Shown here: positions 1-51,111 of the stretch, in pieces | How the letters are laid out: each line of letters opens with the position of its first letter | Position numbering within the stretch: position 1 is the first letter of the stretch | NCBI GenBank assembly: GCA_009841435.1 | Contig: VXLW01000057.1 | Span: 1-51,111 of the forward strand | DNA from: Dehalococcoidia bacterium | Lineage (GTDB): Bacteria > Chloroflexota > Dehalococcoidia > Tepidiformales > Tepidiformaceae | Direction: 5' to 3' | DNA length: 51,111 nucleotides | Position numbers and translations under genes: made by a program | Notes under the pieces: model-generated | What the model was told of the DNA's origin: nothing | The model's database searches: none | The model's input: the letters and a program-made list of their open reading frames with translations, nothing else

Positions 1-807
<807 letters not shown>

Positions 808-808
808 G

Positions 809-840
809 GGGCTGTTGGCTCCCGGCTGCTGGCCGTTGGT
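809..840 (+). repeat. Short dispersed repeat, copy A
   Basis: GGGCTGTTGGCTCC followed by C-GGCT lies immediately after the thrB stop. The same core, with one base changed, recurs at 44703-44730 upstream of selW. Both copies are TGGCT-rich and sit in intergenic DNA. The function is unknown. Confidence 0.45.
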
Positions 841-906
841 GATGCGGGCCAGCGGGGACATGAACCCGTAGGAGATCAGCGAACGGGCCTGCAACCTGCC
901 GGGTCC

Positions 907-2889
907 ATGAGACCGATCCCCGACTCCCTCAAAGTCCACCAGCGCGGCCCTGACCGCCTGCCCCACGTGCGGGCCATCATCCGCGCCGAACGCTGGGGCG
1001 TGCCCCTGCTCCCCTGGGAGCGGCTCTACACGGGCGACGAACGCGACTGCCCGCACGCCCTCGCGGTCGCCGGGGATGGAACCGTGATTCGGGCCCGTAA
1101 CCGCGCCGGGGCGCTCGCGGTCTCGCGCGTGTCGAACCCCGGAGCGGACTCGGACTGGTCTACGTGGACCGAACTGGGGAAGGCAGAACCGGACACGGGG
1201 GTCGCGATCGGGGCGCGCGGGAGCGAGGTGCTGCTCCTGTACGTCGCGAGCGGTGGACGCGCGCTGGCGCTGCGGCGCAGCGGCGACGGCGGGGCGACGT
1301 GGGAGGCGGCACGGACGCTGGTGACAGGGAGCGCGGACATCGAGTGGCTGGCTCTTGGGGTGCGAGCGTCCGACGGCGACGCCTGCGCCTTCTACACACA
1401 GGGGACCAACGTGCTGAAGCGACTGCGCCGCCGGGACGGCGCCTGGGATGCGGCGGGGGCGAACTGGACCAGGGACGGGCAGGTCTCCGCCCTGACGGGC
1501 GTGGGAGCGATGCACGACGGCCACGACTACCGCCTCGTCGTGAGCGGACGAGCGCATCCTTCCGGGAGTAAGCAGGTGTGGTCGACGTTCCTGGGCGACG
1601 GCGGGTTCCCCACGGATTTCTGGTCCGGACTGAGCGTGATCGCCGAGTCGGACGCCTCCTCGGCGCGGGAGTTCGGTGGACCAGACGTGTTTCGGCCGGG
1701 CGGCCTCGACCAGCGCGCCTGCTTTGCCGCGCGGGACGCCGGTGGCGAGCCCGGAAGCCGCGTCTACACGAGTCATCCGCCCGCGTCTGTGGCCGGGAAC
1801 CCGGAGGGGTGGTCGGAGCCGGAGCCGCACGAGGCGACGTCCGCCTACGGGCTGGCGGTCGCGACGCCGGAGGCGGGGACGGCGTGGGGTTCGACGCCGG
1901 ACGGGGTGTGGCGGGCGCGGCTGGGGCGCAGCATCGACGTGAGCGAACACATCGTCGAGGCGTCGTGGCGGCTGGCGCCATTCGCGACGCGCGCCCGGCT
2001 CGTGCTCGACGACTCCGGGGGCGTGCTGCCCGAGCTGGCGCCGGGGCGGACGGTCGAGATCGCGCCGGGCTACCGCTCGGGTGCTGGTAGCGGGCCGGAG
2101 TATGGGGGATCGGTGCACGCCGTCATCGACGACGTGACGCGCGAGCGCGGCGAGGGGCAGGCGCGGGTGATGTTGGAGTGCTCGGGGCACTGGGAGCGGC
2201 TGGCGGCGTGGCGACCCTCGCAGGTCTGGCAGACAGCAGCGGGCGAGCGCTCACGCGAGCGTCTCTTCTGGCGGCTGTGCGCGAGTGCGGGCATCCGCGT
2301 CAGCGGCCAGGGCGGGGAGGACTGGTCCGGGAGCAGTCCGGCCTTCGCGGTATCTCCGGGCGAGTCCGGCCTCTCGGCCGCTCGCCGCCTGCTTGGCACG
2401 AGCCGCGTCACGGTTCTCTCCAGCCGCGACGGGCTGGCCGTTTCCCAGCCCAGCCAGAAAGCGGTCGAGCGCTTCGGCGAGGGCGATCACCCCGCGGCAC
2501 GCGTGGCGCTGGGCGACGCCGCTCCCGCATCGAACTGGGTGCGGGCGCAGGGACTCACAATCGACGCCGACGCGCACGACTTCGCCAGCATCTACCGCGA
2601 CGGGCAGCGGCTGCGCCTGGTGCGCAGCCTCGACGCGGGCACGGGCGCGCAGGCGCTCGACCACGCGACAGCATCGCTTGAGCGGGACCGGCGCCAGCAG
2701 CACGCCGGCGTGATCGTGGCGCCGTTCCACCCGGGCCTGGAGCTCTTCGACGCGATCACCGTGACAGACGAGCGGTTGGGGCTGGAGGAGCGGCCTTTCC
2801 GCATCGTCGAGTTGGGGATGGAGTACAGCCGCCGGCCGGGGCGGCGGCCCCGCTACGACTCGATCGTGGGCCTGGGGGAGATGGACTGA
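907..2889 (+). CDS. Beta-propeller plus phage-tail-hub-like protein
   Basis: 660-residue protein with no confident family assignment. Roughly the first 330 residues look like a sialidase-type beta-propeller: repeated short beta-rich units, one of which carries the Asp-box SGDGGATW. The last 300 residues are different. They have a section resembling baseplate or tail-hub proteins, with a phrase of the type PGESGLSAARRLLG followed by strands ending in a conserved YDSIVGLGE tail. There is no signal peptide or membrane segment. The stop overlaps the start of the next small gene by one base (TGATG), so the two are probably translationally coupled. No capsid, terminase or integrase gene is nearby, so a prophage is not supported. 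It could be a domesticated tail or injection-type component. Confidence 0.55.
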   Translation: MRPIPDSLKVHQRGPDRLPHVRAIIRAERWGVPLLPWERLYTGDERDCPHALAVAGDGTVIRARNRAGALAVSRVSNPGADSDWSTWTELGKAEPDTGVAIGARGSEVLLLYVASGGRALALRRSGDGGATWEAARTLVTGSADIEWLALGVRASDGDACAFYTQGTNVLKRLRRRDGAWDAAGANWTRDGQVSALTGVGAMHDGHDYRLVVSGRAHPSGSKQVWSTFLGDGGFPTDFWSGLSVIAESDASSAREFGGPDVFRPGGLDQRACFAARDAGGEPGSRVYTSHPPASVAGNPEGWSEPEPHEATSAYGLAVATPEAGTAWGSTPDGVWRARLGRSIDVSEHIVEASWRLAPFATRARLVLDDSGGVLPELAPGRTVEIAPGYRSGAGSGPEYGGSVHAVIDDVTRERGEGQARVMLECSGHWERLAAWRPSQVWQTAAGERSRERLFWRLCASAGIRVSGQGGEDWSGSSPAFAVSPGESGLSAARRLLGTSRVTVLSSRDGLAVSQPSQKAVERFGEGDHPAARVALGDAAPASNWVRAQGLTIDADAHDFASIYRDGQRLRLVRSLDAGTGAQALDHATASLERDRRQQHAGVIVAPFHPGLELFDAITVTDERLGLEERPFRIVELGMEYSRRPGRRPRYDSIVGLGEMD

Positions 2890-3101
2890 TGGCGACGCTG
2901 CGAGGACGGCTGGTGCGGTTCGACGGGAGCGCGTGGCGGGCGGTGGTGCGGCTGGAGGGGTCGGCGTCGATGGAACTGACGAACGTGGCCGTGAGCCGCG
3001 GGATCCCCGCCGGGCAGATGGTCGCGGGCCGCAGGGTGCTCGTCGACACGGGCGATGGGGGCGACGCCGCAGAGGCGATCCTTACGGCCATCGTGGCGTG
3101 A
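2889..3101 (+). CDS. Small protein coupled to the tail-hub-like gene
   Basis: A 70-residue acidic-to-neutral protein starting with MATLRGRLVRFDGSAWRA and ending in AILTAIVA. I do not recognise a family. The alternating hydrophobic pattern suggests a small all-beta barrel. Its ATG shares the A of the upstream TGA (TGATG), which argues that it is made in fixed ratio with the 660-residue protein and may bind it, as small accessory proteins encoded after tail-hub genes often do (inference). The TGA stop at 3099-3101 is followed at once by an in-frame ATG belonging to a longer open frame. I place the true start of the MFS gene further downstream. Confidence 0.6.
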   Translation: MATLRGRLVRFDGSAWRAVVRLEGSASMELTNVAVSRGIPAGQMVAGRRVLVDTGDGGDAAEAILTAIVA

Positions 3102-3124
3102 ATGGTGCGCTCGGGCGGCGCGTG

Positions 3125-3130
3125 TACACT
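3125..3130 (+). promoter_or_regulatory. -10 element TACACT before the MFS leader ORF
   Basis: TACACT ends 8 nt before an ATG at 3139, the same geometry as at the other leaderless starts in this window. It lies inside the longest open frame of the MFS gene, which argues against the upstream ATG at 3102. Confidence 0.5.
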
Positions 3131-3138
3131 CAATTTCG

Positions 3139-3201
3139 ATGCCCTCGCCCCTGCTTTCCGGGCAGCCGGGCGGCGACCCCGCACGGGGCGCCCACCGGTG
3201 A
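3139..3201 (+). CDS. Possible 20-residue leader peptide of the MFS gene
   Basis: Starting at the leaderless-type ATG at 3139 there is a 20-codon frame (MPSPLLSGQPGGDPARGAHR) that ends with TGA at 3199-3201. That stop overlaps the GTG at 3198-3200 in the MFS frame, giving the GTGA overlap typical of coupled genes. The frame is Pro/Gly-rich and has no homologue I recognise. It may be a real leader peptide coupling transporter translation to the leaderless transcript, or a chance frame. The evidence is only the promoter spacing and the exact stop/start overlap. Confidence 0.35.
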   Translation: MPSPLLSGQPGGDPARGAHR

Positions 3202-4679
3202 TCCGCAGCCACGACACCTACGGTCCCGGCAACGCCCTGCAACGGACCCTCTCATCGCTGCAAGAGCGGGAGTTCGCCTGGTACTTCGGGGGCAACACCG
3301 CCTTCTTCATGGCGATGCAGATGCAGTTCGTGCTGCGCGCCCTGCTCGCCTACGACCTCGCCCCCGAGGGCGAGAAGGCCGCGGGGCTGGGGCTGGTCAC
3401 GCTCGGCGCGGCCGCTCCCATGATCTTCGTCGCGCCGGTCGGGGGTCTCATCGCCGACCGGGTGAACAAGCGCACCCTTCTCATCGTGACGCAGTCGGCG
3501 GCGGCCATCATCAGCTTGCTCACCACGTTCCTCATCCTCACCGACCTGATGGAGTACTGGTACCTGTTCGTCCTGTCGTTCTGGGCGGGGACGATCTTCT
3601 CGCTGAACATGCCGGCACGGCAGGCGCTGGTACCCCTGCTCGTTCCCCAGCACAAGCTGATGAACGCCGTTTCGCTGCAGATGAGCGGGATGAACCTGAC
3701 CCGCATCGTCGCGCCCGCGCTGGCGGGAATCCTGGTGGCCCCGCTCGGCATCATCGGGGTCGGCGAGAGCGGCGGGCTGGGCTGGGTCTACCTGCTCACC
3801 TCCATCCTCTTCACGGTTGCGGTCGCGTCGGAGTTCCGCCTTCCGCCCCACGGCATGCAGGCAGAGTCGGAGGAGGAGAACTTCATCCAGGGCCTCGTGG
3901 GGGGGTTCCGCTATGTCATCGCCACGCCGGTGATCCTGATGCTCCTGCTGGCGGGCATGCTGATGCCGTTCTTCGCCTTCCCGGTGCAGGTCATGCTGCC
4001 GATCTTCGCCGAGGAGGTCTTCGGGCTTACCGGGGGCACGGGCTTCGGCCTGCTGATGGCGGCGGGCGGCGTGGGCGGGCTGATCGGCACGATCATCTCG
4101 GCGAACTTCGACAGCCTGCCGAACAAGGGCCACATCATGTTCATCGGAGCGACGATCATGGCCGGGTTCCTTGCGGCTTTCGGGTGGACCAGTGTGTTCG
4201 TCCTCGGGATGCTCTTCATTGCCGTGAGCAACACGGGGCAGATGCTGTTCATGTCCTCCAACAACACCGCCGTGCAGACGATCGCGCCGGAGGAGCTGCG
4301 GGGGCGGGTGATGTCGATCATGATGATGTCCTTCGGGGTGATGCCGATCGGGGTCTTACCCATCACCTTCGCCGCCGACCGGTTCGGGGCGGGAAGCACG
4401 GTCATCGTCGTGTCGCTGGCGTTGCTGGCGTTGCTGGCGGTCGTGTTCGTGGCCGTACCGCGCTTCCGCAACCTGCGCGTTGACGTGCTGGCCCAGGCCG
4501 AGCTCTCGCCCGTGCAGGCAGCGACGATGGTGGCGGAGGGGAAGATCTCGCGGGCGGAGGCGGACCGGCTCACGGGCAGGCTGCGACGCACGCCTCTTCC
4601 CGAGGGCACGCGCCGGAAGCGCGCGCCAGGGGAGCCGGTGGAGGTCCCGAGAGGGGTTGCGGGGGCGCCGCCGCCATGA
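3198..4679 (+). CDS. Major facilitator superfamily transporter
   Basis: Inner-membrane secondary transporter; the substrate cannot be predicted. About twelve hydrophobic segments are visible. The loop after the second helix holds the MFS motif A in the form GGLIADRVNKR, and the family-typical LQRTLSSLQEREFAWYF precedes helix 1. I chose GTG at 3198 (493 residues) because a promoter-like TACACT at 3125 lies inside the longer frame, and because residues encoded before 3198 are Pro/Arg-rich and unlike MFS N-termini. ATG 3102 would add 32 residues. The last 45 residues form a charged cytoplasmic tail. The stop overlaps the next gene (ATGA), so this transporter and the luciferase-like enzyme form an operon. 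Confidence 0.82.
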   Translation: MIRSHDTYGPGNALQRTLSSLQEREFAWYFGGNTAFFMAMQMQFVLRALLAYDLAPEGEKAAGLGLVTLGAAAPMIFVAPVGGLIADRVNKRTLLIVTQSAAAIISLLTTFLILTDLMEYWYLFVLSFWAGTIFSLNMPARQALVPLLVPQHKLMNAVSLQMSGMNLTRIVAPALAGILVAPLGIIGVGESGGLGWVYLLTSILFTVAVASEFRLPPHGMQAESEEENFIQGLVGGFRYVIATPVILMLLLAGMLMPFFAFPVQVMLPIFAEEVFGLTGGTGFGLLMAAGGVGGLIGTIISANFDSLPNKGHIMFIGATIMAGFLAAFGWTSVFVLGMLFIAVSNTGQMLFMSSNNTAVQTIAPEELRGRVMSIMMMSFGVMPIGVLPITFAADRFGAGSTVIVVSLALLALLAVVFVAVPRFRNLRVDVLAQAELSPVQAATMVAEGKISRAEADRLTGRLRRTPLPEGTRRKRAPGEPVEVPRGVAGAPPP

Positions 4680-5686
4680 CGACCCTTAGCGTCCTCGACC
4701 AATCGCCCGTCCGCAGGGGCGGGACCGCCGCCGAGGCGCTCGCTGCCACGGTGGAGCTCGCGCAGCTTGCGGACCGCCTCGGGTACGAGCGGTACTGGGT
4801 GGCCGAGCACCACAACACGTCGGCCCTCGCCTCGACCGCGCCCGAGGTGCTCATCGGCCAGATCGCGACGCACACGGAGCACATCCGCGTCGGCTCGGGC
4901 GGGGTGATGCTGCCCCACTACAGCGCGCTCAAAGTGGCGGAAGCGTTCCGGCTGCTGGAGACGCTGCACCCGGGGCGCATCGACCTCGGGATCGGGCGTG
5001 CGCCGGGGAGCGACGGGCGGACGGCCCGAGCGCTGGCGCCGAGCGGCGTGCCCATGGACCTGCGCGAGTTCCCCAACCAGCTACTCGACCTGTACGGCTT
5101 CCTCGCCGACGACTTTCCGCCCGACCACGAGTTCCACGGCATCCGGGCGATGCCCCGGCCGGAGGCGATGCCGGATCTCTGGCTGCTCGGTTCGAGCGAC
5201 GTGAGCGCGGGCTACGCGGCGGAGCTGGGCTGGCCCTTCTGCTACGCGCACTTCATCAACTCGCACCGGGCGGATAGCGCCCTGGAGGCGTACCAGAAAC
5301 TCTTCTCGCCCTCGCCGATCGCGAGCGAGCCGCGGCCGTCGATCGCGGTCTCGGCGCTGGTGGCGGAGACGGAGGAGGAGGCCGAGCGGCTGAGCTGGAG
5401 CCGCTGGGGCTGGCGCCTGATGGGATCGGCAGGCCGGGGCGGGATTCCGCCGCCCGAAGAGGCGCTCGCCTTCGAATACACGGAGGCCGAGCAGGAGTAC
5501 CTGGAGATGCTGAAACGGCGCTCCATCTACGGCGACCCCGGACAGGTTCGCGATCAGCTGCTCGCCATGGGCGAGCGCCACGGCCTGGACGACTTCGTCG
5601 TGGTGACCATCACGCACGACTACCGGGCGCGCCAGCGTTCGTACGAGCTTCTGGCGGAGGCGTTCGGGCTGGAGCCTCGGAGCTAG
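4676..5686 (+). CDS. Luciferase-like flavin-dependent oxidoreductase, MsnO8/YhbW type
   Basis: 336-residue TIM-barrel oxidoreductase of the bacterial luciferase-like family. The N-terminus LSVLDQSPVRRG and the segment YWVAEHHNTSALASTAPEVL are characteristic of the MsnO8/YhbW subgroup, which uses FMN or possibly F420. GVMLPHYSALKVAEAFRLLE and the LGIGRAPGSD glycine loop follow, matching the flavin-phosphate region. It overlaps the MFS stop by four bases (ATGA), suggesting co-expression and perhaps handling of the transported compound. Its stop shares a CTAG with the convergent YciI gene. Substrate unknown; family assignment secure. Confidence 0.88.
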   Translation: MTTLSVLDQSPVRRGGTAAEALAATVELAQLADRLGYERYWVAEHHNTSALASTAPEVLIGQIATHTEHIRVGSGGVMLPHYSALKVAEAFRLLETLHPGRIDLGIGRAPGSDGRTARALAPSGVPMDLREFPNQLLDLYGFLADDFPPDHEFHGIRAMPRPEAMPDLWLLGSSDVSAGYAAELGWPFCYAHFINSHRADSALEAYQKLFSPSPIASEPRPSIAVSALVAETEEEAERLSWSRWGWRLMGSAGRGGIPPPEEALAFEYTEAEQEYLEMLKRRSIYGDPGQVRDQLLAMGERHGLDDFVVVTITHDYRARQRSYELLAEAFGLEPRS

Positions 5687-5970
5687 TCGTCGCCGATCAC
5701 GACCGTCCACTCCCTGATGCGCCACGAGGGCACGAGCCCGTTCGCGACGTAGGGGTCGGCAGCCACGAAGGCTTCGACGCGGGAGCGGTCGGCCACGGTG
5801 AAGACGAAGGCGGCGCCATCGACGGGGTCGGCGAAGGCGCCAGCCATCTCGATCTCGCCGCGATCGACGTACTCGCGCGCGAGGGCGAGGTGGTCGGCGC
5901 GAAAGGGGGCGCGCTTCTCGACGACGTTCTCCACATAGTCGTAGAGCAGGACGAAGCGGGTGGCGGGCAT
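5683..5970 (-). CDS. YciI family protein
   Basis: 95-residue ferredoxin-like-fold protein of the YciI/YCII family, small cytosolic proteins of mostly unknown role related to muconolactone isomerase-like folds. Family features are RFVLLYDYVENVVEKRAPFRADHL at the start, GEIEMAGAFADPVDGAAFVF in the middle and DPYVANGLVPSWRIREWTVV at the end. The start ATG is preceded by GGAG at a five-base spacing and lies three bases from the stop of the TPR gene, so it is the last gene of a three-gene minus-strand operon. Its TAG stop is part of the CTAG shared with the convergent flavin enzyme. Confidence 0.85.
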   Translation of the reverse strand: MPATRFVLLYDYVENVVEKRAPFRADHLALAREYVDRGEIEMAGAFADPVDGAAFVFTVADRSRVEAFVAADPYVANGLVPSWRIREWTVVIGDD

Positions 5971-5972
5971 GG

Positions 5973-6749
5973 CTACTCCTCTGCGGCCTCTTCGGCGGTG
6001 CTCCGCAGCAGCTTCATGAACTCCTCGTCGCCGTCGAGGAGCGCAAGGCGAGCGTCGCCGGCGGCCTCGGCAGCGTAGGCGGGCTGAATCTCAAGGGTGT
6101 CCTGCAGGTGCCGCAAGGCGACCTTGCGCTCCCCGAGGGCGCCGGCCGCCTGGGCCGCGCCGTAGTGGGCAGCGGGGTCGCCAGGTGCGACCTTCGCCGC
6201 CTTCTCGAAGCTGGCGAGCGCATCCTCGTGTGCGGCGGTCTCGAGTTGCGCCATCCCGCAGTTCACCATGACGGTGGGGTCGTCGGGATTGAGGGCGAGA
6301 GCCTGCTCGAAGTCGGCAAGGGCCTCGGCGGGTTCGTGACGGTAGAGGCGCAGCATCCCGCGGTTATTGAGCGCATCGCCGTCGGCGGGAGTCAGCTCGA
6401 TGGCGGCGTCGTAGTCGGCGAGGGCCTCGTCGAAGGCGCCAAGGCGGGTGTGGGCGGTGGCGCGGTTGTAGAGGGCCGCGGGCAGGGCGGGGGTCTCGGC
6501 GAGGGCGCGCGTGTAGCGCTCGACGGCGAGGGCGTACTGGCCGACGTTGAAGTAGACGTTGCCCTCGTCGAGGTAGGAGGCAGCGGTGCGGAGGCGGGTA
6601 TCGCCGATGACCTCGTCGAGATCGGGCATCGACTCGCGCGCCTCGCCGCTCTCGGCGTACCGCTGCGGGCGGCCGAGCAGCCTCAGGACGAGGGCGGCCA
6701 CGGCCCCGAGGGCGGCGAGCACGAGGATGGCCTTGAGCAGGGTCTTCAC
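5973..6749 (-). CDS. Membrane-anchored TPR protein
   Basis: 258-residue protein. One N-terminal hydrophobic helix (about residues 3-22, LLKAILVLAALGAVAALVL) is followed by tandem tetratricopeptide repeats from about residue 50 to 220, with the usual spacing of A, Y/F, G and P residues such as ALYNRATAHTRLGAFDEALA. TPRs mediate protein-protein contacts; the topology suggests a scaffold held at the membrane. The longest open frame runs further upstream, but that extra part is Arg/Pro-rich out-of-frame-looking sequence. The GTG at 6749 overlaps the upstream TGA (GTGA) and gives a sensible N-terminus. Partner unknown. Confidence 0.78.
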   Translation of the reverse strand: MKTLLKAILVLAALGAVAALVLRLLGRPQRYAESGEARESMPDLDEVIGDTRLRTAASYLDEGNVYFNVGQYALAVERYTRALAETPALPAALYNRATAHTRLGAFDEALADYDAAIELTPADGDALNNRGMLRLYRHEPAEALADFEQALALNPDDPTVMVNCGMAQLETAAHEDALASFEKAAKVAPGDPAAHYGAAQAAGALGERKVALRHLQDTLEIQPAYAAEAAGDARLALLDGDEEFMKLLRSTAEEAAEE

Positions 6750-7174
6750 GACTCGTCCTCGGCTTCGGCGGCGCGTTCCAGGAGCGCCTCGGTAACCGCT
6801 ATGAGGCCACTGTAGGCATAGACGACGTAGTCGCGGGGGTGGAGGTCGAGGGGGCGCTTCTCCTCCTTGCGGGCGGTCACCGGGTCCCAGGAGCCGGTGA
6901 TCTCGACGGCCTCGTGGTCGACCCCGAACTCGAGCTCGTAGAGCTCGCCGTCCTCGGCCACGACGACACAGCCGCGCTCGGGGTCGCCGGCGGGGCCGGG
7001 GTCGCACTCGATGGCGTTCGTGAAGAAGGCGTTAGGGAAGGAGGGGAAGGGGCGCAGGGCGGCGCTCGCCTCTTTCAGCAGCACCTCAAGCTCGGAGGCA
7101 GCGCGCTCCAGCGCACGATCCGCGCTTGTCTTGCGGGCCAGGCTTTCCCGCGCATCCTCGTTCATGGGGATCAT
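6746..7174 (-). CDS. Hypothetical protein, first gene of the TPR operon
   Basis: About 142 residues starting MIPMNEDARESLARKT; no family recognised. It has a helical N-terminal half and a middle section with strands (VVVAEDGELYELEFG, then EITGSWDPVTARKEEKRPLDLHPRDYVVYAYSGL). It has no membrane segment and is acidic overall. The longest frame begins further upstream at 7243, but that extension is Gly/Pro/Arg-rich and runs into the divergent promoter region, so ATG 7174 or 7165 is more likely. Its TGA overlaps the GTG of the TPR gene, so the two are co-translated and may act together. Confidence 0.6.
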   Translation of the reverse strand: MIPMNEDARESLARKTSADRALERAASELEVLLKEASAALRPFPSFPNAFFTNAIECDPGPAGDPERGCVVVAEDGELYELEFGVDHEAVEITGSWDPVTARKEEKRPLDLHPRDYVVYAYSGLIAVTEALLERAAEAEDES

Positions 7175-7252
7175 GCTACGACCACTGCGCGCTCCGGGAC
7201 CAGACGGCCATGCCGGGTGCGCCTGCCCACACAGGCGGGCCACGGCCCCTTG

Positions 7253-7258
7253 TAAACT
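7253..7258 (+). promoter_or_regulatory. -10-like TAAACT before the thioesterase gene
   Basis: TAAACT lies 17 nt before the ATG at 7276, which predicts a short leader of about ten bases containing a GGGGG stretch. The element fixes the thioesterase start, because the longer open frame begins upstream of it. Confidence 0.4.
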
Positions 7259-7275
7259 GGCGCGGGGGCATCGAT

Positions 7276-7752
7276 ATGGCGCGCCGCCGCCTGACGCGGG
7301 ACGATCTCGCGGTCGAAACCTGCTGCTTCGTCTGCGATCCGGCCAACGAGGACGGGCTTCAGATCGAGTTCTACCTCGATGAGGATATTGGCCGCGTGTT
7401 GGCCGACTACACGCCGCCGGCGGCGCACGAGGGCGCGCCCCGCGTCATCCACGGGGGCGTGATCGGCGCCATCCTCGACGATGCCATGGCCTGGGCGGTG
7501 AACGTGCTCAGCGGCTCGTTCGGCCTGACCCGCCGGGGGGAGATCGAGTATTCGCGCATCGTGCGCCCCGGCGAGCCCTACACGGTCACCGCCTGGATCT
7601 CCGAGATTGGCCAGCACCGGGCCGCGACGGTCGGCGAACTTCGCGACTCCGAGGACCGCCTCTGCTGCGCCACAAAGGCCGAGTTCTCTCTCATCTCGCA
7701 CGAGGAGGCGAAGCTCGCTTTCGAGCGCCGCGCCGCCGCGGAGGGCGACTGA
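7276..7752 (+). CDS. PaaI-type hotdog thioesterase
   Basis: 158-residue single hotdog-domain protein, probably an acyl-CoA thioesterase of the PaaI/4HBT superfamily. The core HGGVIGAILDDAMAWAVNVL is the typical HGG...D central helix motif. The N-terminal segment CCFVCDPANEDGLQIEFY, with two cysteines, is typical of the subfamily that begins with a C-x-x-C-like stretch. ATG 7276 follows a -10-like TAAACT. Longer starts would cover the divergent promoter. Its TGA overlaps the ATG of the hydrolase by one base (TGATG), so the pair is an operon. Acyl substrate unknown. Confidence 0.85.
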   Translation: MARRRLTRDDLAVETCCFVCDPANEDGLQIEFYLDEDIGRVLADYTPPAAHEGAPRVIHGGVIGAILDDAMAWAVNVLSGSFGLTRRGEIEYSRIVRPGEPYTVTAWISEIGQHRAATVGELRDSEDRLCCATKAEFSLISHEEAKLAFERRAAAEGD

Positions 7753-8555
7753 TGGCCCCGCGCCTGCTCCTCATCCACGGGTACGTCTCGAACCCGGAAG
7801 CCTGGGCGCCCCTGCGGCGGGAGCTGGAGGACGAAGTGGGGACGTTCGCACCCCACCTCCCGGGGTATGGAAGCGAGCCCGACCCCTCCAGCTACACGGT
7901 GGAGGGCGTCGCGGAGGCGCTTGACGGGGTGGTGGAGGCGGTGAATCCGGACTACGTGCTGGGCCACTCGATGGGTGCCCTGATCGCGCTGCAACTCGCG
8001 AACCGCCACCCGGGGCGCTTCAGGCGAGTTGGCCTCGCGGGACTGCCGGTGTACGACACGATCGAGGAGGGCCTCCGCTTCATCGGTGCGAACAGCATCA
8101 CGCGGGACCGCTACATGCGGAATCCCGGCAAGGGGCACCTGTTCTGCCGGCCGGTCCACTCCCTGCGTTACCTCTGGGCCCCCTTCGCGCACCTCCTGAA
8201 GCCCGACTACCCCCTGCCCATGATCGTCGACATGTTCGATCACACGCCTGCGGCCCACGGCGGCGGGATGGCGGAGATCGTGTTCGGGGGACACGTTCCC
8301 CGGCTGACGGAGGGGCTTGAGACGCCGATCGCCCTCATCCACGGCGATGCGGACCGGGTCACGCCCCTGGAGCCGGTGGTCGACTTGGCCCGCGAACGGG
8401 GCTGGCCGCTGCGCATCGCCCACGGCGCCGGCCACGAGCTGACGTTCGCGCAGCCTCGGGGGATGGCCCGCTGGGTGCGCGAACGGCTGCTCGCGCCGGT
8501 TGATGCGGAGGCGCCGCGGGAAGAGGCGGCGCCCGCAGCCGCTGCCTCCGGCTAG
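7752..8555 (+). CDS. Alpha/beta hydrolase
   Basis: 267-residue alpha/beta-hydrolase-fold enzyme. The oxyanion region LLIHGYVSN lies at residues 6-14. The nucleophile elbow GHSMG has the serine at residue 73. The acid is probably in HGDADRVTPLEP, and the catalytic histidine in HGAGHELTFAQPRG near residue 230. There is no signal peptide, so it is cytosolic. Coupling to the thioesterase suggests hydrolysis of a related ester or thioester, but the sequence does not show the substrate. The last 15 residues are an Ala/Glu-rich tail. Confidence 0.85.
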   Translation: MAPRLLLIHGYVSNPEAWAPLRRELEDEVGTFAPHLPGYGSEPDPSSYTVEGVAEALDGVVEAVNPDYVLGHSMGALIALQLANRHPGRFRRVGLAGLPVYDTIEEGLRFIGANSITRDRYMRNPGKGHLFCRPVHSLRYLWAPFAHLLKPDYPLPMIVDMFDHTPAAHGGGMAEIVFGGHVPRLTEGLETPIALIHGDADRVTPLEPVVDLARERGWPLRIAHGAGHELTFAQPRGMARWVRERLLAPVDAEAPREEAAPAAAASG

Positions 8556-8635
8556 CAGGACACATGGCGCCGTTGCGCTCCCGCCGGGAGCACGCCTAAG
8601 CTCGCAGGCCGGGACCACCCCGAGGAGACGCGACC

Positions 8636-9175
8636 GTGGAGAACTTCCTGCATATCGCCGCCGTCTGGCTGCACGTCCTCGGCATCGCGCTGTTCGTGGG
8701 GCCGCAGTTCTTCCTGGCGTTCGCGTGGGTGCCCGCTTCCCGCCAGATCGAGGACCTGCAGACGCGCGTCGCGGCGATGCGCACGATCACGACACGCTTC
8801 GGGTGGATCGGCGGGATCGGGCTCTTCCTCATCCTCGTGGGCGGCACCTACCTGATCATGACCTGGCGCGACTACCACAACATCGTCGAGGGGACGGCGT
8901 TCTTCGACCTTCGCTACGGCGTGGTGTTCGTGATCAAGATGGTGCTGCTGGTGGTGATGATCGTGCTGGTGGGGCTGCACATGTTCGTGGTCGGTCCGAG
9001 CCAGGTGGACGCGATGGAGGAGCAGGCCCGCGGCGGGGCCGTTTCCGAAAAGGACATCCGGCGCCTGCGGATCACCTCGATGGTGCTGAGCATCACGGGG
9101 CTGATCCTGACGCTGGTGATCATGGGATTCGGCGTCAGCCTGGGCGCGGCGGAGTACTCGCTGCAGAACTTCTAG
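8636..9175 (+). CDS. Four-helix membrane protein, CopD/DUF4149-like
   Basis: 179-residue integral membrane protein with four hydrophobic helices, about residues 5-28, 55-77, 96-118 and 148-170. Helix 1 has the pattern AAVWLHVLGIALFVGPQFFL, and a histidine occurs again in VGLHMFVVGP. Such histidines in paired helices are seen in CopD-like and DUF4149 proteins that may bind copper or haem. GTG 8636 is preceded by GAGGAG with good spacing. It stands alone between the hydrolase and the ileS leader. Function uncertain; the membrane topology is clear. Confidence 0.65.
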   Translation: MENFLHIAAVWLHVLGIALFVGPQFFLAFAWVPASRQIEDLQTRVAAMRTITTRFGWIGGIGLFLILVGGTYLIMTWRDYHNIVEGTAFFDLRYGVVFVIKMVLLVVMIVLVGLHMFVVGPSQVDAMEEQARGGAVSEKDIRRLRITSMVLSITGLILTLVIMGFGVSLGAAEYSLQNF

Positions 9176-9236
9176 GCCATCCCGGGGGCGGCTGTTTGAC
9201 CCGTTGCCGGGGCGCTGGTTCACTAGCTTGCAGAGG

Positions 9237-9512
9237 CATTGACGGAGACGAGTAGCGTCCCGTTCCTGCGCTCAGCGAGCCCCGGTTGGTGCGAGGGGGC
9301 GCTGCAGGCGGACGTGAACATCCCTCCCGAGCTTCCGGCCGAACGCCGGCGGCGCCGGCAAGTAGACCCGGACGGAACGTGTCCGCAGGTGCGGACCGCC
9401 CCCGTTACCGAGGGCAGGAGCGTGATGGCGCTCCGCAGAGCGCCCGCCTCGTGCGGGAAGCAGGGTGGTACCGCGGGTGTTGCGCCCGTCCCTGACCGGG
9501 ACGGGCTTTCTT
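9237..9512 (+). ncRNA. T-box riboswitch (tRNA-Ile sensing) upstream of ileS
   Basis: The 374-bp gap between 9175 and 9550 holds a T-box leader. The diagnostic T-box AGGGTGGTACCGCGG is at 9462-9476. Stem I can be traced: GGAG 9244-9247 pairs with CTCC 9324-9327, the AGTA loop-E-like motif lies at 9251-9254, and GCGTCC 9255-9260 pairs with GGACGT 9310-9315. The codon ATC at 9320-9322 occupies the specifier position and matches isoleucine, in agreement with the downstream gene. Uncharged tRNA-Ile should bind, stabilise the antiterminator and allow ileS transcription. A -10-like TAGCTT at 9224-9229 could start the RNA near 9236. Confidence 0.93.
9484..9512 (+). terminator. Intrinsic terminator of the ileS T-box
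   Basis: GCCCGTCCC (9484-9492), a five-base loop TGACC, and GGGACGGGC (9498-9506) form a perfect nine-pair stem followed by TTTCTT. The left arm lies just after the T-box, as expected for the terminator/antiterminator switch, so control is by transcription attenuation. Confidence 0.9.
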
Positions 9513-9549
9513 GTGTCCGTCCCGGCAATCCTCGCGCGGGAGGCCGGAA

Positions 9550-12500
9550 GTGTCCCAGCTCTTCAGACCAGTCGATCCGAGTGTCAGCTTCCCCGAGTTG
9601 GAGACAGGGATTCTCGAGTTCTGGCGGGAGCACGACATCTTCCGGCGCAGCATCGAGGAGCGGCCTGAGGACAACCTGTTCGTGTTCTACGAAGGGCCGC
9701 CGACGGCGAACGGCCGTCCGGGCGTGCACCACATCATGCCGCGCGTCATCAAGGACCTGTTCGCGCGCTACAAGACGATGCGGGGCTACCGCGTGCCCCG
9801 GAAGGCGGGCTGGGACACGCACGGTCTGCCGGTCGAGATCGAGGTCGAGAAGGAGCTGGGGCTGAACTCCAAGCCCGAGATCGAGGCGTACGGCATCGAC
9901 CGCTTCAACGCGAAGTGCCGGGAGAGCGTGAACCGCCACGTGGGCGACTTCGAGGAGCTGACGGAGCGGATCGCGTTCTGGGCGGACATGGAGAACCCGT
10001 ACGTCACGTACGACAACGACTACATCGAGAGCGGCTGGTGGATCTTCAAGCGGCTCTGGGAGCACGGGCTGGTCTACCAGGACTACCGCAGCACACCCCA
10101 CTGCCCCCGCTGCGAGACGAGCCTGAGCGACCACGAGCTCTCGCAAGGGTACCAGGACGACGTGCCGGACCCGAGCGTCTACATCAAGTTCCGGCTGCCG
10201 GCGGAGGCGCGCGAGCGCATCGGGCTCGGGGAGGGTCCGGCCACGAGCATCGTGGCCTGGACGACGACGCCGTGGACGCTGCCCGGCAACACCGCCCTCG
10301 CGGTGATGGAAGACGCCGCCTACGGGCTCTACGAGCACGAGGGCGAGCGGCTGATCGTGGCGGAGGCGCTGGCGGAGAGCGTGCTCGGGGAGGAACGGGC
10401 GGCACTGCGCACGTTCCGGGGGGCGGAGCTGGTCGGGCTCGCCTACGAGCCGCTGTATCGCCCGGAGGCGGTGGGGGCGATGGTTCGCCGTTTCGGCAGC
10501 GACGGCCACCTGCGGCCGCTGGAGACGGGCGAGGAGACGGAGGGGCTACGCCGCGTGCTCGTGGCGGACCACGTCTCGCTCGACGACGGCACGGGCATCG
10601 TGCACATCGCGCCGGCGTTCGGCGGCGAGGACTTCGACGACGGCAAGGAGCACGGCCTGCTCTTCGCCCAGCCAATCGACACGCACGGCACGATGGCGGA
10701 GGGGCTGCCGGGCGAGGGGCAGTTCGCCAAGGACGCCGACCGCGAGGTCATCCGCGACCTCGACGAGCGGGGACTGCTGCTGCGCAGCGAGCGCATCCAG
10801 CACACCTACCCGTTCTGCTGGCGGTGCGACTCACCGCTGCTCTACTACGCCAAACCGAGCTGGTATATCCGCACGACGGCGCAGCGGGAGCGGCTGCTCT
10901 CGGGGAACGCGCGCATCAACTGGCAGCCCGACCACATCAAGCGGGGGCGCTTCGGCAACTGGCTCGAGAACAACATCGACTGGGCCGTCAGCCGGGAGCG
11001 GTACTGGGGCACGCCCCTGCCGTTCTGGGTGTGCGACGGGTGCCCGGAGGTGGTGGTCGTGGGGTCGCGCGCGGAGCTGGCGGAGCGGGCGGTCGACCGC
11101 GCCGCCGCGGAGGCGCTCGACGACCTGCACCGGCCCTACATCGACGCGATCGCCCTGCGGTGCGACGGGGACGGGTGCGAAGGGGAGATGCGGCGCGTGC
11201 CCGAGGTGGCGGATGCCTGGTTCGACAGCGGGGCGATGCCGTACGCGCAGTGGCACTACCCCTTCGAGAACCAGGACGAGTTCGACCGGATGTTCCCGGC
11301 CGACTTCATCTGCGAGGCGATCGACCAGACACGGGGGTGGTTCTACACGTTGCACGCGGAGGCGGCCCTGCTGAACGCGGCGGAAGCGACGCCCGAGGAG
11401 ATCAGCTACCGGAACGTCATCTGCCACGGCCACATCCTCGACGAGCACGGCGTGAAGATGTCGAAGAGCAAGGGCAACGTGATCGAGCCGTTCGACCTGC
11501 TGGACGAGCTGGGGGCGGACGCGGTGCGCTGGTACATCTACGCGTCGGCACCGGTGGGGAGCTCGCGGCGGTTCAGCGTGCGGCTCATGAACGAGACCCT
11601 GCGGCGCTTCCAGTTGACCCTCTGGAACGTCTACAGCTTCTTCGTGAGCTACGCGAACATCGACGGGCTCGACCCGCGAGAGCGCCCCGAGGGCGAGCCG
11701 CCGGAGCTGGACCGCTGGCTCCTGAGCGAGCTGAACGCCCTCACCGAGCGCGTGACGGCGGGGCTCGACGACTACGACCCGACGGTCGCCTCGCGCGCCA
11801 TCGAGGCGTTCGTGGACGACCTGTCGAACTGGTACGTGCGGCGCTCGCGGCGGCGATTCTGGCGAGGGGTGTCGGGGGACGACGCGGACAAGCGCAGCGC
11901 GTACTTCACGCTGCACACGGCCCTGACGACGCTGGCGCGGCTGCTCGCGCCGTTCACGCCCTTCCTGGCGGAGGAGCTGTGGCGGAACCTGGCGCGCTCC
12001 GTCGACGGGGACGCGCCCGAGAGCGTGCACCTCGCGGACTGGCCCCAGCCGGTCGCGCTCGTTCCGGGCGGCGACGTGTTCGTGAACGAGTCGCTGAACG
12101 CGGAGACGCAGCTCGTCAAGCGGGTCGCCTCGATGGGGCGGGCGGCCCGGGCGAAGGCCTCGATCAAGGTGCGGCAGCCGCTCGCGGAGGTGCTGGTGCG
12201 CCCCCGCGACGACGCGGAGGCGGCCGTGCTCGCCCGGCAGGAGGCGCTCCTGCTGGAGGAGCTGAACGTGAAGGCGTTGAGCACGCTGGAGGACGAGGCG
12301 GGCATCGTCACGTTCGAGATCAAGCCGAACCTGCCGGTGCTGGGCCCGCGCCTCGGGCACGAGGTCGGGGCGGTGCGCTCCGCCCTCGGCGAACTCGATG
12401 CCGGGGAGGTAGCGGCGGCGGTTCGCGCCGGCCAGAGCGTCACGGTCGCGGGCCACGAGTTGGCGGCCGACGAACTGCTCGTCGAGATGCGCGAGGGGGA

Positions 12501-12834
12501 GGGGTACGCGGTCGTGAGCGAGGCCGGGTACACAGTCGGGGTGGCGACGGCCATCAGCGACGAGCTCGCGGACGAGGGGATCGCGCGCGAACTCGTGCGG
12601 CACCTCCAGGACCTGCGGCGCGAGGCGGACTTCGAGCTGAGCGACCGCATCACGAGCTGGTGCGCGGGCGGCGACACCATCGCGCGCGTGCTGGCGGCGC
12701 ACGGGGACTACGTGAAGGGCGAGACGCTCTCCGTCGAGCTGTTCACGGAGGCGCCGCCGGAGGACGCGCAGCGGACGACGTTTACGCTCGACGCCGTCGA
12801 GGTGGTTGCGGGCGTGCGCCGGAGGGACGCATGA
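9550..12834 (+). CDS. ileS: Isoleucyl-tRNA synthetase, type 2
   Basis: 1094-residue class I synthetase that charges tRNA-Ile. The ATP-binding HIGH-type motif has the variant PGVHHIM at residues 57-63, a form seen in some type-2 enzymes. KMSKS is at about residues 636-640 and WDTHGLPVE lies in the N-terminal Rossmann part. The long C-terminal domain without the zinc-finger cysteines of the classic bacterial enzyme marks it as the eukaryote-like type 2, a group associated with natural mupirocin tolerance. GTG 9550 has GGGAGG at 9538-9543 with six-base spacing. A start at 9511 would overlap the terminator run. Expression is controlled by the T-box. The stop overlaps the HAD gene (ATGA). Confidence 0.95.
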   Translation: MSQLFRPVDPSVSFPELETGILEFWREHDIFRRSIEERPEDNLFVFYEGPPTANGRPGVHHIMPRVIKDLFARYKTMRGYRVPRKAGWDTHGLPVEIEVEKELGLNSKPEIEAYGIDRFNAKCRESVNRHVGDFEELTERIAFWADMENPYVTYDNDYIESGWWIFKRLWEHGLVYQDYRSTPHCPRCETSLSDHELSQGYQDDVPDPSVYIKFRLPAEARERIGLGEGPATSIVAWTTTPWTLPGNTALAVMEDAAYGLYEHEGERLIVAEALAESVLGEERAALRTFRGAELVGLAYEPLYRPEAVGAMVRRFGSDGHLRPLETGEETEGLRRVLVADHVSLDDGTGIVHIAPAFGGEDFDDGKEHGLLFAQPIDTHGTMAEGLPGEGQFAKDADREVIRDLDERGLLLRSERIQHTYPFCWRCDSPLLYYAKPSWYIRTTAQRERLLSGNARINWQPDHIKRGRFGNWLENNIDWAVSRERYWGTPLPFWVCDGCPEVVVVGSRAELAERAVDRAAAEALDDLHRPYIDAIALRCDGDGCEGEMRRVPEVADAWFDSGAMPYAQWHYPFENQDEFDRMFPADFICEAIDQTRGWFYTLHAEAALLNAAEATPEEISYRNVICHGHILDEHGVKMSKSKGNVIEPFDLLDELGADAVRWYIYASAPVGSSRRFSVRLMNETLRRFQLTLWNVYSFFVSYANIDGLDPRERPEGEPPELDRWLLSELNALTERVTAGLDDYDPTVASRAIEAFVDDLSNWYVRRSRRRFWRGVSGDDADKRSAYFTLHTALTTLARLLAPFTPFLAEELWRNLARSVDGDAPESVHLADWPQPVALVPGGDVFVNESLNAETQLVKRVASMGRAARAKASIKVRQPLAEVLVRPRDDAEAAVLARQEALLLEELNVKALSTLEDEAGIVTFEIKPNLPVLGPRLGHEVGAVRSALGELDAGEVAAAVRAGQSVTVAGHELAADELLVEMREGEGYAVVSEAGYTVGVATAISDELADEGIARELVRHLQDLRREADFELSDRITSWCAGGDTIARVLAAHGDYVKGETLSVELFTEAPPEDAQRTTFTLDAVEVVAGVRRRDA

Positions 12835-13556
12835 CGCGACCGAAGGCCATCCTCTTCGACCTCGACGACACGCTGCTCGACATGTACAGCGCGATGCACC
12901 GCTCGTGGGAGGAGATCTGCGCGGACGTGGCGCCGGGGCTCGGGTGCGACGCCAGCAGCCTGCGCGAGACCATCCGCCGCGAGAGCGCCCTCTTCTGGGC
13001 CGACGAGGGGGCCGTCGCCGAGTACCGGGTGAAACCACTGGAGTCGCGGACCATCGTCGTGCGCCTGTCCCTCCTGGCGATGGGCCTCGATGACTCAGGC
13101 GCGGAGGAGATCGCCGGGCGGTCGCTCCGGGGGTACCTGGAGCGCGTCGCCCCCTTCGACGACGCCATCGGGACGCTGGAGACCCTGCGATCGCAGGGGT
13201 ACCGGCTGGGGATGGTCACGAACGGCTCGTCGGACACGCAACGGCAGAAGATCGGGCGCTGGCAGTTGGAGCCGTACTTCGACGAGATCGTGATCGAGAG
13301 CGAGTTCGGGCGCGGCAAGCCCGATCCCGGAGTGTTCAGGCAAGCGCTGGCGGGGACGGGCGCGTCGCCGGACGAGGCCTGGATGGTCGGCGACAACCTG
13401 TACGCCGACATTGGTGGAGCGCAGGGTGTGGGCGTCCACAGCGTCTGGATTCACCGCGAACGGCTGGAATTCCCGGAGGATCCTCCGGCCCACCCCCACC
13501 GCCGTATCGGGCACTTCGATGAGCTGCACGCCGCGCTCGCAGACGCCCAGGGCTAG
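12831..13556 (+). CDS. HAD-family phosphatase
   Basis: 241-residue haloacid dehalogenase-superfamily hydrolase. Motif I is LFDLDDTLL with the nucleophile D10 and acid D12. Motif II is MVTNGSSD. Motif III and IV are RGKPDPGVF and WMVGDNLYADIGGAQ. The helical cap between motifs I and II is typical of subfamily IA (phosphoglycolate-phosphatase-like). The ATG overlaps the ileS stop by four bases, so it is probably expressed under the same T-box. The link to isoleucylation is not obvious; it may be a house-cleaning phosphatase. Confidence 0.88.
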   Translation: MTRPKAILFDLDDTLLDMYSAMHRSWEEICADVAPGLGCDASSLRETIRRESALFWADEGAVAEYRVKPLESRTIVVRLSLLAMGLDDSGAEEIAGRSLRGYLERVAPFDDAIGTLETLRSQGYRLGMVTNGSSDTQRQKIGRWQLEPYFDEIVIESEFGRGKPDPGVFRQALAGTGASPDEAWMVGDNLYADIGGAQGVGVHSVWIHRERLEFPEDPPAHPHRRIGHFDELHAALADAQG

Positions 13557-13663
13557 GGCCGGGTGAAGCCCCCTTTCCTTCAGGGCAGCGCGCTCACGTC
13601 GCTACTCCGAACGGCTCCGATACGGTATCAACACGAACATCGAACTAGATTGAAGGGTCCTGG

Positions 13664-16243
13664 ATGTCGAACGTGAAGAGCATCGTTCTGGCCGGAATCG
13701 GAGTGCTGGGCATTGGCCTCGCGGCGGCGGCGCTGGTCGTCGGAATCCTTGCGCTGACGCAGAGCGAGGACCGGGACGAGGAGCATGCGCCCTCGCCCTC
13801 CAATCCCGACGAATATGCCATCTACCTTGTCGAGCAGGCGCTCGAGCGCTATGAGGGCGAGGGTATCGAGGCCACGCTCGCACACTACAACTCGCCCGAG
13901 ACGCTGGACGGCCCCTGGTACGTCTTTGTGCTGGAAGAGCGTGCCGACGGCATCTACACGATCGCCAACGCGGGCCGGCCGGAACTGGTAGGGACAACGC
14001 GGGAGCGCATCGACACGCGCGGCTTCGACTACGGCGCCGCCTTCGCCGAGACGACGGAGACCGGGCACTGGGTCACCTACAGCTTCATCAACCCCCAGAC
14101 CGGTGGCGTGGAGCTGAAGCACTCCTGGACGGTTCGCCGGGGCGCGTACCTGTTCGGCTCGGGCTGGTACGAGGCCACCTCCGTCGAGCCCGCCGCGGCA
14201 GCCGCCGCACCGGTTCCCACCAAAGCCGAGCCGGGCGCCTACACCAAGGCGTTCGTGCAGCGGGCGCTCGACCGGTTCGAGGCCGATGGGCTCGAGGCGA
14301 CCCTCGACTACTACAACTCCCGCGAGAGCGTCGACGGCGACTGGTACGTGTTCGTGGGGGAGGAGCGCGCGGACGGCCTCTACACGATCGCGCACGCCAC
14401 CCGCCCGGAGCTGGTCGGGACGACGCGGGAGCGCATCGACCGGCGCGGTTTCGACTACGGCGCCGCGTTCGTCGCCACGACCGAGGAAGGACAGTGGGTC
14501 GACTACATCTACCTGAACACCGTCACCGGGCAGGAGGAGCAGAAGCACACCTGGATCGTGCGGCGCGGCAACCTGCTCTTCGGCTCCGGCTGGTACGAGC
14601 TGGCGACGGACCAGCCGGCCACGGCTCCCGAGCCGGCCACGAAGGCCGAGCCCGGGGCGTACACGAGAGCGTTCGTGCAGCAGGCCCTGGACCGCCTGGA
14701 GGCCGAGGGCCGGGAGGCCACCCTCGCCTACTACCGCTCCCGCGAGAGCGTCGACGGCGACTGGTACGTGTTCATCCTCGAGGACCGGCCTGACGGGCTC
14801 TACAACATCGGGAACGCCACACGGCCGGACCTGCTGGGCACCGTGCCGACACGCATCGACCGGCGCGGCGTCGACTACGGCGCGGAGTTCCTCGCGACGA
14901 CGGACGAGGGCCACTGGGTCGACTACGTCATCCTCAACCCCGCGACCTGCGAGGAGCGGCTGAAGCACAGCTGGGTCGTCCGGCGCGGCGACCTCATCGT
15001 CGGTTCCGGCTGGTACGAGGACAGGGTCGCCGAGCACCCGCTGCTCCCGAGCAAGTGCGAGCCCGCCGCCTACACGGTCGCGCACGTCGACGCGGCGATC
15101 GCGCGGTACGAGGCGGGAGGGCGCGCGGCGGCGGTCGCCTGGCACAACGACGCGGCGAACAACGACGGGCGCTGGTACACGTTCATCGTCGACCCGGCGG
15201 CGGAGCGGATGATCTCCCACCCCGCATCGACCTTCGTCGGGTACGACGTCGTGAGCGGCAGTGCCACATGGGACGACAGCGGCTGGCATTACGCATCCGA
15301 CCTGCTTCGGGCGACGGAGGACGGTCTCTTCGTGCGCGACACGCTCGTCGTGCCGCCGAGGGACGAGATCAACCCCTTCTTCTCGAGGGAAGAGCTGAAG
15401 CACTACTACGCGAAGCGTCACGACGGGCTCATCTTCGTCTCGGGGTGGTACAGCGACGTTCCCACCGCGGAGGACGAGCCGAACTACACGCGCCTGCTGG
15501 TGGCGCGGGCGCTCACGATGCTCGAGGACGAGGGCATCGAGGCGGTGCTCGACTACTACAACACCCCCGAGAGCGCGGACGGCGAGCGCTACGTGTTCGT
15601 GCTGGAGGACCGCGAGGACGGCATCTACACGGTCGCGCACGCCACCATTCCCAGCCTGGTGGGGACAACCCGCGACCGCATCGACGCGCGCGGCTTCGAC
15701 TACGGCGCGGCGTTCAAGGCCACGACAAGGTCGGGGCGCTGGGTGCAGTACGTCTTCCCCAATCCGGACGCGGGCGTGGAGGAGCTGAAGCACACCTGGG
15801 TGGTGCGCCGGGGCGACTACCTCATCGGTTCGGGCTGGTACGAGCCGCTTCCCACACAGGCCGACCCGGAGGGGTACACGCGCCTGCTCGTGGCCGACGC
15901 CCTCTCCTTCTACGAGAGCGAGGGGCTCGAAGCGACGCTGGACCGTTTCAACGCGCCCGAGAGCGTCAACGGCCCCTGGTACGTCTTCGTCGGGGATCCC
16001 GATGGGACCCTCATCGGGCACTACGACCCCGAGGTCCGTGGCCGGAGCCTCTTCGGTTCGGTCGGCATTGACATCAACGGGTACGAGTTCGGCACGGACA
16101 TGGTGGCCATCGGCCAGCAGGGCGGCTGGGTGAGCTACGTCTTCCTCAACCCGAACACGGGCCTGCTGGAGCGCAAGCACACGTGGGTCATCCGCCGGGA
16201 CGGTCACCTGTTCGGCTCTGGCTGGTATGAAGGTGTGGAGTAG
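13664..16243 (+). CDS. Membrane-anchored protein with six tandem Cache-like domains
   Basis: 859 residues. One N-terminal transmembrane helix (about 5-30) is followed only by repeats, so the protein is predicted to be outside the membrane with no cytoplasmic signalling domain. Six units of about 120 residues lie at 52-170, 193-312, 333-452, 470-597, 608-727 and 738-856. Each has a helix of the type ALDRFEADGLEATL, then YYNSRESVDGDWYVFV, a GTT.ERID.RGFDYG core, a G.WV.Y..LNP strand pair, KHTW.VRRG and a closing GSGWYE. This resembles the single-Cache sensor domain of chemoreceptors and cyclases. Unit 4 is the most divergent: it is longer, lacks the GTT...RGFDYG core and ends SGWYS. Short Pro/Ala/Glu linkers separate units. 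Ligand and partner are unknown. Confidence 0.75.
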   Translation: MSNVKSIVLAGIGVLGIGLAAAALVVGILALTQSEDRDEEHAPSPSNPDEYAIYLVEQALERYEGEGIEATLAHYNSPETLDGPWYVFVLEERADGIYTIANAGRPELVGTTRERIDTRGFDYGAAFAETTETGHWVTYSFINPQTGGVELKHSWTVRRGAYLFGSGWYEATSVEPAAAAAAPVPTKAEPGAYTKAFVQRALDRFEADGLEATLDYYNSRESVDGDWYVFVGEERADGLYTIAHATRPELVGTTRERIDRRGFDYGAAFVATTEEGQWVDYIYLNTVTGQEEQKHTWIVRRGNLLFGSGWYELATDQPATAPEPATKAEPGAYTRAFVQQALDRLEAEGREATLAYYRSRESVDGDWYVFILEDRPDGLYNIGNATRPDLLGTVPTRIDRRGVDYGAEFLATTDEGHWVDYVILNPATCEERLKHSWVVRRGDLIVGSGWYEDRVAEHPLLPSKCEPAAYTVAHVDAAIARYEAGGRAAAVAWHNDAANNDGRWYTFIVDPAAERMISHPASTFVGYDVVSGSATWDDSGWHYASDLLRATEDGLFVRDTLVVPPRDEINPFFSREELKHYYAKRHDGLIFVSGWYSDVPTAEDEPNYTRLLVARALTMLEDEGIEAVLDYYNTPESADGERYVFVLEDREDGIYTVAHATIPSLVGTTRDRIDARGFDYGAAFKATTRSGRWVQYVFPNPDAGVEELKHTWVVRRGDYLIGSGWYEPLPTQADPEGYTRLLVADALSFYESEGLEATLDRFNAPESVNGPWYVFVGDPDGTLIGHYDPEVRGRSLFGSVGIDINGYEFGTDMVAIGQQGGWVSYVFLNPNTGLLERKHTWVIRRDGHLFGSGWYEGVE

Positions 16244-16246
16244 GGG

Positions 16247-17233
16247 CTAGGGCTCGAGGACGATCTTGCCGAAGTTGGCGTTCGCCTCCATGTAGGCCTG
16301 CGCGGCGGCAGCCTCGGAGAGCGGGTAGACGCTGTCGACGACGACCTTGATGCGTCCCGAGGCGATGTGGGGAAGGACGCTCTTCTCGAAGGCGCGGGTG
16401 GCGGCCGCCTTCTGCTCGAGGGGGCGGGCGCGGAGGGTGGTGCCGCGCACCTGGAGGCGCTTCATCAGGAGCGGGCCGAGGCTCGCGTTCTCCAGGGCGG
16501 CCCCGCTCATGAGGCCGACCTCGACCATGCGACCCTGGCGTGCGAGCGCGCGCAGGTTCTGCTCCCAGTAGTCGGCGCCGATGACGTCGAGCACGACATC
16601 GACGCCGGCGCCGCCGGTGGTTTCCCCGACGACCTCGGCGAAGTCCTCTTCGTGGTAGTTCACGCCGACGTCGAGCCCAAGCTCGGCGGCGCTGGTGAGT
16701 TTCTCGGCGCTGCCGGCGGTTCCGATGACCTGCGAGGCGCCCATCGCCTTCGCGATCTGGACGCCGGCGACGCCGACACCGGACCCGACCGCGTGGATGA
16801 GCACGCGCTCGCCGGCCTGCAGGTTGCACTGGAGGAGGGCGTCGTGGGCAGTGATGTAGACCTCAGGCGTGGCGCCCGCCTCCTGCCAGCTGAGGGAGTC
16901 GGGGACCTTCAGGGCGAGGCGCTGGGGGACACTCACGAGCTCCGCATAGCCGCCGCCTGGCACAAGGCCCATGACGCGGTCGCCGGGGGCGAAGCCCTCG
17001 ACGCGCACCCCGGCCTCGACCACCTCGCCGGCGTACTCGAGGCCGGGGATCTCGAACTCCGGCCTCGGGCCGGGCTGGGGATAGCCACCCATGCGCTGGA
17101 GCACGTCGGCGCGGTTGAGGGCGCAGGCGCGCACGGCGACGAGCAGGTCGTCGGGGCCGACAACGGGGTCGGGCACGTCGCGGTAGACGAGCGAGCCGCC
17201 CGCGTCGGACTTCTCGATGACGATCGCCTTCAT
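16247..17233 (-). CDS. NAD(P)H-quinone oxidoreductase, PIG3-type MDR family
   Basis: 328-residue zinc-independent medium-chain dehydrogenase/reductase of the quinone oxidoreductase/PIG3 group. Marks are ALNRADVLQRMGGYPQPG in the catalytic domain, PGLEYAGEVVEAG, and a Rossmann nucleotide-binding stretch HAVGSGVGVAGVQIAKAMGA. It reduces quinones or alpha,beta-unsaturated carbonyls with NADPH. The ATG begins eight bases after the fabI stop on the same strand, so the two are likely one transcript. Only three bases separate its stop from the convergent Cache-protein gene. Confidence 0.9.
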   Translation of the reverse strand: MKAIVIEKSDAGGSLVYRDVPDPVVGPDDLLVAVRACALNRADVLQRMGGYPQPGPRPEFEIPGLEYAGEVVEAGVRVEGFAPGDRVMGLVPGGGYAELVSVPQRLALKVPDSLSWQEAGATPEVYITAHDALLQCNLQAGERVLIHAVGSGVGVAGVQIAKAMGASQVIGTAGSAEKLTSAAELGLDVGVNYHEEDFAEVVGETTGGAGVDVVLDVIGADYWEQNLRALARQGRMVEVGLMSGAALENASLGPLLMKRLQVRGTTLRARPLEQKAAATRAFEKSVLPHIASGRIKVVVDSVYPLSEAAAAQAYMEANANFGKIVLEP

Positions 17234-17241
17234 GGCGCCGA

Positions 17242-18033
17242 CTAGCCCTCGTCCTCGTCGGGGGGCATGGCCATGCCGAGGGTGTTGAAGCCACCGTCGA
17301 CGTAGAGAACCTGGCCGCTGATGTTGGCGCCGGCATCGCTGGCGAGGAAGGCGGCAGCGGCGCCCACGTCCTCGATGGAGATGTGGCGGCGGAGGGGCGT
17401 GACCTGGGGGAAGACCTTGTAGAGGCTGCGGAACTCGCCCACCCCGGCGGCGGAGAGCGTGCGCACAGGGCCCGCGCTGATGGCGTTCACGCGGATGCCC
17501 TGGGGCCCCACGTCGGAGGCGAGGTAGCGCACGGCCGACTCGAGGCCGGCCTTGGCGACGCCCATCACGTTGTAGCTGGGCATCATCTTCTGGGAGCCGT
17601 GGTAAGAGAGCGTGACGACGCTACCGCCCTCCGGCATCAGGGGGCGGGCGGCGCGGGTGAGGGCGACGAGGGAGTAGACGGAGAGTTCCTGGGCAAGGAG
17701 GAAGCCGTCGCGGCTGGTCTCGATGAAGGGACGGGAGAGGTCGTCGCGTTTCGCCCCGACGATGCCGTGGACGACCGCATCGATGGTGCCGTAGCGGTCG
17801 GCGAGCTTGGCGAAGAGGGTCTCGATCTCCTCGTCGCTGGTGGCGTCGCAGGGCTCGACGAAGTCGCAACCGATGCTTTCGGCGAGGGGGCGGACACGCT
17901 TCTCCATGGAGGGTCCGTAGGAGAGGGCGACGCGGGCGCCGGCCTCGTGCATCGCCTTGGCGATGCCCCACGAGATGGAGCGGTCGTTGGAGACGCCGGA
18001 GACGAGGGCGGTCTTGCCTTCCATGCCTGACAT
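17242..18033 (-). CDS. fabI: Enoyl-[acyl-carrier-protein] reductase (NADH)
   Basis: 263-residue SDR-type enoyl-ACP reductase completing each cycle of type II fatty-acid elongation. The N-terminus GKTALVSGVSNDRSISWGIA is the FabI cofactor loop. The active-site tyrosines Y144 and Y154 and lysine K161 fit the Y-x9-Y-x6-K pattern, and DGGFNTLGM is near the end. The longest open frame extends far upstream through the lgt gene, but the ATG at 18033 is preceded by TAGGCT at an eight-base spacing and starts exactly at family sequence. It is divergent from lgt across an 81-bp promoter region. It is the likely target class of triclosan-type inhibitors (family knowledge). Confidence 0.93.
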   Translation of the reverse strand: MSGMEGKTALVSGVSNDRSISWGIAKAMHEAGARVALSYGPSMEKRVRPLAESIGCDFVEPCDATSDEEIETLFAKLADRYGTIDAVVHGIVGAKRDDLSRPFIETSRDGFLLAQELSVYSLVALTRAARPLMPEGGSVVTLSYHGSQKMMPSYNVMGVAKAGLESAVRYLASDVGPQGIRVNAISAGPVRTLSAAGVGEFRSLYKVFPQVTPLRRHISIEDVGAAAAFLASDAGANISGQVLYVDGGFNTLGMAMPPDEDEG

Positions 18034-18041
18034 AGCAGGCA

Positions 18042-18047
18042 AGCCTA
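18042..18047 (-). promoter_or_regulatory. -10 element TAGGCT of fabI
   Basis: On the minus strand TAGGCT ends 8 nt before the fabI ATG, predicting a leaderless mRNA and deciding this start against the much longer open frame. Confidence 0.55.
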
Positions 18048-18100
18048 CGGCCTCGCGCGAACCAGCGGCAAACGGCTTCGCCCCTGAGCCAAAGCCGCCG

Positions 18101-18106
18101 TACGAT
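18101..18106 (+). promoter_or_regulatory. -10 element TACGAT of lgt
   Basis: TACGAT ends 8 nt before the lgt ATG at 18115. Back to back with the fabI element, it makes a compact divergent promoter. Confidence 0.6.
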
Positions 18107-18114
18107 ACCCGCCG

Positions 18115-19002
18115 ATGGACCTCTCCGCCCTGGCCCTGCTTCTCTCCATCACGATCGACATCGACCCGGACATCGGGAAGATCTTCGGGCTGACGATCAC
18201 GTGGCACGGCCTGTTTACGGCGATCGGCATCATCTGCGGCGTCAGCCTCTCCGTGTACCTCGCCCGCGTCGACGGCGTGCCTTCGGACGTGGGACAGGAG
18301 ATCGCCCTGGTCTCGGTGATCAGCGCCATCATCGGAGCGCGTCTCTTCTTCGTGTTCGAGCACTGGGACCGGTTCGAGAACGACCTCGCGGCAATCGTGA
18401 CCGACATCACCGAGGGGGGCATCACGCTCTACGGCGGCCTCATCGGGGGCGTGCTGGGGGGGGTAATCTACGGCGCCATCCAGCGCTATCCGATCGGCAT
18501 CTGCCTGGACGCGGCCGGGCCGGGCATGATCCTGGGCCAGGGCCTCGGACGCATCGGCGACCTGATCAACGGCGAGCACCTGGCGACCGCCAGCGACCTG
18601 CCCTGGGCCTTCGTCTACGTTCACCCGAACACCCTGGCCGAGCTGGGGCAGTCCGTGCATCCGGCGGCGGGGGGCTACGAGTTGCTCGGCGACTTCGTGA
18701 TCCTCGCAATTCTGCTGTTCGTGGCGCGACGCGTCATCAAGGTGCCCGGCTGGACTTTCTGCACGTACGCCATCCTCTACTCGGTGATGCGCTTCGGCCT
18801 CTCCGAGTTCCGCATCGACGAGCAGACGGTCGACGGCATCCCTGTACCGCAGATCGTGGCGGCAGTCGTCATCGGCATCGCCATCATCCTGGCGGGGGTG
18901 TTCTACCGGTACCCCGGCCAGCTCACGGACGAGTGGGAGGACCGCGTGCTCGGTCCGCCGCCAGAAGAGACTGAGGACGAGTCGGCCCCTTCGTCGGCAT
19001 GA
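18115..19002 (+). CDS. lgt: Prolipoprotein diacylglyceryl transferase
   Basis: 295-residue polytopic membrane enzyme that moves diacylglycerol from phosphatidylglycerol to the lipobox cysteine of prolipoproteins. Visible Lgt features are WHGLFTAIGI in the first helices, IGARLFFVFEHWD, GGITLYGGLIGG, and the signature region GMILGQGLGRIGDLINGEH. It has about seven membrane segments. A lipoprotein substrate is present in this window (the PQQ-type dehydrogenase at 38417-39742). The C-terminal 30 residues are acidic and cytoplasmic. The stop overlaps the glutaredoxin gene (ATGA). Confidence 0.93.
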   Translation: MDLSALALLLSITIDIDPDIGKIFGLTITWHGLFTAIGIICGVSLSVYLARVDGVPSDVGQEIALVSVISAIIGARLFFVFEHWDRFENDLAAIVTDITEGGITLYGGLIGGVLGGVIYGAIQRYPIGICLDAAGPGMILGQGLGRIGDLINGEHLATASDLPWAFVYVHPNTLAELGQSVHPAAGGYELLGDFVILAILLFVARRVIKVPGWTFCTYAILYSVMRFGLSEFRIDEQTVDGIPVPQIVAAVVIGIAIILAGVFYRYPGQLTDEWEDRVLGPPPEETEDESAPSSA

Positions 19003-19253
19003 GCGCCCCCGGCCCGGTCACCCTCTACACGCGCGCCGATTGCCCCCTCTGCGACGAGGCGCACGCGCTCCTTAATGAGCTAGCCGAACGGCTCGGATTC
19101 GCGATCGAGGCAGTCGACATCGACGCGGACCGCGAGCTTGGCGCCCGCTACAACTACGCGGTCCCGGTGGTTGCGGTCGGGGGCGAGGAGGTTGCGCGCG
19201 CGCCCATCCGGGCGCCGGCGCTGGAGGCGAAGCTGCGGGAGCGCTACCGGTAG
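18999..19253 (+). CDS. Glutaredoxin-like thiol protein
   Basis: 84-residue thioredoxin-fold protein of the glutaredoxin/DUF836 group. The redox motif is C15-P-L-C18 in YTRADCPLCDEAH, followed by the cis-proline loop AVPVVAVGG. It is cytosolic and probably a disulfide reductase or a carrier of an oxidised thiol. It is translationally coupled to lgt by an ATGA overlap. Its last ten bases overlap the 3' end of nadD on the other strand. Specific partner unknown. Confidence 0.85.
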   Translation: MSAPGPVTLYTRADCPLCDEAHALLNELAERLGFAIEAVDIDADRELGARYNYAVPVVAVGGEEVARAPIRAPALEAKLRERYR

Positions 19254-19831
19254 AGGCCGTGCTCGCGGATGTAGTCCTCGACGGCTGGGGGCACGAGGTA
19301 GCGGATCGGCATGCCCTCGCGCACGCGCTCTCGCACGAGCGTTGAACTGACGGGGAGCGGCGGCATCTCGACGACGATCAGCGGGGCGTCGAGACCCACC
19401 TGCGCCGCGAGCCAGGCCTGTTCGCCATCGTCGCCCTCCTTGGGGGCGACGGCGAGGCGGGCGAGGGCGGTGATAACGTCGGGGTCGCGCCAGGCGGGCA
19501 TATCGGCGAGGGCGTCGCTGCCGAGGATGAGGACGACATCGTCGAGTCCCTGGGCGTGCATCTCGCGCAGGGTGTCGACGGTGTAGGTGGGGCCGATGCG
19601 CTCGACCTCGCGCTCGTCGAGGTGGAAGCCGGGGTTGCCGGCGATGGCAAGGTGGGTCATGGCGAGGCGGTGGGCGGCGGAGCTGACGCCGAGGCCGGCC
19701 TTGCGCCAAGGGTCGCCCGCGGGCATGAAGTAGACGCGCTCCAGGCCAAGCTGCTCGCGGGCGCACTCGCCGAGGACGAGATGGCCGACGTGCGGGGGGT
19801 CGAATGTGCCTCCGAGCAGGCCGATAGGCAT
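19244..19831 (-). CDS. nadD: Nicotinate-nucleotide adenylyltransferase
   Basis: 195-residue nucleotidyltransferase making deamido-NAD from nicotinate mononucleotide and ATP. The N-terminal GGTFDPPHVGH with H14 and H17 is the HxGH nucleotide-binding motif. MPAGDPWRK, the YTVDTL segment and the C-terminal ISSTLVRER-like PVSSTLVRERVREG complete the family pattern. The start is set by TAGACT six bases upstream. The CIRCE operator lies about 14 bases beyond that hexamer, over the likely -35 zone, so HrcA may also repress nadD. Confidence 0.94.
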   Translation of the reverse strand: MPIGLLGGTFDPPHVGHLVLGECAREQLGLERVYFMPAGDPWRKAGLGVSSAAHRLAMTHLAIAGNPGFHLDEREVERIGPTYTVDTLREMHAQGLDDVVLILGSDALADMPAWRDPDVITALARLAVAPKEGDDGEQAWLAAQVGLDAPLIVVEMPPLPVSSTLVRERVREGMPIRYLVPPAVEDYIREHGLYR

Positions 19832-19837
19832 GGTGCG

Positions 19838-19843
19838 AGTCTA
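19838..19843 (-). promoter_or_regulatory. -10 element TAGACT of nadD
   Basis: On the minus strand TAGACT ends 6 nt before the nadD ATG, a leaderless geometry. Its expected -35 zone falls inside the CIRCE element. Confidence 0.55.
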
Positions 19844-19856
19844 TCCGATCGAGTTA

Positions 19857-19883
19857 TTAGCACTCTTGCCCCGAGAGTGCTAA
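19857..19883 (+). promoter_or_regulatory. CIRCE operator (HrcA binding site)
   Basis: TTAGCACTC, nine bases, then GAGTGCTAA: both arms match the CIRCE consensus perfectly. It lies 21 bases before the hrcA start and between divergent hrcA and nadD. HrcA bound here should repress the hrcA-grpE-dnaK operon until heat stress titrates GroE-assisted HrcA. Confidence 0.97.
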
Positions 19884-19904
19884 CATAGGTCGTCAAGGTT
19901 CACA

Positions 19905-20963
19905 ATGGCATTGTCAGAGCGAAGGGCCAGAATCCTCGCCTTCATCATCGAGGACTACGTCGAGAGCGCGCAGCCGGTCGGCTCCGCGGCGCTCGTGGCG
20001 CGGCATGACCTGGACCTCTCCAGCGCCACCGTTCGCAGCGAAATGAAGGCTCTCGAGGAAGAGGGCCTGATCACGCATCCGCACACGTCGGCGGGGCGGG
20101 TCCCCAGCAATCTCGGCTACCGCACGTACGTCGGCTCCCTGATGGGGGACCGCCGCCTGAGCAGCGCCGAGGAGCTGACGATCCTGCACCAGTTCCACCA
20201 GAGCGCGGTCGACCTGCAGCGCTGGCTCTCGCTTTCGGCGAGCGTGCTGGCGAACTCGCTGCACACGGCCGCGATCGCGACGCCACCGCACATGGTGGAG
20301 GTGCGGCTCAAGCAGCTCCAGCTGGTCGAACTGACGGAGGAGAGCGCACTGCTCGTGGTGGTGATGAATGACGCCGCCGTCCTCCAGCACACGCTGCAGT
20401 TCGCGGAGGCGACGACGCAGGACCAGCTCACGCGGCTGGCTGGGCGTCTGAACCAGCAGCTGGAGGGCAAGACCGCCACGGAGATCGAGGCGAGAGTTCC
20501 GGCAGCCGCCGTCGTCGAGCGGCAGGTGGTCGACCAGGTCGTGGCGTTGCTCCGCAGCGAAGAGGATGCCGCCAGCGAGACGCCCGTCATCGAGGGCGTA
20601 CGCGAGCTGCTGCGCCAGCCCGAATACGAGGGCGACAGTGACCGCCTGCTCGACACGCTTGAGGCGGTCGAGACCTCGCGCTTGCAGCGCGCGATTCCGG
20701 CACGGCTGCTGGGGAGCAACGACGTGGCGATCGTGATCGGCGACGAGAATCCCGCCGAGCGCTACCGCGACATGAGCTTCGTGCTCTCGCGCTACGGACC
20801 GACGGGCGGCGCGGGCGGCCTCATCGGGCTGCTTGGCCCAACCCGGCTCGACTACCCCGACGCCGTCGCGCACGTGCGCTACGTGAGCGACGTCCTGACC
20901 GAGCTGATGCGCCGCTTCTACGGCGACGCGGAAGAGGCCGGCGGCCCCGAGGAGGATCAATGA
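19905..20963 (+). CDS. hrcA: Heat-inducible transcription repressor HrcA
   Basis: 352-residue repressor of class I heat-shock genes. The N-terminal winged helix has the typical ERRARILAFIIEDYVESAQPVGS and the recognition stretch SSATVRSEMKALEEEGLITHPHTSAGRVPS. The middle and C-terminal parts form the dimerisation and inserted domains, with GPTRLDYPDAVAHVRYVS near the end as expected. It is autoregulated through the CIRCE element just upstream. The stop overlaps grpE (ATGA), giving the operon hrcA-grpE-dnaK. Confidence 0.96.
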   Translation: MALSERRARILAFIIEDYVESAQPVGSAALVARHDLDLSSATVRSEMKALEEEGLITHPHTSAGRVPSNLGYRTYVGSLMGDRRLSSAEELTILHQFHQSAVDLQRWLSLSASVLANSLHTAAIATPPHMVEVRLKQLQLVELTEESALLVVVMNDAAVLQHTLQFAEATTQDQLTRLAGRLNQQLEGKTATEIEARVPAAAVVERQVVDQVVALLRSEEDAASETPVIEGVRELLRQPEYEGDSDRLLDTLEAVETSRLQRAIPARLLGSNDVAIVIGDENPAERYRDMSFVLSRYGPTGGAGGLIGLLGPTRLDYPDAVAHVRYVSDVLTELMRRFYGDAEEAGGPEEDQ

Positions 20964-21580
20964 GCGACAGCGACGCTCCCAGGTTCACCGACAAGCGTGC
21001 GGCCGCGCGCATGGGCGAAGACGACGTCGACACGGCCGCGCCCAAAGCCGAGGCGCCGGCGCGCGAGGAAGCGCCCGTCGAGGGGCTTCAGGAGCAGCTC
21101 GAGGCGGCGCTGGCCCAGGCCGAGCGCTTCGAGGCGAACTGGAAGCGGGCCGCCGCCGACCACGCGAACTACAAGCGCCGGGTTGAGCAAGAGCGCTCCG
21201 AACAGGCGCGCCTCGCGGGCGCGGCGCTGGTGATCAACCTGTTGCCTATCCGGGACGACTTCGGCCGCGCCGTCGAGACACTCGACAGCACGCTGGCCGG
21301 GCTGAACTGGGTACAGGGCGTGCTCGCCATCGAGCGCAAGCTGGGCGGGCTGCTAGAGAGCATGGGCGTGACGGAGGTGCCCGCCGAGGGCGAGACCTTC
21401 GACCCCACGCAGCACGAGGCCGTGGGCCGCGCGCCCGGCCCGGAGAACGTCTGCCTGCACGTCGTGCAGAAGGGCTACGCCCTGAGCGGCGCCGTCATCC
21501 GCCCCGCGATGGTAGTCGTGGGCGAGGGCGACGAGGCGGAGCCGGGCGAACCAAACAATAGCGAAGACGAGGGCGACTAG
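20960..21580 (+). CDS. grpE: Nucleotide exchange factor GrpE
   Basis: 206-residue GrpE, which releases ADP from DnaK. An acidic disordered N-terminus (about 1-45) leads into a long coiled coil containing [23 protein letters not shown]. The beta-wing domain follows with [11 protein letters not shown] and a C-terminal [17 protein letters not shown]. It starts inside the hrcA stop codon region (ATGA), and dnaK follows after 34 bases. The acidic C-terminal tail is short. Confidence 0.96.
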
Positions 21581-21614
21581 CCGCCCCGAGAGACCACCGC
21601 CAGGAGGAACGAAC

Positions 21615-23540
21615 ATGCCAAAAGTACTGGGAATCGACCTGGGCACCACGAACAGCGCGATGGCCGTGATGGAAGGCGGCGAGCCTACCGTGGTCCCGAA
21701 CGCGGAAGGCACGCGCACGACGCCGTCGGTCGTCGCCCTGACCAAGGGGGGCGAGCGGCTCGTGGGCCAGGTGGCCAAGCGCCAGGCGATCACGAACCCC
21801 GAGGACACCGTCTACAGCATCAAGCGATTCATGGGGCGGAAGCACAGCGACCCCGAGGTGCAGCGCGGCGCGGGCTCGATGCCGTACCGCATCAGCGCCG
21901 CCGAGAACGGCGACGTGCAGGTGACGATGGGCGAGGGCGACCACAGCCCGCCCGAGGTCAGCGCGATGATCCTGCAGAAGCTGAAGGCGGACGCCGAGGC
22001 CTACCTGGGCGAGACGGTCACGGAGGCCGTGATCACGGTGCCGGCCTACTTCAACGACGCCCAGCGGCAGGCAACGAAGGACGCGGGCCGCATCGCGGGC
22101 CTGAACGTGCTCCGCATCATCAACGAGCCGACCGCGGCCTCGCTGGCCTACGGGCTCGACAAGAAGGACGACGAAGTCATCGCCGTGTATGACCTCGGCG
22201 GGGGCACGTTCGACATCTCCATCCTCGAGATCGGCGACGGCACCTTCCAGGTGCTCAGCACGAACGGCAACACGCACCTCGGCGGCGACGACTTCGACGA
22301 CCGCATCATCGACTGGCTGGTCGACGAATTCCGCCAGGCGGAGGGAATCGACCTGCGGCAGGACCGCCAGGCGCTGCAGCGCCTGAAGGCGGAGGCGGAG
22401 AAGGCGAAGATCGAGCTCTCCAGCGCGCAGCAGTCGGAGATCAACCTGCCCTTCATCACCGCTGACGCGAGCGGCCCGAAGCACCTCAACCTCACGCTGA
22501 GCCGGGCGAAGCTCGAGCAGCTCGTAGGCGACTTGCTGCGGGGCACCCTCGAACCGGTCAAGAAGGCGCTCGACGACGCCGACAAGACCGCGAGCGCGGT
22601 CGACGAGATCGTGCTGGTAGGCGGCCAGACGCGCATGCCCGCCGTGCAGGCGCTCGTGGGCGAGTTCTTCGGGAAGGAGCCCCACAAGGGCGTCAACCCG
22701 GACGAGGTCGTCGCGATCGGCGCCGCCATCCAGGCGGGCGTGCTGAAGGGCGACGTACAGGACGTGCTCCTGCTCGACGTGACGCCGCTGACGCTCGGCA
22801 TCGAGACGCTGGGCGGCGTGATGACGACGATCATCCCGCGCAACACGACCATCCCCACAGCCAAGAGCCAGGTGTTCAGCACGGCGGCCGACAACCAGCC
22901 GAGCGTGGAGATCCACGTGCTCCAGGGCGAGCGCCCGATGGCGCCGGATAACAAGTCGCTCGGCAAGTTCACACTCGACGGAATCCTGCCGGCGCCGCGC
23001 GGGGTTCCGCAGATCGAGGTCACGTTCGACATCGACGCGAACGGCATCGTGAACGTGCACGCCGCCGACAAGGGCACGGGTCGCGAGCAGAAGATCACGA
23101 TTCAGGCGTCGAGCGGGCTGAGCGAGGACGAGATCCAGCAGATGCAGCGCGACGCCGAGCTGCACGCGGACGAGGACCTGCGCCGCCGCGAGATGATCGA
23201 GCTGCGCAACCTGGCCGACAGCGCCGCCTACCAGGCGGAGAAGACACTCACCGACAACGCCGACAAGATCGACGAGGCCCTCAAGGCGGACGTCGAGGAG
23301 AAGGTGAAGGCGGTGCGCGAGGCGCTCGAGGCCGAGGGGGACGACGACGCCACGAAGGAACGCATCCAGGCGGCGCTCGACGAGCTGACGCAGGCGCTGC
23401 AGAAGGTCGGCGAGTCCGTCTACGGCCAGCAGGGCGACGGTCCGGGTCCGGACGGTGCGGCCGGCGGCGGCTTCGATCCGGGCGCGAGCGCGGGCGGGGC
23501 CGAGGAAGGCACTGTCGAGGGCGAGTTCCGCGAGGTCTAG
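21615..23540 (+). CDS. dnaK: Chaperone DnaK (Hsp70)
   Basis: 641-residue Hsp70. The ATPase domain begins [20 protein letters not shown] and includes [12 protein letters not shown] and the hinge [23 protein letters not shown]. The substrate domain and helical lid follow, ending in a Gly/Ala-rich tail. A strong Shine-Dalgarno AGGAGG lies seven bases before the ATG. It belongs to the CIRCE-controlled operon with grpE. No dnaJ follows: the next gene is an aldolase-like protein with its own promoter-like hexamer. Confidence 0.98.
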
Positions 23541-23548
23541 CGGAGGGC

Positions 23549-23554
23549 TATCCT
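23549..23554 (+). promoter_or_regulatory. -10 element TATCCT of the aldolase gene
   Basis: TATCCT lies between the dnaK stop and the next ATG, ending 6 nt before it. This suggests the aldolase has its own leaderless transcript rather than depending on the heat-shock operon. Confidence 0.55.
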
Positions 23555-23560
23555 CCCCCG

Positions 23561-24115
23561 ATGGCCGTTCCGGAGGCGACACTGCGCGAGCTGGCGGGGG
23601 TCGGGCGCGACCTCTACCAGCTCGGCATGGTCAGCAGCCGCGGTGGGAACCTCAGCATCCGTGACGGCCACGAGATGTGGATCACGGGCACGGGCACGGC
23701 CCTGGGCCACCTGAAGCCGCTCGACATCAGCCGCGTCTATCCCGACGGGCGGCACGAAGCGCCGCCACCGTCGAGCGACACGATCCTGCACTGGACCATC
23801 TACGCGACGACGCAGGCGGGGGCGATCGCGCACGCGCATCCCCACCACGCCATCGCCCTCTCCTACAACCGGGACACGTTCAAGCCCGAGGACCTGGAAG
23901 GGCAACTGCACATCCCCTCCGTGCCGGTGATCGAGCAGGGGCCGACGCAGGAGGAGAAGATCGCGACCGCCCTGCGCGAATCACGCGTGGCGCTGTTGCG
24001 CGGGCACGGGGCCTACGCGCGGGGCGGCTCGCTCTGGGACGCGCTCCACTGGCTGACGGCGCTCGAGGAGAGCGCCCACATCGTCTGGCTGCGGCAGGCG
24101 GTCGAACGCGACTAG
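23561..24115 (+). CDS. Class II aldolase/adducin family protein
   Basis: 184-residue metal-dependent aldolase-like protein (fuculose-phosphate aldolase/ribulose-phosphate epimerase fold). The substrate loop SSRGGNLSIRDGHEMWITGTGTALG and the zinc-site histidines in AHAHPHHAIAL are clear. The third histidine is probably in LLRGHGAYARG. The catalytic acid is likely near SSDTILHWTIY. It is somewhat shorter than full sugar aldolases. Substrate not predictable. Its stop shares CTAG with the convergent ferredoxin gene. Confidence 0.88.
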   Translation: MAVPEATLRELAGVGRDLYQLGMVSSRGGNLSIRDGHEMWITGTGTALGHLKPLDISRVYPDGRHEAPPPSSDTILHWTIYATTQAGAIAHAHPHHAIALSYNRDTFKPEDLEGQLHIPSVPVIEQGPTQEEKIATALRESRVALLRGHGAYARGGSLWDALHWLTALEESAHIVWLRQAVERD

Positions 24116-24339
24116 GCGGTCGCGTAGAGCTTCGTCACGGTTACCGCCTCGACGGGGCAGCGCTCAACGCAGAGGTCGCAGAGGATGCACTCGTCGACGT
24201 TGTCGTCGACGACGCGTGCGACGCGCTCGCCGGGGTCGCGCTCGAGGATGTCGACCGGGCAGCTCTGGACGCATTCCCGGCACACAGGCTTCGAGGCGCA
24301 GGCGGCTTCGTCGACTGTCACTTCGATGAAGAGGGCCAC
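24112..24339 (-). CDS. 2[4Fe-4S] ferredoxin
   Basis: 75-residue bacterial-type ferredoxin for low-potential electron transfer. Cluster 2 has the classic C51-I-L-C54-D-L-C57-V-E-R-C61-P. Cluster 1 uses C14, C20, C23 and C27-P, so the first spacing is C-x5-C instead of C-x2-C. GTG 24339 is chosen over the upstream ATG (24357) because TACGCT ends six bases before it on the minus strand and the upstream codons overlap that promoter. It is divergent from the amidohydrolase gene; partner oxidoreductase unknown. Confidence 0.9.
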   Translation of the reverse strand: MALFIEVTVDEAACASKPVCRECVQSCPVDILERDPGERVARVVDDNVDECILCDLCVERCPVEAVTVTKLYATA

Positions 24340-24345
24340 GGGTTG

Positions 24346-24351
24346 AGCGTA
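24346..24351 (-). promoter_or_regulatory. -10 element TACGCT of the ferredoxin gene
   Basis: On the minus strand TACGCT ends 6 nt before GTG 24339. It lies ten bases from the divergent TACGAT of the amidohydrolase gene. Confidence 0.55.
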
Positions 24352-24361
24352 CCCCATCTGC

Positions 24362-24367
24362 TACGAT
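24362..24367 (+). promoter_or_regulatory. -10 element TACGAT of the amidohydrolase gene
   Basis: TACGAT ends 7 nt before GTG 24375, predicting a leaderless GTG-starting mRNA. Confidence 0.55.
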
Positions 24368-24374
24368 CGCTCCG

Positions 24375-25205
24375 GTGACAATCGACGCCCATACACATCT
24401 CTTTCCCCCCTCGCAGGCACAGTCGCGCGACGCGATCGCGGACCGTGATGCGGGCTTCGCCGAGATCTACGGCGACCCCGACGCGGCGATCGCGGATGCG
24501 CCCGCGCTGCTCTCGGCGCTGCGCGAGGACGGCATCGAGGCGGCCGTCGCAGCCGGCTTCGCCTTCGCGGACGAGCGCGAGGTCGCGGAGCAGAACGAGT
24601 ACCTCCTGGGGGTCGCGGCCGAGACGCCGCGCGCGATCGTGCCGTTCGCGACGGTGAACCCGGCGCTCGCGGGCTGGGAGCGGGAGGCGGAACGCGCGCT
24701 CGCACAGGGCGCCCGCGGCTTCGGGGAACTGCGTCCGGGAACGCAGGGCTGGGACCCCCTCGGAGACGCGGGCCGGCGACTCGCCGCGCTCGCGGGCGAG
24801 GCCGGGGCCGCCCTGATCTGGCACTCAAGCGAGCCGGTCGGGCACCGCTATCCCGGCAAGGACGGCGGGCTCTCCCCGGCGGAGCTGATCGAAGTGGCAA
24901 CGGCTGCCCCCGAGGTCACGATGGTGGGGGCGCACCTGGGGGCGGGGGCATCGTTCTACCTGTCCATGCCCGAGGTCCGGGCGGCCGTCCCCAACCTGCT
25001 GTTCGATACGGCAGCGGCGAGCCTGCTTTACGATTCCGGGACGATTGCGCGTCTCGTGGCAACGGCCGGCGCGGAGCGCGTCCTCTTCGCTTCGGACTTC
25101 CCCCTGCGAAGGCCTGGCGCCGAGCTGAAGCGGACACTTGAAGGACTGGATGCCGGCGACGCAAAGGCCATCGCCGGAGAGAACGCACGCAGGCGGCTTT
25201 GCTGA
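24375..25205 (+). CDS. Amidohydrolase-superfamily hydrolase (amidohydrolase_2 type)
   Basis: 276-residue TIM-barrel metallohydrolase. The metal-binding H-x-H is at residues 6-8 in IDAHTHLF. Further ligand candidates are the histidines in LIWHSSEP and MVGAHLGAG and the aspartate in LFASDFPL, the pattern of decarboxylating or lactone-hydrolysing members. It ends GENARRRLC, the usual closing motif (NARRLF-like). A leaderless GTG start is supported by TACGAT. The ThpR gene starts two bases after the stop. Substrate unknown. Confidence 0.85.
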   Translation: MTIDAHTHLFPPSQAQSRDAIADRDAGFAEIYGDPDAAIADAPALLSALREDGIEAAVAAGFAFADEREVAEQNEYLLGVAAETPRAIVPFATVNPALAGWEREAERALAQGARGFGELRPGTQGWDPLGDAGRRLAALAGEAGAALIWHSSEPVGHRYPGKDGGLSPAELIEVATAAPEVTMVGAHLGAGASFYLSMPEVRAAVPNLLFDTAAASLLYDSGTIARLVATAGAERVLFASDFPLRRPGAELKRTLEGLDAGDAKAIAGENARRRLC

Positions 25206-25206
25206 G

Positions 25207-25815
25207 ATGACCGAGCCAACCGAGAAGACCCACCGCCTGTTCGTCGCCTGCGAACTGCCCGAGGACGTTCGGCACACCGTCGGCGGGCTCGTGGAGAGCC
25301 TGCGGGAGCAGAGCGACGGCGCCGTGCGATGGGTGAACCCGTCCAACCTGCACGTCACGCTGAAGTTCCTAGGCGAGGTGCCCGAGCGGCAGATTCCAGC
25401 CGTGAAGATGGCGCTGCAGGAAGCCGTCGTGCGGCACTCGGCCTTCTTCCTGGAGCTTGCGAATATCGGGACGTTCGGCGGGCGCGAGGGACTGCGGGTG
25501 ATGTGGGCGGCGGTCGCCGGGGACGTCCTCCGGCTGGAGGCGCTCGCGCGGGACGTAAACCGCGCCCTCTCGGTGGTCGGCTTCGAGCGGGAGACGCGTC
25601 CCTTCCGCCCGCACCTGACGCTGGGGCGGGTTCGCAACGAGGTGGGGACACGCCAGCGGGCCGAGCTCGAGGTGGCGGTCGGGAAGATCGAGATACCGGA
25701 GTGCGAGTGGCGGACGACCGAGATTTCGCTGGTGCGCAGCCGCCTCCACCCGGACGGGGCCCGCCACGACACGGTCGCCACCTTCCCCCTGCGCGCGCCG
25801 CCGCCGCAGGGCTGA
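25207..25815 (+). CDS. thpR: RNA 2',3'-cyclic phosphodiesterase (2H family)
   Basis: 202-residue two-histidine phosphoesterase (LigT/ThpR). The two catalytic motifs are HVTL (H49, in NLHVTLKFLG) and HLTL (in FRPHLTLGRV). The N-terminus RLFVACELPEDVRH is typical. It opens 2',3'-cyclic phosphates on RNA ends. The start is ATG 25207, two bases after the amidohydrolase TGA. Earlier in-frame starts lie within that gene and lack family sequence. Probably co-transcribed with the amidohydrolase. Confidence 0.9.
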   Translation: MTEPTEKTHRLFVACELPEDVRHTVGGLVESLREQSDGAVRWVNPSNLHVTLKFLGEVPERQIPAVKMALQEAVVRHSAFFLELANIGTFGGREGLRVMWAAVAGDVLRLEALARDVNRALSVVGFERETRPFRPHLTLGRVRNEVGTRQRAELEVAVGKIEIPECEWRTTEISLVRSRLHPDGARHDTVATFPLRAPPPQG

Positions 25816-25883
25816 GGGCGCTCCCCGGCGGCTTCGCCGTTCGGGGGAGATGCGTAGGATTCCGGCTGGAGAGGAAGGGATCG

Positions 25884-26810
25884 ATGTCAGCAGACGCGCA
25901 CCCCGAGCCCAGCGAAGAGGAAGTTCGCTCCTACTTCGAGACGTGCAGCAACTGGGGACGCTGGGGACCGGACGACAGCGCCGGCACGATCAACCTGATT
26001 ACACCCGAGAAGCGCCGCGAGGCGGCGTCGCTGGTGCGCAGCGGCCGCTCGGTATCGTGCTCGTACCCGCTGAACACGCAGGGCGGCCCCGGCAACTGGA
26101 GGCCCGCGCAACACTTCATGACCATTGGCCCGGCGGTCTCCGCGGACTACATCGGGCTCGTGTTCCACGGCTACGCGACGACGCATGTCGACGCGCTCTG
26201 CCACATCTTCTGGGAAGGGAAGATGTGGAACGGGAAGGAAGCCTCCGAGGAGGTGACCTCGGCGGGGGCGCGGACTGGGGCGGTGGCGGCCTGGAAGGAC
26301 GGCATCATCACGCGCGGGGTGCTGCTCGATATTCCCCGGCTGCGCGGGACCGAGTACGTGACGCCCGATCAGCCAACCCGCGGCTGGGAGCTGGAAGCCG
26401 CCGCCGAAGCGGAGGGCCTCGAGCTCCGGCCCGGCGACGCGGTGCTCGTGCGGGGGGCTCGCCCGGCGTTCCTCGAGGCCAACCCCGACATGGTTCCAGG
26501 CGTCCCGCCGACACCCGGCCTGCACGTCGACTGCGTGCCCGTGCTGAAGCAGGCGGACGCGGCGATCCTCGGGTGGGACATGCTCGACTCGCGTCCCCAC
26601 TCGTACCCGCTATTCGAAGACGCGCCGGGCGGGCCCGTTCACGTGTTCACGATCGTGTACATGGGGCTGCCGCTGCTCGACAACGCCTTCCTCGACCCGC
26701 TGGCGGAAGCCTGCGCGGAAGAGGGACGCTGGGAGTTCATGCTCTCCATCGCGCCGCTGCATGTGCGCGGAGGCACGGGCTCGCCGGTGAACCCGATCGC
26801 CACGTTCTGA
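25884..26810 (+). CDS. Cyclase family protein (kynurenine-formamidase-like)
   Basis: 308-residue metal-dependent hydrolase of the cyclase family. The signature HGYATTHVDALCHIFWEGK has the H-x5-H-x-D-x3-H metal ligands. A later conserved stretch GWDMLDSRPH and a C-terminal PLHVRGGTGSPVNPIA are also typical of long members that begin with a WGRWGPDDSAGTINLI segment. The open frame extends upstream through thpR, but ATG 25884 has a GAGAGGAAGGGA ribosome site and TAGGAT at 25855-25860, giving a short leader. Exact substrate unknown. Confidence 0.88.
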   Translation: MSADAHPEPSEEEVRSYFETCSNWGRWGPDDSAGTINLITPEKRREAASLVRSGRSVSCSYPLNTQGGPGNWRPAQHFMTIGPAVSADYIGLVFHGYATTHVDALCHIFWEGKMWNGKEASEEVTSAGARTGAVAAWKDGIITRGVLLDIPRLRGTEYVTPDQPTRGWELEAAAEAEGLELRPGDAVLVRGARPAFLEANPDMVPGVPPTPGLHVDCVPVLKQADAAILGWDMLDSRPHSYPLFEDAPGGPVHVFTIVYMGLPLLDNAFLDPLAEACAEEGRWEFMLSIAPLHVRGGTGSPVNPIATF

Positions 26811-26853
26811 GGTTCCCGAAACCACCCGACACCAGACCAAACGGAGGATCCCC

Positions 26854-27621
26854 ATGACCGAAGAAGGTACCGACGAGTTCCAGCCGGAGCGGGCGATGGT
26901 CGTCGTCGCCCATCCCGACGACGCCGAGTTCATGGTGGCCGGCACGGTCGCGAAGTGGGCGGGGCGGGGCGCCGAGGTGACCTACGTGGTCATCACGAAC
27001 GGCAACAAGGGCAGCGAGGACCCGGACATGACGCCCACACGGCTCGCGGAAATCCGGGAAGCGGAGCAGCGCGCCGCGGGACGCATCCTGGGGGTGAAGA
27101 ACTTCGAGTTCCTCGGCTACGAGGACGGCTACCTCGTGCACACGCTCGACCTGCGGCGCGACATCACGCGCGTGATCCGCAAGTACCGGCCGGACGTCGT
27201 CGTGACCTTCGATCCGACCGCACGCTTCATGTTCGACTCCTACACGAACCACCCCGACCACCGCGCCGCCGGCGATGCGACGGTCGACGCGATCTTCCCG
27301 AGCGCGCGCGACCGGCTCACGTTCCCCGAGCTGCTCTCGGACGGGCTCGAGCCGCACAAGGTGAAGCAGCTCTGGATGGGGTCCGGGGCGGGGGCGAACG
27401 CGAACGTATGGGTCGATATCACGGAGACGATCGAGCTGAAGAAGAAGGCGCTCGCGGCTCACCCCAGCCAGCTCAGCGAAGAGGTGGCGGAGTTCGCGAG
27501 CGAGATGGCGCGGGGGACAGCCGAGGCCCAGGAGTTCGAGTACGGCGAGGCGTTCCGCCGCATCATCTTCGATCAGCCGCGAGAGGCGCGGCTCGCGCAG
27601 CGGCGGGAGGCCTCGAACTAG
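26854..27621 (+). CDS. PIG-L family deacetylase
   Basis: 255-residue zinc-dependent N-acetylglucosamine-type deacetylase of the PIG-L/LmbE family (MshB and BshB relatives). The zinc and catalytic motif is AHPDD (residues 19-23), and the third ligand histidine is in TNHPDHRAAG. The stretch VVITNGNKGSEDPDMTPTRLAEIREAEQ is the usual loop. Substrates in this family include GlcNAc-inositol or malate conjugates used for low-molecular-weight thiols, but nothing here shows which. ATG is preceded by GGAGG at six bases. The stop shares CTAG with the convergent VOC gene. Confidence 0.9.
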   Translation: MTEEGTDEFQPERAMVVVAHPDDAEFMVAGTVAKWAGRGAEVTYVVITNGNKGSEDPDMTPTRLAEIREAEQRAAGRILGVKNFEFLGYEDGYLVHTLDLRRDITRVIRKYRPDVVVTFDPTARFMFDSYTNHPDHRAAGDATVDAIFPSARDRLTFPELLSDGLEPHKVKQLWMGSGAGANANVWVDITETIELKKKALAAHPSQLSEEVAEFASEMARGTAEAQEFEYGEAFRRIIFDQPREARLAQRREASN

Positions 27622-28025
27622 GGCGCCCGCGTCTCCGCGAAGGCGAGGATGTTGCCGTCGGGGTCGCGGAAGAAGGCCATCCACTCCTCGGAGCCGACCG
27701 GGCCGAAGGTTCCCTCCTCATCGCGCGCGATGACGGAGGGTTCCTGCTCGACTTCCACGCCGGCGTCGCGGAGCCCCGCCACGGCGGCATCGATGTCGTC
27801 GACGCGGAAGTAGAGGGGCGACCCCTCGTGGTCGATTGCGCCGGGGATGGCGTCGAGCATGAGGCGTACGCCCCCGATATCGAAGAAGGCGAGCCCGGGC
27901 GGGTCGAAGGTGCCGATGTAACGGGCGCCGAGCACGTCGCGGTAGAAGGCGACCGAGCGCTCCAGGTCCCTGCTCGGTTGCGCGACCTGCTGGAAGGCGT
28001 TGACGGCCAGGCCCTCGTCGCTCAC
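27618..28025 (-). CDS. VOC family (glyoxalase-like) protein
   Basis: 135-residue vicinal-oxygen-chelate fold protein. It has two beta-alpha-beta modules: QPSRDLERSVAFYRDVLGARYIGTF with GGVRLMLDAIP, and SPLYFRVDDIDAAVAGLRDAGVEV ending FRDPDGNILAFAE, which carries the last metal-ligand glutamate. Probably a metal-dependent isomerase, lyase or dioxygenase-like enzyme; substrate unknown. GTG 28025 overlaps the SDR stop (GTGA), so the open frame extending upstream is rejected and the two are an operon. Confidence 0.86.
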   Translation of the reverse strand: MSDEGLAVNAFQQVAQPSRDLERSVAFYRDVLGARYIGTFDPPGLAFFDIGGVRLMLDAIPGAIDHEGSPLYFRVDDIDAAVAGLRDAGVEVEQEPSVIARDEEGTFGPVGSEEWMAFFRDPDGNILAFAETRAP

Positions 28026-28831
28026 TCCTGCGGGGCCGCGCGGCGCGTTTCCGGCAGGCGGAGGAGGTGGTTGCCGCCGTCGACGGGGATGACCTGGCCG
28101 GTGATGTCGCTGAAGAGGTCGCTGGCCACGGCGAGGGTGACGTCGGCGCAGTCGTCGACGGTGGTGATGCGGCCGAGAGGGGTCTGCTCGATGAAGCCGG
28201 CGGCGGTGGGGTTGTCGTCGGAGATCTCGACGCGGGCCTCGTCGATGGGGGTGCCGCCGCCGTAGTTGTTCATGGCGGTCGGCACGAAGGTGGGGGCGAC
28301 GGCGTTCACGCGGACGCCATCGCCGCCGAACTCGCGGGCGGCGATCTTGGTGGCGAAGTTGATGGCCGCCTTGGCCGCCGAGTAGGGGGTGAGGCGGGTG
28401 GGGATGGAGATGGCCGTCGTCGACGTTATGCTGATGAGTGAGCCGCCTCCGCTGGCGACGAGCGCGTTGCCGAAGTGCTTCATGAAGTAGATGAAGCCGA
28501 AGTACTGGATGTCGGCCACGGCGTGCAGATCCTCGGGGGTGATGTCCTTGATGAGCGCCCCGCGCACGACGCCGGCGGAGTTCACCGCCACGTCGACGCG
28601 GCCCCACTTCTCCATCGCGGTATCGGCCAGCGCCTTCAGGTCGTCGTAGTCGCGTCCGTCGCAGCGAACGGCGGTGCCCCCGATCCTGGCGGCCAGCTTC
28701 TCCAGGTTCTCGACGCGGCGGGCGGCGACGATGACGTCGGCGCCGTGCTCGGCGAAGCGCTCGCTGATGGCCCAGCCAATGCCGCTCGAGGCCCCCAGGA
28801 CGACGGCCTTCTTCCCTTCCAGCAGCTTCAT
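28022..28831 (-). CDS. Short-chain dehydrogenase/reductase
   Basis: 269-residue SDR with the cofactor loop VLGASSGIGWAISERF, the NSAG motif in DVAVNSAGVV, the active-site serine near SITSTTA, and Y-x3-K in PYSAAKAAIN. The arginines in VAARRVENL suggest NADP(H). The C-terminus DITGQVIPVDGGNHL is typical. ATG 28831 is chosen because GGGGAG lies nine bases upstream and family sequence starts there. ATG 28861 would add ten residues. Coupled to the VOC gene. Substrate unknown. Confidence 0.88.
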   Translation of the reverse strand: MKLLEGKKAVVLGASSGIGWAISERFAEHGADVIVAARRVENLEKLAARIGGTAVRCDGRDYDDLKALADTAMEKWGRVDVAVNSAGVVRGALIKDITPEDLHAVADIQYFGFIYFMKHFGNALVASGGGSLISITSTTAISIPTRLTPYSAAKAAINFATKIAAREFGGDGVRVNAVAPTFVPTAMNNYGGGTPIDEARVEISDDNPTAAGFIEQTPLGRITTVDDCADVTLAVASDLFSDITGQVIPVDGGNHLLRLPETRRAAPQE

Positions 28832-28868
28832 CCAGTCATTCTCCCCACACTCGCCCGTCATTGCGGGC

Positions 28869-28874
28869 TATACT
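28869..28874 (+). promoter_or_regulatory. -10-like TATACT upstream of the AhpD-like selenoprotein gene
   Basis: TATACT lies 80 bases before the ATG at 28955, predicting a leader of roughly 70 bases. This gene is therefore not leaderless; its start has a good ribosome site. Confidence 0.45.
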
Positions 28875-28954
28875 CTGCGGCAGGATACGCGAAGGCGCGG
28901 AACCGGTCGGCTGGAGCGTGCGCTGCAGCCCAGGGGAGCGCGAAGGAGCAGGCT

Positions 28955-29560
28955 ATGCCGAGAGTCAGCGAAGTCGGCGGCATGGAGGGGTTTGGCGGCG
29001 TCTACGGGCACCGCCCCGACCTCTTCAAGGGGTTCATGTTCAACTACGGCGTGCTGTGGTCCCACAGCACCCTCGATCCCCTCCTGAAGGAGCTCATCAG
29101 GCTCTATTCGTCCAACACCAACGGATGCCGATACTGAATCCCCGCACGTACTGCTGCGGCGCAGCAGGAAGGCATGACGGAAGAGATGATCCAGCAGGCG
29201 CTGGACTTCCGGAATTCGGACCTCCCGGACCGTATCAAGATCGCGCTTGAGCTGGCCGAGGACTTCATCCTCAACCACGCGAACAACGTCGATGACGCGT
29301 TCATGGACCGGCTCAAGGAGTACTACACCGAGGACCAGATCGTCGAGATCACGATCGGCATCGGGATCTGGGACTCCGTGCACAAGTTCAACAACGTGTT
29401 CGACGTTCCGCCGCCCGTGGAGGACGGCCTGTTCATCCTCGAGCGTCTGGCCGACGCCCCCGAGGACATGCAGCACCTCATCACGCACCTCGACGGGAAC
29501 GGCAATCCCATGGATCGCTGGGAGCCGGCCGAGGCGGAAGCCGCGGGAGGCGCCTCCTAG
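28955..29560 (+). CDS. AhpD-like/carboxymuconolactone decarboxylase selenoprotein (C-R-Y-U)
   Basis: 201 residues if the in-frame TGA at 29135-29137 is read as selenocysteine (U61). AhpD-like proteins are peroxidatic thiol proteins with a C-x-x-C site. Here the sequence runs LLKELIRLYSSNTNGCRY, TGA, IPARTAAAQQEGMTEEMI, so C58 is kept and U replaces the second Cys, while family sequence continues in the same frame on both sides. A SECIS-like hairpin follows at 29151-29167. ATG 28955 has AAGGAG six bases upstream. Standard gene calling yields two fragments (28955-29137 and 29174-29560). Other genes here end in TGA, so TGA is not a general sense codon. The alternative is a pseudogene from one TGC/TGT to TGA change. 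Confidence 0.85.
29151..29167 (+). promoter_or_regulatory. Bacterial SECIS hairpin of the AhpD-like gene
   Basis: CTGCTGC, loop GGC, GCAGCAG: a perfect seven-pair stem starting 13 bases after the TGA, with G in the first two loop positions. The loop begins 20 bases after the TGA (19 if the closing pair opens), matching the other two SECIS candidates here. Confidence 0.78.
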
Positions 29561-29589
29561 GCGCTTCCCACCACGACGTTGAGAATGCC

Positions 29590-29623
29590 GGGGCGCGCGG
29601 CTCTATCGCCGTGCGCCCCGTTT
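29590..29623 (+). terminator. Terminator hairpin after the AhpD-like gene
   Basis: GGGGCGCGCGGC (29590-29601) and GCCGTGCGCCCC (29608-29619) form a 12-pair stem with one G-T pair and loop TCTATC, followed by GTTT. It lies 30 bases after the selenoprotein stop. The stop codon of the small minus-strand gene is inside its loop. Confidence 0.6.
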
Positions 29624-29725
29624 GCGTCCGGAGCGAGTCGTGCGACTCGAGCGGACCTTCTGCCAGGCAGCGTAGATGACGCCCACCAGCAGACCCGCCC
29701 CGAACATGATGAAGATGTACTCCAC
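29603..29725 (-). CDS. Small single-span membrane protein
   Basis: 40-codon gene on the minus strand. It has one hydrophobic helix (about residues 3-21, YIFIMFGAGLLVGVIYAAW) and a strongly basic tail (KVRSSRTTRSGRKRGARR). GTG 29725 lies 14 bases after the histidine-kinase stop, with a GAGGG stretch upstream, so it is probably the last gene of the two-component operon. The positive tail predicts N-out/C-in orientation and contact with lipids or nucleic acid. No family recognised. It could be a small kinase-modulating protein (inference). Confidence 0.5.
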   Translation of the reverse strand: MEYIFIMFGAGLLVGVIYAAWQKVRSSRTTRSGRKRGARR

Positions 29726-29739
29726 GGCCTGACCCTCGC

Positions 29740-31113
29740 TTAGGCCTGCACGTGGGGCTCGCGCCCCACGAAGCGCTTCGGGAGGCGGACGGTCATTGCC
29801 GCCCCCCGACCGTCCTCGTTGCGGGCGGCGACGGTCCCGCCGTGCGCCTGCACGAGGTGCTTCACGATAGCGAGGCCCAGCCCGGCGCCGTCGTCCGCGC
29901 GCGAGTGCTCAGCCTTGTAGAAGCGCTCGAAGACGCGATCGAGGTCCTGGGCGGCGATGCCGGGGCCGTCGTCGCACACCTCGACGGCGACGAGCGGGTC
30001 CTCGTCGCGCACGTCGATCGTGATGACGCTCCCGTCGGGGCTGAACTTGAGGGCGTTATCGAGCAGGTTGGTGACGATGCGGACGGTGGCGGTGCGGTCG
30101 GCCTCGACAGAGGGCGTGGCGCCGTCCGGTCCCTCGACGCGAACGTCGCAGGCTTCGAGCCGGGACGCGAGGGCGGCCTGCGCCTCGGCCACGGACGAGG
30201 CCAGGTCCACAGACTCGGGTTCGAGGTGGATCGCGCCTGACTCGATGCGGGAGAGGTCGAGCAGCTCATTGGTGAGGAGGGCCATGCGCTCGACCTGGTT
30301 GCGGATACGGCTGAGGAAGGCGGCCTGCTCGTCCCCTTCGAGATCGCCCAGCTCAAGCGTCTCGACGAGGGCGCCGATGGCGGCGATCGGCGTCCGCAGC
30401 TCGTGCGAGACGTTGCTGATGAAGTCGCGACGGACGTGGTCGACGCGCTGGACGTCGGAGAGGTCGACGAGGACGAGGAGCGCGGCCCAACTCCCTCCCT
30501 CGGCGACGGGCACGGCCAGCGCGCGAAGGGGCGTGCGGTCGCGCCCAAAGGGCACGACCCTGGGCTGGGGGACACTCTCGCCGGCGAGGGCCTCACGGAC
30601 AAGCGCATCGAACTCGTAGTCGCGCACGCTCTCGATGAGGGTGCGGCCGACGACCTCGCTCTCCTCCATGCCCAGGAGGGCGAGCGCGGCGGGGTTGGCG
30701 TACTGCACGTCGGTCGTGGCGTCGACGGCCATGATGCCGTCGGCGGCGGCGGCGAGCGCGGCCTCCAGGCGGGCGTGCTCGGCGGTAATCGCCCTCGAGG
30801 AGGCCTCGATCTCGGTGGCCATGACGTTGAACTCGTGGGTCAGCTGGGCGGTCGGCCCAGTGGTGCGCACGGCGCGCGCGGAGAGGCTGCTGCCGCGGAG
30901 GGCGCGGGCCGCTTCGGCCGTCTCGCGCACGGAGAGGGCCACGGGGCGGAGCAGGAGGTAGGCGCCAACGAAGGCGGCGGCGCCCATCGCGAGCACGGTG
31001 ACGGCAACCCAGAGGGCATCGCCCACGGTGGCTCCGACGATGGCGGCGGCGGCGGCGGCGAGGAGGCCGGCGATGCCGCTGGCTAGGGCCGCTCGCCCGG
31101 CGAGGCCGCTCAC
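29740..31113 (-). CDS. PhoR-like sensor histidine kinase
   Basis: 457-residue membrane histidine kinase. Two N-terminal helices (about 8-30 and 35-56) have almost no periplasmic loop between them. They are followed by a HAMP-like linker, a PAS domain (about 112-220, IMAVDATTDVQYANPAALALLGM) and the HisKA site NVSHELRTPIAAI with H237. The ATPase domain follows with N-box LLDNALKFS and glycine boxes DDGPGI and GAGLGLAIVKHL. The lack of an external loop suggests sensing in the membrane or through the PAS domain. The response regulator lies just upstream on the same strand; the architecture is PhoR-like. Confidence 0.93.
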   Translation of the reverse strand: MSGLAGRAALASGIAGLLAAAAAAIVGATVGDALWVAVTVLAMGAAAFVGAYLLLRPVALSVRETAEAARALRGSSLSARAVRTTGPTAQLTHEFNVMATEIEASSRAITAEHARLEAALAAAADGIMAVDATTDVQYANPAALALLGMEESEVVGRTLIESVRDYEFDALVREALAGESVPQPRVVPFGRDRTPLRALAVPVAEGGSWAALLVLVDLSDVQRVDHVRRDFISNVSHELRTPIAAIGALVETLELGDLEGDEQAAFLSRIRNQVERMALLTNELLDLSRIESGAIHLEPESVDLASSVAEAQAALASRLEACDVRVEGPDGATPSVEADRTATVRIVTNLLDNALKFSPDGSVITIDVRDEDPLVAVEVCDDGPGIAAQDLDRVFERFYKAEHSRADDGAGLGLAIVKHLVQAHGGTVAARNEDGRGAAMTVRLPKRFVGREPHVQA

Positions 31114-31122
31114 GGCCCTACC

Positions 31123-31854
31123 CTAGCCTTCGAAGAGGTACCCGCTTCCCCGAACGGTACGGATGCGCTCGGGATTGGCGGCATCGGGCTCAATCTTCTG
31201 GCGAAGCCAGCGCATATGAACGTCCACCGTTCGCGCGTCACCATTGAAGTCGTGCTCCCAGACCGACTCGAGGATGTGCTCGCGGGAGAGCACCTGGCCG
31301 GGATTTCGCAACAAGAATAGCAAGAGCTCGAACTCCCGCGGCTTCAGGCGCAGTAGCTCGCCGGCTCGGCGCACCTCACGGCGCACCGCGTTCACCTCGA
31401 GATCGCCCGACTCGACGACGTCTTCGTCGGGCGGCGCGCTCTGGCGGTTGGGGGCGCGACGGAGGAGGGCGCGGACGCGGGCGAGAAGCTCGCGCATGCC
31501 GAAGGGCTTTGGGAGGTAGTCGTCGGCTCCGATGTCGAGCCCGGCGACGCGGTCGCCCTCGCCGCCGAGGGCGGTGACCATGATGATTGGCACCTGCGTG
31601 TCACGCCGCAGCGCTCGGCAGACGCCCATGCCGTCGACGCCGGGGAGCATCAGGTCGAGGACGATGACGTCGGGGGCGTGCTCGCGGGCCATGCGCAGGC
31701 CGTCGTCGCCACGGGCGGCGGTGAGCACGTCGTAGCCTTCACGGCGAAGGTGGTGCGCCATCGAGAGGAGGAGGGCTTCCTCGTCCTCGACGACGAGCAC
31801 GGTGGCCGTCGTGGCAGGCGCCGCAGTCATTCCGCTTTCAGACTCTTCCGACAT
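31123..31854 (-). CDS. OmpR/PhoB-family response regulator
   Basis: 243 residues. The receiver domain (about 18-132) has acidic pocket VVEDEE, phospho-acceptor D67 in VIVLDLMLPG, and the lysine in YLPKPFG. A winged-helix DNA-binding domain follows, with LLRLKPREFELLLFLLRNPGQVLSREHILESVW and RTVDVHMRWLRQKIEP. ATG 31854 is the earliest plausible start; ATG 31830 is an alternative, and the longer frame upstream is Arg-rich and unlike the family. It pairs with the kinase ten bases downstream. Target genes cannot be predicted. Confidence 0.93.
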   Translation of the reverse strand: MSEESESGMTAAPATTATVLVVEDEEALLLSMAHHLRREGYDVLTAARGDDGLRMAREHAPDVIVLDLMLPGVDGMGVCRALRRDTQVPIIMVTALGGEGDRVAGLDIGADDYLPKPFGMRELLARVRALLRRAPNRQSAPPDEDVVESGDLEVNAVRREVRRAGELLRLKPREFELLLFLLRNPGQVLSREHILESVWEHDFNGDARTVDVHMRWLRQKIEPDAANPERIRTVRGSGYLFEG

Positions 31855-31901
31855 TGTGTGAACAGCGCGCGATCGGCGGTCTCCCGCGATCGTCGCACAG
31901 G

Positions 31902-32768
31902 CTAGCTTCTCGTGCCGAGGCGCCGCCGCGCGTGGGCGATGAGCTGTTCGACATCCTCCACCGGGTCGGGAATATCCGCGTCGGGCGGGCTGATCGCGCG
32001 AACGATGGCCAGGTGTTCGATGGCGCGCACGATGACCCAGCGCCACATCAGCGGCATGTCGACCGGCGCCACCAGCTGGTACCCCCGCAGGTAGACGAAG
32101 GCCGCCAGCGGCCGGAACAGGCGTGTGATGACGCGCATAGCGGGACTCGGATCGAGGGGCTCTCCCAGTCGTAGCAGCGCCACCGAACGGGCAACATCGG
32201 ACTCCAGGGGTCCGGCCGCACAGAAGCCCCAGTCGATGACGACCCGGCGCCCTCCGGGCTCCAGCAGGATGTTCCCCGGGTGGAAGTCGCTGTGGCAGAA
32301 GCGGTCGCCTCCCTCGAGTTCGGCGAGTGTTTCCTCAGCGACATCGGTCAGGTGCGGCGGAACCTCGACGTTCCCGATCCACTCGCGAACGCGCTCGTGC
32401 ACCGTCGCCAGGCCATCGGGCGCAGGGAGCGCGTTCAGTTGCGCGTGGATCTTGCCCGTCTCCCAGGCCTCCCGGGTCATGAACCAGGGCTTTCGGCCGA
32501 CCAGGTCGAGCAGGTTCTCCCCGTCGATGCGCTCCATGACCGTGCCCTCGCGGCCGGCCACGTGCAGCGGCTCCCCTATCCGGGGGGCGGGTATGCCGCC
32601 CGCGATGGCGGCGGGGATGGCGATGCGCTCCGGCTCGACGTTGCGCTCGTGCCCCTCGCGAAAGAGGCGCAGAGCCTGCCCGTCCTCCCAGGCGAATATC
32701 TCGGCCTCGTAGCCCTCGCCGAGCTTCTCGAGGGTCTCGAGGTCGATGTCCCGGCTGTCCATCGTCAT
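31902..32768 (-). CDS. Aminoglycoside-phosphotransferase-family kinase
   Basis: 288-residue protein-kinase-like phosphotransferase. The catalytic loop is FCHSDFHPGNILL (H-x-D-x4-N) and the metal-binding motif is VVIDWGFC. An N-lobe with ALRLFREGHERN and a GTVMERIDGENL hinge precede them. Members phosphorylate antibiotics, sugars, choline or other small alcohols, and the substrate is not shown here. ATG 32768 overlaps the TGA of the CCA gene (ATGA), so the two are co-translated; a longer upstream frame is rejected for that reason. Confidence 0.85.
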   Translation of the reverse strand: MTMDSRDIDLETLEKLGEGYEAEIFAWEDGQALRLFREGHERNVEPERIAIPAAIAGGIPAPRIGEPLHVAGREGTVMERIDGENLLDLVGRKPWFMTREAWETGKIHAQLNALPAPDGLATVHERVREWIGNVEVPPHLTDVAEETLAELEGGDRFCHSDFHPGNILLEPGGRRVVIDWGFCAAGPLESDVARSVALLRLGEPLDPSPAMRVITRLFRPLAAFVYLRGYQLVAPVDMPLMWRWVIVRAIEHLAIVRAISPPDADIPDPVEDVEQLIAHARRRLGTRS

Positions 32769-34147
32769 GACCTGTCCTCGGTGTCGGCGAGGAGCGCCGC
32801 GGCGCCGCCCATACGGCGGGCGATGCGGGCCGCTTCCTCCTTGTCGCCGGGAGCCAGCTCGCCGTCGAGCACGAGGGTACTGAGGCGCTCCTTGATGCGC
32901 GCGATCCACGGCCCCGGTTCGCGGCCCAGCAGGGCCATCAGCTCGCGGCCGTCGAGGGGGCTTTCCGCACGGAGCATGGCCGCCTCCTCGGCCTCGACGC
33001 GCTCGCAGGCGGCCTCGAGGCGGTCGTGGTACTCGTTGTCGTCGTAGGTGTGGCTGGCGTTATCGGCGCGCTTGAGAGCAAGAAGGTCGCGCCAGTGGCC
33101 GTCGAGGCGACGCATGAAGCGCCGCACGAGGCGTCCGTCGTCGGGGTCGGGGCGGTCCATGTGGCGCCGCACGAGCAGGGAGAGCAGGGCGCCTTCGCGC
33201 TTGCCCAGGCGCAGCCGCTCGGTGAGGGCGTCCGTCATCTCGGCGCCCACGATCTCGTGGCGGTAGAAGCCCCACTCGCCGTTCTTCTTGACGTGACGGA
33301 CGGGGGGCTTGCCGAGGTCGTGCAGGAGCGCCGCCCAGCGGCGCAGCGACAGGCTCTCGGGGTCCGTGGCGATGGCTTCGACCGTAGCGGTGGTGTGGCC
33401 CCAGACATCGAACTTGTGGAAGCGGTTCTGGTCGCAGCCGGGCATGGCGACGAGCTCGGGCAGGACGTGGGGAAGCGCGCCAATCTCGAGCAGGGCCTCA
33501 AGGCCCTCCCCGGGATGCTTGCCACACAGCAGCCGCTCGATCTCGGCGGTCACGCGCTCCTGCGAGAGGGTCTCCAGCAGCTCGACGGTGGCGACCATGG
33601 CCGCCCTCGTTTCCTCCTCGATGGCGAACCCGAGCTGGCTGACGAAGCGCACGCCGCGGAGGATGCGGAGCGGGTCTTCTGCGAAGCGCGTTCGGGCATC
33701 ACCGGGCGCGCGGAGCAGGCGCCGTTCGATGTCGTCGCGCCCCCCGAAGGGATCGCGCAGCTCGTCGGTGGCCGTGTTCCGGGCGATGGCGTTGACGGTG
33801 AAGTCGCGGCGGGCGAGGTCCTCGTCGATGGAGCTACCGAAGGTGACGTCGGGCCAGCGACTGCCGGCCGTGTAGCTGTCGCCGCGGAAGGTCGTGATCT
33901 CGGCCATGCCCTCCTGGAGCAGCACTCCCGTCGTGCCGAAGCGCTGCCCGATGGTCGCGACGGTCGCGCCCAGGGCACGGCCGATACGCTCGGTCTCGTC
34001 GGGAAGGGCACTGGTCGCGTAGTCGGCGTCGCCCCGGTCCTTCGCGGGCACCCCGCGAAGCTCGTCGCGCACGAACCCGCCGGCCAGCCACAGCTCGTGG
34101 CCAGCCTCGGCAAAGGCGGCGATCAGGGCCTCGCGCGTCGGTGCCAT
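32765..34147 (-). CDS. cca: CCA tRNA nucleotidyltransferase / poly(A) polymerase family, with HD domain
   Basis: 460-residue class II nucleotidyltransferase that adds or repairs the tRNA 3' CCA end, or is an A-adding relative. The head contains LAGGFVRDELRG, the metal motif DADYATSA and RRDFTVNAIARN. The RNA-binding middle follows and then an HD phosphohydrolase-type domain with RRWAALLHDLGKPPVRH. The start is set by TACAAT six bases before ATG 34147; the longer frame runs through the divergent cupredoxin gene and is rejected. CCA-adding and A-adding specificity cannot be told apart by eye. Confidence 0.9.
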   Translation of the reverse strand: MAPTREALIAAFAEAGHELWLAGGFVRDELRGVPAKDRGDADYATSALPDETERIGRALGATVATIGQRFGTTGVLLQEGMAEITTFRGDSYTAGSRWPDVTFGSSIDEDLARRDFTVNAIARNTATDELRDPFGGRDDIERRLLRAPGDARTRFAEDPLRILRGVRFVSQLGFAIEEETRAAMVATVELLETLSQERVTAEIERLLCGKHPGEGLEALLEIGALPHVLPELVAMPGCDQNRFHKFDVWGHTTATVEAIATDPESLSLRRWAALLHDLGKPPVRHVKKNGEWGFYRHEIVGAEMTDALTERLRLGKREGALLSLLVRRHMDRPDPDDGRLVRRFMRRLDGHWRDLLALKRADNASHTYDDNEYHDRLEAACERVEAEEAAMLRAESPLDGRELMALLGREPGPWIARIKERLSTLVLDGELAPGDKEEAARIARRMGGAAALLADTEDRS

Positions 34148-34153
34148 GTCTCG

Positions 34154-34159
34154 ATTGTA
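34154..34159 (-). promoter_or_regulatory. -10 element TACAAT of cca
   Basis: On the minus strand TACAAT ends 6 nt before the cca ATG, one base from the TATAAT consensus. Confidence 0.6.
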
Positions 34160-34206
34160 GAAGAGCCTTGCCACCACGCGGGTGAAAGCGCTGTGAGGAT
34201 GGTCCG

Positions 34207-34704
34207 TCAGGGACTGGCCAGCTCGGGGCCGTCCTCGACGACGAGCGTGTAGTACATGCCGCCCTCGTAGTGGCCGGCGATGTCGCAGTAGAGCACGTAG
34301 CGGCCGGCTGGCAGGCTGAAGGTGCGGCCCCCGGACCCGCCGGGCAGGACGGTCTCGACCGTCCCCACCAGATCCCCGGCCGCCTCCAGGTCGACGCGTC
34401 CGTTCGAGAGGGGCAGGTCGGCGCCTTCCAGGTCGGTGCGCACGACGACGAAGCTGTGGCGGACGCCGTCGGCGTTCGAGAGCTCGAAGCTGAGGTCGCC
34501 GCTCTGCACGGCGGGCAGCTCGCCGCCCGTCGACGACCCGAGCCGCCATGCGCCCACCACCTGCACGTTGCCTTCGGAGTCGATGACGCGCAGGTCGCCG
34601 TGGGAATGGGAGTGCGCGTGGAACCCCACGATCGCGACCGTCAGGCCGATCGCGAGCACGAGCCCCACGAACACGAACTGCCGGCGCGTCAGGCTCAACG
34701 GCAT
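34207..34704 (-). CDS. Exported cupredoxin with Tat-like signal
   Basis: 165-residue blue-copper-type protein. The N-terminus SLTRRQFVFVGLVLAIGLTVAIVGF combines a twin-arginine motif (RR at 7-8) with a hydrophobic helix, so folded export by Tat and perhaps membrane anchoring are likely. A His-rich stretch HAHSHSH follows at about 29-35. The cupredoxin fold carries the type-1 copper ligands H83 (VRHSF), C140, H145 and M150 in YCDIAGHYEGGM. Probably a periplasmic or cell-surface electron carrier or copper-binding protein. TACCAT six bases before ATG 34704 sets the start. Confidence 0.85.
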   Translation of the reverse strand: MPLSLTRRQFVFVGLVLAIGLTVAIVGFHAHSHSHGDLRVIDSEGNVQVVGAWRLGSSTGGELPAVQSGDLSFELSNADGVRHSFVVVRTDLEGADLPLSNGRVDLEAAGDLVGTVETVLPGGSGGRTFSLPAGRYVLYCDIAGHYEGGMYYTLVVEDGPELASP

Positions 34705-34710
34705 GGGTCC

Positions 34711-34716
34711 ATGGTA
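34711..34716 (-). promoter_or_regulatory. -10 element TACCAT of the cupredoxin gene
   Basis: On the minus strand TACCAT ends 6 nt before the cupredoxin ATG. It is divergent from the TATCGT of the F420-type oxidoreductase gene 48 bases away. Confidence 0.5.
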
Positions 34717-34763
34717 GCGCGAGGTGCATGGCAAGTCGTCCACTGTGCGGCCAGCGACCTGTG

Positions 34764-34769
34764 TATCGT
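34764..34769 (+). promoter_or_regulatory. -10 element TATCGT of the LLM F420-type gene
   Basis: TATCGT ends 7 nt before ATG 34777 and rules out the much longer open frame that begins upstream at 34270. Confidence 0.55.
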
Positions 34770-34776
34770 TCCGGCC

Positions 34777-35745
34777 ATGGCACGAATGAAGTTTGGCGTG
34801 GTTCTTCCCATGATCGGGTCGCTGGCGAGCACCGAGGCGATCGATGCGGTGTGCGACAAGGCCGAGGAGGTCGGCATCGACTCGATCTGGGTCATCGACC
34901 ACATCCTGCTGCCCTACAGCATCGGCGCGAAGTACCCGTACAACCTCACGGGGGAGTGGGCGGCCGGGCAGGGGCCCTGGTGGGACGCCTTCTCGATCAT
35001 GTCGTACGCAGCGGCGCGGACGAGCACGGTCGAGCTCGGGAGCTGCGTCATCATCCTGCCGTACCGGCACCCCGTGCACACGGCCAAGATCGTGGCGACG
35101 ATCGACCAGCTCTCCCGCGGGCGGGTCCAGTTCGGCATCGGCGTGGGCTGGATGAAGGACGAGTTCGACAACCTCCAGCTCGATTCGTTCCACCACCGGG
35201 GCGCGCTGGTGAACGAGCAGATCGAGGTGTTCAAGGAGGTCTGGGCGAACGACCCGGCGTCCTTCGACGGGGACTACTACCGCTTCAACGAAGTGAGCGT
35301 CACGCCGAAGCCGTACCAGAATCCTCATCCGCCCCTGCTCGTGGGCGGCAACACCGACGCCGCCCTCGAACGCACGGCCGCGCTGTGCGACGGCTGGCTC
35401 GGAATCAGCCTGCGGCCGCAGCAGCTCGCCGAGCACCGCTCGCGGCTGCTCCAGCGCTGCGAGGCGCACGACCGCGACGGGAGCGACATGCCCATCGCGA
35501 TGCTGCACGGCATCAACCTCACCGACGACCCTGACCACCGCGCCACTCTCGCCGACCACGAGCGCGCCCAGAGCGTGACGGGCACGGTCGAGCAGGTGGT
35601 GGAGGAGCTGCGGGAGTTCGAGGAGGCGGGCCTGACGCACATCATCGCGTCAGCCCGACGCTTCGGGCGTCCCGGAGGCGGCCTGCAGGCGGTCCTCGAC
35701 GGCCTGGACACGCTCGCGCACGACATCATGCCGGCGGTCCGCTAG
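34777..35745 (+). CDS. LLM-class F420-dependent oxidoreductase
   Basis: 322-residue luciferase-like TIM-barrel enzyme of the group that usually binds coenzyme F420. It begins MKFGVVLPMIGSLAS, with SIWVIDHILLP, GSCVIILPYRHPVHTAKIVATIDQLS and the GIGVGWMKDEFDNL loop, then PPLLVGGNTDAALERTAALCDGWLG. F420 use fits the presence of cofC at 48454 in this window. ATG 34777 follows a leaderless-type TATCGT. It stands alone between the divergent cupredoxin and a convergent membrane protein gene. Substrate unknown. Confidence 0.88.
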   Translation: MARMKFGVVLPMIGSLASTEAIDAVCDKAEEVGIDSIWVIDHILLPYSIGAKYPYNLTGEWAAGQGPWWDAFSIMSYAAARTSTVELGSCVIILPYRHPVHTAKIVATIDQLSRGRVQFGIGVGWMKDEFDNLQLDSFHHRGALVNEQIEVFKEVWANDPASFDGDYYRFNEVSVTPKPYQNPHPPLLVGGNTDAALERTAALCDGWLGISLRPQQLAEHRSRLLQRCEAHDRDGSDMPIAMLHGINLTDDPDHRATLADHERAQSVTGTVEQVVEELREFEEAGLTHIIASARRFGRPGGGLQAVLDGLDTLAHDIMPAVR

Positions 35746-35755
35746 GCCTTCCCGG

Positions 35756-36589
35756 CTAGATGGGGTGGGCGGTGAGGAACTGGACGCCGCGTGCGAGGAC
35801 CTCGCCGGTGAAGACGGCGCCCATGCAGATGTAGAGGAGCCCGGTGGCGCTCTGCATGGAGCGAATCTGGGCTGTGCGGAGGGCGAGCACGGCAAGGACG
35901 AGGGCGAAGGCAAGCCCCACGCCGATGCGGAACCAGAAGAGCGGGTTGGCGAGCAGACCACCCTCGACGGGGTTGGCCGGGGTGGGGGTAATGCGCTCGG
36001 GGACGGCGGCGTTGATGACGAGCAGAACGACCTGCAAGGCGATCGTCCCGATCAGGATCCAGGCGAGCTCGCGCATAGGGCGCGCGGGGAGCGTGCCCTC
36101 GGTGAGGTACCAGTGGCCCCAGGTCATCGAGGTGGAGACGGCGCCCATCGCGAGGGTGCCGGCGAGGAGCGCGAGGAGGACGCCGGCGTAGCCCCACACG
36201 GGCGGCGAGAGCATCCCCGCGAGGAAGGCGACGCAGATCACCCCGACAACGGAGCCGCCGATGGCGACGATGCGTCCGATCGGGTCCCAGCCCATGAAGA
36301 CCATGAAGGCGTAGAAGGCCGCGGTGCCGGTCACGACGAGCAGAAGGTCCTGCATCGGGGCGAACCAGCCGGTGTCGATCAGGTAGCCGTCGACATCGGG
36401 GCCGACGTTGAGGGAGACGGCGAGCCAGTAGGCGAGTCCGGCGACGATGGCGGCAAGGCCGGACATGGTCAGGACGAACCCGCGCGTGACTCCGCCACGC
36501 AAGTCCGCGGCGAGCGTGACCCAGAGGCTGCCAATCGCCAGCTCGATGAGGATGATGAGGAGCGTGTAGGGGAGCGCCTCCGCGTTCAC
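35756..36589 (-). CDS. Polytopic membrane protein of unknown function
   Basis: 277 residues with about eight hydrophobic helices and short loops. One loop, MTWGHWYLTEGTLPARPMRELAW, holds histidine and tryptophan residues. The C-terminal GAVFTGEVLARGVQFL faintly recalls quinol-binding membrane anchors of the DmsC/NrfD type, but I cannot assign a family. No redox partner subunit lies nearby. The start is GTG 36589, supported by TACACT seven bases upstream on the minus strand. The other long frame over this region is a shadow. Confidence 0.6.
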   Translation of the reverse strand: MNAEALPYTLLIILIELAIGSLWVTLAADLRGGVTRGFVLTMSGLAAIVAGLAYWLAVSLNVGPDVDGYLIDTGWFAPMQDLLLVVTGTAAFYAFMVFMGWDPIGRIVAIGGSVVGVICVAFLAGMLSPPVWGYAGVLLALLAGTLAMGAVSTSMTWGHWYLTEGTLPARPMRELAWILIGTIALQVVLLVINAAVPERITPTPANPVEGGLLANPLFWFRIGVGLAFALVLAVLALRTAQIRSMQSATGLLYICMGAVFTGEVLARGVQFLTAHPI

Positions 36590-36596
36590 GGCAGCG

Positions 36597-36602
36597 AGTG
36601 TA
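36597..36602 (-). promoter_or_regulatory. -10 element TACACT of the membrane protein gene
   Basis: On the minus strand TACACT ends 7 nt before GTG 36589. Confidence 0.55.
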
Positions 36603-36675
36603 GCAGCGCCCCCGCTTGGGGCTTGCAGGACGCGTGTGACGACGCCCTTCGCTATCCTGCCCGGCGGAGGCGAGC

Positions 36676-38454
36676 GTGAACGAACAGGTGGTGCTGATAA
36701 CGGGCGCGTCGCGGGGTTTCGGGGCCGAGGCGGCGCGGCGCATCGCGGCGCGGGGGAACCAGGTCATCGCGACGATGCGGAATCCCGAGCGCGACGGTCC
36801 GGCGGTGGTGGAGGGGTTGGAGGACCGCATCGCGGCCGTGCGGCTGGACGTGACCGACCCGGAGGGGGTCGAGCGGGTGGTCGGGGAGACGCTGGCCCGA
36901 CACGACCGCATCGACGTGCTCATCAACAACGCGGGGTATGGGCTCTACGGGCCGATAGAGGAAGTGTCGGAGGAGCAGGTCTGGCGGCAGGTCGATACAA
37001 ACGTGCTGGGGCAGTGGCGGTTGGCGAAGGCGGTGCTGCCATCGATGCGGGCCCAGGGGGCGGGGAAGGTCGTGAACGTGAGCTCGCTGGCGGGGCGGGT
37101 GCCAGGAGCGTGGCTGGGGATGTACGCGGCGGTGAAGCATGGCGTCGAGGGGATGTCGGAGGCGTTGCGCTTCGAGGTGGGCCACACGGGGGTGCAGGTG
37201 TGCGTGCTTGAGCCGGGGATGTACGTGAGCGACTGGCAGACGGGGAGCCTGGACGTGGCGGCGCCGCAGCTCGAGGGTCGCAGCGCCTACCAGGAGACGG
37301 TCGAGGCGGCGCTGGCGAACTTCCGGGCGCGGGCGAAGACGCGCCCGGCCTCGGGGTCGATCGGGGTGGCGCTCGCGGACATGGTCGAACTGGAGCAGCC
37401 GCTGCCGATGCGCTGGCCGGTGGGGGAGGACAGCACGCACCTGATCGAGTCGCGCCTCAGCACGACTGAGGCGGGGTGGGAAGCGCTGCGGCGGGCACGG
37501 ACCCTGCGGACGTGGCGGCGTCCCGGGGAGCAGGGCGGCGAGGAGCGGGATTGGGGCGGGGAGAGCGTCGTACTCATCACGGGCGCGTCGCGGGGCTTCG
37601 GGGCGGCGGCGGCGCGGGAGTGCGCGGCACGGGGGAACCTCGTGGCGGCAACGATGCGGAACCCTGAGCGGGACGGGGCGGCGGTGCGGAAGGGGTTCGA
37701 GGACCGCATCGAGCCGTTCGCGCTAGACGTGACGGACGCGGAGTCGGTCGCAGCGGGGGTGGCGGCGGTGCGGGAGCGGTTCGGGCGCATCGACGTGCTC
37801 GTGAACAACGCGGGCTATGGGCTCTACGGGCCGCTGGAGGACCTGAGCGAGGACGAGTGCCGGCGCCAGCTCGATACGAACCTGCTGGGCCAGTGGCGGA
37901 TGCAGCAGGCGGTGTTGCCGGGGATGCGGGAGCAGGGCTGGGGGAAGATCGTGAACGTCAGCTCGCTTTCCGGGCAGGTGCCGCGCGCCACCCGGGGGAT
38001 GTACGCAGCGTCGAAGTTCGCGGTGGAGGCGATGTCGGAGGCGCTCGCCGACGAAGTCGCGCCGTTCGGGGTGCAGGTGACGATCCTGCAGCCGGGCCAG
38101 TACCGCAGCGACTGGCAGACGAGCAGCCTCGACGTGTGCGCCGCGGTACGCGAGGGGCGCAGCGCGTATCAGCCGGGGATCGAGCGCAAGCTGGAAGAGT
38201 TCCGCGCGGTGGCGGCGACGCGCCCGGGGTCGGACGCGGTCGGGATGGCGATCGCCGATGCGGTCCAACTGCAGCAGCGGCTGCCGGTGCGCTGGCCGCT
38301 GGGGGAGGACGCCCTGCGGCTCATCCCGGCGCGGCGGACGACGCCCGACGACGTGTGGGAGCGGGATCGTCGAGCAGAGGGGTGGGGCTTCACCATGGAG
38401 GACATGGCCCAGGGCGCTACGGGGCGACGATCCGGAAGATCCCCCGGAACGTGA
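36676..38454 (+). CDS. Tandem SDR-SDR fusion protein
   Basis: 592 residues made of two complete short-chain dehydrogenase domains in one frame. Domain 1 (about 1-280) has TGASRGFG at 9-16, NNAGYGLYGP and Y150-x3-K154. Domain 2 (about 298-592) repeats this 293 residues later with TGASRGFG from 302, NNAGYGLYGP and Y443-x3-K447. Both keep catalytic residues and the unusual endings LDVAAPQLEGRSAYQ / LDVCAAVREGRSAYQ, so they arose by duplication. The linker is charged and Gly-rich. GTG 36676 has GGAGG upstream and TATCCT at 36653. The last 38 bases overlap the convergent PQQ-type gene. Substrate unknown. Confidence 0.85.
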   Translation: MNEQVVLITGASRGFGAEAARRIAARGNQVIATMRNPERDGPAVVEGLEDRIAAVRLDVTDPEGVERVVGETLARHDRIDVLINNAGYGLYGPIEEVSEEQVWRQVDTNVLGQWRLAKAVLPSMRAQGAGKVVNVSSLAGRVPGAWLGMYAAVKHGVEGMSEALRFEVGHTGVQVCVLEPGMYVSDWQTGSLDVAAPQLEGRSAYQETVEAALANFRARAKTRPASGSIGVALADMVELEQPLPMRWPVGEDSTHLIESRLSTTEAGWEALRRARTLRTWRRPGEQGGEERDWGGESVVLITGASRGFGAAAARECAARGNLVAATMRNPERDGAAVRKGFEDRIEPFALDVTDAESVAAGVAAVRERFGRIDVLVNNAGYGLYGPLEDLSEDECRRQLDTNLLGQWRMQQAVLPGMREQGWGKIVNVSSLSGQVPRATRGMYAASKFAVEAMSEALADEVAPFGVQVTILQPGQYRSDWQTSSLDVCAAVREGRSAYQPGIERKLEEFRAVAATRPGSDAVGMAIADAVQLQQRLPVRWPLGEDALRLIPARRTTPDDVWERDRRAEGWGFTMEDMAQGATGRRSGRSPGT

Positions 38455-39742
38455 CGAAATAGAGTTCGCCGTCGGCGTCTTCGGCGAAGGAGACGGCTTC
38501 GATCGGGCCCTTGTCCCAGAGGACGACGGGCTCGACAAAGCCTCGGGTGGCGGCGGTTTCGGCGTGGATGGCCGTGATGTGCCCGGTGCAGTAATCGGTG
38601 TACACGTACCAGCCGTACAGCGCGGGGATGGCGTCGCCGCGGTAGACGAGCCCCCCCGTGATGGAGCAGCCGACAGCGTGGGAGTACTCCCAGACGGGGA
38701 GGATGAGGCCACTGCGGTCGCAGCCCGTCTCGGGATGGAAGCAGCGAGAACCCTCCATGGTCTTCCAGCCGTAGTTCCCTCCCCGCTCGATGATGCTGAC
38801 CTCCTCGACGTCGTTCTGGCCGACGTCGCCTGCCCAGAGGAAGCCGGTCTCCCGGTCGAAGCTCATGCGCCAGGGGTTTCGCAAGCCGTAGGCCCAGATC
38901 TCGGGGAGTACGCCATCCTGCTCAAGGAAGGGGTTGTCCAGGGGGATGGCGTAGGGCTCGTCCCTGGTGGCGTTGCGCACGTCGATGCGGATGATCGTGC
39001 TGAGGTGGGTTCGGAGGTTCTGGCCGTGGCCGTGGGGGTCGTTGGCGGCGCCCCCGTCGCCGAGGCCGAGGTAGAGCATGCCGTCAGGTCCGAAGAGGAC
39101 GGTTCCGCCGTTGTGATTGACGTACGGCTGACCGACCTCGAAGAGGGTCAACTCGCTGGCGGGATCGAACGCGAACGTCTCGCCCTGGCCGGTCGTGGCA
39201 AAGCGCGAGAGGCGGCTGATGCCCCTTGGCGCGGCCGCGCTGTAGAAGGCGTAAACGTAGCCGTTCGCGGCGAAATCCGGGTCAAGGGCGATGGAGAGCA
39301 GGCCGTCCTCGTTGCAGCAGAAGGTCGTCTCGCGCTGGTCATGGACGGTGTGGGGGGCGTTATAGGGACCATCGCGGGGGATGCCGAGGACGCGCCCTTC
39401 CTGCAGGACGAGTAGGAGCAGGTCGTGGGCGGGGAGATCGATGAGAGCGACGGGGCGCTCGTACTCGGGGAGGCCGGGAAAGGCGGGGACGAGGACGGCA
39501 GCAGGGGGTTGGTCCGGCGGGTCGGGGGTCTCGGTCGCGGCTGGAGAAGGCGTGACGACCGCCGCCGTTCCCGTGGCGTCAGGAGTGGCGGCCGGGGTTG
39601 AGGCGGGCGAGGCTGAGGGGGAGGGGGAGCCGGTTGCGGGAGGCGTCCGGTCCGGCATGGAGGAACCGCCGCAGGCCAGCAGAACTGCGCCCGCGAACAG
39701 GCCCGCGGCGAACAGGAACGGTCGCCGCGGGGCAGGGTTCAT
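38417..39742 (-). CDS. PQQ-dependent sugar dehydrogenase-like lipoprotein
   Basis: 441-residue secreted lipoprotein of the glucose/sorbosone dehydrogenase (six-bladed propeller, PQQ) family. The signal peptide ends in the lipobox LLAC (C24), followed by a Ser/Pro/Thr-rich linker to about residue 75. Family marks are NEDGLLSIALDPDFAANGYVY, YVNHNGGTVLFGPDGMLYLGLGDGG, GLRNPWRMSFDRETG, AGDVGQNDVEEV and NYGWKTMEG. It acts outside the cell, anchored by lipid added by Lgt. The ATG overlaps the stop of the aminotransferase gene (ATGA), forming an operon. Confidence 0.92.
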   Translation of the reverse strand: MNPAPRRPFLFAAGLFAGAVLLACGGSSMPDRTPPATGSPSPSASPASTPAATPDATGTAAVVTPSPAATETPDPPDQPPAAVLVPAFPGLPEYERPVALIDLPAHDLLLLVLQEGRVLGIPRDGPYNAPHTVHDQRETTFCCNEDGLLSIALDPDFAANGYVYAFYSAAAPRGISRLSRFATTGQGETFAFDPASELTLFEVGQPYVNHNGGTVLFGPDGMLYLGLGDGGAANDPHGHGQNLRTHLSTIIRIDVRNATRDEPYAIPLDNPFLEQDGVLPEIWAYGLRNPWRMSFDRETGFLWAGDVGQNDVEEVSIIERGGNYGWKTMEGSRCFHPETGCDRSGLILPVWEYSHAVGCSITGGLVYRGDAIPALYGWYVYTDYCTGHITAIHAETAATRGFVEPVVLWDKGPIEAVSFAEDADGELYFVTFRGIFRIVAP

Positions 39743-40914
39743 GAATCGAGGCGGGCGGCGGCCACGTCGAGCGCGGCGCCGACATCGGCCTGGAAACCAT
39801 GTTCGCGCAGCAACCGGCCGAGAGAGGCCAGGAAGAAGAGCACATTGCCGGCGGTCGACGACTCGCCCATGAGGCCCACGCGCCAGATACGACCGCCCAG
39901 CTCGCCGATGCCGCCGCCGACCTCGATGCCGAAGCGCTGCAGGAGGGCGCCGCGGATGTCGGTGTCGGTGATGCCTTCGGGGATGCGCACGGTGGTAAGG
40001 ACGGGGAGGCGGTGGTCGGCATCGGCATGGAGGGTCAGCCCCATCGCCTCGAGCCCGGCCTGGAGGGCGCGTCCGTTGCTCTCGTGGCGATGCCAGCGGG
40101 CCTCGAGGCCCTCCTCGAGGACGAGGGCAAGGGCGCGGTGGAGGGCGTAGGTCATGGAGATGGGGGAGGTGTGGTGGTAGGCGCGACGGCTGTCCCAGTA
40201 GGCCTCGAGCAGGTTGAGGTCGAGGTACCAGCTGTTGGAGGGCGCCTCACGGGCCTGGATGGCGCTCCAGGCAGCGGGGGAGAGGGTGACGGGGGAGGCG
40301 CCGGGAGGCGCGGAGAGGCACTTCTGCGTGCCCGAGTAGGCAGCGTCGACGCCCCACTCGTCGATCTCGACGGGCACGCCGCCGAGGGAGGTGACGCAAT
40401 CGAGGAGCAGCAGGGCGCCGTGCTCCTTGCAGAGCGCGGAGATGGCTTCGACGGGCTGGCGGACACCGGTGGACGTCTCGGCATGGACGACGGCGACGAG
40501 CTTGGTGGGGGCGGCGCGGAGCTCGCGCTCAATGGCCTCGGGGGGGATGGGGGAGCCCCAGGGGGCCGTCACGATGGTGACCTCGGCGCCGGTACGGGAG
40601 GCCATCTGGGAGATGCGGTCGCCGAAGTAGCCGCAGATGCCGATGATGGCGCGGTCGCCCGGCTGGAGCAGGTTCATGACGGCCGCTTCCATGCCGCTGG
40701 TGCCGGTGCCGGGCGTGGCGAGCGTGACCTCGTTCTCGGTGCGGAGCACCTGCCGCATCATCTGCTGGCACTCGTCCATGATGCGGATGAACTCGGGGTC
40801 GAGGTGGCCCAGGAGCGGGAGGCCCATAGCGGCGAGCACGCTCGTGTCGGCGCCGCTGGGGCCGGGGCCCATGAGGACGCGCTTGGGGGGATCAAGGGAA
40901 GGAATCTCGGTCAT
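39739..40914 (-). CDS. Alanine/serine-glyoxylate aminotransferase family protein
   Basis: 391-residue class V PLP-dependent aminotransferase. The N-terminus [22 protein letters not shown] and the stretch [11 protein letters not shown] are typical of the alanine-glyoxylate/serine-glyoxylate group. K198 in [13 protein letters not shown] binds PLP, and [13 protein letters not shown] carries the ring-contacting aspartate. It interconverts glyoxylate and glycine with alanine or serine as donor, or acts as a related aminotransferase. A leaderless ATG 40914 is supported by TAGCAT six bases upstream. Confidence 0.93.
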
Positions 40915-40920
40915 TGGCCC

Positions 40921-40926
40921 ATGCTA
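40921..40926 (-). promoter_or_regulatory. -10 element TAGCAT of the aminotransferase operon
   Basis: On the minus strand TAGCAT ends 6 nt before ATG 40914 and would drive the aminotransferase and the downstream lipoprotein gene. Confidence 0.5.
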
Positions 40927-40951
40927 ACGGCTGGGCCTGCTACGGAATCCT

Positions 40952-41728
40952 CTACGGGCCCTCGCTCACGGCGATGAAGACGCCACGCCCGGGCTCCTGC
41001 TCAACACCGGCGGTGGGGGCCTGCTCGAAGACCGTTCCACGGGGGTACTGCTCGTTGCGGTCCGTCACGACGGTTACGACGAAACCGGCCTCCTCGACGG
41101 CGCGGCGGGCGATGTCCTCGGGCTGACCGATGACGTCGGGCACGACGCCGCGCTCGACATCGAGACCGCTGTCAGCGGCGGCCGTGGTGGCTTCGGAGGT
41201 GGCCGCGGAGGTGGTGGGGGCGGGGGTGAGCGATTCGTCGCCGTTCCCGCCAACGTTGGCGATGACGATCGCGAGGACGACGACGAGCGCGGTGACGCCG
41301 ATGGCGACGGCGGCGATGACCCCGGTTCGGGCGAACGAGGTGGGACCGGCGCCGATTCGGCGGGTGGGGATGGCGACACCGATATCCACGCCGATCATGG
41401 GTTCTTCGGGGACTCGCGAGCCGAAGAGGGCGGAGGGGCCGCGACCGGAGCGGTCCTCCTGACTCGGCGGGCGGGAGGGGGAGCCAGGCGAGGGCGTATC
41501 CTGGGGAAAGCGCGCCAACAGCGGGGCTGTTTCGACGCCAAGGTACTGGGAGTAGGAGCGGAGGAAGCCTCGCGCGTAGACGGGCGCGGGGATAATGTCG
41601 AAGCGCTCGTCCTCGAGGGCCTGGAGGTAGCGGCGGGAGATGCGGGTATCGCGTTCGGCGTCTTCGAGGGAAAGGCCGCGCTGCTCGCGAGCCTCGATCA
41701 GCCGCTCACCGATGCCGAGGCCGCTCAT
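40952..41728 (-). CDS. RodZ-like HTH membrane protein with PASTA domain
   Basis: 258 residues. Residues 5-70 are a RodZ-type helix-turn-helix (IGERLIEAREQRGLSLEDAERDTRIS, then LQALEDERFDIIPAPVYARGFLRSYSQYLG). A disordered cytoplasmic linker follows, then one membrane helix (about 135-158), a Thr/Ala/Ser linker, and an external PASTA domain (about 193-256, VPDVIGQPEDIARRAVEEAGF). RodZ links the MreB cytoskeleton to the cell wall, and PASTA domains often bind peptidoglycan or muropeptides. The fusion suggests a wall-sensing or shape protein (inference). ATG 41728 has GGAG five bases upstream. Confidence 0.88.
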   Translation of the reverse strand: MSGLGIGERLIEAREQRGLSLEDAERDTRISRRYLQALEDERFDIIPAPVYARGFLRSYSQYLGVETAPLLARFPQDTPSPGSPSRPPSQEDRSGRGPSALFGSRVPEEPMIGVDIGVAIPTRRIGAGPTSFARTGVIAAVAIGVTALVVVLAIVIANVGGNGDESLTPAPTTSAATSEATTAAADSGLDVERGVVPDVIGQPEDIARRAVEEAGFVVTVVTDRNEQYPRGTVFEQAPTAGVEQEPGRGVFIAVSEGP

Positions 41729-41818
41729 CGCGCCACTCCAGAGAGGGGACGGTAACACTCAGGGGCAAGGGGAGCCAAACACGGGAAGCGGGCTCGCACG
41801 GGGCCGTGCGGATCCGCC

Positions 41819-42712
41819 TCAGCTCACGGTGAACGTGTCGAGCTGGTGGCGCTTCACCTCGGCTATGACCTTCGCGCCGACGGCTTCGTCCGGTTCGACA
41901 ACGGGCAGGCGGGGAGCGCCGATTTCGACGCCGAGCTGGCGGAGGACGTAGCGGATGGTGCTGGGGCTGCCGTTGAGGAAGCAGGCGTCGGTGAGGGGCA
42001 CGAGCGGGCGGTGGATGGCGGCGGCGGCGGCGAGGTCGCCGGCGAGGACGTGGTCGAGCATGGCGCGCTGGCGTCCGGCGACGATGTGGGCGGTGACGCT
42101 GATGGCCCCGTAGGCGCCCATGCACCAGAGGTGGAAGTTGTCGTTGTCGTTGCCGCTCCAGATGCGGAAGTCGGGCTTCGCCTCCAGCACGCGGGCGGTG
42201 GCATGGAGGTCGCCGTTGGCTTCCTTGTTGCCGGCGATGTTGGGGATCTCGGCGAGCTGCAGGAGCGTATCGACGGTGAGATTGACGCCGGTGCGGCCGG
42301 GCACGTTGTAGACGATCACGGGGAGGCTGGTGCTCTCGGCGATCTGGCGGAAGTGCTCAATGATGCCGGCCTGGGGCGGGCGGATGTAGTAGGGCGCGAC
42401 GGCAAGGATGGCGTCGGCGCCGGCGGCCTCGGCGCGCTTCGCGAGCTTGACGGAGTGGTGGGTGTCGTTGGTGCCGGCGCCGGCGACGACGGTGCCGCCA
42501 TCGCCGAGCTCCTGCTTGGTCTCCTCCCAGAGACGAGCCTTCTCGTCGTCGCTCAGGAGGGGGGACTCGCCGGTCGTGCCGGTCACGACGACGCCCTCGT
42601 TTCCGGCGCGGACGAGGGAGGCGGCGAGGCGGCGGGCGAGGGCGTAATCGACCTCGCCCCCGGCGGTGTAGGGGGTAACCATGGCGGTAAGGAGTCGGCC
42701 GATCGTGGACAT
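41819..42712 (-). CDS. dapA: 4-hydroxy-tetrahydrodipicolinate synthase (DapA family)
   Basis: 297-residue Schiff-base aldolase condensing pyruvate with aspartate semialdehyde in lysine/diaminopimelate synthesis. GTTGESPLLSDDEK, Y135 in VIVYNVPGRTGVN and the Schiff-base K163 in AGNKEANGD are the family marks (usual form GIKEASGD). ATG 42712 has GGAG six bases upstream, and a -10-like TAGACT lies at 42743-42738 on this strand. Related aldolases such as NAL or KDPG-type enzymes are possible, but length and motifs favour DapA. Confidence 0.9.
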   Translation of the reverse strand: MSTIGRLLTAMVTPYTAGGEVDYALARRLAASLVRAGNEGVVVTGTTGESPLLSDDEKARLWEETKQELGDGGTVVAGAGTNDTHHSVKLAKRAEAAGADAILAVAPYYIRPPQAGIIEHFRQIAESTSLPVIVYNVPGRTGVNLTVDTLLQLAEIPNIAGNKEANGDLHATARVLEAKPDFRIWSGNDNDNFHLWCMGAYGAISVTAHIVAGRQRAMLDHVLAGDLAAAAAIHRPLVPLTDACFLNGSPSTIRYVLRQLGVEIGAPRLPVVEPDEAVGAKVIAEVKRHQLDTFTVS

Positions 42713-42780
42713 GATGCGCTCCAAAACGTGAACGCTCAGTCTATCGCTAAGGAAGGGGGAGCGGCAGCGGGGCGGGGAAG

Positions 42781-43989
42781 CTAGAAGCGCAGGGGGAGTT
42801 GGCCCCACGAGCGGAAGTGCTTGCTGAGGAAGCGCCACTGGCGCTCGTCGCCGTAGTGGGACCCGGCATCGCGGCCGTAGAGGCGGTCGGGGGGACCGGC
42901 GAGCTGCTGGTAGCGAAGGGTGGCGACCTCCTGGCCGTCTTCGAGCATGAAGGGCACGTCGTGGGCGCGCACTTCGAGGACGGCGGGAAGGCCGTTGGGG
43001 ACGCCGGCGCCGAAGCCGGGGTCGAAGAACCCGGCGTAGTGGGTGCGCAGCTCGCCGCTGGTGGGGTCGAACGGAACCATCTCGGCGGCGAGCTCGGCGG
43101 GGATCGCGATCTGCTCCCGGGAGCGGAGGAGGTAGAACTCCTCGGGTTCGAGCACGAGCTGGTTGGCGGGCCAGATGGCTTCCCAGAACTCGCGTGGGTC
43201 GTGGTCCCTGTTGGCCAGGTCGAGGAGGGCGCTGTTGCGCCTCGCCTTGAAGCCGACGGGCATGACCCCACCGTCGCCGTCCCCGGCGTCGGGCTCCTCC
43301 GGCGACGGGCGAAGCTGGATCCGCACGGTCTCGGGGGCCGACGGCGGGAGGGCGGGAGGCGTGTCACCACCGGAGGGGTCCTCGACGATGAAGCGGAGCT
43401 GGTTGAGGGCCATGCCCGCGTGCACCTTCACGAGGAACGAGCGGGAGAACACCTCGAGCCAGAGGGCGCCCTCGTAGCCGGGAGCGATGTCGTCGAAGCG
43501 GTGGGAATAGTCGGTGACGACGCGGGTGAAGATGTCGACGCGGCCGGTGGAGCTCTTGGGGTTGGTGAAGGCGCGGACGTTGTCGGGCAGCCGGAGGCCT
43601 TCCATGAGTGGGATGAGGTAGGGGCGCTTCGGCTCGAGGATGCCGCCGTTGCGAATGTCGATGCCCTTGTCGATCTGGAGGTCGGTGAGGCGCTCGCGGA
43701 CGGTGCAGTCGCCGGGGAGGAAGCTGGAGCCGATGCGGTAAGCGGTGGGGCCGAGGAGGAGGTCGAGGCTGGCGGGCTGGAAGCCGCTCTCGGGGATCTC
43801 GACGGCGGTGGTGGTGAGGATGCCAAGGCGCTCCGCCTCGCGCAGGGTCTGGCGGGGGGCGACGCCGGGGGGCAGGTTCCAGGTCTCGGGCCAGACCGGT
43901 TCGGCGGGGGGCGGCGGGCACCAGGGGGCGGCAGCCTGCTCCCCCTCCGTGGGCTCGATCTCGTGGGACACGTCCACTACCTCAGACAT
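42781..43989 (-). CDS. dcd: 2'-deoxycytidine 5'-triphosphate deaminase, long two-domain form
   Basis: 402-residue DCD-family enzyme converting dCTP to dUTP for thymidylate synthesis. It is about twice the length of the common Dcd. The first half holds PASLDLLLGPTAYRIGSSFLPG, NPKSSTGRVDIFTRVVTDYS and GYEGALWLEVFSRSFLVKVHAGMALNQLRF. The second half repeats a related fold with YAGFFDPGFG and VLEVRAHDVPFMLEDGQEV. ATG 43989 is preceded by TACACT at eight bases. Together with ThyX (49787) it covers dCTP to dTMP supply. The N-terminal 40 residues are a Pro-rich extension. Confidence 0.92.
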   Translation of the reverse strand: MSEVVDVSHEIEPTEGEQAAAPWCPPPPAEPVWPETWNLPPGVAPRQTLREAERLGILTTTAVEIPESGFQPASLDLLLGPTAYRIGSSFLPGDCTVRERLTDLQIDKGIDIRNGGILEPKRPYLIPLMEGLRLPDNVRAFTNPKSSTGRVDIFTRVVTDYSHRFDDIAPGYEGALWLEVFSRSFLVKVHAGMALNQLRFIVEDPSGGDTPPALPPSAPETVRIQLRPSPEEPDAGDGDGGVMPVGFKARRNSALLDLANRDHDPREFWEAIWPANQLVLEPEEFYLLRSREQIAIPAELAAEMVPFDPTSGELRTHYAGFFDPGFGAGVPNGLPAVLEVRAHDVPFMLEDGQEVATLRYQQLAGPPDRLYGRDAGSHYGDERQWRFLSKHFRSWGQLPLRF

Positions 43990-43997
43990 GCCGGGCG

Positions 43998-44003
43998 AGT
44001 GTA
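43998..44003 (-). promoter_or_regulatory. -10 element TACACT of dcd
   Basis: On the minus strand TACACT ends 8 nt before ATG 43989, just after the 3' end of the NIPSNAP gene. Confidence 0.55.
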
Positions 44004-44062
44004 AGGCCGCAGCCCGCGATAACTCTGGCGGAAAGCGCAAAGTTTCGCGGGTGTTCTCGCCG

Positions 44063-44392
44063 TCAGTCGCCGCGCCGCTCGCGGGCCTCGATGGAGTAGG
44101 GCAGCTCGTTCATGAACTCAAGCTCCTCCTCTTCGAGGCAGTCGCCAAGGCCCTTCGACCACTCGCTGAACTCCGGATCCTGGCCGGCGACCTCGAGCAC
44201 GGACCTGACGGCGTTGGCGTCGGGCATCTCCCACAGGTCGTAGCAGCGGTTCAAGCGGCCGATGCTGTTCTGGTAGGCGCCGTGGAGGCGCCAGCCGTTC
44301 TTTTCGAGAACGGGCACGAGATGGGACATGATCTCCTGGAACTCGCGGGTCTTGCCGTACTTGCATTCCAGGCGAACGAGCATGAAAGGCAT
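44063..44392 (-). CDS. NIPSNAP-like protein
   Basis: 109-residue ferredoxin-like (dimeric alpha-beta barrel) protein of the NIPSNAP group. It begins MLVRLECKYGKTREFQEIMSHLVPVLEKNGWRLHGAYQ, with RCYDLWEMPDANAVRSVLE after it. Members often accompany redox or degradation genes; the biochemical role is unclear. ATG 44392 has GGAGG with seven-base spacing. It follows selW by 39 bases on the same strand, so selW and this gene are probably one transcript. Confidence 0.8.
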   Translation of the reverse strand: MPFMLVRLECKYGKTREFQEIMSHLVPVLEKNGWRLHGAYQNSIGRLNRCYDLWEMPDANAVRSVLEVAGQDPEFSEWSKGLGDCLEEEELEFMNELPYSIEARERRGD

Positions 44393-44431
44393 TGAGAAAC
44401 CTCCGGTTTCGCGCTTTGCTGCTGGCCTGAT

Positions 44432-44683
44432 CTACGGGAGTCGCGCGGCGATTGCATCCTCCAGCTCGTTCATTTCGGGGAAGCGGCCCTCTGCTTGCTT
44501 CGAGTAGACGAGGTCGCCATCGACCTGGACCTCGAAGGCGCCGGCGGCGCCGGGGATGAGGGTGAGAGAGGCGGTCTGCTCGGCGAACTTGGCGAGGAGT
44601 TCCTGGGCCGTCCACGCGGCCCGTGCCGTGTAGTCTCAGGGGACGCAATATTCGATGGAGATCGCGAGGTTGTGCTGCACCAT
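44432..44683 (-). CDS. selW: SelW-like selenoprotein (Rdx family, C-V-P-U)
   Basis: 83-residue thioredoxin-like SelT/SelW/SelH-family protein, missed by ordinary calling because TGA at 44638-44636 (minus) interrupts it. Read through, it starts MVQHNLAISIEYCVP-U-DYTARAAWTAQELLAKF, continues SLTLIPGAAGAFEVQVDG and ends RFPEMNELEDAIAARLP. C13-V14-P15-U16 is the classic C-x-x-U site, and AAW..QELL, the P-G-x-x-G-x-F-E strand and the F-P-E ending are SelW features. A SECIS-like hairpin follows at 44622-44605. ATG 44683 has GGAGG eight bases upstream. A second in-frame ATG at 44737, behind TACACT, would add 18 residues. Co-transcribed with the NIPSNAP gene and divergent from the UGSC gene. Confidence 0.92.
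44605..44622 (-). promoter_or_regulatory. Bacterial SECIS hairpin of selW
   Basis: On the minus strand GGGCCG, loop CGTGGA and CGGCCC form a perfect six-pair stem. The loop starts 19 bases after the TGA and has G at its second position, as SelB-binding hairpins require. Confidence 0.8.
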
Positions 44684-44702
44684 GGGGACGGCCTCCAAAT
44701 CT

Positions 44703-44730
44703 GGGCTGTTGGCTCCTGGCTCCTGGCTAG
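44703..44730 (+). repeat. Short dispersed repeat, copy B
   Basis: GGGCTGTTGGCTCCTGGCT followed by CCTGGCT, a second copy of the element at 809-840. It contains a seven-base tandem unit (CTCCTGG-like) and lies in the selW/UGSC intergenic region, where it would encode part of the possible N-terminal extension of SelW. Confidence 0.45.
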
Positions 44731-44743
44731 TGGACATGCGATC

Positions 44744-44749
44744 AGTGTA
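44744..44749 (-). promoter_or_regulatory. -10 element TACACT of selW
   Basis: On the minus strand TACACT ends 6 nt before an ATG (44737) in frame with selW. It is either a leaderless start for a longer protein or the promoter for a leader of about 55 bases before ATG 44683. Confidence 0.5.
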
Positions 44750-44774
44750 GCGTCCTGAGCGGTGGGAGCGGGGC

Positions 44775-44780
44775 TATAAT
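44775..44780 (+). promoter_or_regulatory. -10 element TATAAT of the UGSC gene
   Basis: A perfect TATAAT lies 33 bases before ATG 44814. The leader of about 25 bases carries GGGGAGGG as ribosome site, five bases from the ATG. Confidence 0.7.
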
Positions 44781-44813
44781 CAGGCCACTCGCGGACTCTC
44801 GGGGAGGGCGCCC

Positions 44814-45332
44814 ATGACCACGATTCTCGATCCCACGGACGAGCGCGTCCCGGTACGGCGCTCGCTCACGAAGCGGCCGGAGGCGATCAGCGGCACGGTC
44901 GCGCTGCTGGATATCTCGAAGCCCCGGGGCGATGTCCTGCTCAACCAGCTCGAGGTGCGCCTGCGCGAGCGGCTCCCCGAGGTGGACGTGCTGCGCTACA
45001 GCAAGCCCACCTTCACGAAACCGGCCCCGGAAGCGCTGAAGCAGGAGCTGGCGAAGGAGGCCGACTTCGTCGTCGAAGGGTTAGCGGACTGAGGGTCGTG
45101 TACCACGTGCAGTGTGCACGACACGACCTGGCTGGAAATCAACGGAATCCCCTCGGTCTTCATCGCGTCGGACGAGTTCGAGGAGGCGGCGGAGGCGCAG
45201 GCTGAGTCGCTGGGGCTACCGGAAGTGCGGCGGCTCTTCGTGCCGCATCCGATCCAGGACGCGAACGACGACGAGATGCGCGAGAAGGCGGACGCGATCG
45301 TCGAGGACGTGATCGCGGCGCTGATCGACTAG
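44814..45332 (+). CDS. UGSC-family selenoprotein
   Basis: 172 residues if the TGA at 45090-45092 is selenocysteine (U93). The sequence runs DFVVEGLAD-U-GSCTTCSVHDTTWLEINGIPSVFIAS, giving the motif U-G-S-C that names the UGSC family of (seleno)proteins; many relatives carry Cys at this place. A second pair C96/C99 follows. The N-terminal half has VALLDISKPRGDVLLNQLEVRL and the C-terminal half VRRLFVPHPIQDANDDEMREKADAI. A textbook SECIS hairpin lies at 45094-45128. Ordinary calling gives two fragments in the same frame (44814-45092 and 45114-45332). The molecular function of the family is not established; the motif suggests redox chemistry. Divergent from selW. Confidence 0.94.
45094..45128 (+). 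promoter_or_regulatory. Bacterial SECIS hairpin of the UGSC gene
   Basis: The lower stem is GGTCGTGT (45094-45101) with ACACGACC (45121-45128), eight perfect pairs. A left bulge ACCA follows, then the upper stem CGTGC (45106-45110) with GCACG (45116-45120). The apical loop AGTGT has G at position 2 and starts 18 bases after the TGA. Confidence 0.9.
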
Positions 45333-45377
45333 ATCGGGGAAAGCGCCCCCCTTTCCTCGCACAGGGGCGGGGCGCGA

Positions 45378-45383
45378 TACACT
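45378..45383 (+). promoter_or_regulatory. -10 element TACACT of secA
   Basis: TACACT ends 6 nt before the secA ATG, with no Shine-Dalgarno sequence possible on such a transcript. Confidence 0.6.
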
Positions 45384-45389
45384 GGCTCC

Positions 45390-48026
45390 ATGGCGAGGCT
45401 TGGCTTCATCAACCGCGTGGTGGGCGGCTCGAACGAGCGCGAGGTCAAACGGCTCAGTTCGGGGATCGGCGCGATCGAGGATCTCGCCGAGGAGTTCTCG
45501 CGCCTTTCGGACGAGGAACTGGGCGGGCTGACGAAGGAGTTCCGGGAGCGCCTGGCCCAGGGGGAGACGCTCGACGACCTCGCCCCGGAGGCGTTCGCGA
45601 CAGTCCGGGAGATGGCCTGGCGCAAGGTGGAAGAGCGCCCCTATCCGGTGCAGCTGATGGGCGGGATGGTGCTGCACCAGGGAAAGATTGCGGAGATGAA
45701 GACGGGCGAGGGGAAGACCCTCACCGCGATCGGGGCGCTCTACCTGAACGCGCTGGCGGGCAAGGGCGCCCACCTGGTGACCGTGAACGACTACCTGGCC
45801 CGTCGCGACGCCGCCTGGTACGGACCCGTGTTCCACGCCCTCGGCATGACCCTGGGCGTCATCCAGAACGACCACATCCAGTACCTCTACGAGCCGGGCT
45901 ACCGGCCGGGCGAGGACGGGGAAGGCGGTCTCGACGATCTGCGCCCCTGTGAGCGCCGCGATGTGTACCGGACGGATGTGACGTACGGGACGAACAACGA
46001 GTTCGGGTTCGACTACCTGCGCGACAACATGGTGCGCGAATCGGAGCTGAAGACGCAGCGGCCGCTCTTCTACGCGATCGTCGACGAGGTGGACAACATC
46101 CTCATCGACGAGGCGCGGACACCGCTCATCATCAGCGGTCAGGCGGAGGAGGCGAGCGGCACGTACCAGCAGTTCGCGCGGGCGGTGCGCGGCCTGCACG
46201 CCGAGCTCGACTACCAGATCGACCAGAAGGCGAAGCACGTGGCCCTGACGGAGACGGGCATCGCCAAGATCGAGCGGGCGCTCAGGGTCGACAACGTCTT
46301 CGGGGGCGATCCCCGGGTCGCGCGTCACCTGGAGGCGGCGCTCGACGCGGAGTACCTGAAGCGTCCCGACCGCGAATACGTGGTGCGCAACCGCGAGATC
46401 GTGATCGTGGACGAGTTCACGGGGCGGATGATGCCGGGCCGCCGGTGGAGCCACGGCATCCACCAGGCGGTGGAGGCGAAGGAGAACGTTCCCATCCAGC
46501 GGGAGTCGCTGACGTACGCGACGATCACGTTCCAGAACTACTTCCGCCTGTACGAGAAGCTGGCGGGGATGACGGGAACGGCGGAAACGGAGGCGGAGGA
46601 GTTCGCGAAGATCTACGACCTCGACGTGGTGGTGATTCCCACGAACATGCCGATGGTGCGCGACGACCAGGAGGACGTGGTCTACATCAACGAGAAGGCC
46701 AAGTTCGCGGCGGTGGTGGAGGAGATCGTGGGGATGCACGGCCACGGCCGGCCGGTGCTGGTGGGCACCACCTCGATCGAGAAGTCGGAGTACCTCGCGA
46801 CACTGCTGCGGCGGCGGGGCATCGACCACGAGGTGCTGAACGCGAAGCAGCACGAGCGCGAGGCGCACATCGTGGAGAACGCGGGCGAGCCGGGAGCGGT
46901 GGTGATCGCGACGAACATGGCGGGTCGCGGCACGGACATCAAGCTCGGAGAGGGGGTCGCGAACGCCGGCGGTCTGCACGTCATCGGGACGGAGCGGCAC
47001 GAGTCGCGACGCATCGACAATCAGCTGCGGGGGCGGTCGGGGCGGCAGGGCGATCCGGGCTCGAGCCGCTTCTTCGTCTCGTTCGGGGACGACATCATGC
47101 AGCGCTTCGCCCCGGACTGGGTGCCGGGGATGCTGGAGAAGATGGGGATGACGGAGGACCTGCCGCTGGAATCGCGCATGGTGACGCGCGCGATCGAGCA
47201 GGCGCAGCAGAAGGTCGAGGGCTACAACTTCGACATCCGCAAGCGGCTGGTGGAGTTCGACGACGTCATCAACGAGCAGCGAGCGGTGCTGTACACGGAG
47301 CGGGACAAGGTGCTGGAGGGGGCGGACGTGCGGGAGAACGTGTTCTCGTTCGTGACGGAGGAGGTCGACGGCATCGTCGAGCGGAACAGCGACGAGGGCT
47401 TCGACGCGAGTCTCGTGCACACGGAGCTGGGCGAGATCATGCCGCCCGACATCCTGCCGAGTCTCGAGGAGATTGAGGATGCTCAGGAACGCGTCGCGGA
47501 TACCGCGCTCGACCGCATCGAGGATCGCTACGAGGAGATCGAGGAGGCGGTGGGCGAGGAGATCGCGCGCAGGATGGAGCAGTGGCTGCTGCTGGAGTCG
47601 ATCGACTACCACTGGCGCCAGCACCTGACGGCGGTGGAGGAGGTGCGGCAGAGCGTGGGTCTGCAGGCGTATGCGCAGGTCGACCCGCTGGTGGCCTTCA
47701 AGCGCGAGGGCTACGACATGTTCCAGCAGCTGCAGGGGAACATCCGGCGACAGGTGGCGCAGGCGGTGTTCAAGATGCGGGCGAAGGACCTGCCCCCGGC
47801 ACCGCCACCGAACGGGGCGACGGCGCGCCGTCCGGACGCGCCGCAGGCGCCCGTGCAGGCACGGGGCAACGGCGCCGCACCCGGCGGCAACGGGCAGGCG
47901 CGCGGCAGGGCAGGCGCGGCGACGGCCACCGCTCCAAGGCCGGGCGGCAAGAAGATCGGGCGGAACGACCCCTGCTACTGCGGCAGCGGGATCAAGTACA
48001 AGAAGTGCTGCGGCAAGCTCGCCTGA
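45390..48026 (+). CDS. secA: Preprotein translocase ATPase SecA
   Basis: 878-residue motor that drives unfolded proteins through SecYEG. Walker A MKTGEGKT lies at residues 103-110, with the DEAD-type helicase region around VDEVDNILIDEARTPLIISG, the second ATPase domain with NMAGRGTDIKLG and LRGRSGRQGDPGSS, and the helical scaffold. A Pro/Ala/Gly-rich linker leads to a C-terminal SEC-C zinc motif, CYCGSGIKYKKCCGK, which contacts SecB or ribosomes in other bacteria. It is expressed from a leaderless-type promoter. Confidence 0.98.
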   Translation: MARLGFINRVVGGSNEREVKRLSSGIGAIEDLAEEFSRLSDEELGGLTKEFRERLAQGETLDDLAPEAFATVREMAWRKVEERPYPVQLMGGMVLHQGKIAEMKTGEGKTLTAIGALYLNALAGKGAHLVTVNDYLARRDAAWYGPVFHALGMTLGVIQNDHIQYLYEPGYRPGEDGEGGLDDLRPCERRDVYRTDVTYGTNNEFGFDYLRDNMVRESELKTQRPLFYAIVDEVDNILIDEARTPLIISGQAEEASGTYQQFARAVRGLHAELDYQIDQKAKHVALTETGIAKIERALRVDNVFGGDPRVARHLEAALDAEYLKRPDREYVVRNREIVIVDEFTGRMMPGRRWSHGIHQAVEAKENVPIQRESLTYATITFQNYFRLYEKLAGMTGTAETEAEEFAKIYDLDVVVIPTNMPMVRDDQEDVVYINEKAKFAAVVEEIVGMHGHGRPVLVGTTSIEKSEYLATLLRRRGIDHEVLNAKQHEREAHIVENAGEPGAVVIATNMAGRGTDIKLGEGVANAGGLHVIGTERHESRRIDNQLRGRSGRQGDPGSSRFFVSFGDDIMQRFAPDWVPGMLEKMGMTEDLPLESRMVTRAIEQAQQKVEGYNFDIRKRLVEFDDVINEQRAVLYTERDKVLEGADVRENVFSFVTEEVDGIVERNSDEGFDASLVHTELGEIMPPDILPSLEEIEDAQERVADTALDRIEDRYEEIEEAVGEEIARRMEQWLLLESIDYHWRQHLTAVEEVRQSVGLQAYAQVDPLVAFKREGYDMFQQLQGNIRRQVAQAVFKMRAKDLPPAPPPNGATARRPDAPQAPVQARGNGAAPGGNGQARGRAGAATATAPRPGGKKIGRNDPCYCGSGIKYKKCCGKLA

Positions 48027-48042
48027 CCGGTCCAGCGCGCCC

Positions 48043-48426
48043 GTGAGCGTTCTCGCGACGCTGGGGCTCGGCGCGGACGGGGTGCGGGCGATGCTTATCG
48101 ACCCCCCGGACGAGGTACTCGACGAGGCAGGGCAGCTTGATCCACGGCCGACGGTGGCAAGCTCGCTGCAGGTGGCGGAGCCGGCGCTCCAGATCGCGTG
48201 GTGGCCGCAGCGGGAGGAGCTGACGGCGGAAGGCATCAGCAAGCTCGCCTGGATGCTGTCGGTCGTCGAGGGGGCCAAGGGGTGGCTGGTGAGCGACGGC
48301 GACGAGGAGAGTCCGACACGGGAGGAGTTGCTGGCGGCGGTGGCGGAATCGGCGCTGCGGGTGGAGGGGGAGACGGCGCTCGACGAGGGCGGGTTCGGGG
48401 TGCGGCTGGCGGTGGGCGAGGGATAG
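48043..48426 (+). CDS. Hypothetical protein downstream of secA
   Basis: 127 residues from GTG 48043: starts MSVLATLGLGADGVRAMLIDPPDEVL, then ALQIAWWPQREEL, AWMLSVVEGAKGWLVS and a final RLAVGEG. The alternating strands and the D-P-P and W-W-P phrases recall DUF3052-like small proteins, but I cannot assign a family. There is no signal peptide or membrane helix. It begins 16 bases after the secA stop and is probably co-transcribed. The open frame upstream of 48043 is a shadow of secA. Confidence 0.6.
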   Translation: MSVLATLGLGADGVRAMLIDPPDEVLDEAGQLDPRPTVASSLQVAEPALQIAWWPQREELTAEGISKLAWMLSVVEGAKGWLVSDGDEESPTREELLAAVAESALRVEGETALDEGGFGVRLAVGEG

Positions 48427-48440
48427 CGCACCGCGCACGG

Positions 48441-48446
48441 TACGAT
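48441..48446 (+). promoter_or_regulatory. -10 element TACGAT of cofC
   Basis: TACGAT ends 7 nt before ATG 48454, a leaderless geometry. Confidence 0.55.
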
Positions 48447-48453
48447 CGCGGGG

Positions 48454-49107
48454 ATGCCGCCGACCGTCCTGATCCCGGTGAACCGTCTCGACCGCGCGAA
48501 GGGGCGGCTGGCGGACCTGCTCGCATCGGAGGAGCGTGCGGAGCTGGTTCGGCGGTCGCTGTCGGCGGTGCTGGCGGCGGTCGAGGGGGCGGGGATGGCG
48601 GCGGTGGTGCTGACCTCGGACGAGGCGGTCGAAGCGGAGGTTCCCGCGGGCGCCCAGGTGCTGGGGGAAGACCCGGAGCTGCGGGGACTGAGCGCCCAGA
48701 TCGAGCGGGCCGCGGGAGAGCTGGGCGTCGATGAGCTCCTCATCCTCCACGCCGACCTGCCGCTCGTGACGGCGGAGGCGCTGAGGGATCTGGTGGCGCA
48801 GGCGCCGGAGGCGCCGTCGGCAACGCTGGTGCGTCCAGCAGACGGGGGCACGAACGCGATGCTGTTGCGTCCGCCGGGGCGCTTCCCGCTCGCGTACGGG
48901 AGGGGAAGCGGCGACCTGCACGAGGCGGCGGCGCGGGAGGCGGGGCTGGCGGTCCGGAGGGCGGACGTGCCTGCGCTCGCGCTCGACCTGGACACGCCGG
49001 CGGACGTGCGGGTGCTGCTTTCGACGGCTGAGGGACGGGCTTCACAGGCGGGCCGCTACCTGGTCGAGATCGGTATCGAGGGGCGGGAGGCGTTCCGGGA
49101 GGGGTAG
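48454..49107 (+). CDS. cofC: 2-phospho-L-lactate/phosphoenolpyruvate guanylyltransferase (CofC/FbiD)
   Basis: 217-residue nucleotidyltransferase that activates 2-phospholactate or PEP with GTP in coenzyme F420 synthesis. The N-terminus VLIPVNRLDRAKGRLADLL, the LLILHADLPLVTAEAL acidic site, PADGGTNAMLLRPPGRF and YGRGSGDLHEAAA are characteristic. LALDLDTPADVRVLL closes the fold. It implies the organism makes F420, in keeping with the F420-type oxidoreductase at 34777. The other F420 genes are not in this window. Confidence 0.93.
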   Translation: MPPTVLIPVNRLDRAKGRLADLLASEERAELVRRSLSAVLAAVEGAGMAAVVLTSDEAVEAEVPAGAQVLGEDPELRGLSAQIERAAGELGVDELLILHADLPLVTAEALRDLVAQAPEAPSATLVRPADGGTNAMLLRPPGRFPLAYGRGSGDLHEAAAREAGLAVRRADVPALALDLDTPADVRVLLSTAEGRASQAGRYLVEIGIEGREAFREG

Positions 49108-49110
49108 GGG

Positions 49111-49668
49111 TCAGGCTGGCCCCACGACTCGTCGGAAGGTCGCGCTGTCTTCCGCGAAGAGCCAGGCGTCTGGGAAGGTCAGGCTGTCCCAGAACTGGAC
49201 AACGTCGAGGCCTTCGACGGCATCTGCCGCCCAGATACTCATCGCGAGGCCGTGGCCGACGGCGATTGTCGTGCCCTGCGGCCGCCAGTGCTCGGCGAGC
49301 GCCCCCGAGACGCGGTCCAGCACCTCGTGGCGCGGCTCCCAACCGGGGGCGGAGCCGGACCGCAGGTACTCGCGGGCGGCGGAGCGGTAGTCGCCGTCGG
49401 TCCAGGGGCGCTCGACCTCACGGAGGTCGGCGGAGACCTCGGCCGGGCCGAGGTCGAGGGCCTCGCACACCGCTTCCGCGGTCTCGACCGCCTTGCGCTC
49501 GTCGCTTGTGACCACCGACACCGGTGGCCGGAGCCCCATGAGGGTTTGGGCCAGCCGGGCGGACTCCTCGCGACCCTCGGGCGTCAGCGGCCACTCGCGG
49601 GCAGGGGTGGAGGGGTCCGGGGCCGGCAGGGCGTGGCGGACCCAGAGAAGGTGACGCTGGGTCATCAT
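49111..49668 (-). CDS. Histidine phosphatase family protein
   Basis: 185-residue phosphoglycerate-mutase-like phosphatase. The catalytic histidine is in LLWVRHALP (RH motif, with A in place of the usual G), the second in IAVGHGLAM, and the arginine pocket in VVTSDERKAVETAEAV. Substrate unknown; small cytosolic phosphatase. ATG 49668 (MMTQRH...) is supported by TACGAT six bases upstream on the minus strand. The stop lies three bases from the convergent cofC stop. Confidence 0.87.
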   Translation of the reverse strand: MMTQRHLLWVRHALPAPDPSTPAREWPLTPEGREESARLAQTLMGLRPPVSVVTSDERKAVETAEAVCEALDLGPAEVSADLREVERPWTDGDYRSAAREYLRSGSAPGWEPRHEVLDRVSGALAEHWRPQGTTIAVGHGLAMSIWAADAVEGLDVVQFWDSLTFPDAWLFAEDSATFRRVVGPA

Positions 49669-49674
49669 GCGTCG

Positions 49675-49680
49675 ATCGTA
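49675..49680 (-). promoter_or_regulatory. -10 element TACGAT of the histidine phosphatase gene
   Basis: On the minus strand TACGAT ends 6 nt before ATG 49668 and excludes the longer frame that begins at 49830. Confidence 0.55.
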
Positions 49681-49786
49681 TCGGGTCGCCATAAGGCGCG
49701 ACCCCGCGCGAATCTTCGAATTCGCACAGGCGTGTGAGCAATTCTCCGTGCGAGAATGCATAGGCAGTTTCGCCGGAGGCGGCGCC

Positions 49787-50617
49787 ATGGCTATCCAGGT
49801 CACCTTACTTTCGCATTCAGAGGACCCCATGCGGTCGCTCTACATGGCGTACCGGACGTGCTACAGCCAGCTCACGCCCCAGCAGGTGGCGACCCGGATC
49901 GAAGACGAGCGCATCCCGCGCGAGAAGATGCACAACTTCATCGTGGAGCGGCTGAAGACGGGACACGCGAGCCCGCTCGAGCAAGTCTGGTTCGAGTTCG
50001 CCATCTCGGGCGTCTCCCGGGCGTTCAGCCACCAGTTCGTGCGGCACCGGGTGGGGATCTCGTTCGAGCAGCAGAGCCAGCGGTACGTGACCTACAAGAA
50101 GGGCGAGTTCCCCTACAGCGTCCCCAAGAGCGTCGAGAAGGCGGGAATGTCGGAGAAGATGGAGGATCTGTTCGGGAAGGCGGGAGCGCTCTACGAGGAG
50201 CTGGTGGAGGCGGGCGTCCCGGCGGAGGACGCGCGCTTCCTGCTGCCGAACGCGACGAGCACGAACTTCAAGATCACGGTGAACTTCCAGAGCCTTCTGC
50301 ACATCTGTGACCTGCGGCTCTGCACACGGGCGCAGTGGGAGTTCCGGCGGGTTGCGGCGCTGTTGCGGTCGGAGGTGGCGAAGGCGGTGCCGGAGTTGGG
50401 CAGCTACCTGCAGCCAAAGTGCGGGGAGCTGCGCACGGGCTACTGCGACGAGTCGGTGGAGGACTGGGAAGCGTGTCCGATCGGGCGGGTGCGCCCCCAC
50501 AAGGACGCGCTCTTCCGGCTGTACGACCAGTACCGGAAAGGCGAGCTCCAGCCGCTGCGCGAGGAGGACTGGGACGCGATCGAGGGGATCGGCGCGGAGG
50601 TCGCGGGCGGCGGCTGA
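49787..50617 (+). CDS. thyX: Flavin-dependent thymidylate synthase ThyX
   Basis: 276-residue FAD-dependent enzyme methylating dUMP to dTMP with methylene-tetrahydrofolate. The ThyX signature runs R86-H-R88...S92...S97-Q-R99-Y100 in FVRHRVGISFEQQSQRY. TGHASPLEQVWFEF and the LPNATSTNFKITVNFQSLLH segment are also typical, and CTRAQWEFRRVA completes the active site. ATG 49787 has GGAGG seven bases upstream. The 118-base gap upstream holds its leader. It pairs functionally with the dCTP deaminase in this window. Confidence 0.96.
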   Translation: MAIQVTLLSHSEDPMRSLYMAYRTCYSQLTPQQVATRIEDERIPREKMHNFIVERLKTGHASPLEQVWFEFAISGVSRAFSHQFVRHRVGISFEQQSQRYVTYKKGEFPYSVPKSVEKAGMSEKMEDLFGKAGALYEELVEAGVPAEDARFLLPNATSTNFKITVNFQSLLHICDLRLCTRAQWEFRRVAALLRSEVAKAVPELGSYLQPKCGELRTGYCDESVEDWEACPIGRVRPHKDALFRLYDQYRKGELQPLREEDWDAIEGIGAEVAGGG

Positions 50618-50640
50618 TCGCGGGCGTCGCGCGACCTCGC

Positions 50641-50646
50641 TACGCT
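50641..50646 (+). promoter_or_regulatory. -10 element TACGCT of lipB
   Basis: TACGCT ends 6 nt before ATG 50653. Confidence 0.55.
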
Positions 50647-50652
50647 AGGAGC

Positions 50653-51111
50653 ATGGCTCCGAGCACGCGCACGATGGTGGTCCGGAATCTGGGGCTCACC
50701 CGGTACAGGGACGTCCACCGCCTGCAGCAGAAGCTGCAGGCCGAGCGCATCCGCGGGGAGGGCGTCGACACACTCCTGCTGACGGAGCATCAGCCGGTGT
50801 TCACGCTGGGGCGAAACCATCCCGAGCCGAACCTGCGGGCCACGGAGGCGATGGTGCGGGCCGCGGGCATCGAGGTGGCGCAGACGGAGCGCGGGGGCGA
50901 CATCACCTACCACGGACCGGGACAGCTCGTGGCGTACGGCATCATCGACCTGCAGGCGTGGGGGGTGCGGGTGGTCGACTACGTGTCGGCGCTCGAGGAC
51001 ACGATGTTCGGGGTGCTGGGGGAGTGGGGCATCGAGGGGCGGCGGCACGAGTGCGCGCGAGGGGTCTGGGTGGGGGAGCGGAAGTTGGGGTCTGTGGGGC
51101 TGCACGTGCGG
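50653..51111 (+). CDS. lipB: Octanoyltransferase LipB, 3'-truncated by the window
   Basis: First 153 codons of lipoyl(octanoyl) transferase, which moves octanoate from acyl carrier protein to lipoyl domains of dehydrogenase complexes. LTEHQPVFTLGRN and the signature ERGGDITYHGPGQLVAYGIIDL (about 79-100) are clear. The catalytic lysine is likely K144 in GERKLGSVGLHVR, the last residues present. The matching cysteine lies beyond the window. ATG 50653 follows a leaderless-type TACGCT. Not broken; simply cut by the window end. Confidence 0.94.
   Translation, partial: MAPSTRTMVVRNLGLTRYRDVHRLQQKLQAERIRGEGVDTLLLTEHQPVFTLGRNHPEPNLRATEAMVRAAGIEVAQTERGGDITYHGPGQLVAYGIIDLQAWGVRVVDYVSALEDTMFGVLGEWGIEGRRHECARGVWVGERKLGSVGLHVR

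Follow-up and report, generated by a model that had tools for sequence, protein, structure and literature searches.

The gene at positions 28955 to 29560 of the window, that is, of the whole stretch of 51,111 nucleotides that was analysed, can be taken with a probability of about 95%, as judged from sequence, to be a functional selenoprotein gene in which the TGA at codon 61 is read as selenocysteine (Sec). It starts with the ATG at 28955 and ends with the TAG at 29558-29560, and codon 61 is the single in-frame TGA between them. An earlier note on this DNA had described two fragments in one frame joined by a single TGA, and NTNGCRY-TGA-IPARTAAAQQEGMTEE is indeed present in the sequence. On one side of the gene lies a divergent gene for an SDR dehydrogenase and on the other a convergent gene for a PhoR/PnpS-like histidine kinase, and the gene looks monocistronic. 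Its features are:

28955..29560, + strand: putative AhpD/CMD-type selenoprotein gene, 201 codons including U61, stop codon TAG
28943..28948, + strand: Shine-Dalgarno-like AAGGAG, 6 nt 5' of the ATG, read directly from the sequence
29126..29137, + strand: codons TGC CGA TAC TGA of the C58-R-Y-U61 redox motif, aligned with the C-x-x-C of solved AhpD-like proteins
29135..29137, + strand: TGA, predicted selenocysteine codon, TGA in 28 of 28 relatives and TGC in the nearest Cys relative
29151..29167, + strand: bacterial SECIS-like hairpin CTGCTGC-GGC-GCAGCAG, from pairing and covariation in 31 distinct sequences

When genome contigs were scanned for relatives of the gene, 30 related loci were obtained, of which 28 reach the TGA column and two stop short. 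All 28 carry TGA at this column, at identities from 98.5% down to 56%. By record title they belong to two phyla, some being named as Dehalococcoidia, Chloroflexi or Tepidiformaceae and others as Gammaproteobacteria or groups thereof. A match was found in 46 of 60 genomes (that of the window and 59 relatives), and in the genomes of the same genus the best match had TGA in 8/8, which overlap with the 28 loci and are no separate count. The nearest Cys relative (locus L061 in genome G012, 49% identity) has TGC at the TGA column, and in a tree it pairs with a Sec row with a support of 89/82, less than the tool counts as firm. Thus, the comparison of homologues that the earlier note had proposed gave the TGA or Cys codon at this column that is expected of a bacterial selenoprotein. 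The source assembly is a draft in 127 contigs, and a pseudogene or a sequencing error, in which the TGA would be a true stop or a misread TGC or TGT, might be thought of; however, the same TGA occurs in 28/28 relatives from different records, the hairpin described below covaries, and the ratio dN/dS after the TGA is not above 0.162 in six comparisons, so that this explanation is hardly credible. In these comparisons of the window gene with six relatives dN/dS was 0.025-0.128 before the TGA and 0-0.162 after it; a seventh comparison was saturated. Equally hard to credit is that there are two separate proteins, the first ending at the TGA and the second starting at the ATG at 29174. The downstream open reading frame, 29174-29560, does have this ATG of its own, but the CMD domain match (protein residues 23-86) crosses the TGA, the residues P63, R65 and A69, which lie between the TGA and this ATG, do not vary among 22 aligned sequences, and the Cys relatives continue without a stop. 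In a tree of 34 rows a branch supported at 100/98 divides the labelled groups, Chloroflexota and Gammaproteobacteria, from each other. The direction of a transfer between the two was considered and dropped, because the root of this tree is untested, 11 of the 34 rows are without a group label and four rows are flagged as long branches.

A bacterial SECIS is a hairpin at a set distance just after the TGA with a G in its apical loop. The perfect hairpin that the earlier note had claimed to start 13 nt 3' of the TGA was found at 29151-29167, with the arms CTGCTGC (29151-29157) and GCAGCAG (29161-29167) and the loop GGC (29158-29160), whose first G is 21 nt after the TGA; position and loop are therefore those of a SECIS-like hairpin. 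In 32 chosen sequences, 31 of them distinct, that were aligned in one hairpin register, all three columns of the GGC loop are invariant, and across the 31 distinct sequences 217 of 217 cells (100%) are paired. Four of the seven pairs are altered on both sides, the double changes being G-C to U-A (seven times), G-C to U-G (four times), U-A to C-G (three times), C-G to U-A (once) and C-G to A-U (once). None of 500 shuffles matched the paired percentage, the covariation score or either count of double changes (there are two), and the fifth covariation measure, further pair types, was matched by 111 of 500. When the hairpin register was slid as a control, only 12.9-70.0% of the cells were paired. 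Among 20,000 synonymous recodings, five had a perfect stem of at least 7 bp at the SECIS distance. The folding energy was tried as proof of a SECIS and dropped, as it is unremarkable against both recodings, of which 1570 of 5000 fold as well, and shuffles (z = -0.60, 53/200 as good), and comparable stems are frequent in this window of 70% G+C (854 of 51,069 stretches). The hairpin counts as evidence because it is conserved and covarying, and the SECIS search that the earlier note had suggested was answered by its retention and covariation in relatives. A search of Rfam with 28900-29600 found nothing at E values up to 1, which says little because, to our knowledge, Rfam holds no general bacterial SECIS family. 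An equivalent hairpin was looked for in the Cys relative of G012 and is absent there. Other paralogue clades have their own hairpins at a similar distance, some of them weak, the one of the paralogue type named C13 having a folding energy of just -7.5 to -12.5 kcal/mol.

The genes selA, selB, selC and selD, which according to the earlier note should be looked for in the same genome, are all present and above cut-off (SelA 478.8 bits, SelB 296.9, tRNA-Sec 71.1 and SelD 344), so that SelA, SelB, SelD and tRNA-Sec are found together as expected for a bacterial selenoprotein; SelA is split across contig ends. SelB and Sec-tRNA-Sec would read the UGA at codon 61 as Sec, and the hairpin, with its loop beginning 21 nt after the UGA, would guide this insertion. 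SelA was above cut-off in 19/19 gammaproteobacterial carrier genomes. By a hand count, 24 of 26 genomes whose match carries the TGA had SelB above cut-off, compared with 10 of 20 that had TGA-less matches and 9 of 14 in which nothing matched. The two genomes in which no SelB above cut-off was found despite a TGA-bearing match, G011 and G022, are 86% and 85% complete. The four genomes in which the C13-type paralogue occurs as a Cys form (G020, G028, G032 and G034) likewise had no SelB above cut-off. It could be argued that the TGA is read as another residue through a changed code or plain readthrough, without selenium, since reading it as Cys or Trp also yields the whole protein. This is very improbable given the Sec machinery in the genome, the covariation of the SECIS-like hairpin and the outcome of scanning the window with a codon model whose training set included the gene at 28955-29560 itself: only three internal TGA sites scored as coding on both sides, namely 29135-29137, the TGA of the UGSC-family gene described at the end and one antisense to a histidine kinase gene. 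What can be read from the sequence is the gene with its TGA column, the covariation of the hairpin, the Sec machinery and the family of the fold; column, hairpin and machinery support what the earlier note had proposed, that U61 is selenocysteine, and from them we infer that Sec is inserted in the cell. The SelD gene of this genome (G000:C15:29324-30259, L079) has one in-frame TGA, and its product is probably itself a selenoprotein.

By curated domain scores the window protein belongs to the AhpD-like/CMD superfamily, with 44 bits against a cut-off of 23 for PF02627 (CMD) and 38.5 bits against 27.8 for TIGR00778 (AhpD core domain), and none of the NCBIfam equivalogs reaches its cut-off for this protein. 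The best family match, over residues 16-152, is to NF053654, YciW-related (seleno)protein, yet its 63.2 bits fall below the cut-off of 310, which places the protein outside this equivalog. All 22 aligned members match NF053654 at E <= 0.001, the best E-value among them being just slightly better than that of the window protein. An AlphaFold model of fair quality (mean pLDDT 71.4) gave AhpD-like structures first in a fold search, with Pseudomonas aeruginosa AhpD-like entries at ranks 1-3, of which PA0269 (2ijc and 2o4d) holds ranks 2 and 3 at 22% identity in the fold alignment. A sequence-profile search of solved structures gave Atu0492 first and then PA0269. AhpD of Mycobacterium tuberculosis has the same fold but is a weaker match, with E of 0.1 or more. 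The alignment with solved AhpD-like proteins bears out the earlier placing of the TGA at the second Cys of C-x-x-C: Sec61 stands in the place of Cys133 in mycobacterial AhpD and Cys51 in PA0269, both of which are Cys forms, and PA0269, as far as its available description goes, shares the C-x-x-C position and has, like the window protein, a Tyr before the second Cys. The available text on PA0269 gives a proton relay of Glu36, Cys48, Tyr50, Cys51 and His55, terms both Cys and the His invariant and calls peroxide reduction weak (PMC3141380). The equivalents of the relay in the window protein are Glu/Asp46, Cys58, Tyr60, Sec61 and Arg65, so of the three residues termed invariant only Cys58 is kept, Cys51 being replaced by Sec61 and His55, which is His137 in M. 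tuberculosis AhpD, by Arg65.

Arg65 is invariant in the 22 aligned sequences. The change from His to Arg was considered as a mark of Sec and given up: where AhpD has its His, 40 of 45 distinct Sec rows show Arg, but 5 of 8 Cys rows do so too. Because of these five Cys rows, Arg65 reads in the alignment as a trait of the clade and not of Sec as such. The product would be an all-helical AhpD/CMD-type protein in which Cys58-Arg-Tyr-Sec61 replaces the C-x-x-C of AhpD. Its selenolate would attack peroxide or another oxidised substrate, Cys58 would resolve the oxidised Sec by forming a selenenyl-sulfide with it, and the Cys58/Sec61 pair would then be reset by a thiol reductant of the cell. Such selenol/thiol oxidoreductase chemistry is probable. 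Peroxide may be the natural substrate, a weaker and evenly balanced proposal, and the protein is perhaps a peroxidase; this activity, which the earlier note had proposed in calling the protein peroxidatic, is not assured because the catalytic His kept by AhpD-like proteins is Arg here. The debrominase Bmp8 (6ohi) is a distant match (35.6 bits for the AhpD-like sequence match, fold rank 16), and a debromination like that of Bmp8 is speculation.

This genome (G000, a 2.7 Mb draft) has five genes of CMD/AhpD type that share a TGA at the C-x-x-U column, namely the window gene and those on contigs C76, C13, C119 and C55 (L082, L083, L084 and L085); Pfam CMD has eight matches above cut-off in it, five of them with TGA. 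Among 72 distinct aligned rows of CMD/AhpD paralogues the column is TGA in 52, TGC in eight, an acidic or Gly codon in nine and a gap in three, and there is no in-frame TGA elsewhere in the matched stretch in any of the 72. In L083 (953-1990, - strand), L085, L090, L095, L096 and L097 the paralogue adjoins a CMD paralogue without the second motif Cys or Sec, which is perhaps a partner subunit.

When gene neighbourhoods were examined as a guide to function they were mostly unlike between lineages and were dropped for this purpose, with one lead left, the Rieske oxygenases at these loci:

L028, 272-1723 with 1768-2307: Rieske ring-hydroxylating oxygenase adjoining selenoprotein gene
L041, L043, L044 and L045; L083 below 882; L125, L130 and L136: Rieske ring-hydroxylating oxygenase beside AhpD-type selenoprotein genes

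They raise the possibility that the protein is a real selenoprotein and not a peroxidase, acting as an oxidoreductase partner of Rieske oxygenases or in another catabolic step. An oxygenase is found in the fetched flank of 10 of 19 gammaproteobacterial loci reaching the TGA column (11 of 21 when two partial loci are included), and in L028 it is encoded on the same strand, its end lying 44 nt upstream. Seven genomes, 29.6 Mb in total, hold 181 matches to the Rieske domain, from which hand arithmetic puts chance at about 5% per locus. An oxygenase also lies beside the C13-type paralogue in G000, G003, G004 and G016 (four of five flanks fetched) and near its Cys form in 4/4 genomes, and the replacement of His by Arg in the window family fits such a role. 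However, these 10 loci represent about four arrangements and hence are few independent cases, no oxygenase is seen at any of 10 close loci from Chloroflexota (the 51-kb window and nine others), the C13-type flank of G010 is without one, and other neighbours vary beyond close lineages. A role beside Rieske oxygenases or in another catabolic step is therefore unlikely, though not negligibly so, and the Rieske neighbourhood is a lead and not a result. In the C119 type a Rieske oxygenase occurs, more distantly, in the wider flanks of G003 and G004. It is more doubtful still that the CxxU family with this Arg is, in marine bacteria, no antioxidant enzyme but an accessory, dependent on selenium, to Rieske-type oxygenases and related catabolism, with Arg for His and Sec for the second Cys marking a changed chemistry. 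If this were true, the chemistry could, for example, remove peroxide or an oxidised or halogenated intermediate that arises beside the oxygenase, and the accessory family would span Chloroflexota and Gammaproteobacteria, with five paralogues in one genome.

The earlier note had held that a selenium-dependent form with U in the second position is little described, and this is contradicted by the literature. AhpD-like selenoproteins with CxxU have been in print since 2005, when 27 AhpD-like and four CMD selenoprotein sequences were given for the Sargasso Sea (PMC1088965); AhpD-like 1 and 2 followed from GOS in 2008 with 299 and 70 sequences (PMC2398784), and the family tables of 2022 and 2026 list them (PMC9312934, PMC13188914), that of 2026 ranking the distant AhpD homologue among the high-confidence predicted families (PMC13188914). 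In the available text of these four accounts the function is predicted, not measured. As described there, the selenoproteins of 2005 and 2008 are, like the window gene, of the CMD/AhpD family, with Cys-x-x-Sec and a hairpin after the TGA, and from marine microbes; the comparison is by description, and the window subfamily may or may not be among the 27, 299 and 70 sequences. Searches of the literature gave, among the matches listed, no title on an experimental study of a CxxU AhpD-like selenoprotein and none on an AhpD-type selenoprotein among work on Sec in SAR202, sponge Chloroflexi or Dehalococcoidia. The find is thus a well-supported member of the CxxU AhpD-like selenoproteins, a type predicted since 2005. 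Its less ordinary parts are the five paralogues, the Arg65 trait, the Rieske neighbours and that no NCBIfam equivalog is reached; because of the last, automatic gene calling may split the protein at the TGA. Arg for His together with the Rieske neighbours poses a concrete question, namely what AhpD-like selenoproteins do.

In this Sec-using Chloroflexota lineage there are five selenoprotein genes of AhpD type, a SelD gene holding an in-frame TGA and at least one further selenoprotein gene, which lies in the same window:

44814-45332, + strand: second selenoprotein gene, UGSC family, TGA at 45090-45092

UGSC-containing selenoproteins are already known from the available text of the 2008 study (PMC2398784). 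The gene scores 167.5 bits against a cut-off of 125 for NF041046 and 165.7 against 25 for PF24696, and a strong hairpin follows its TGA (z -2.35, 6/200 shuffles as good).
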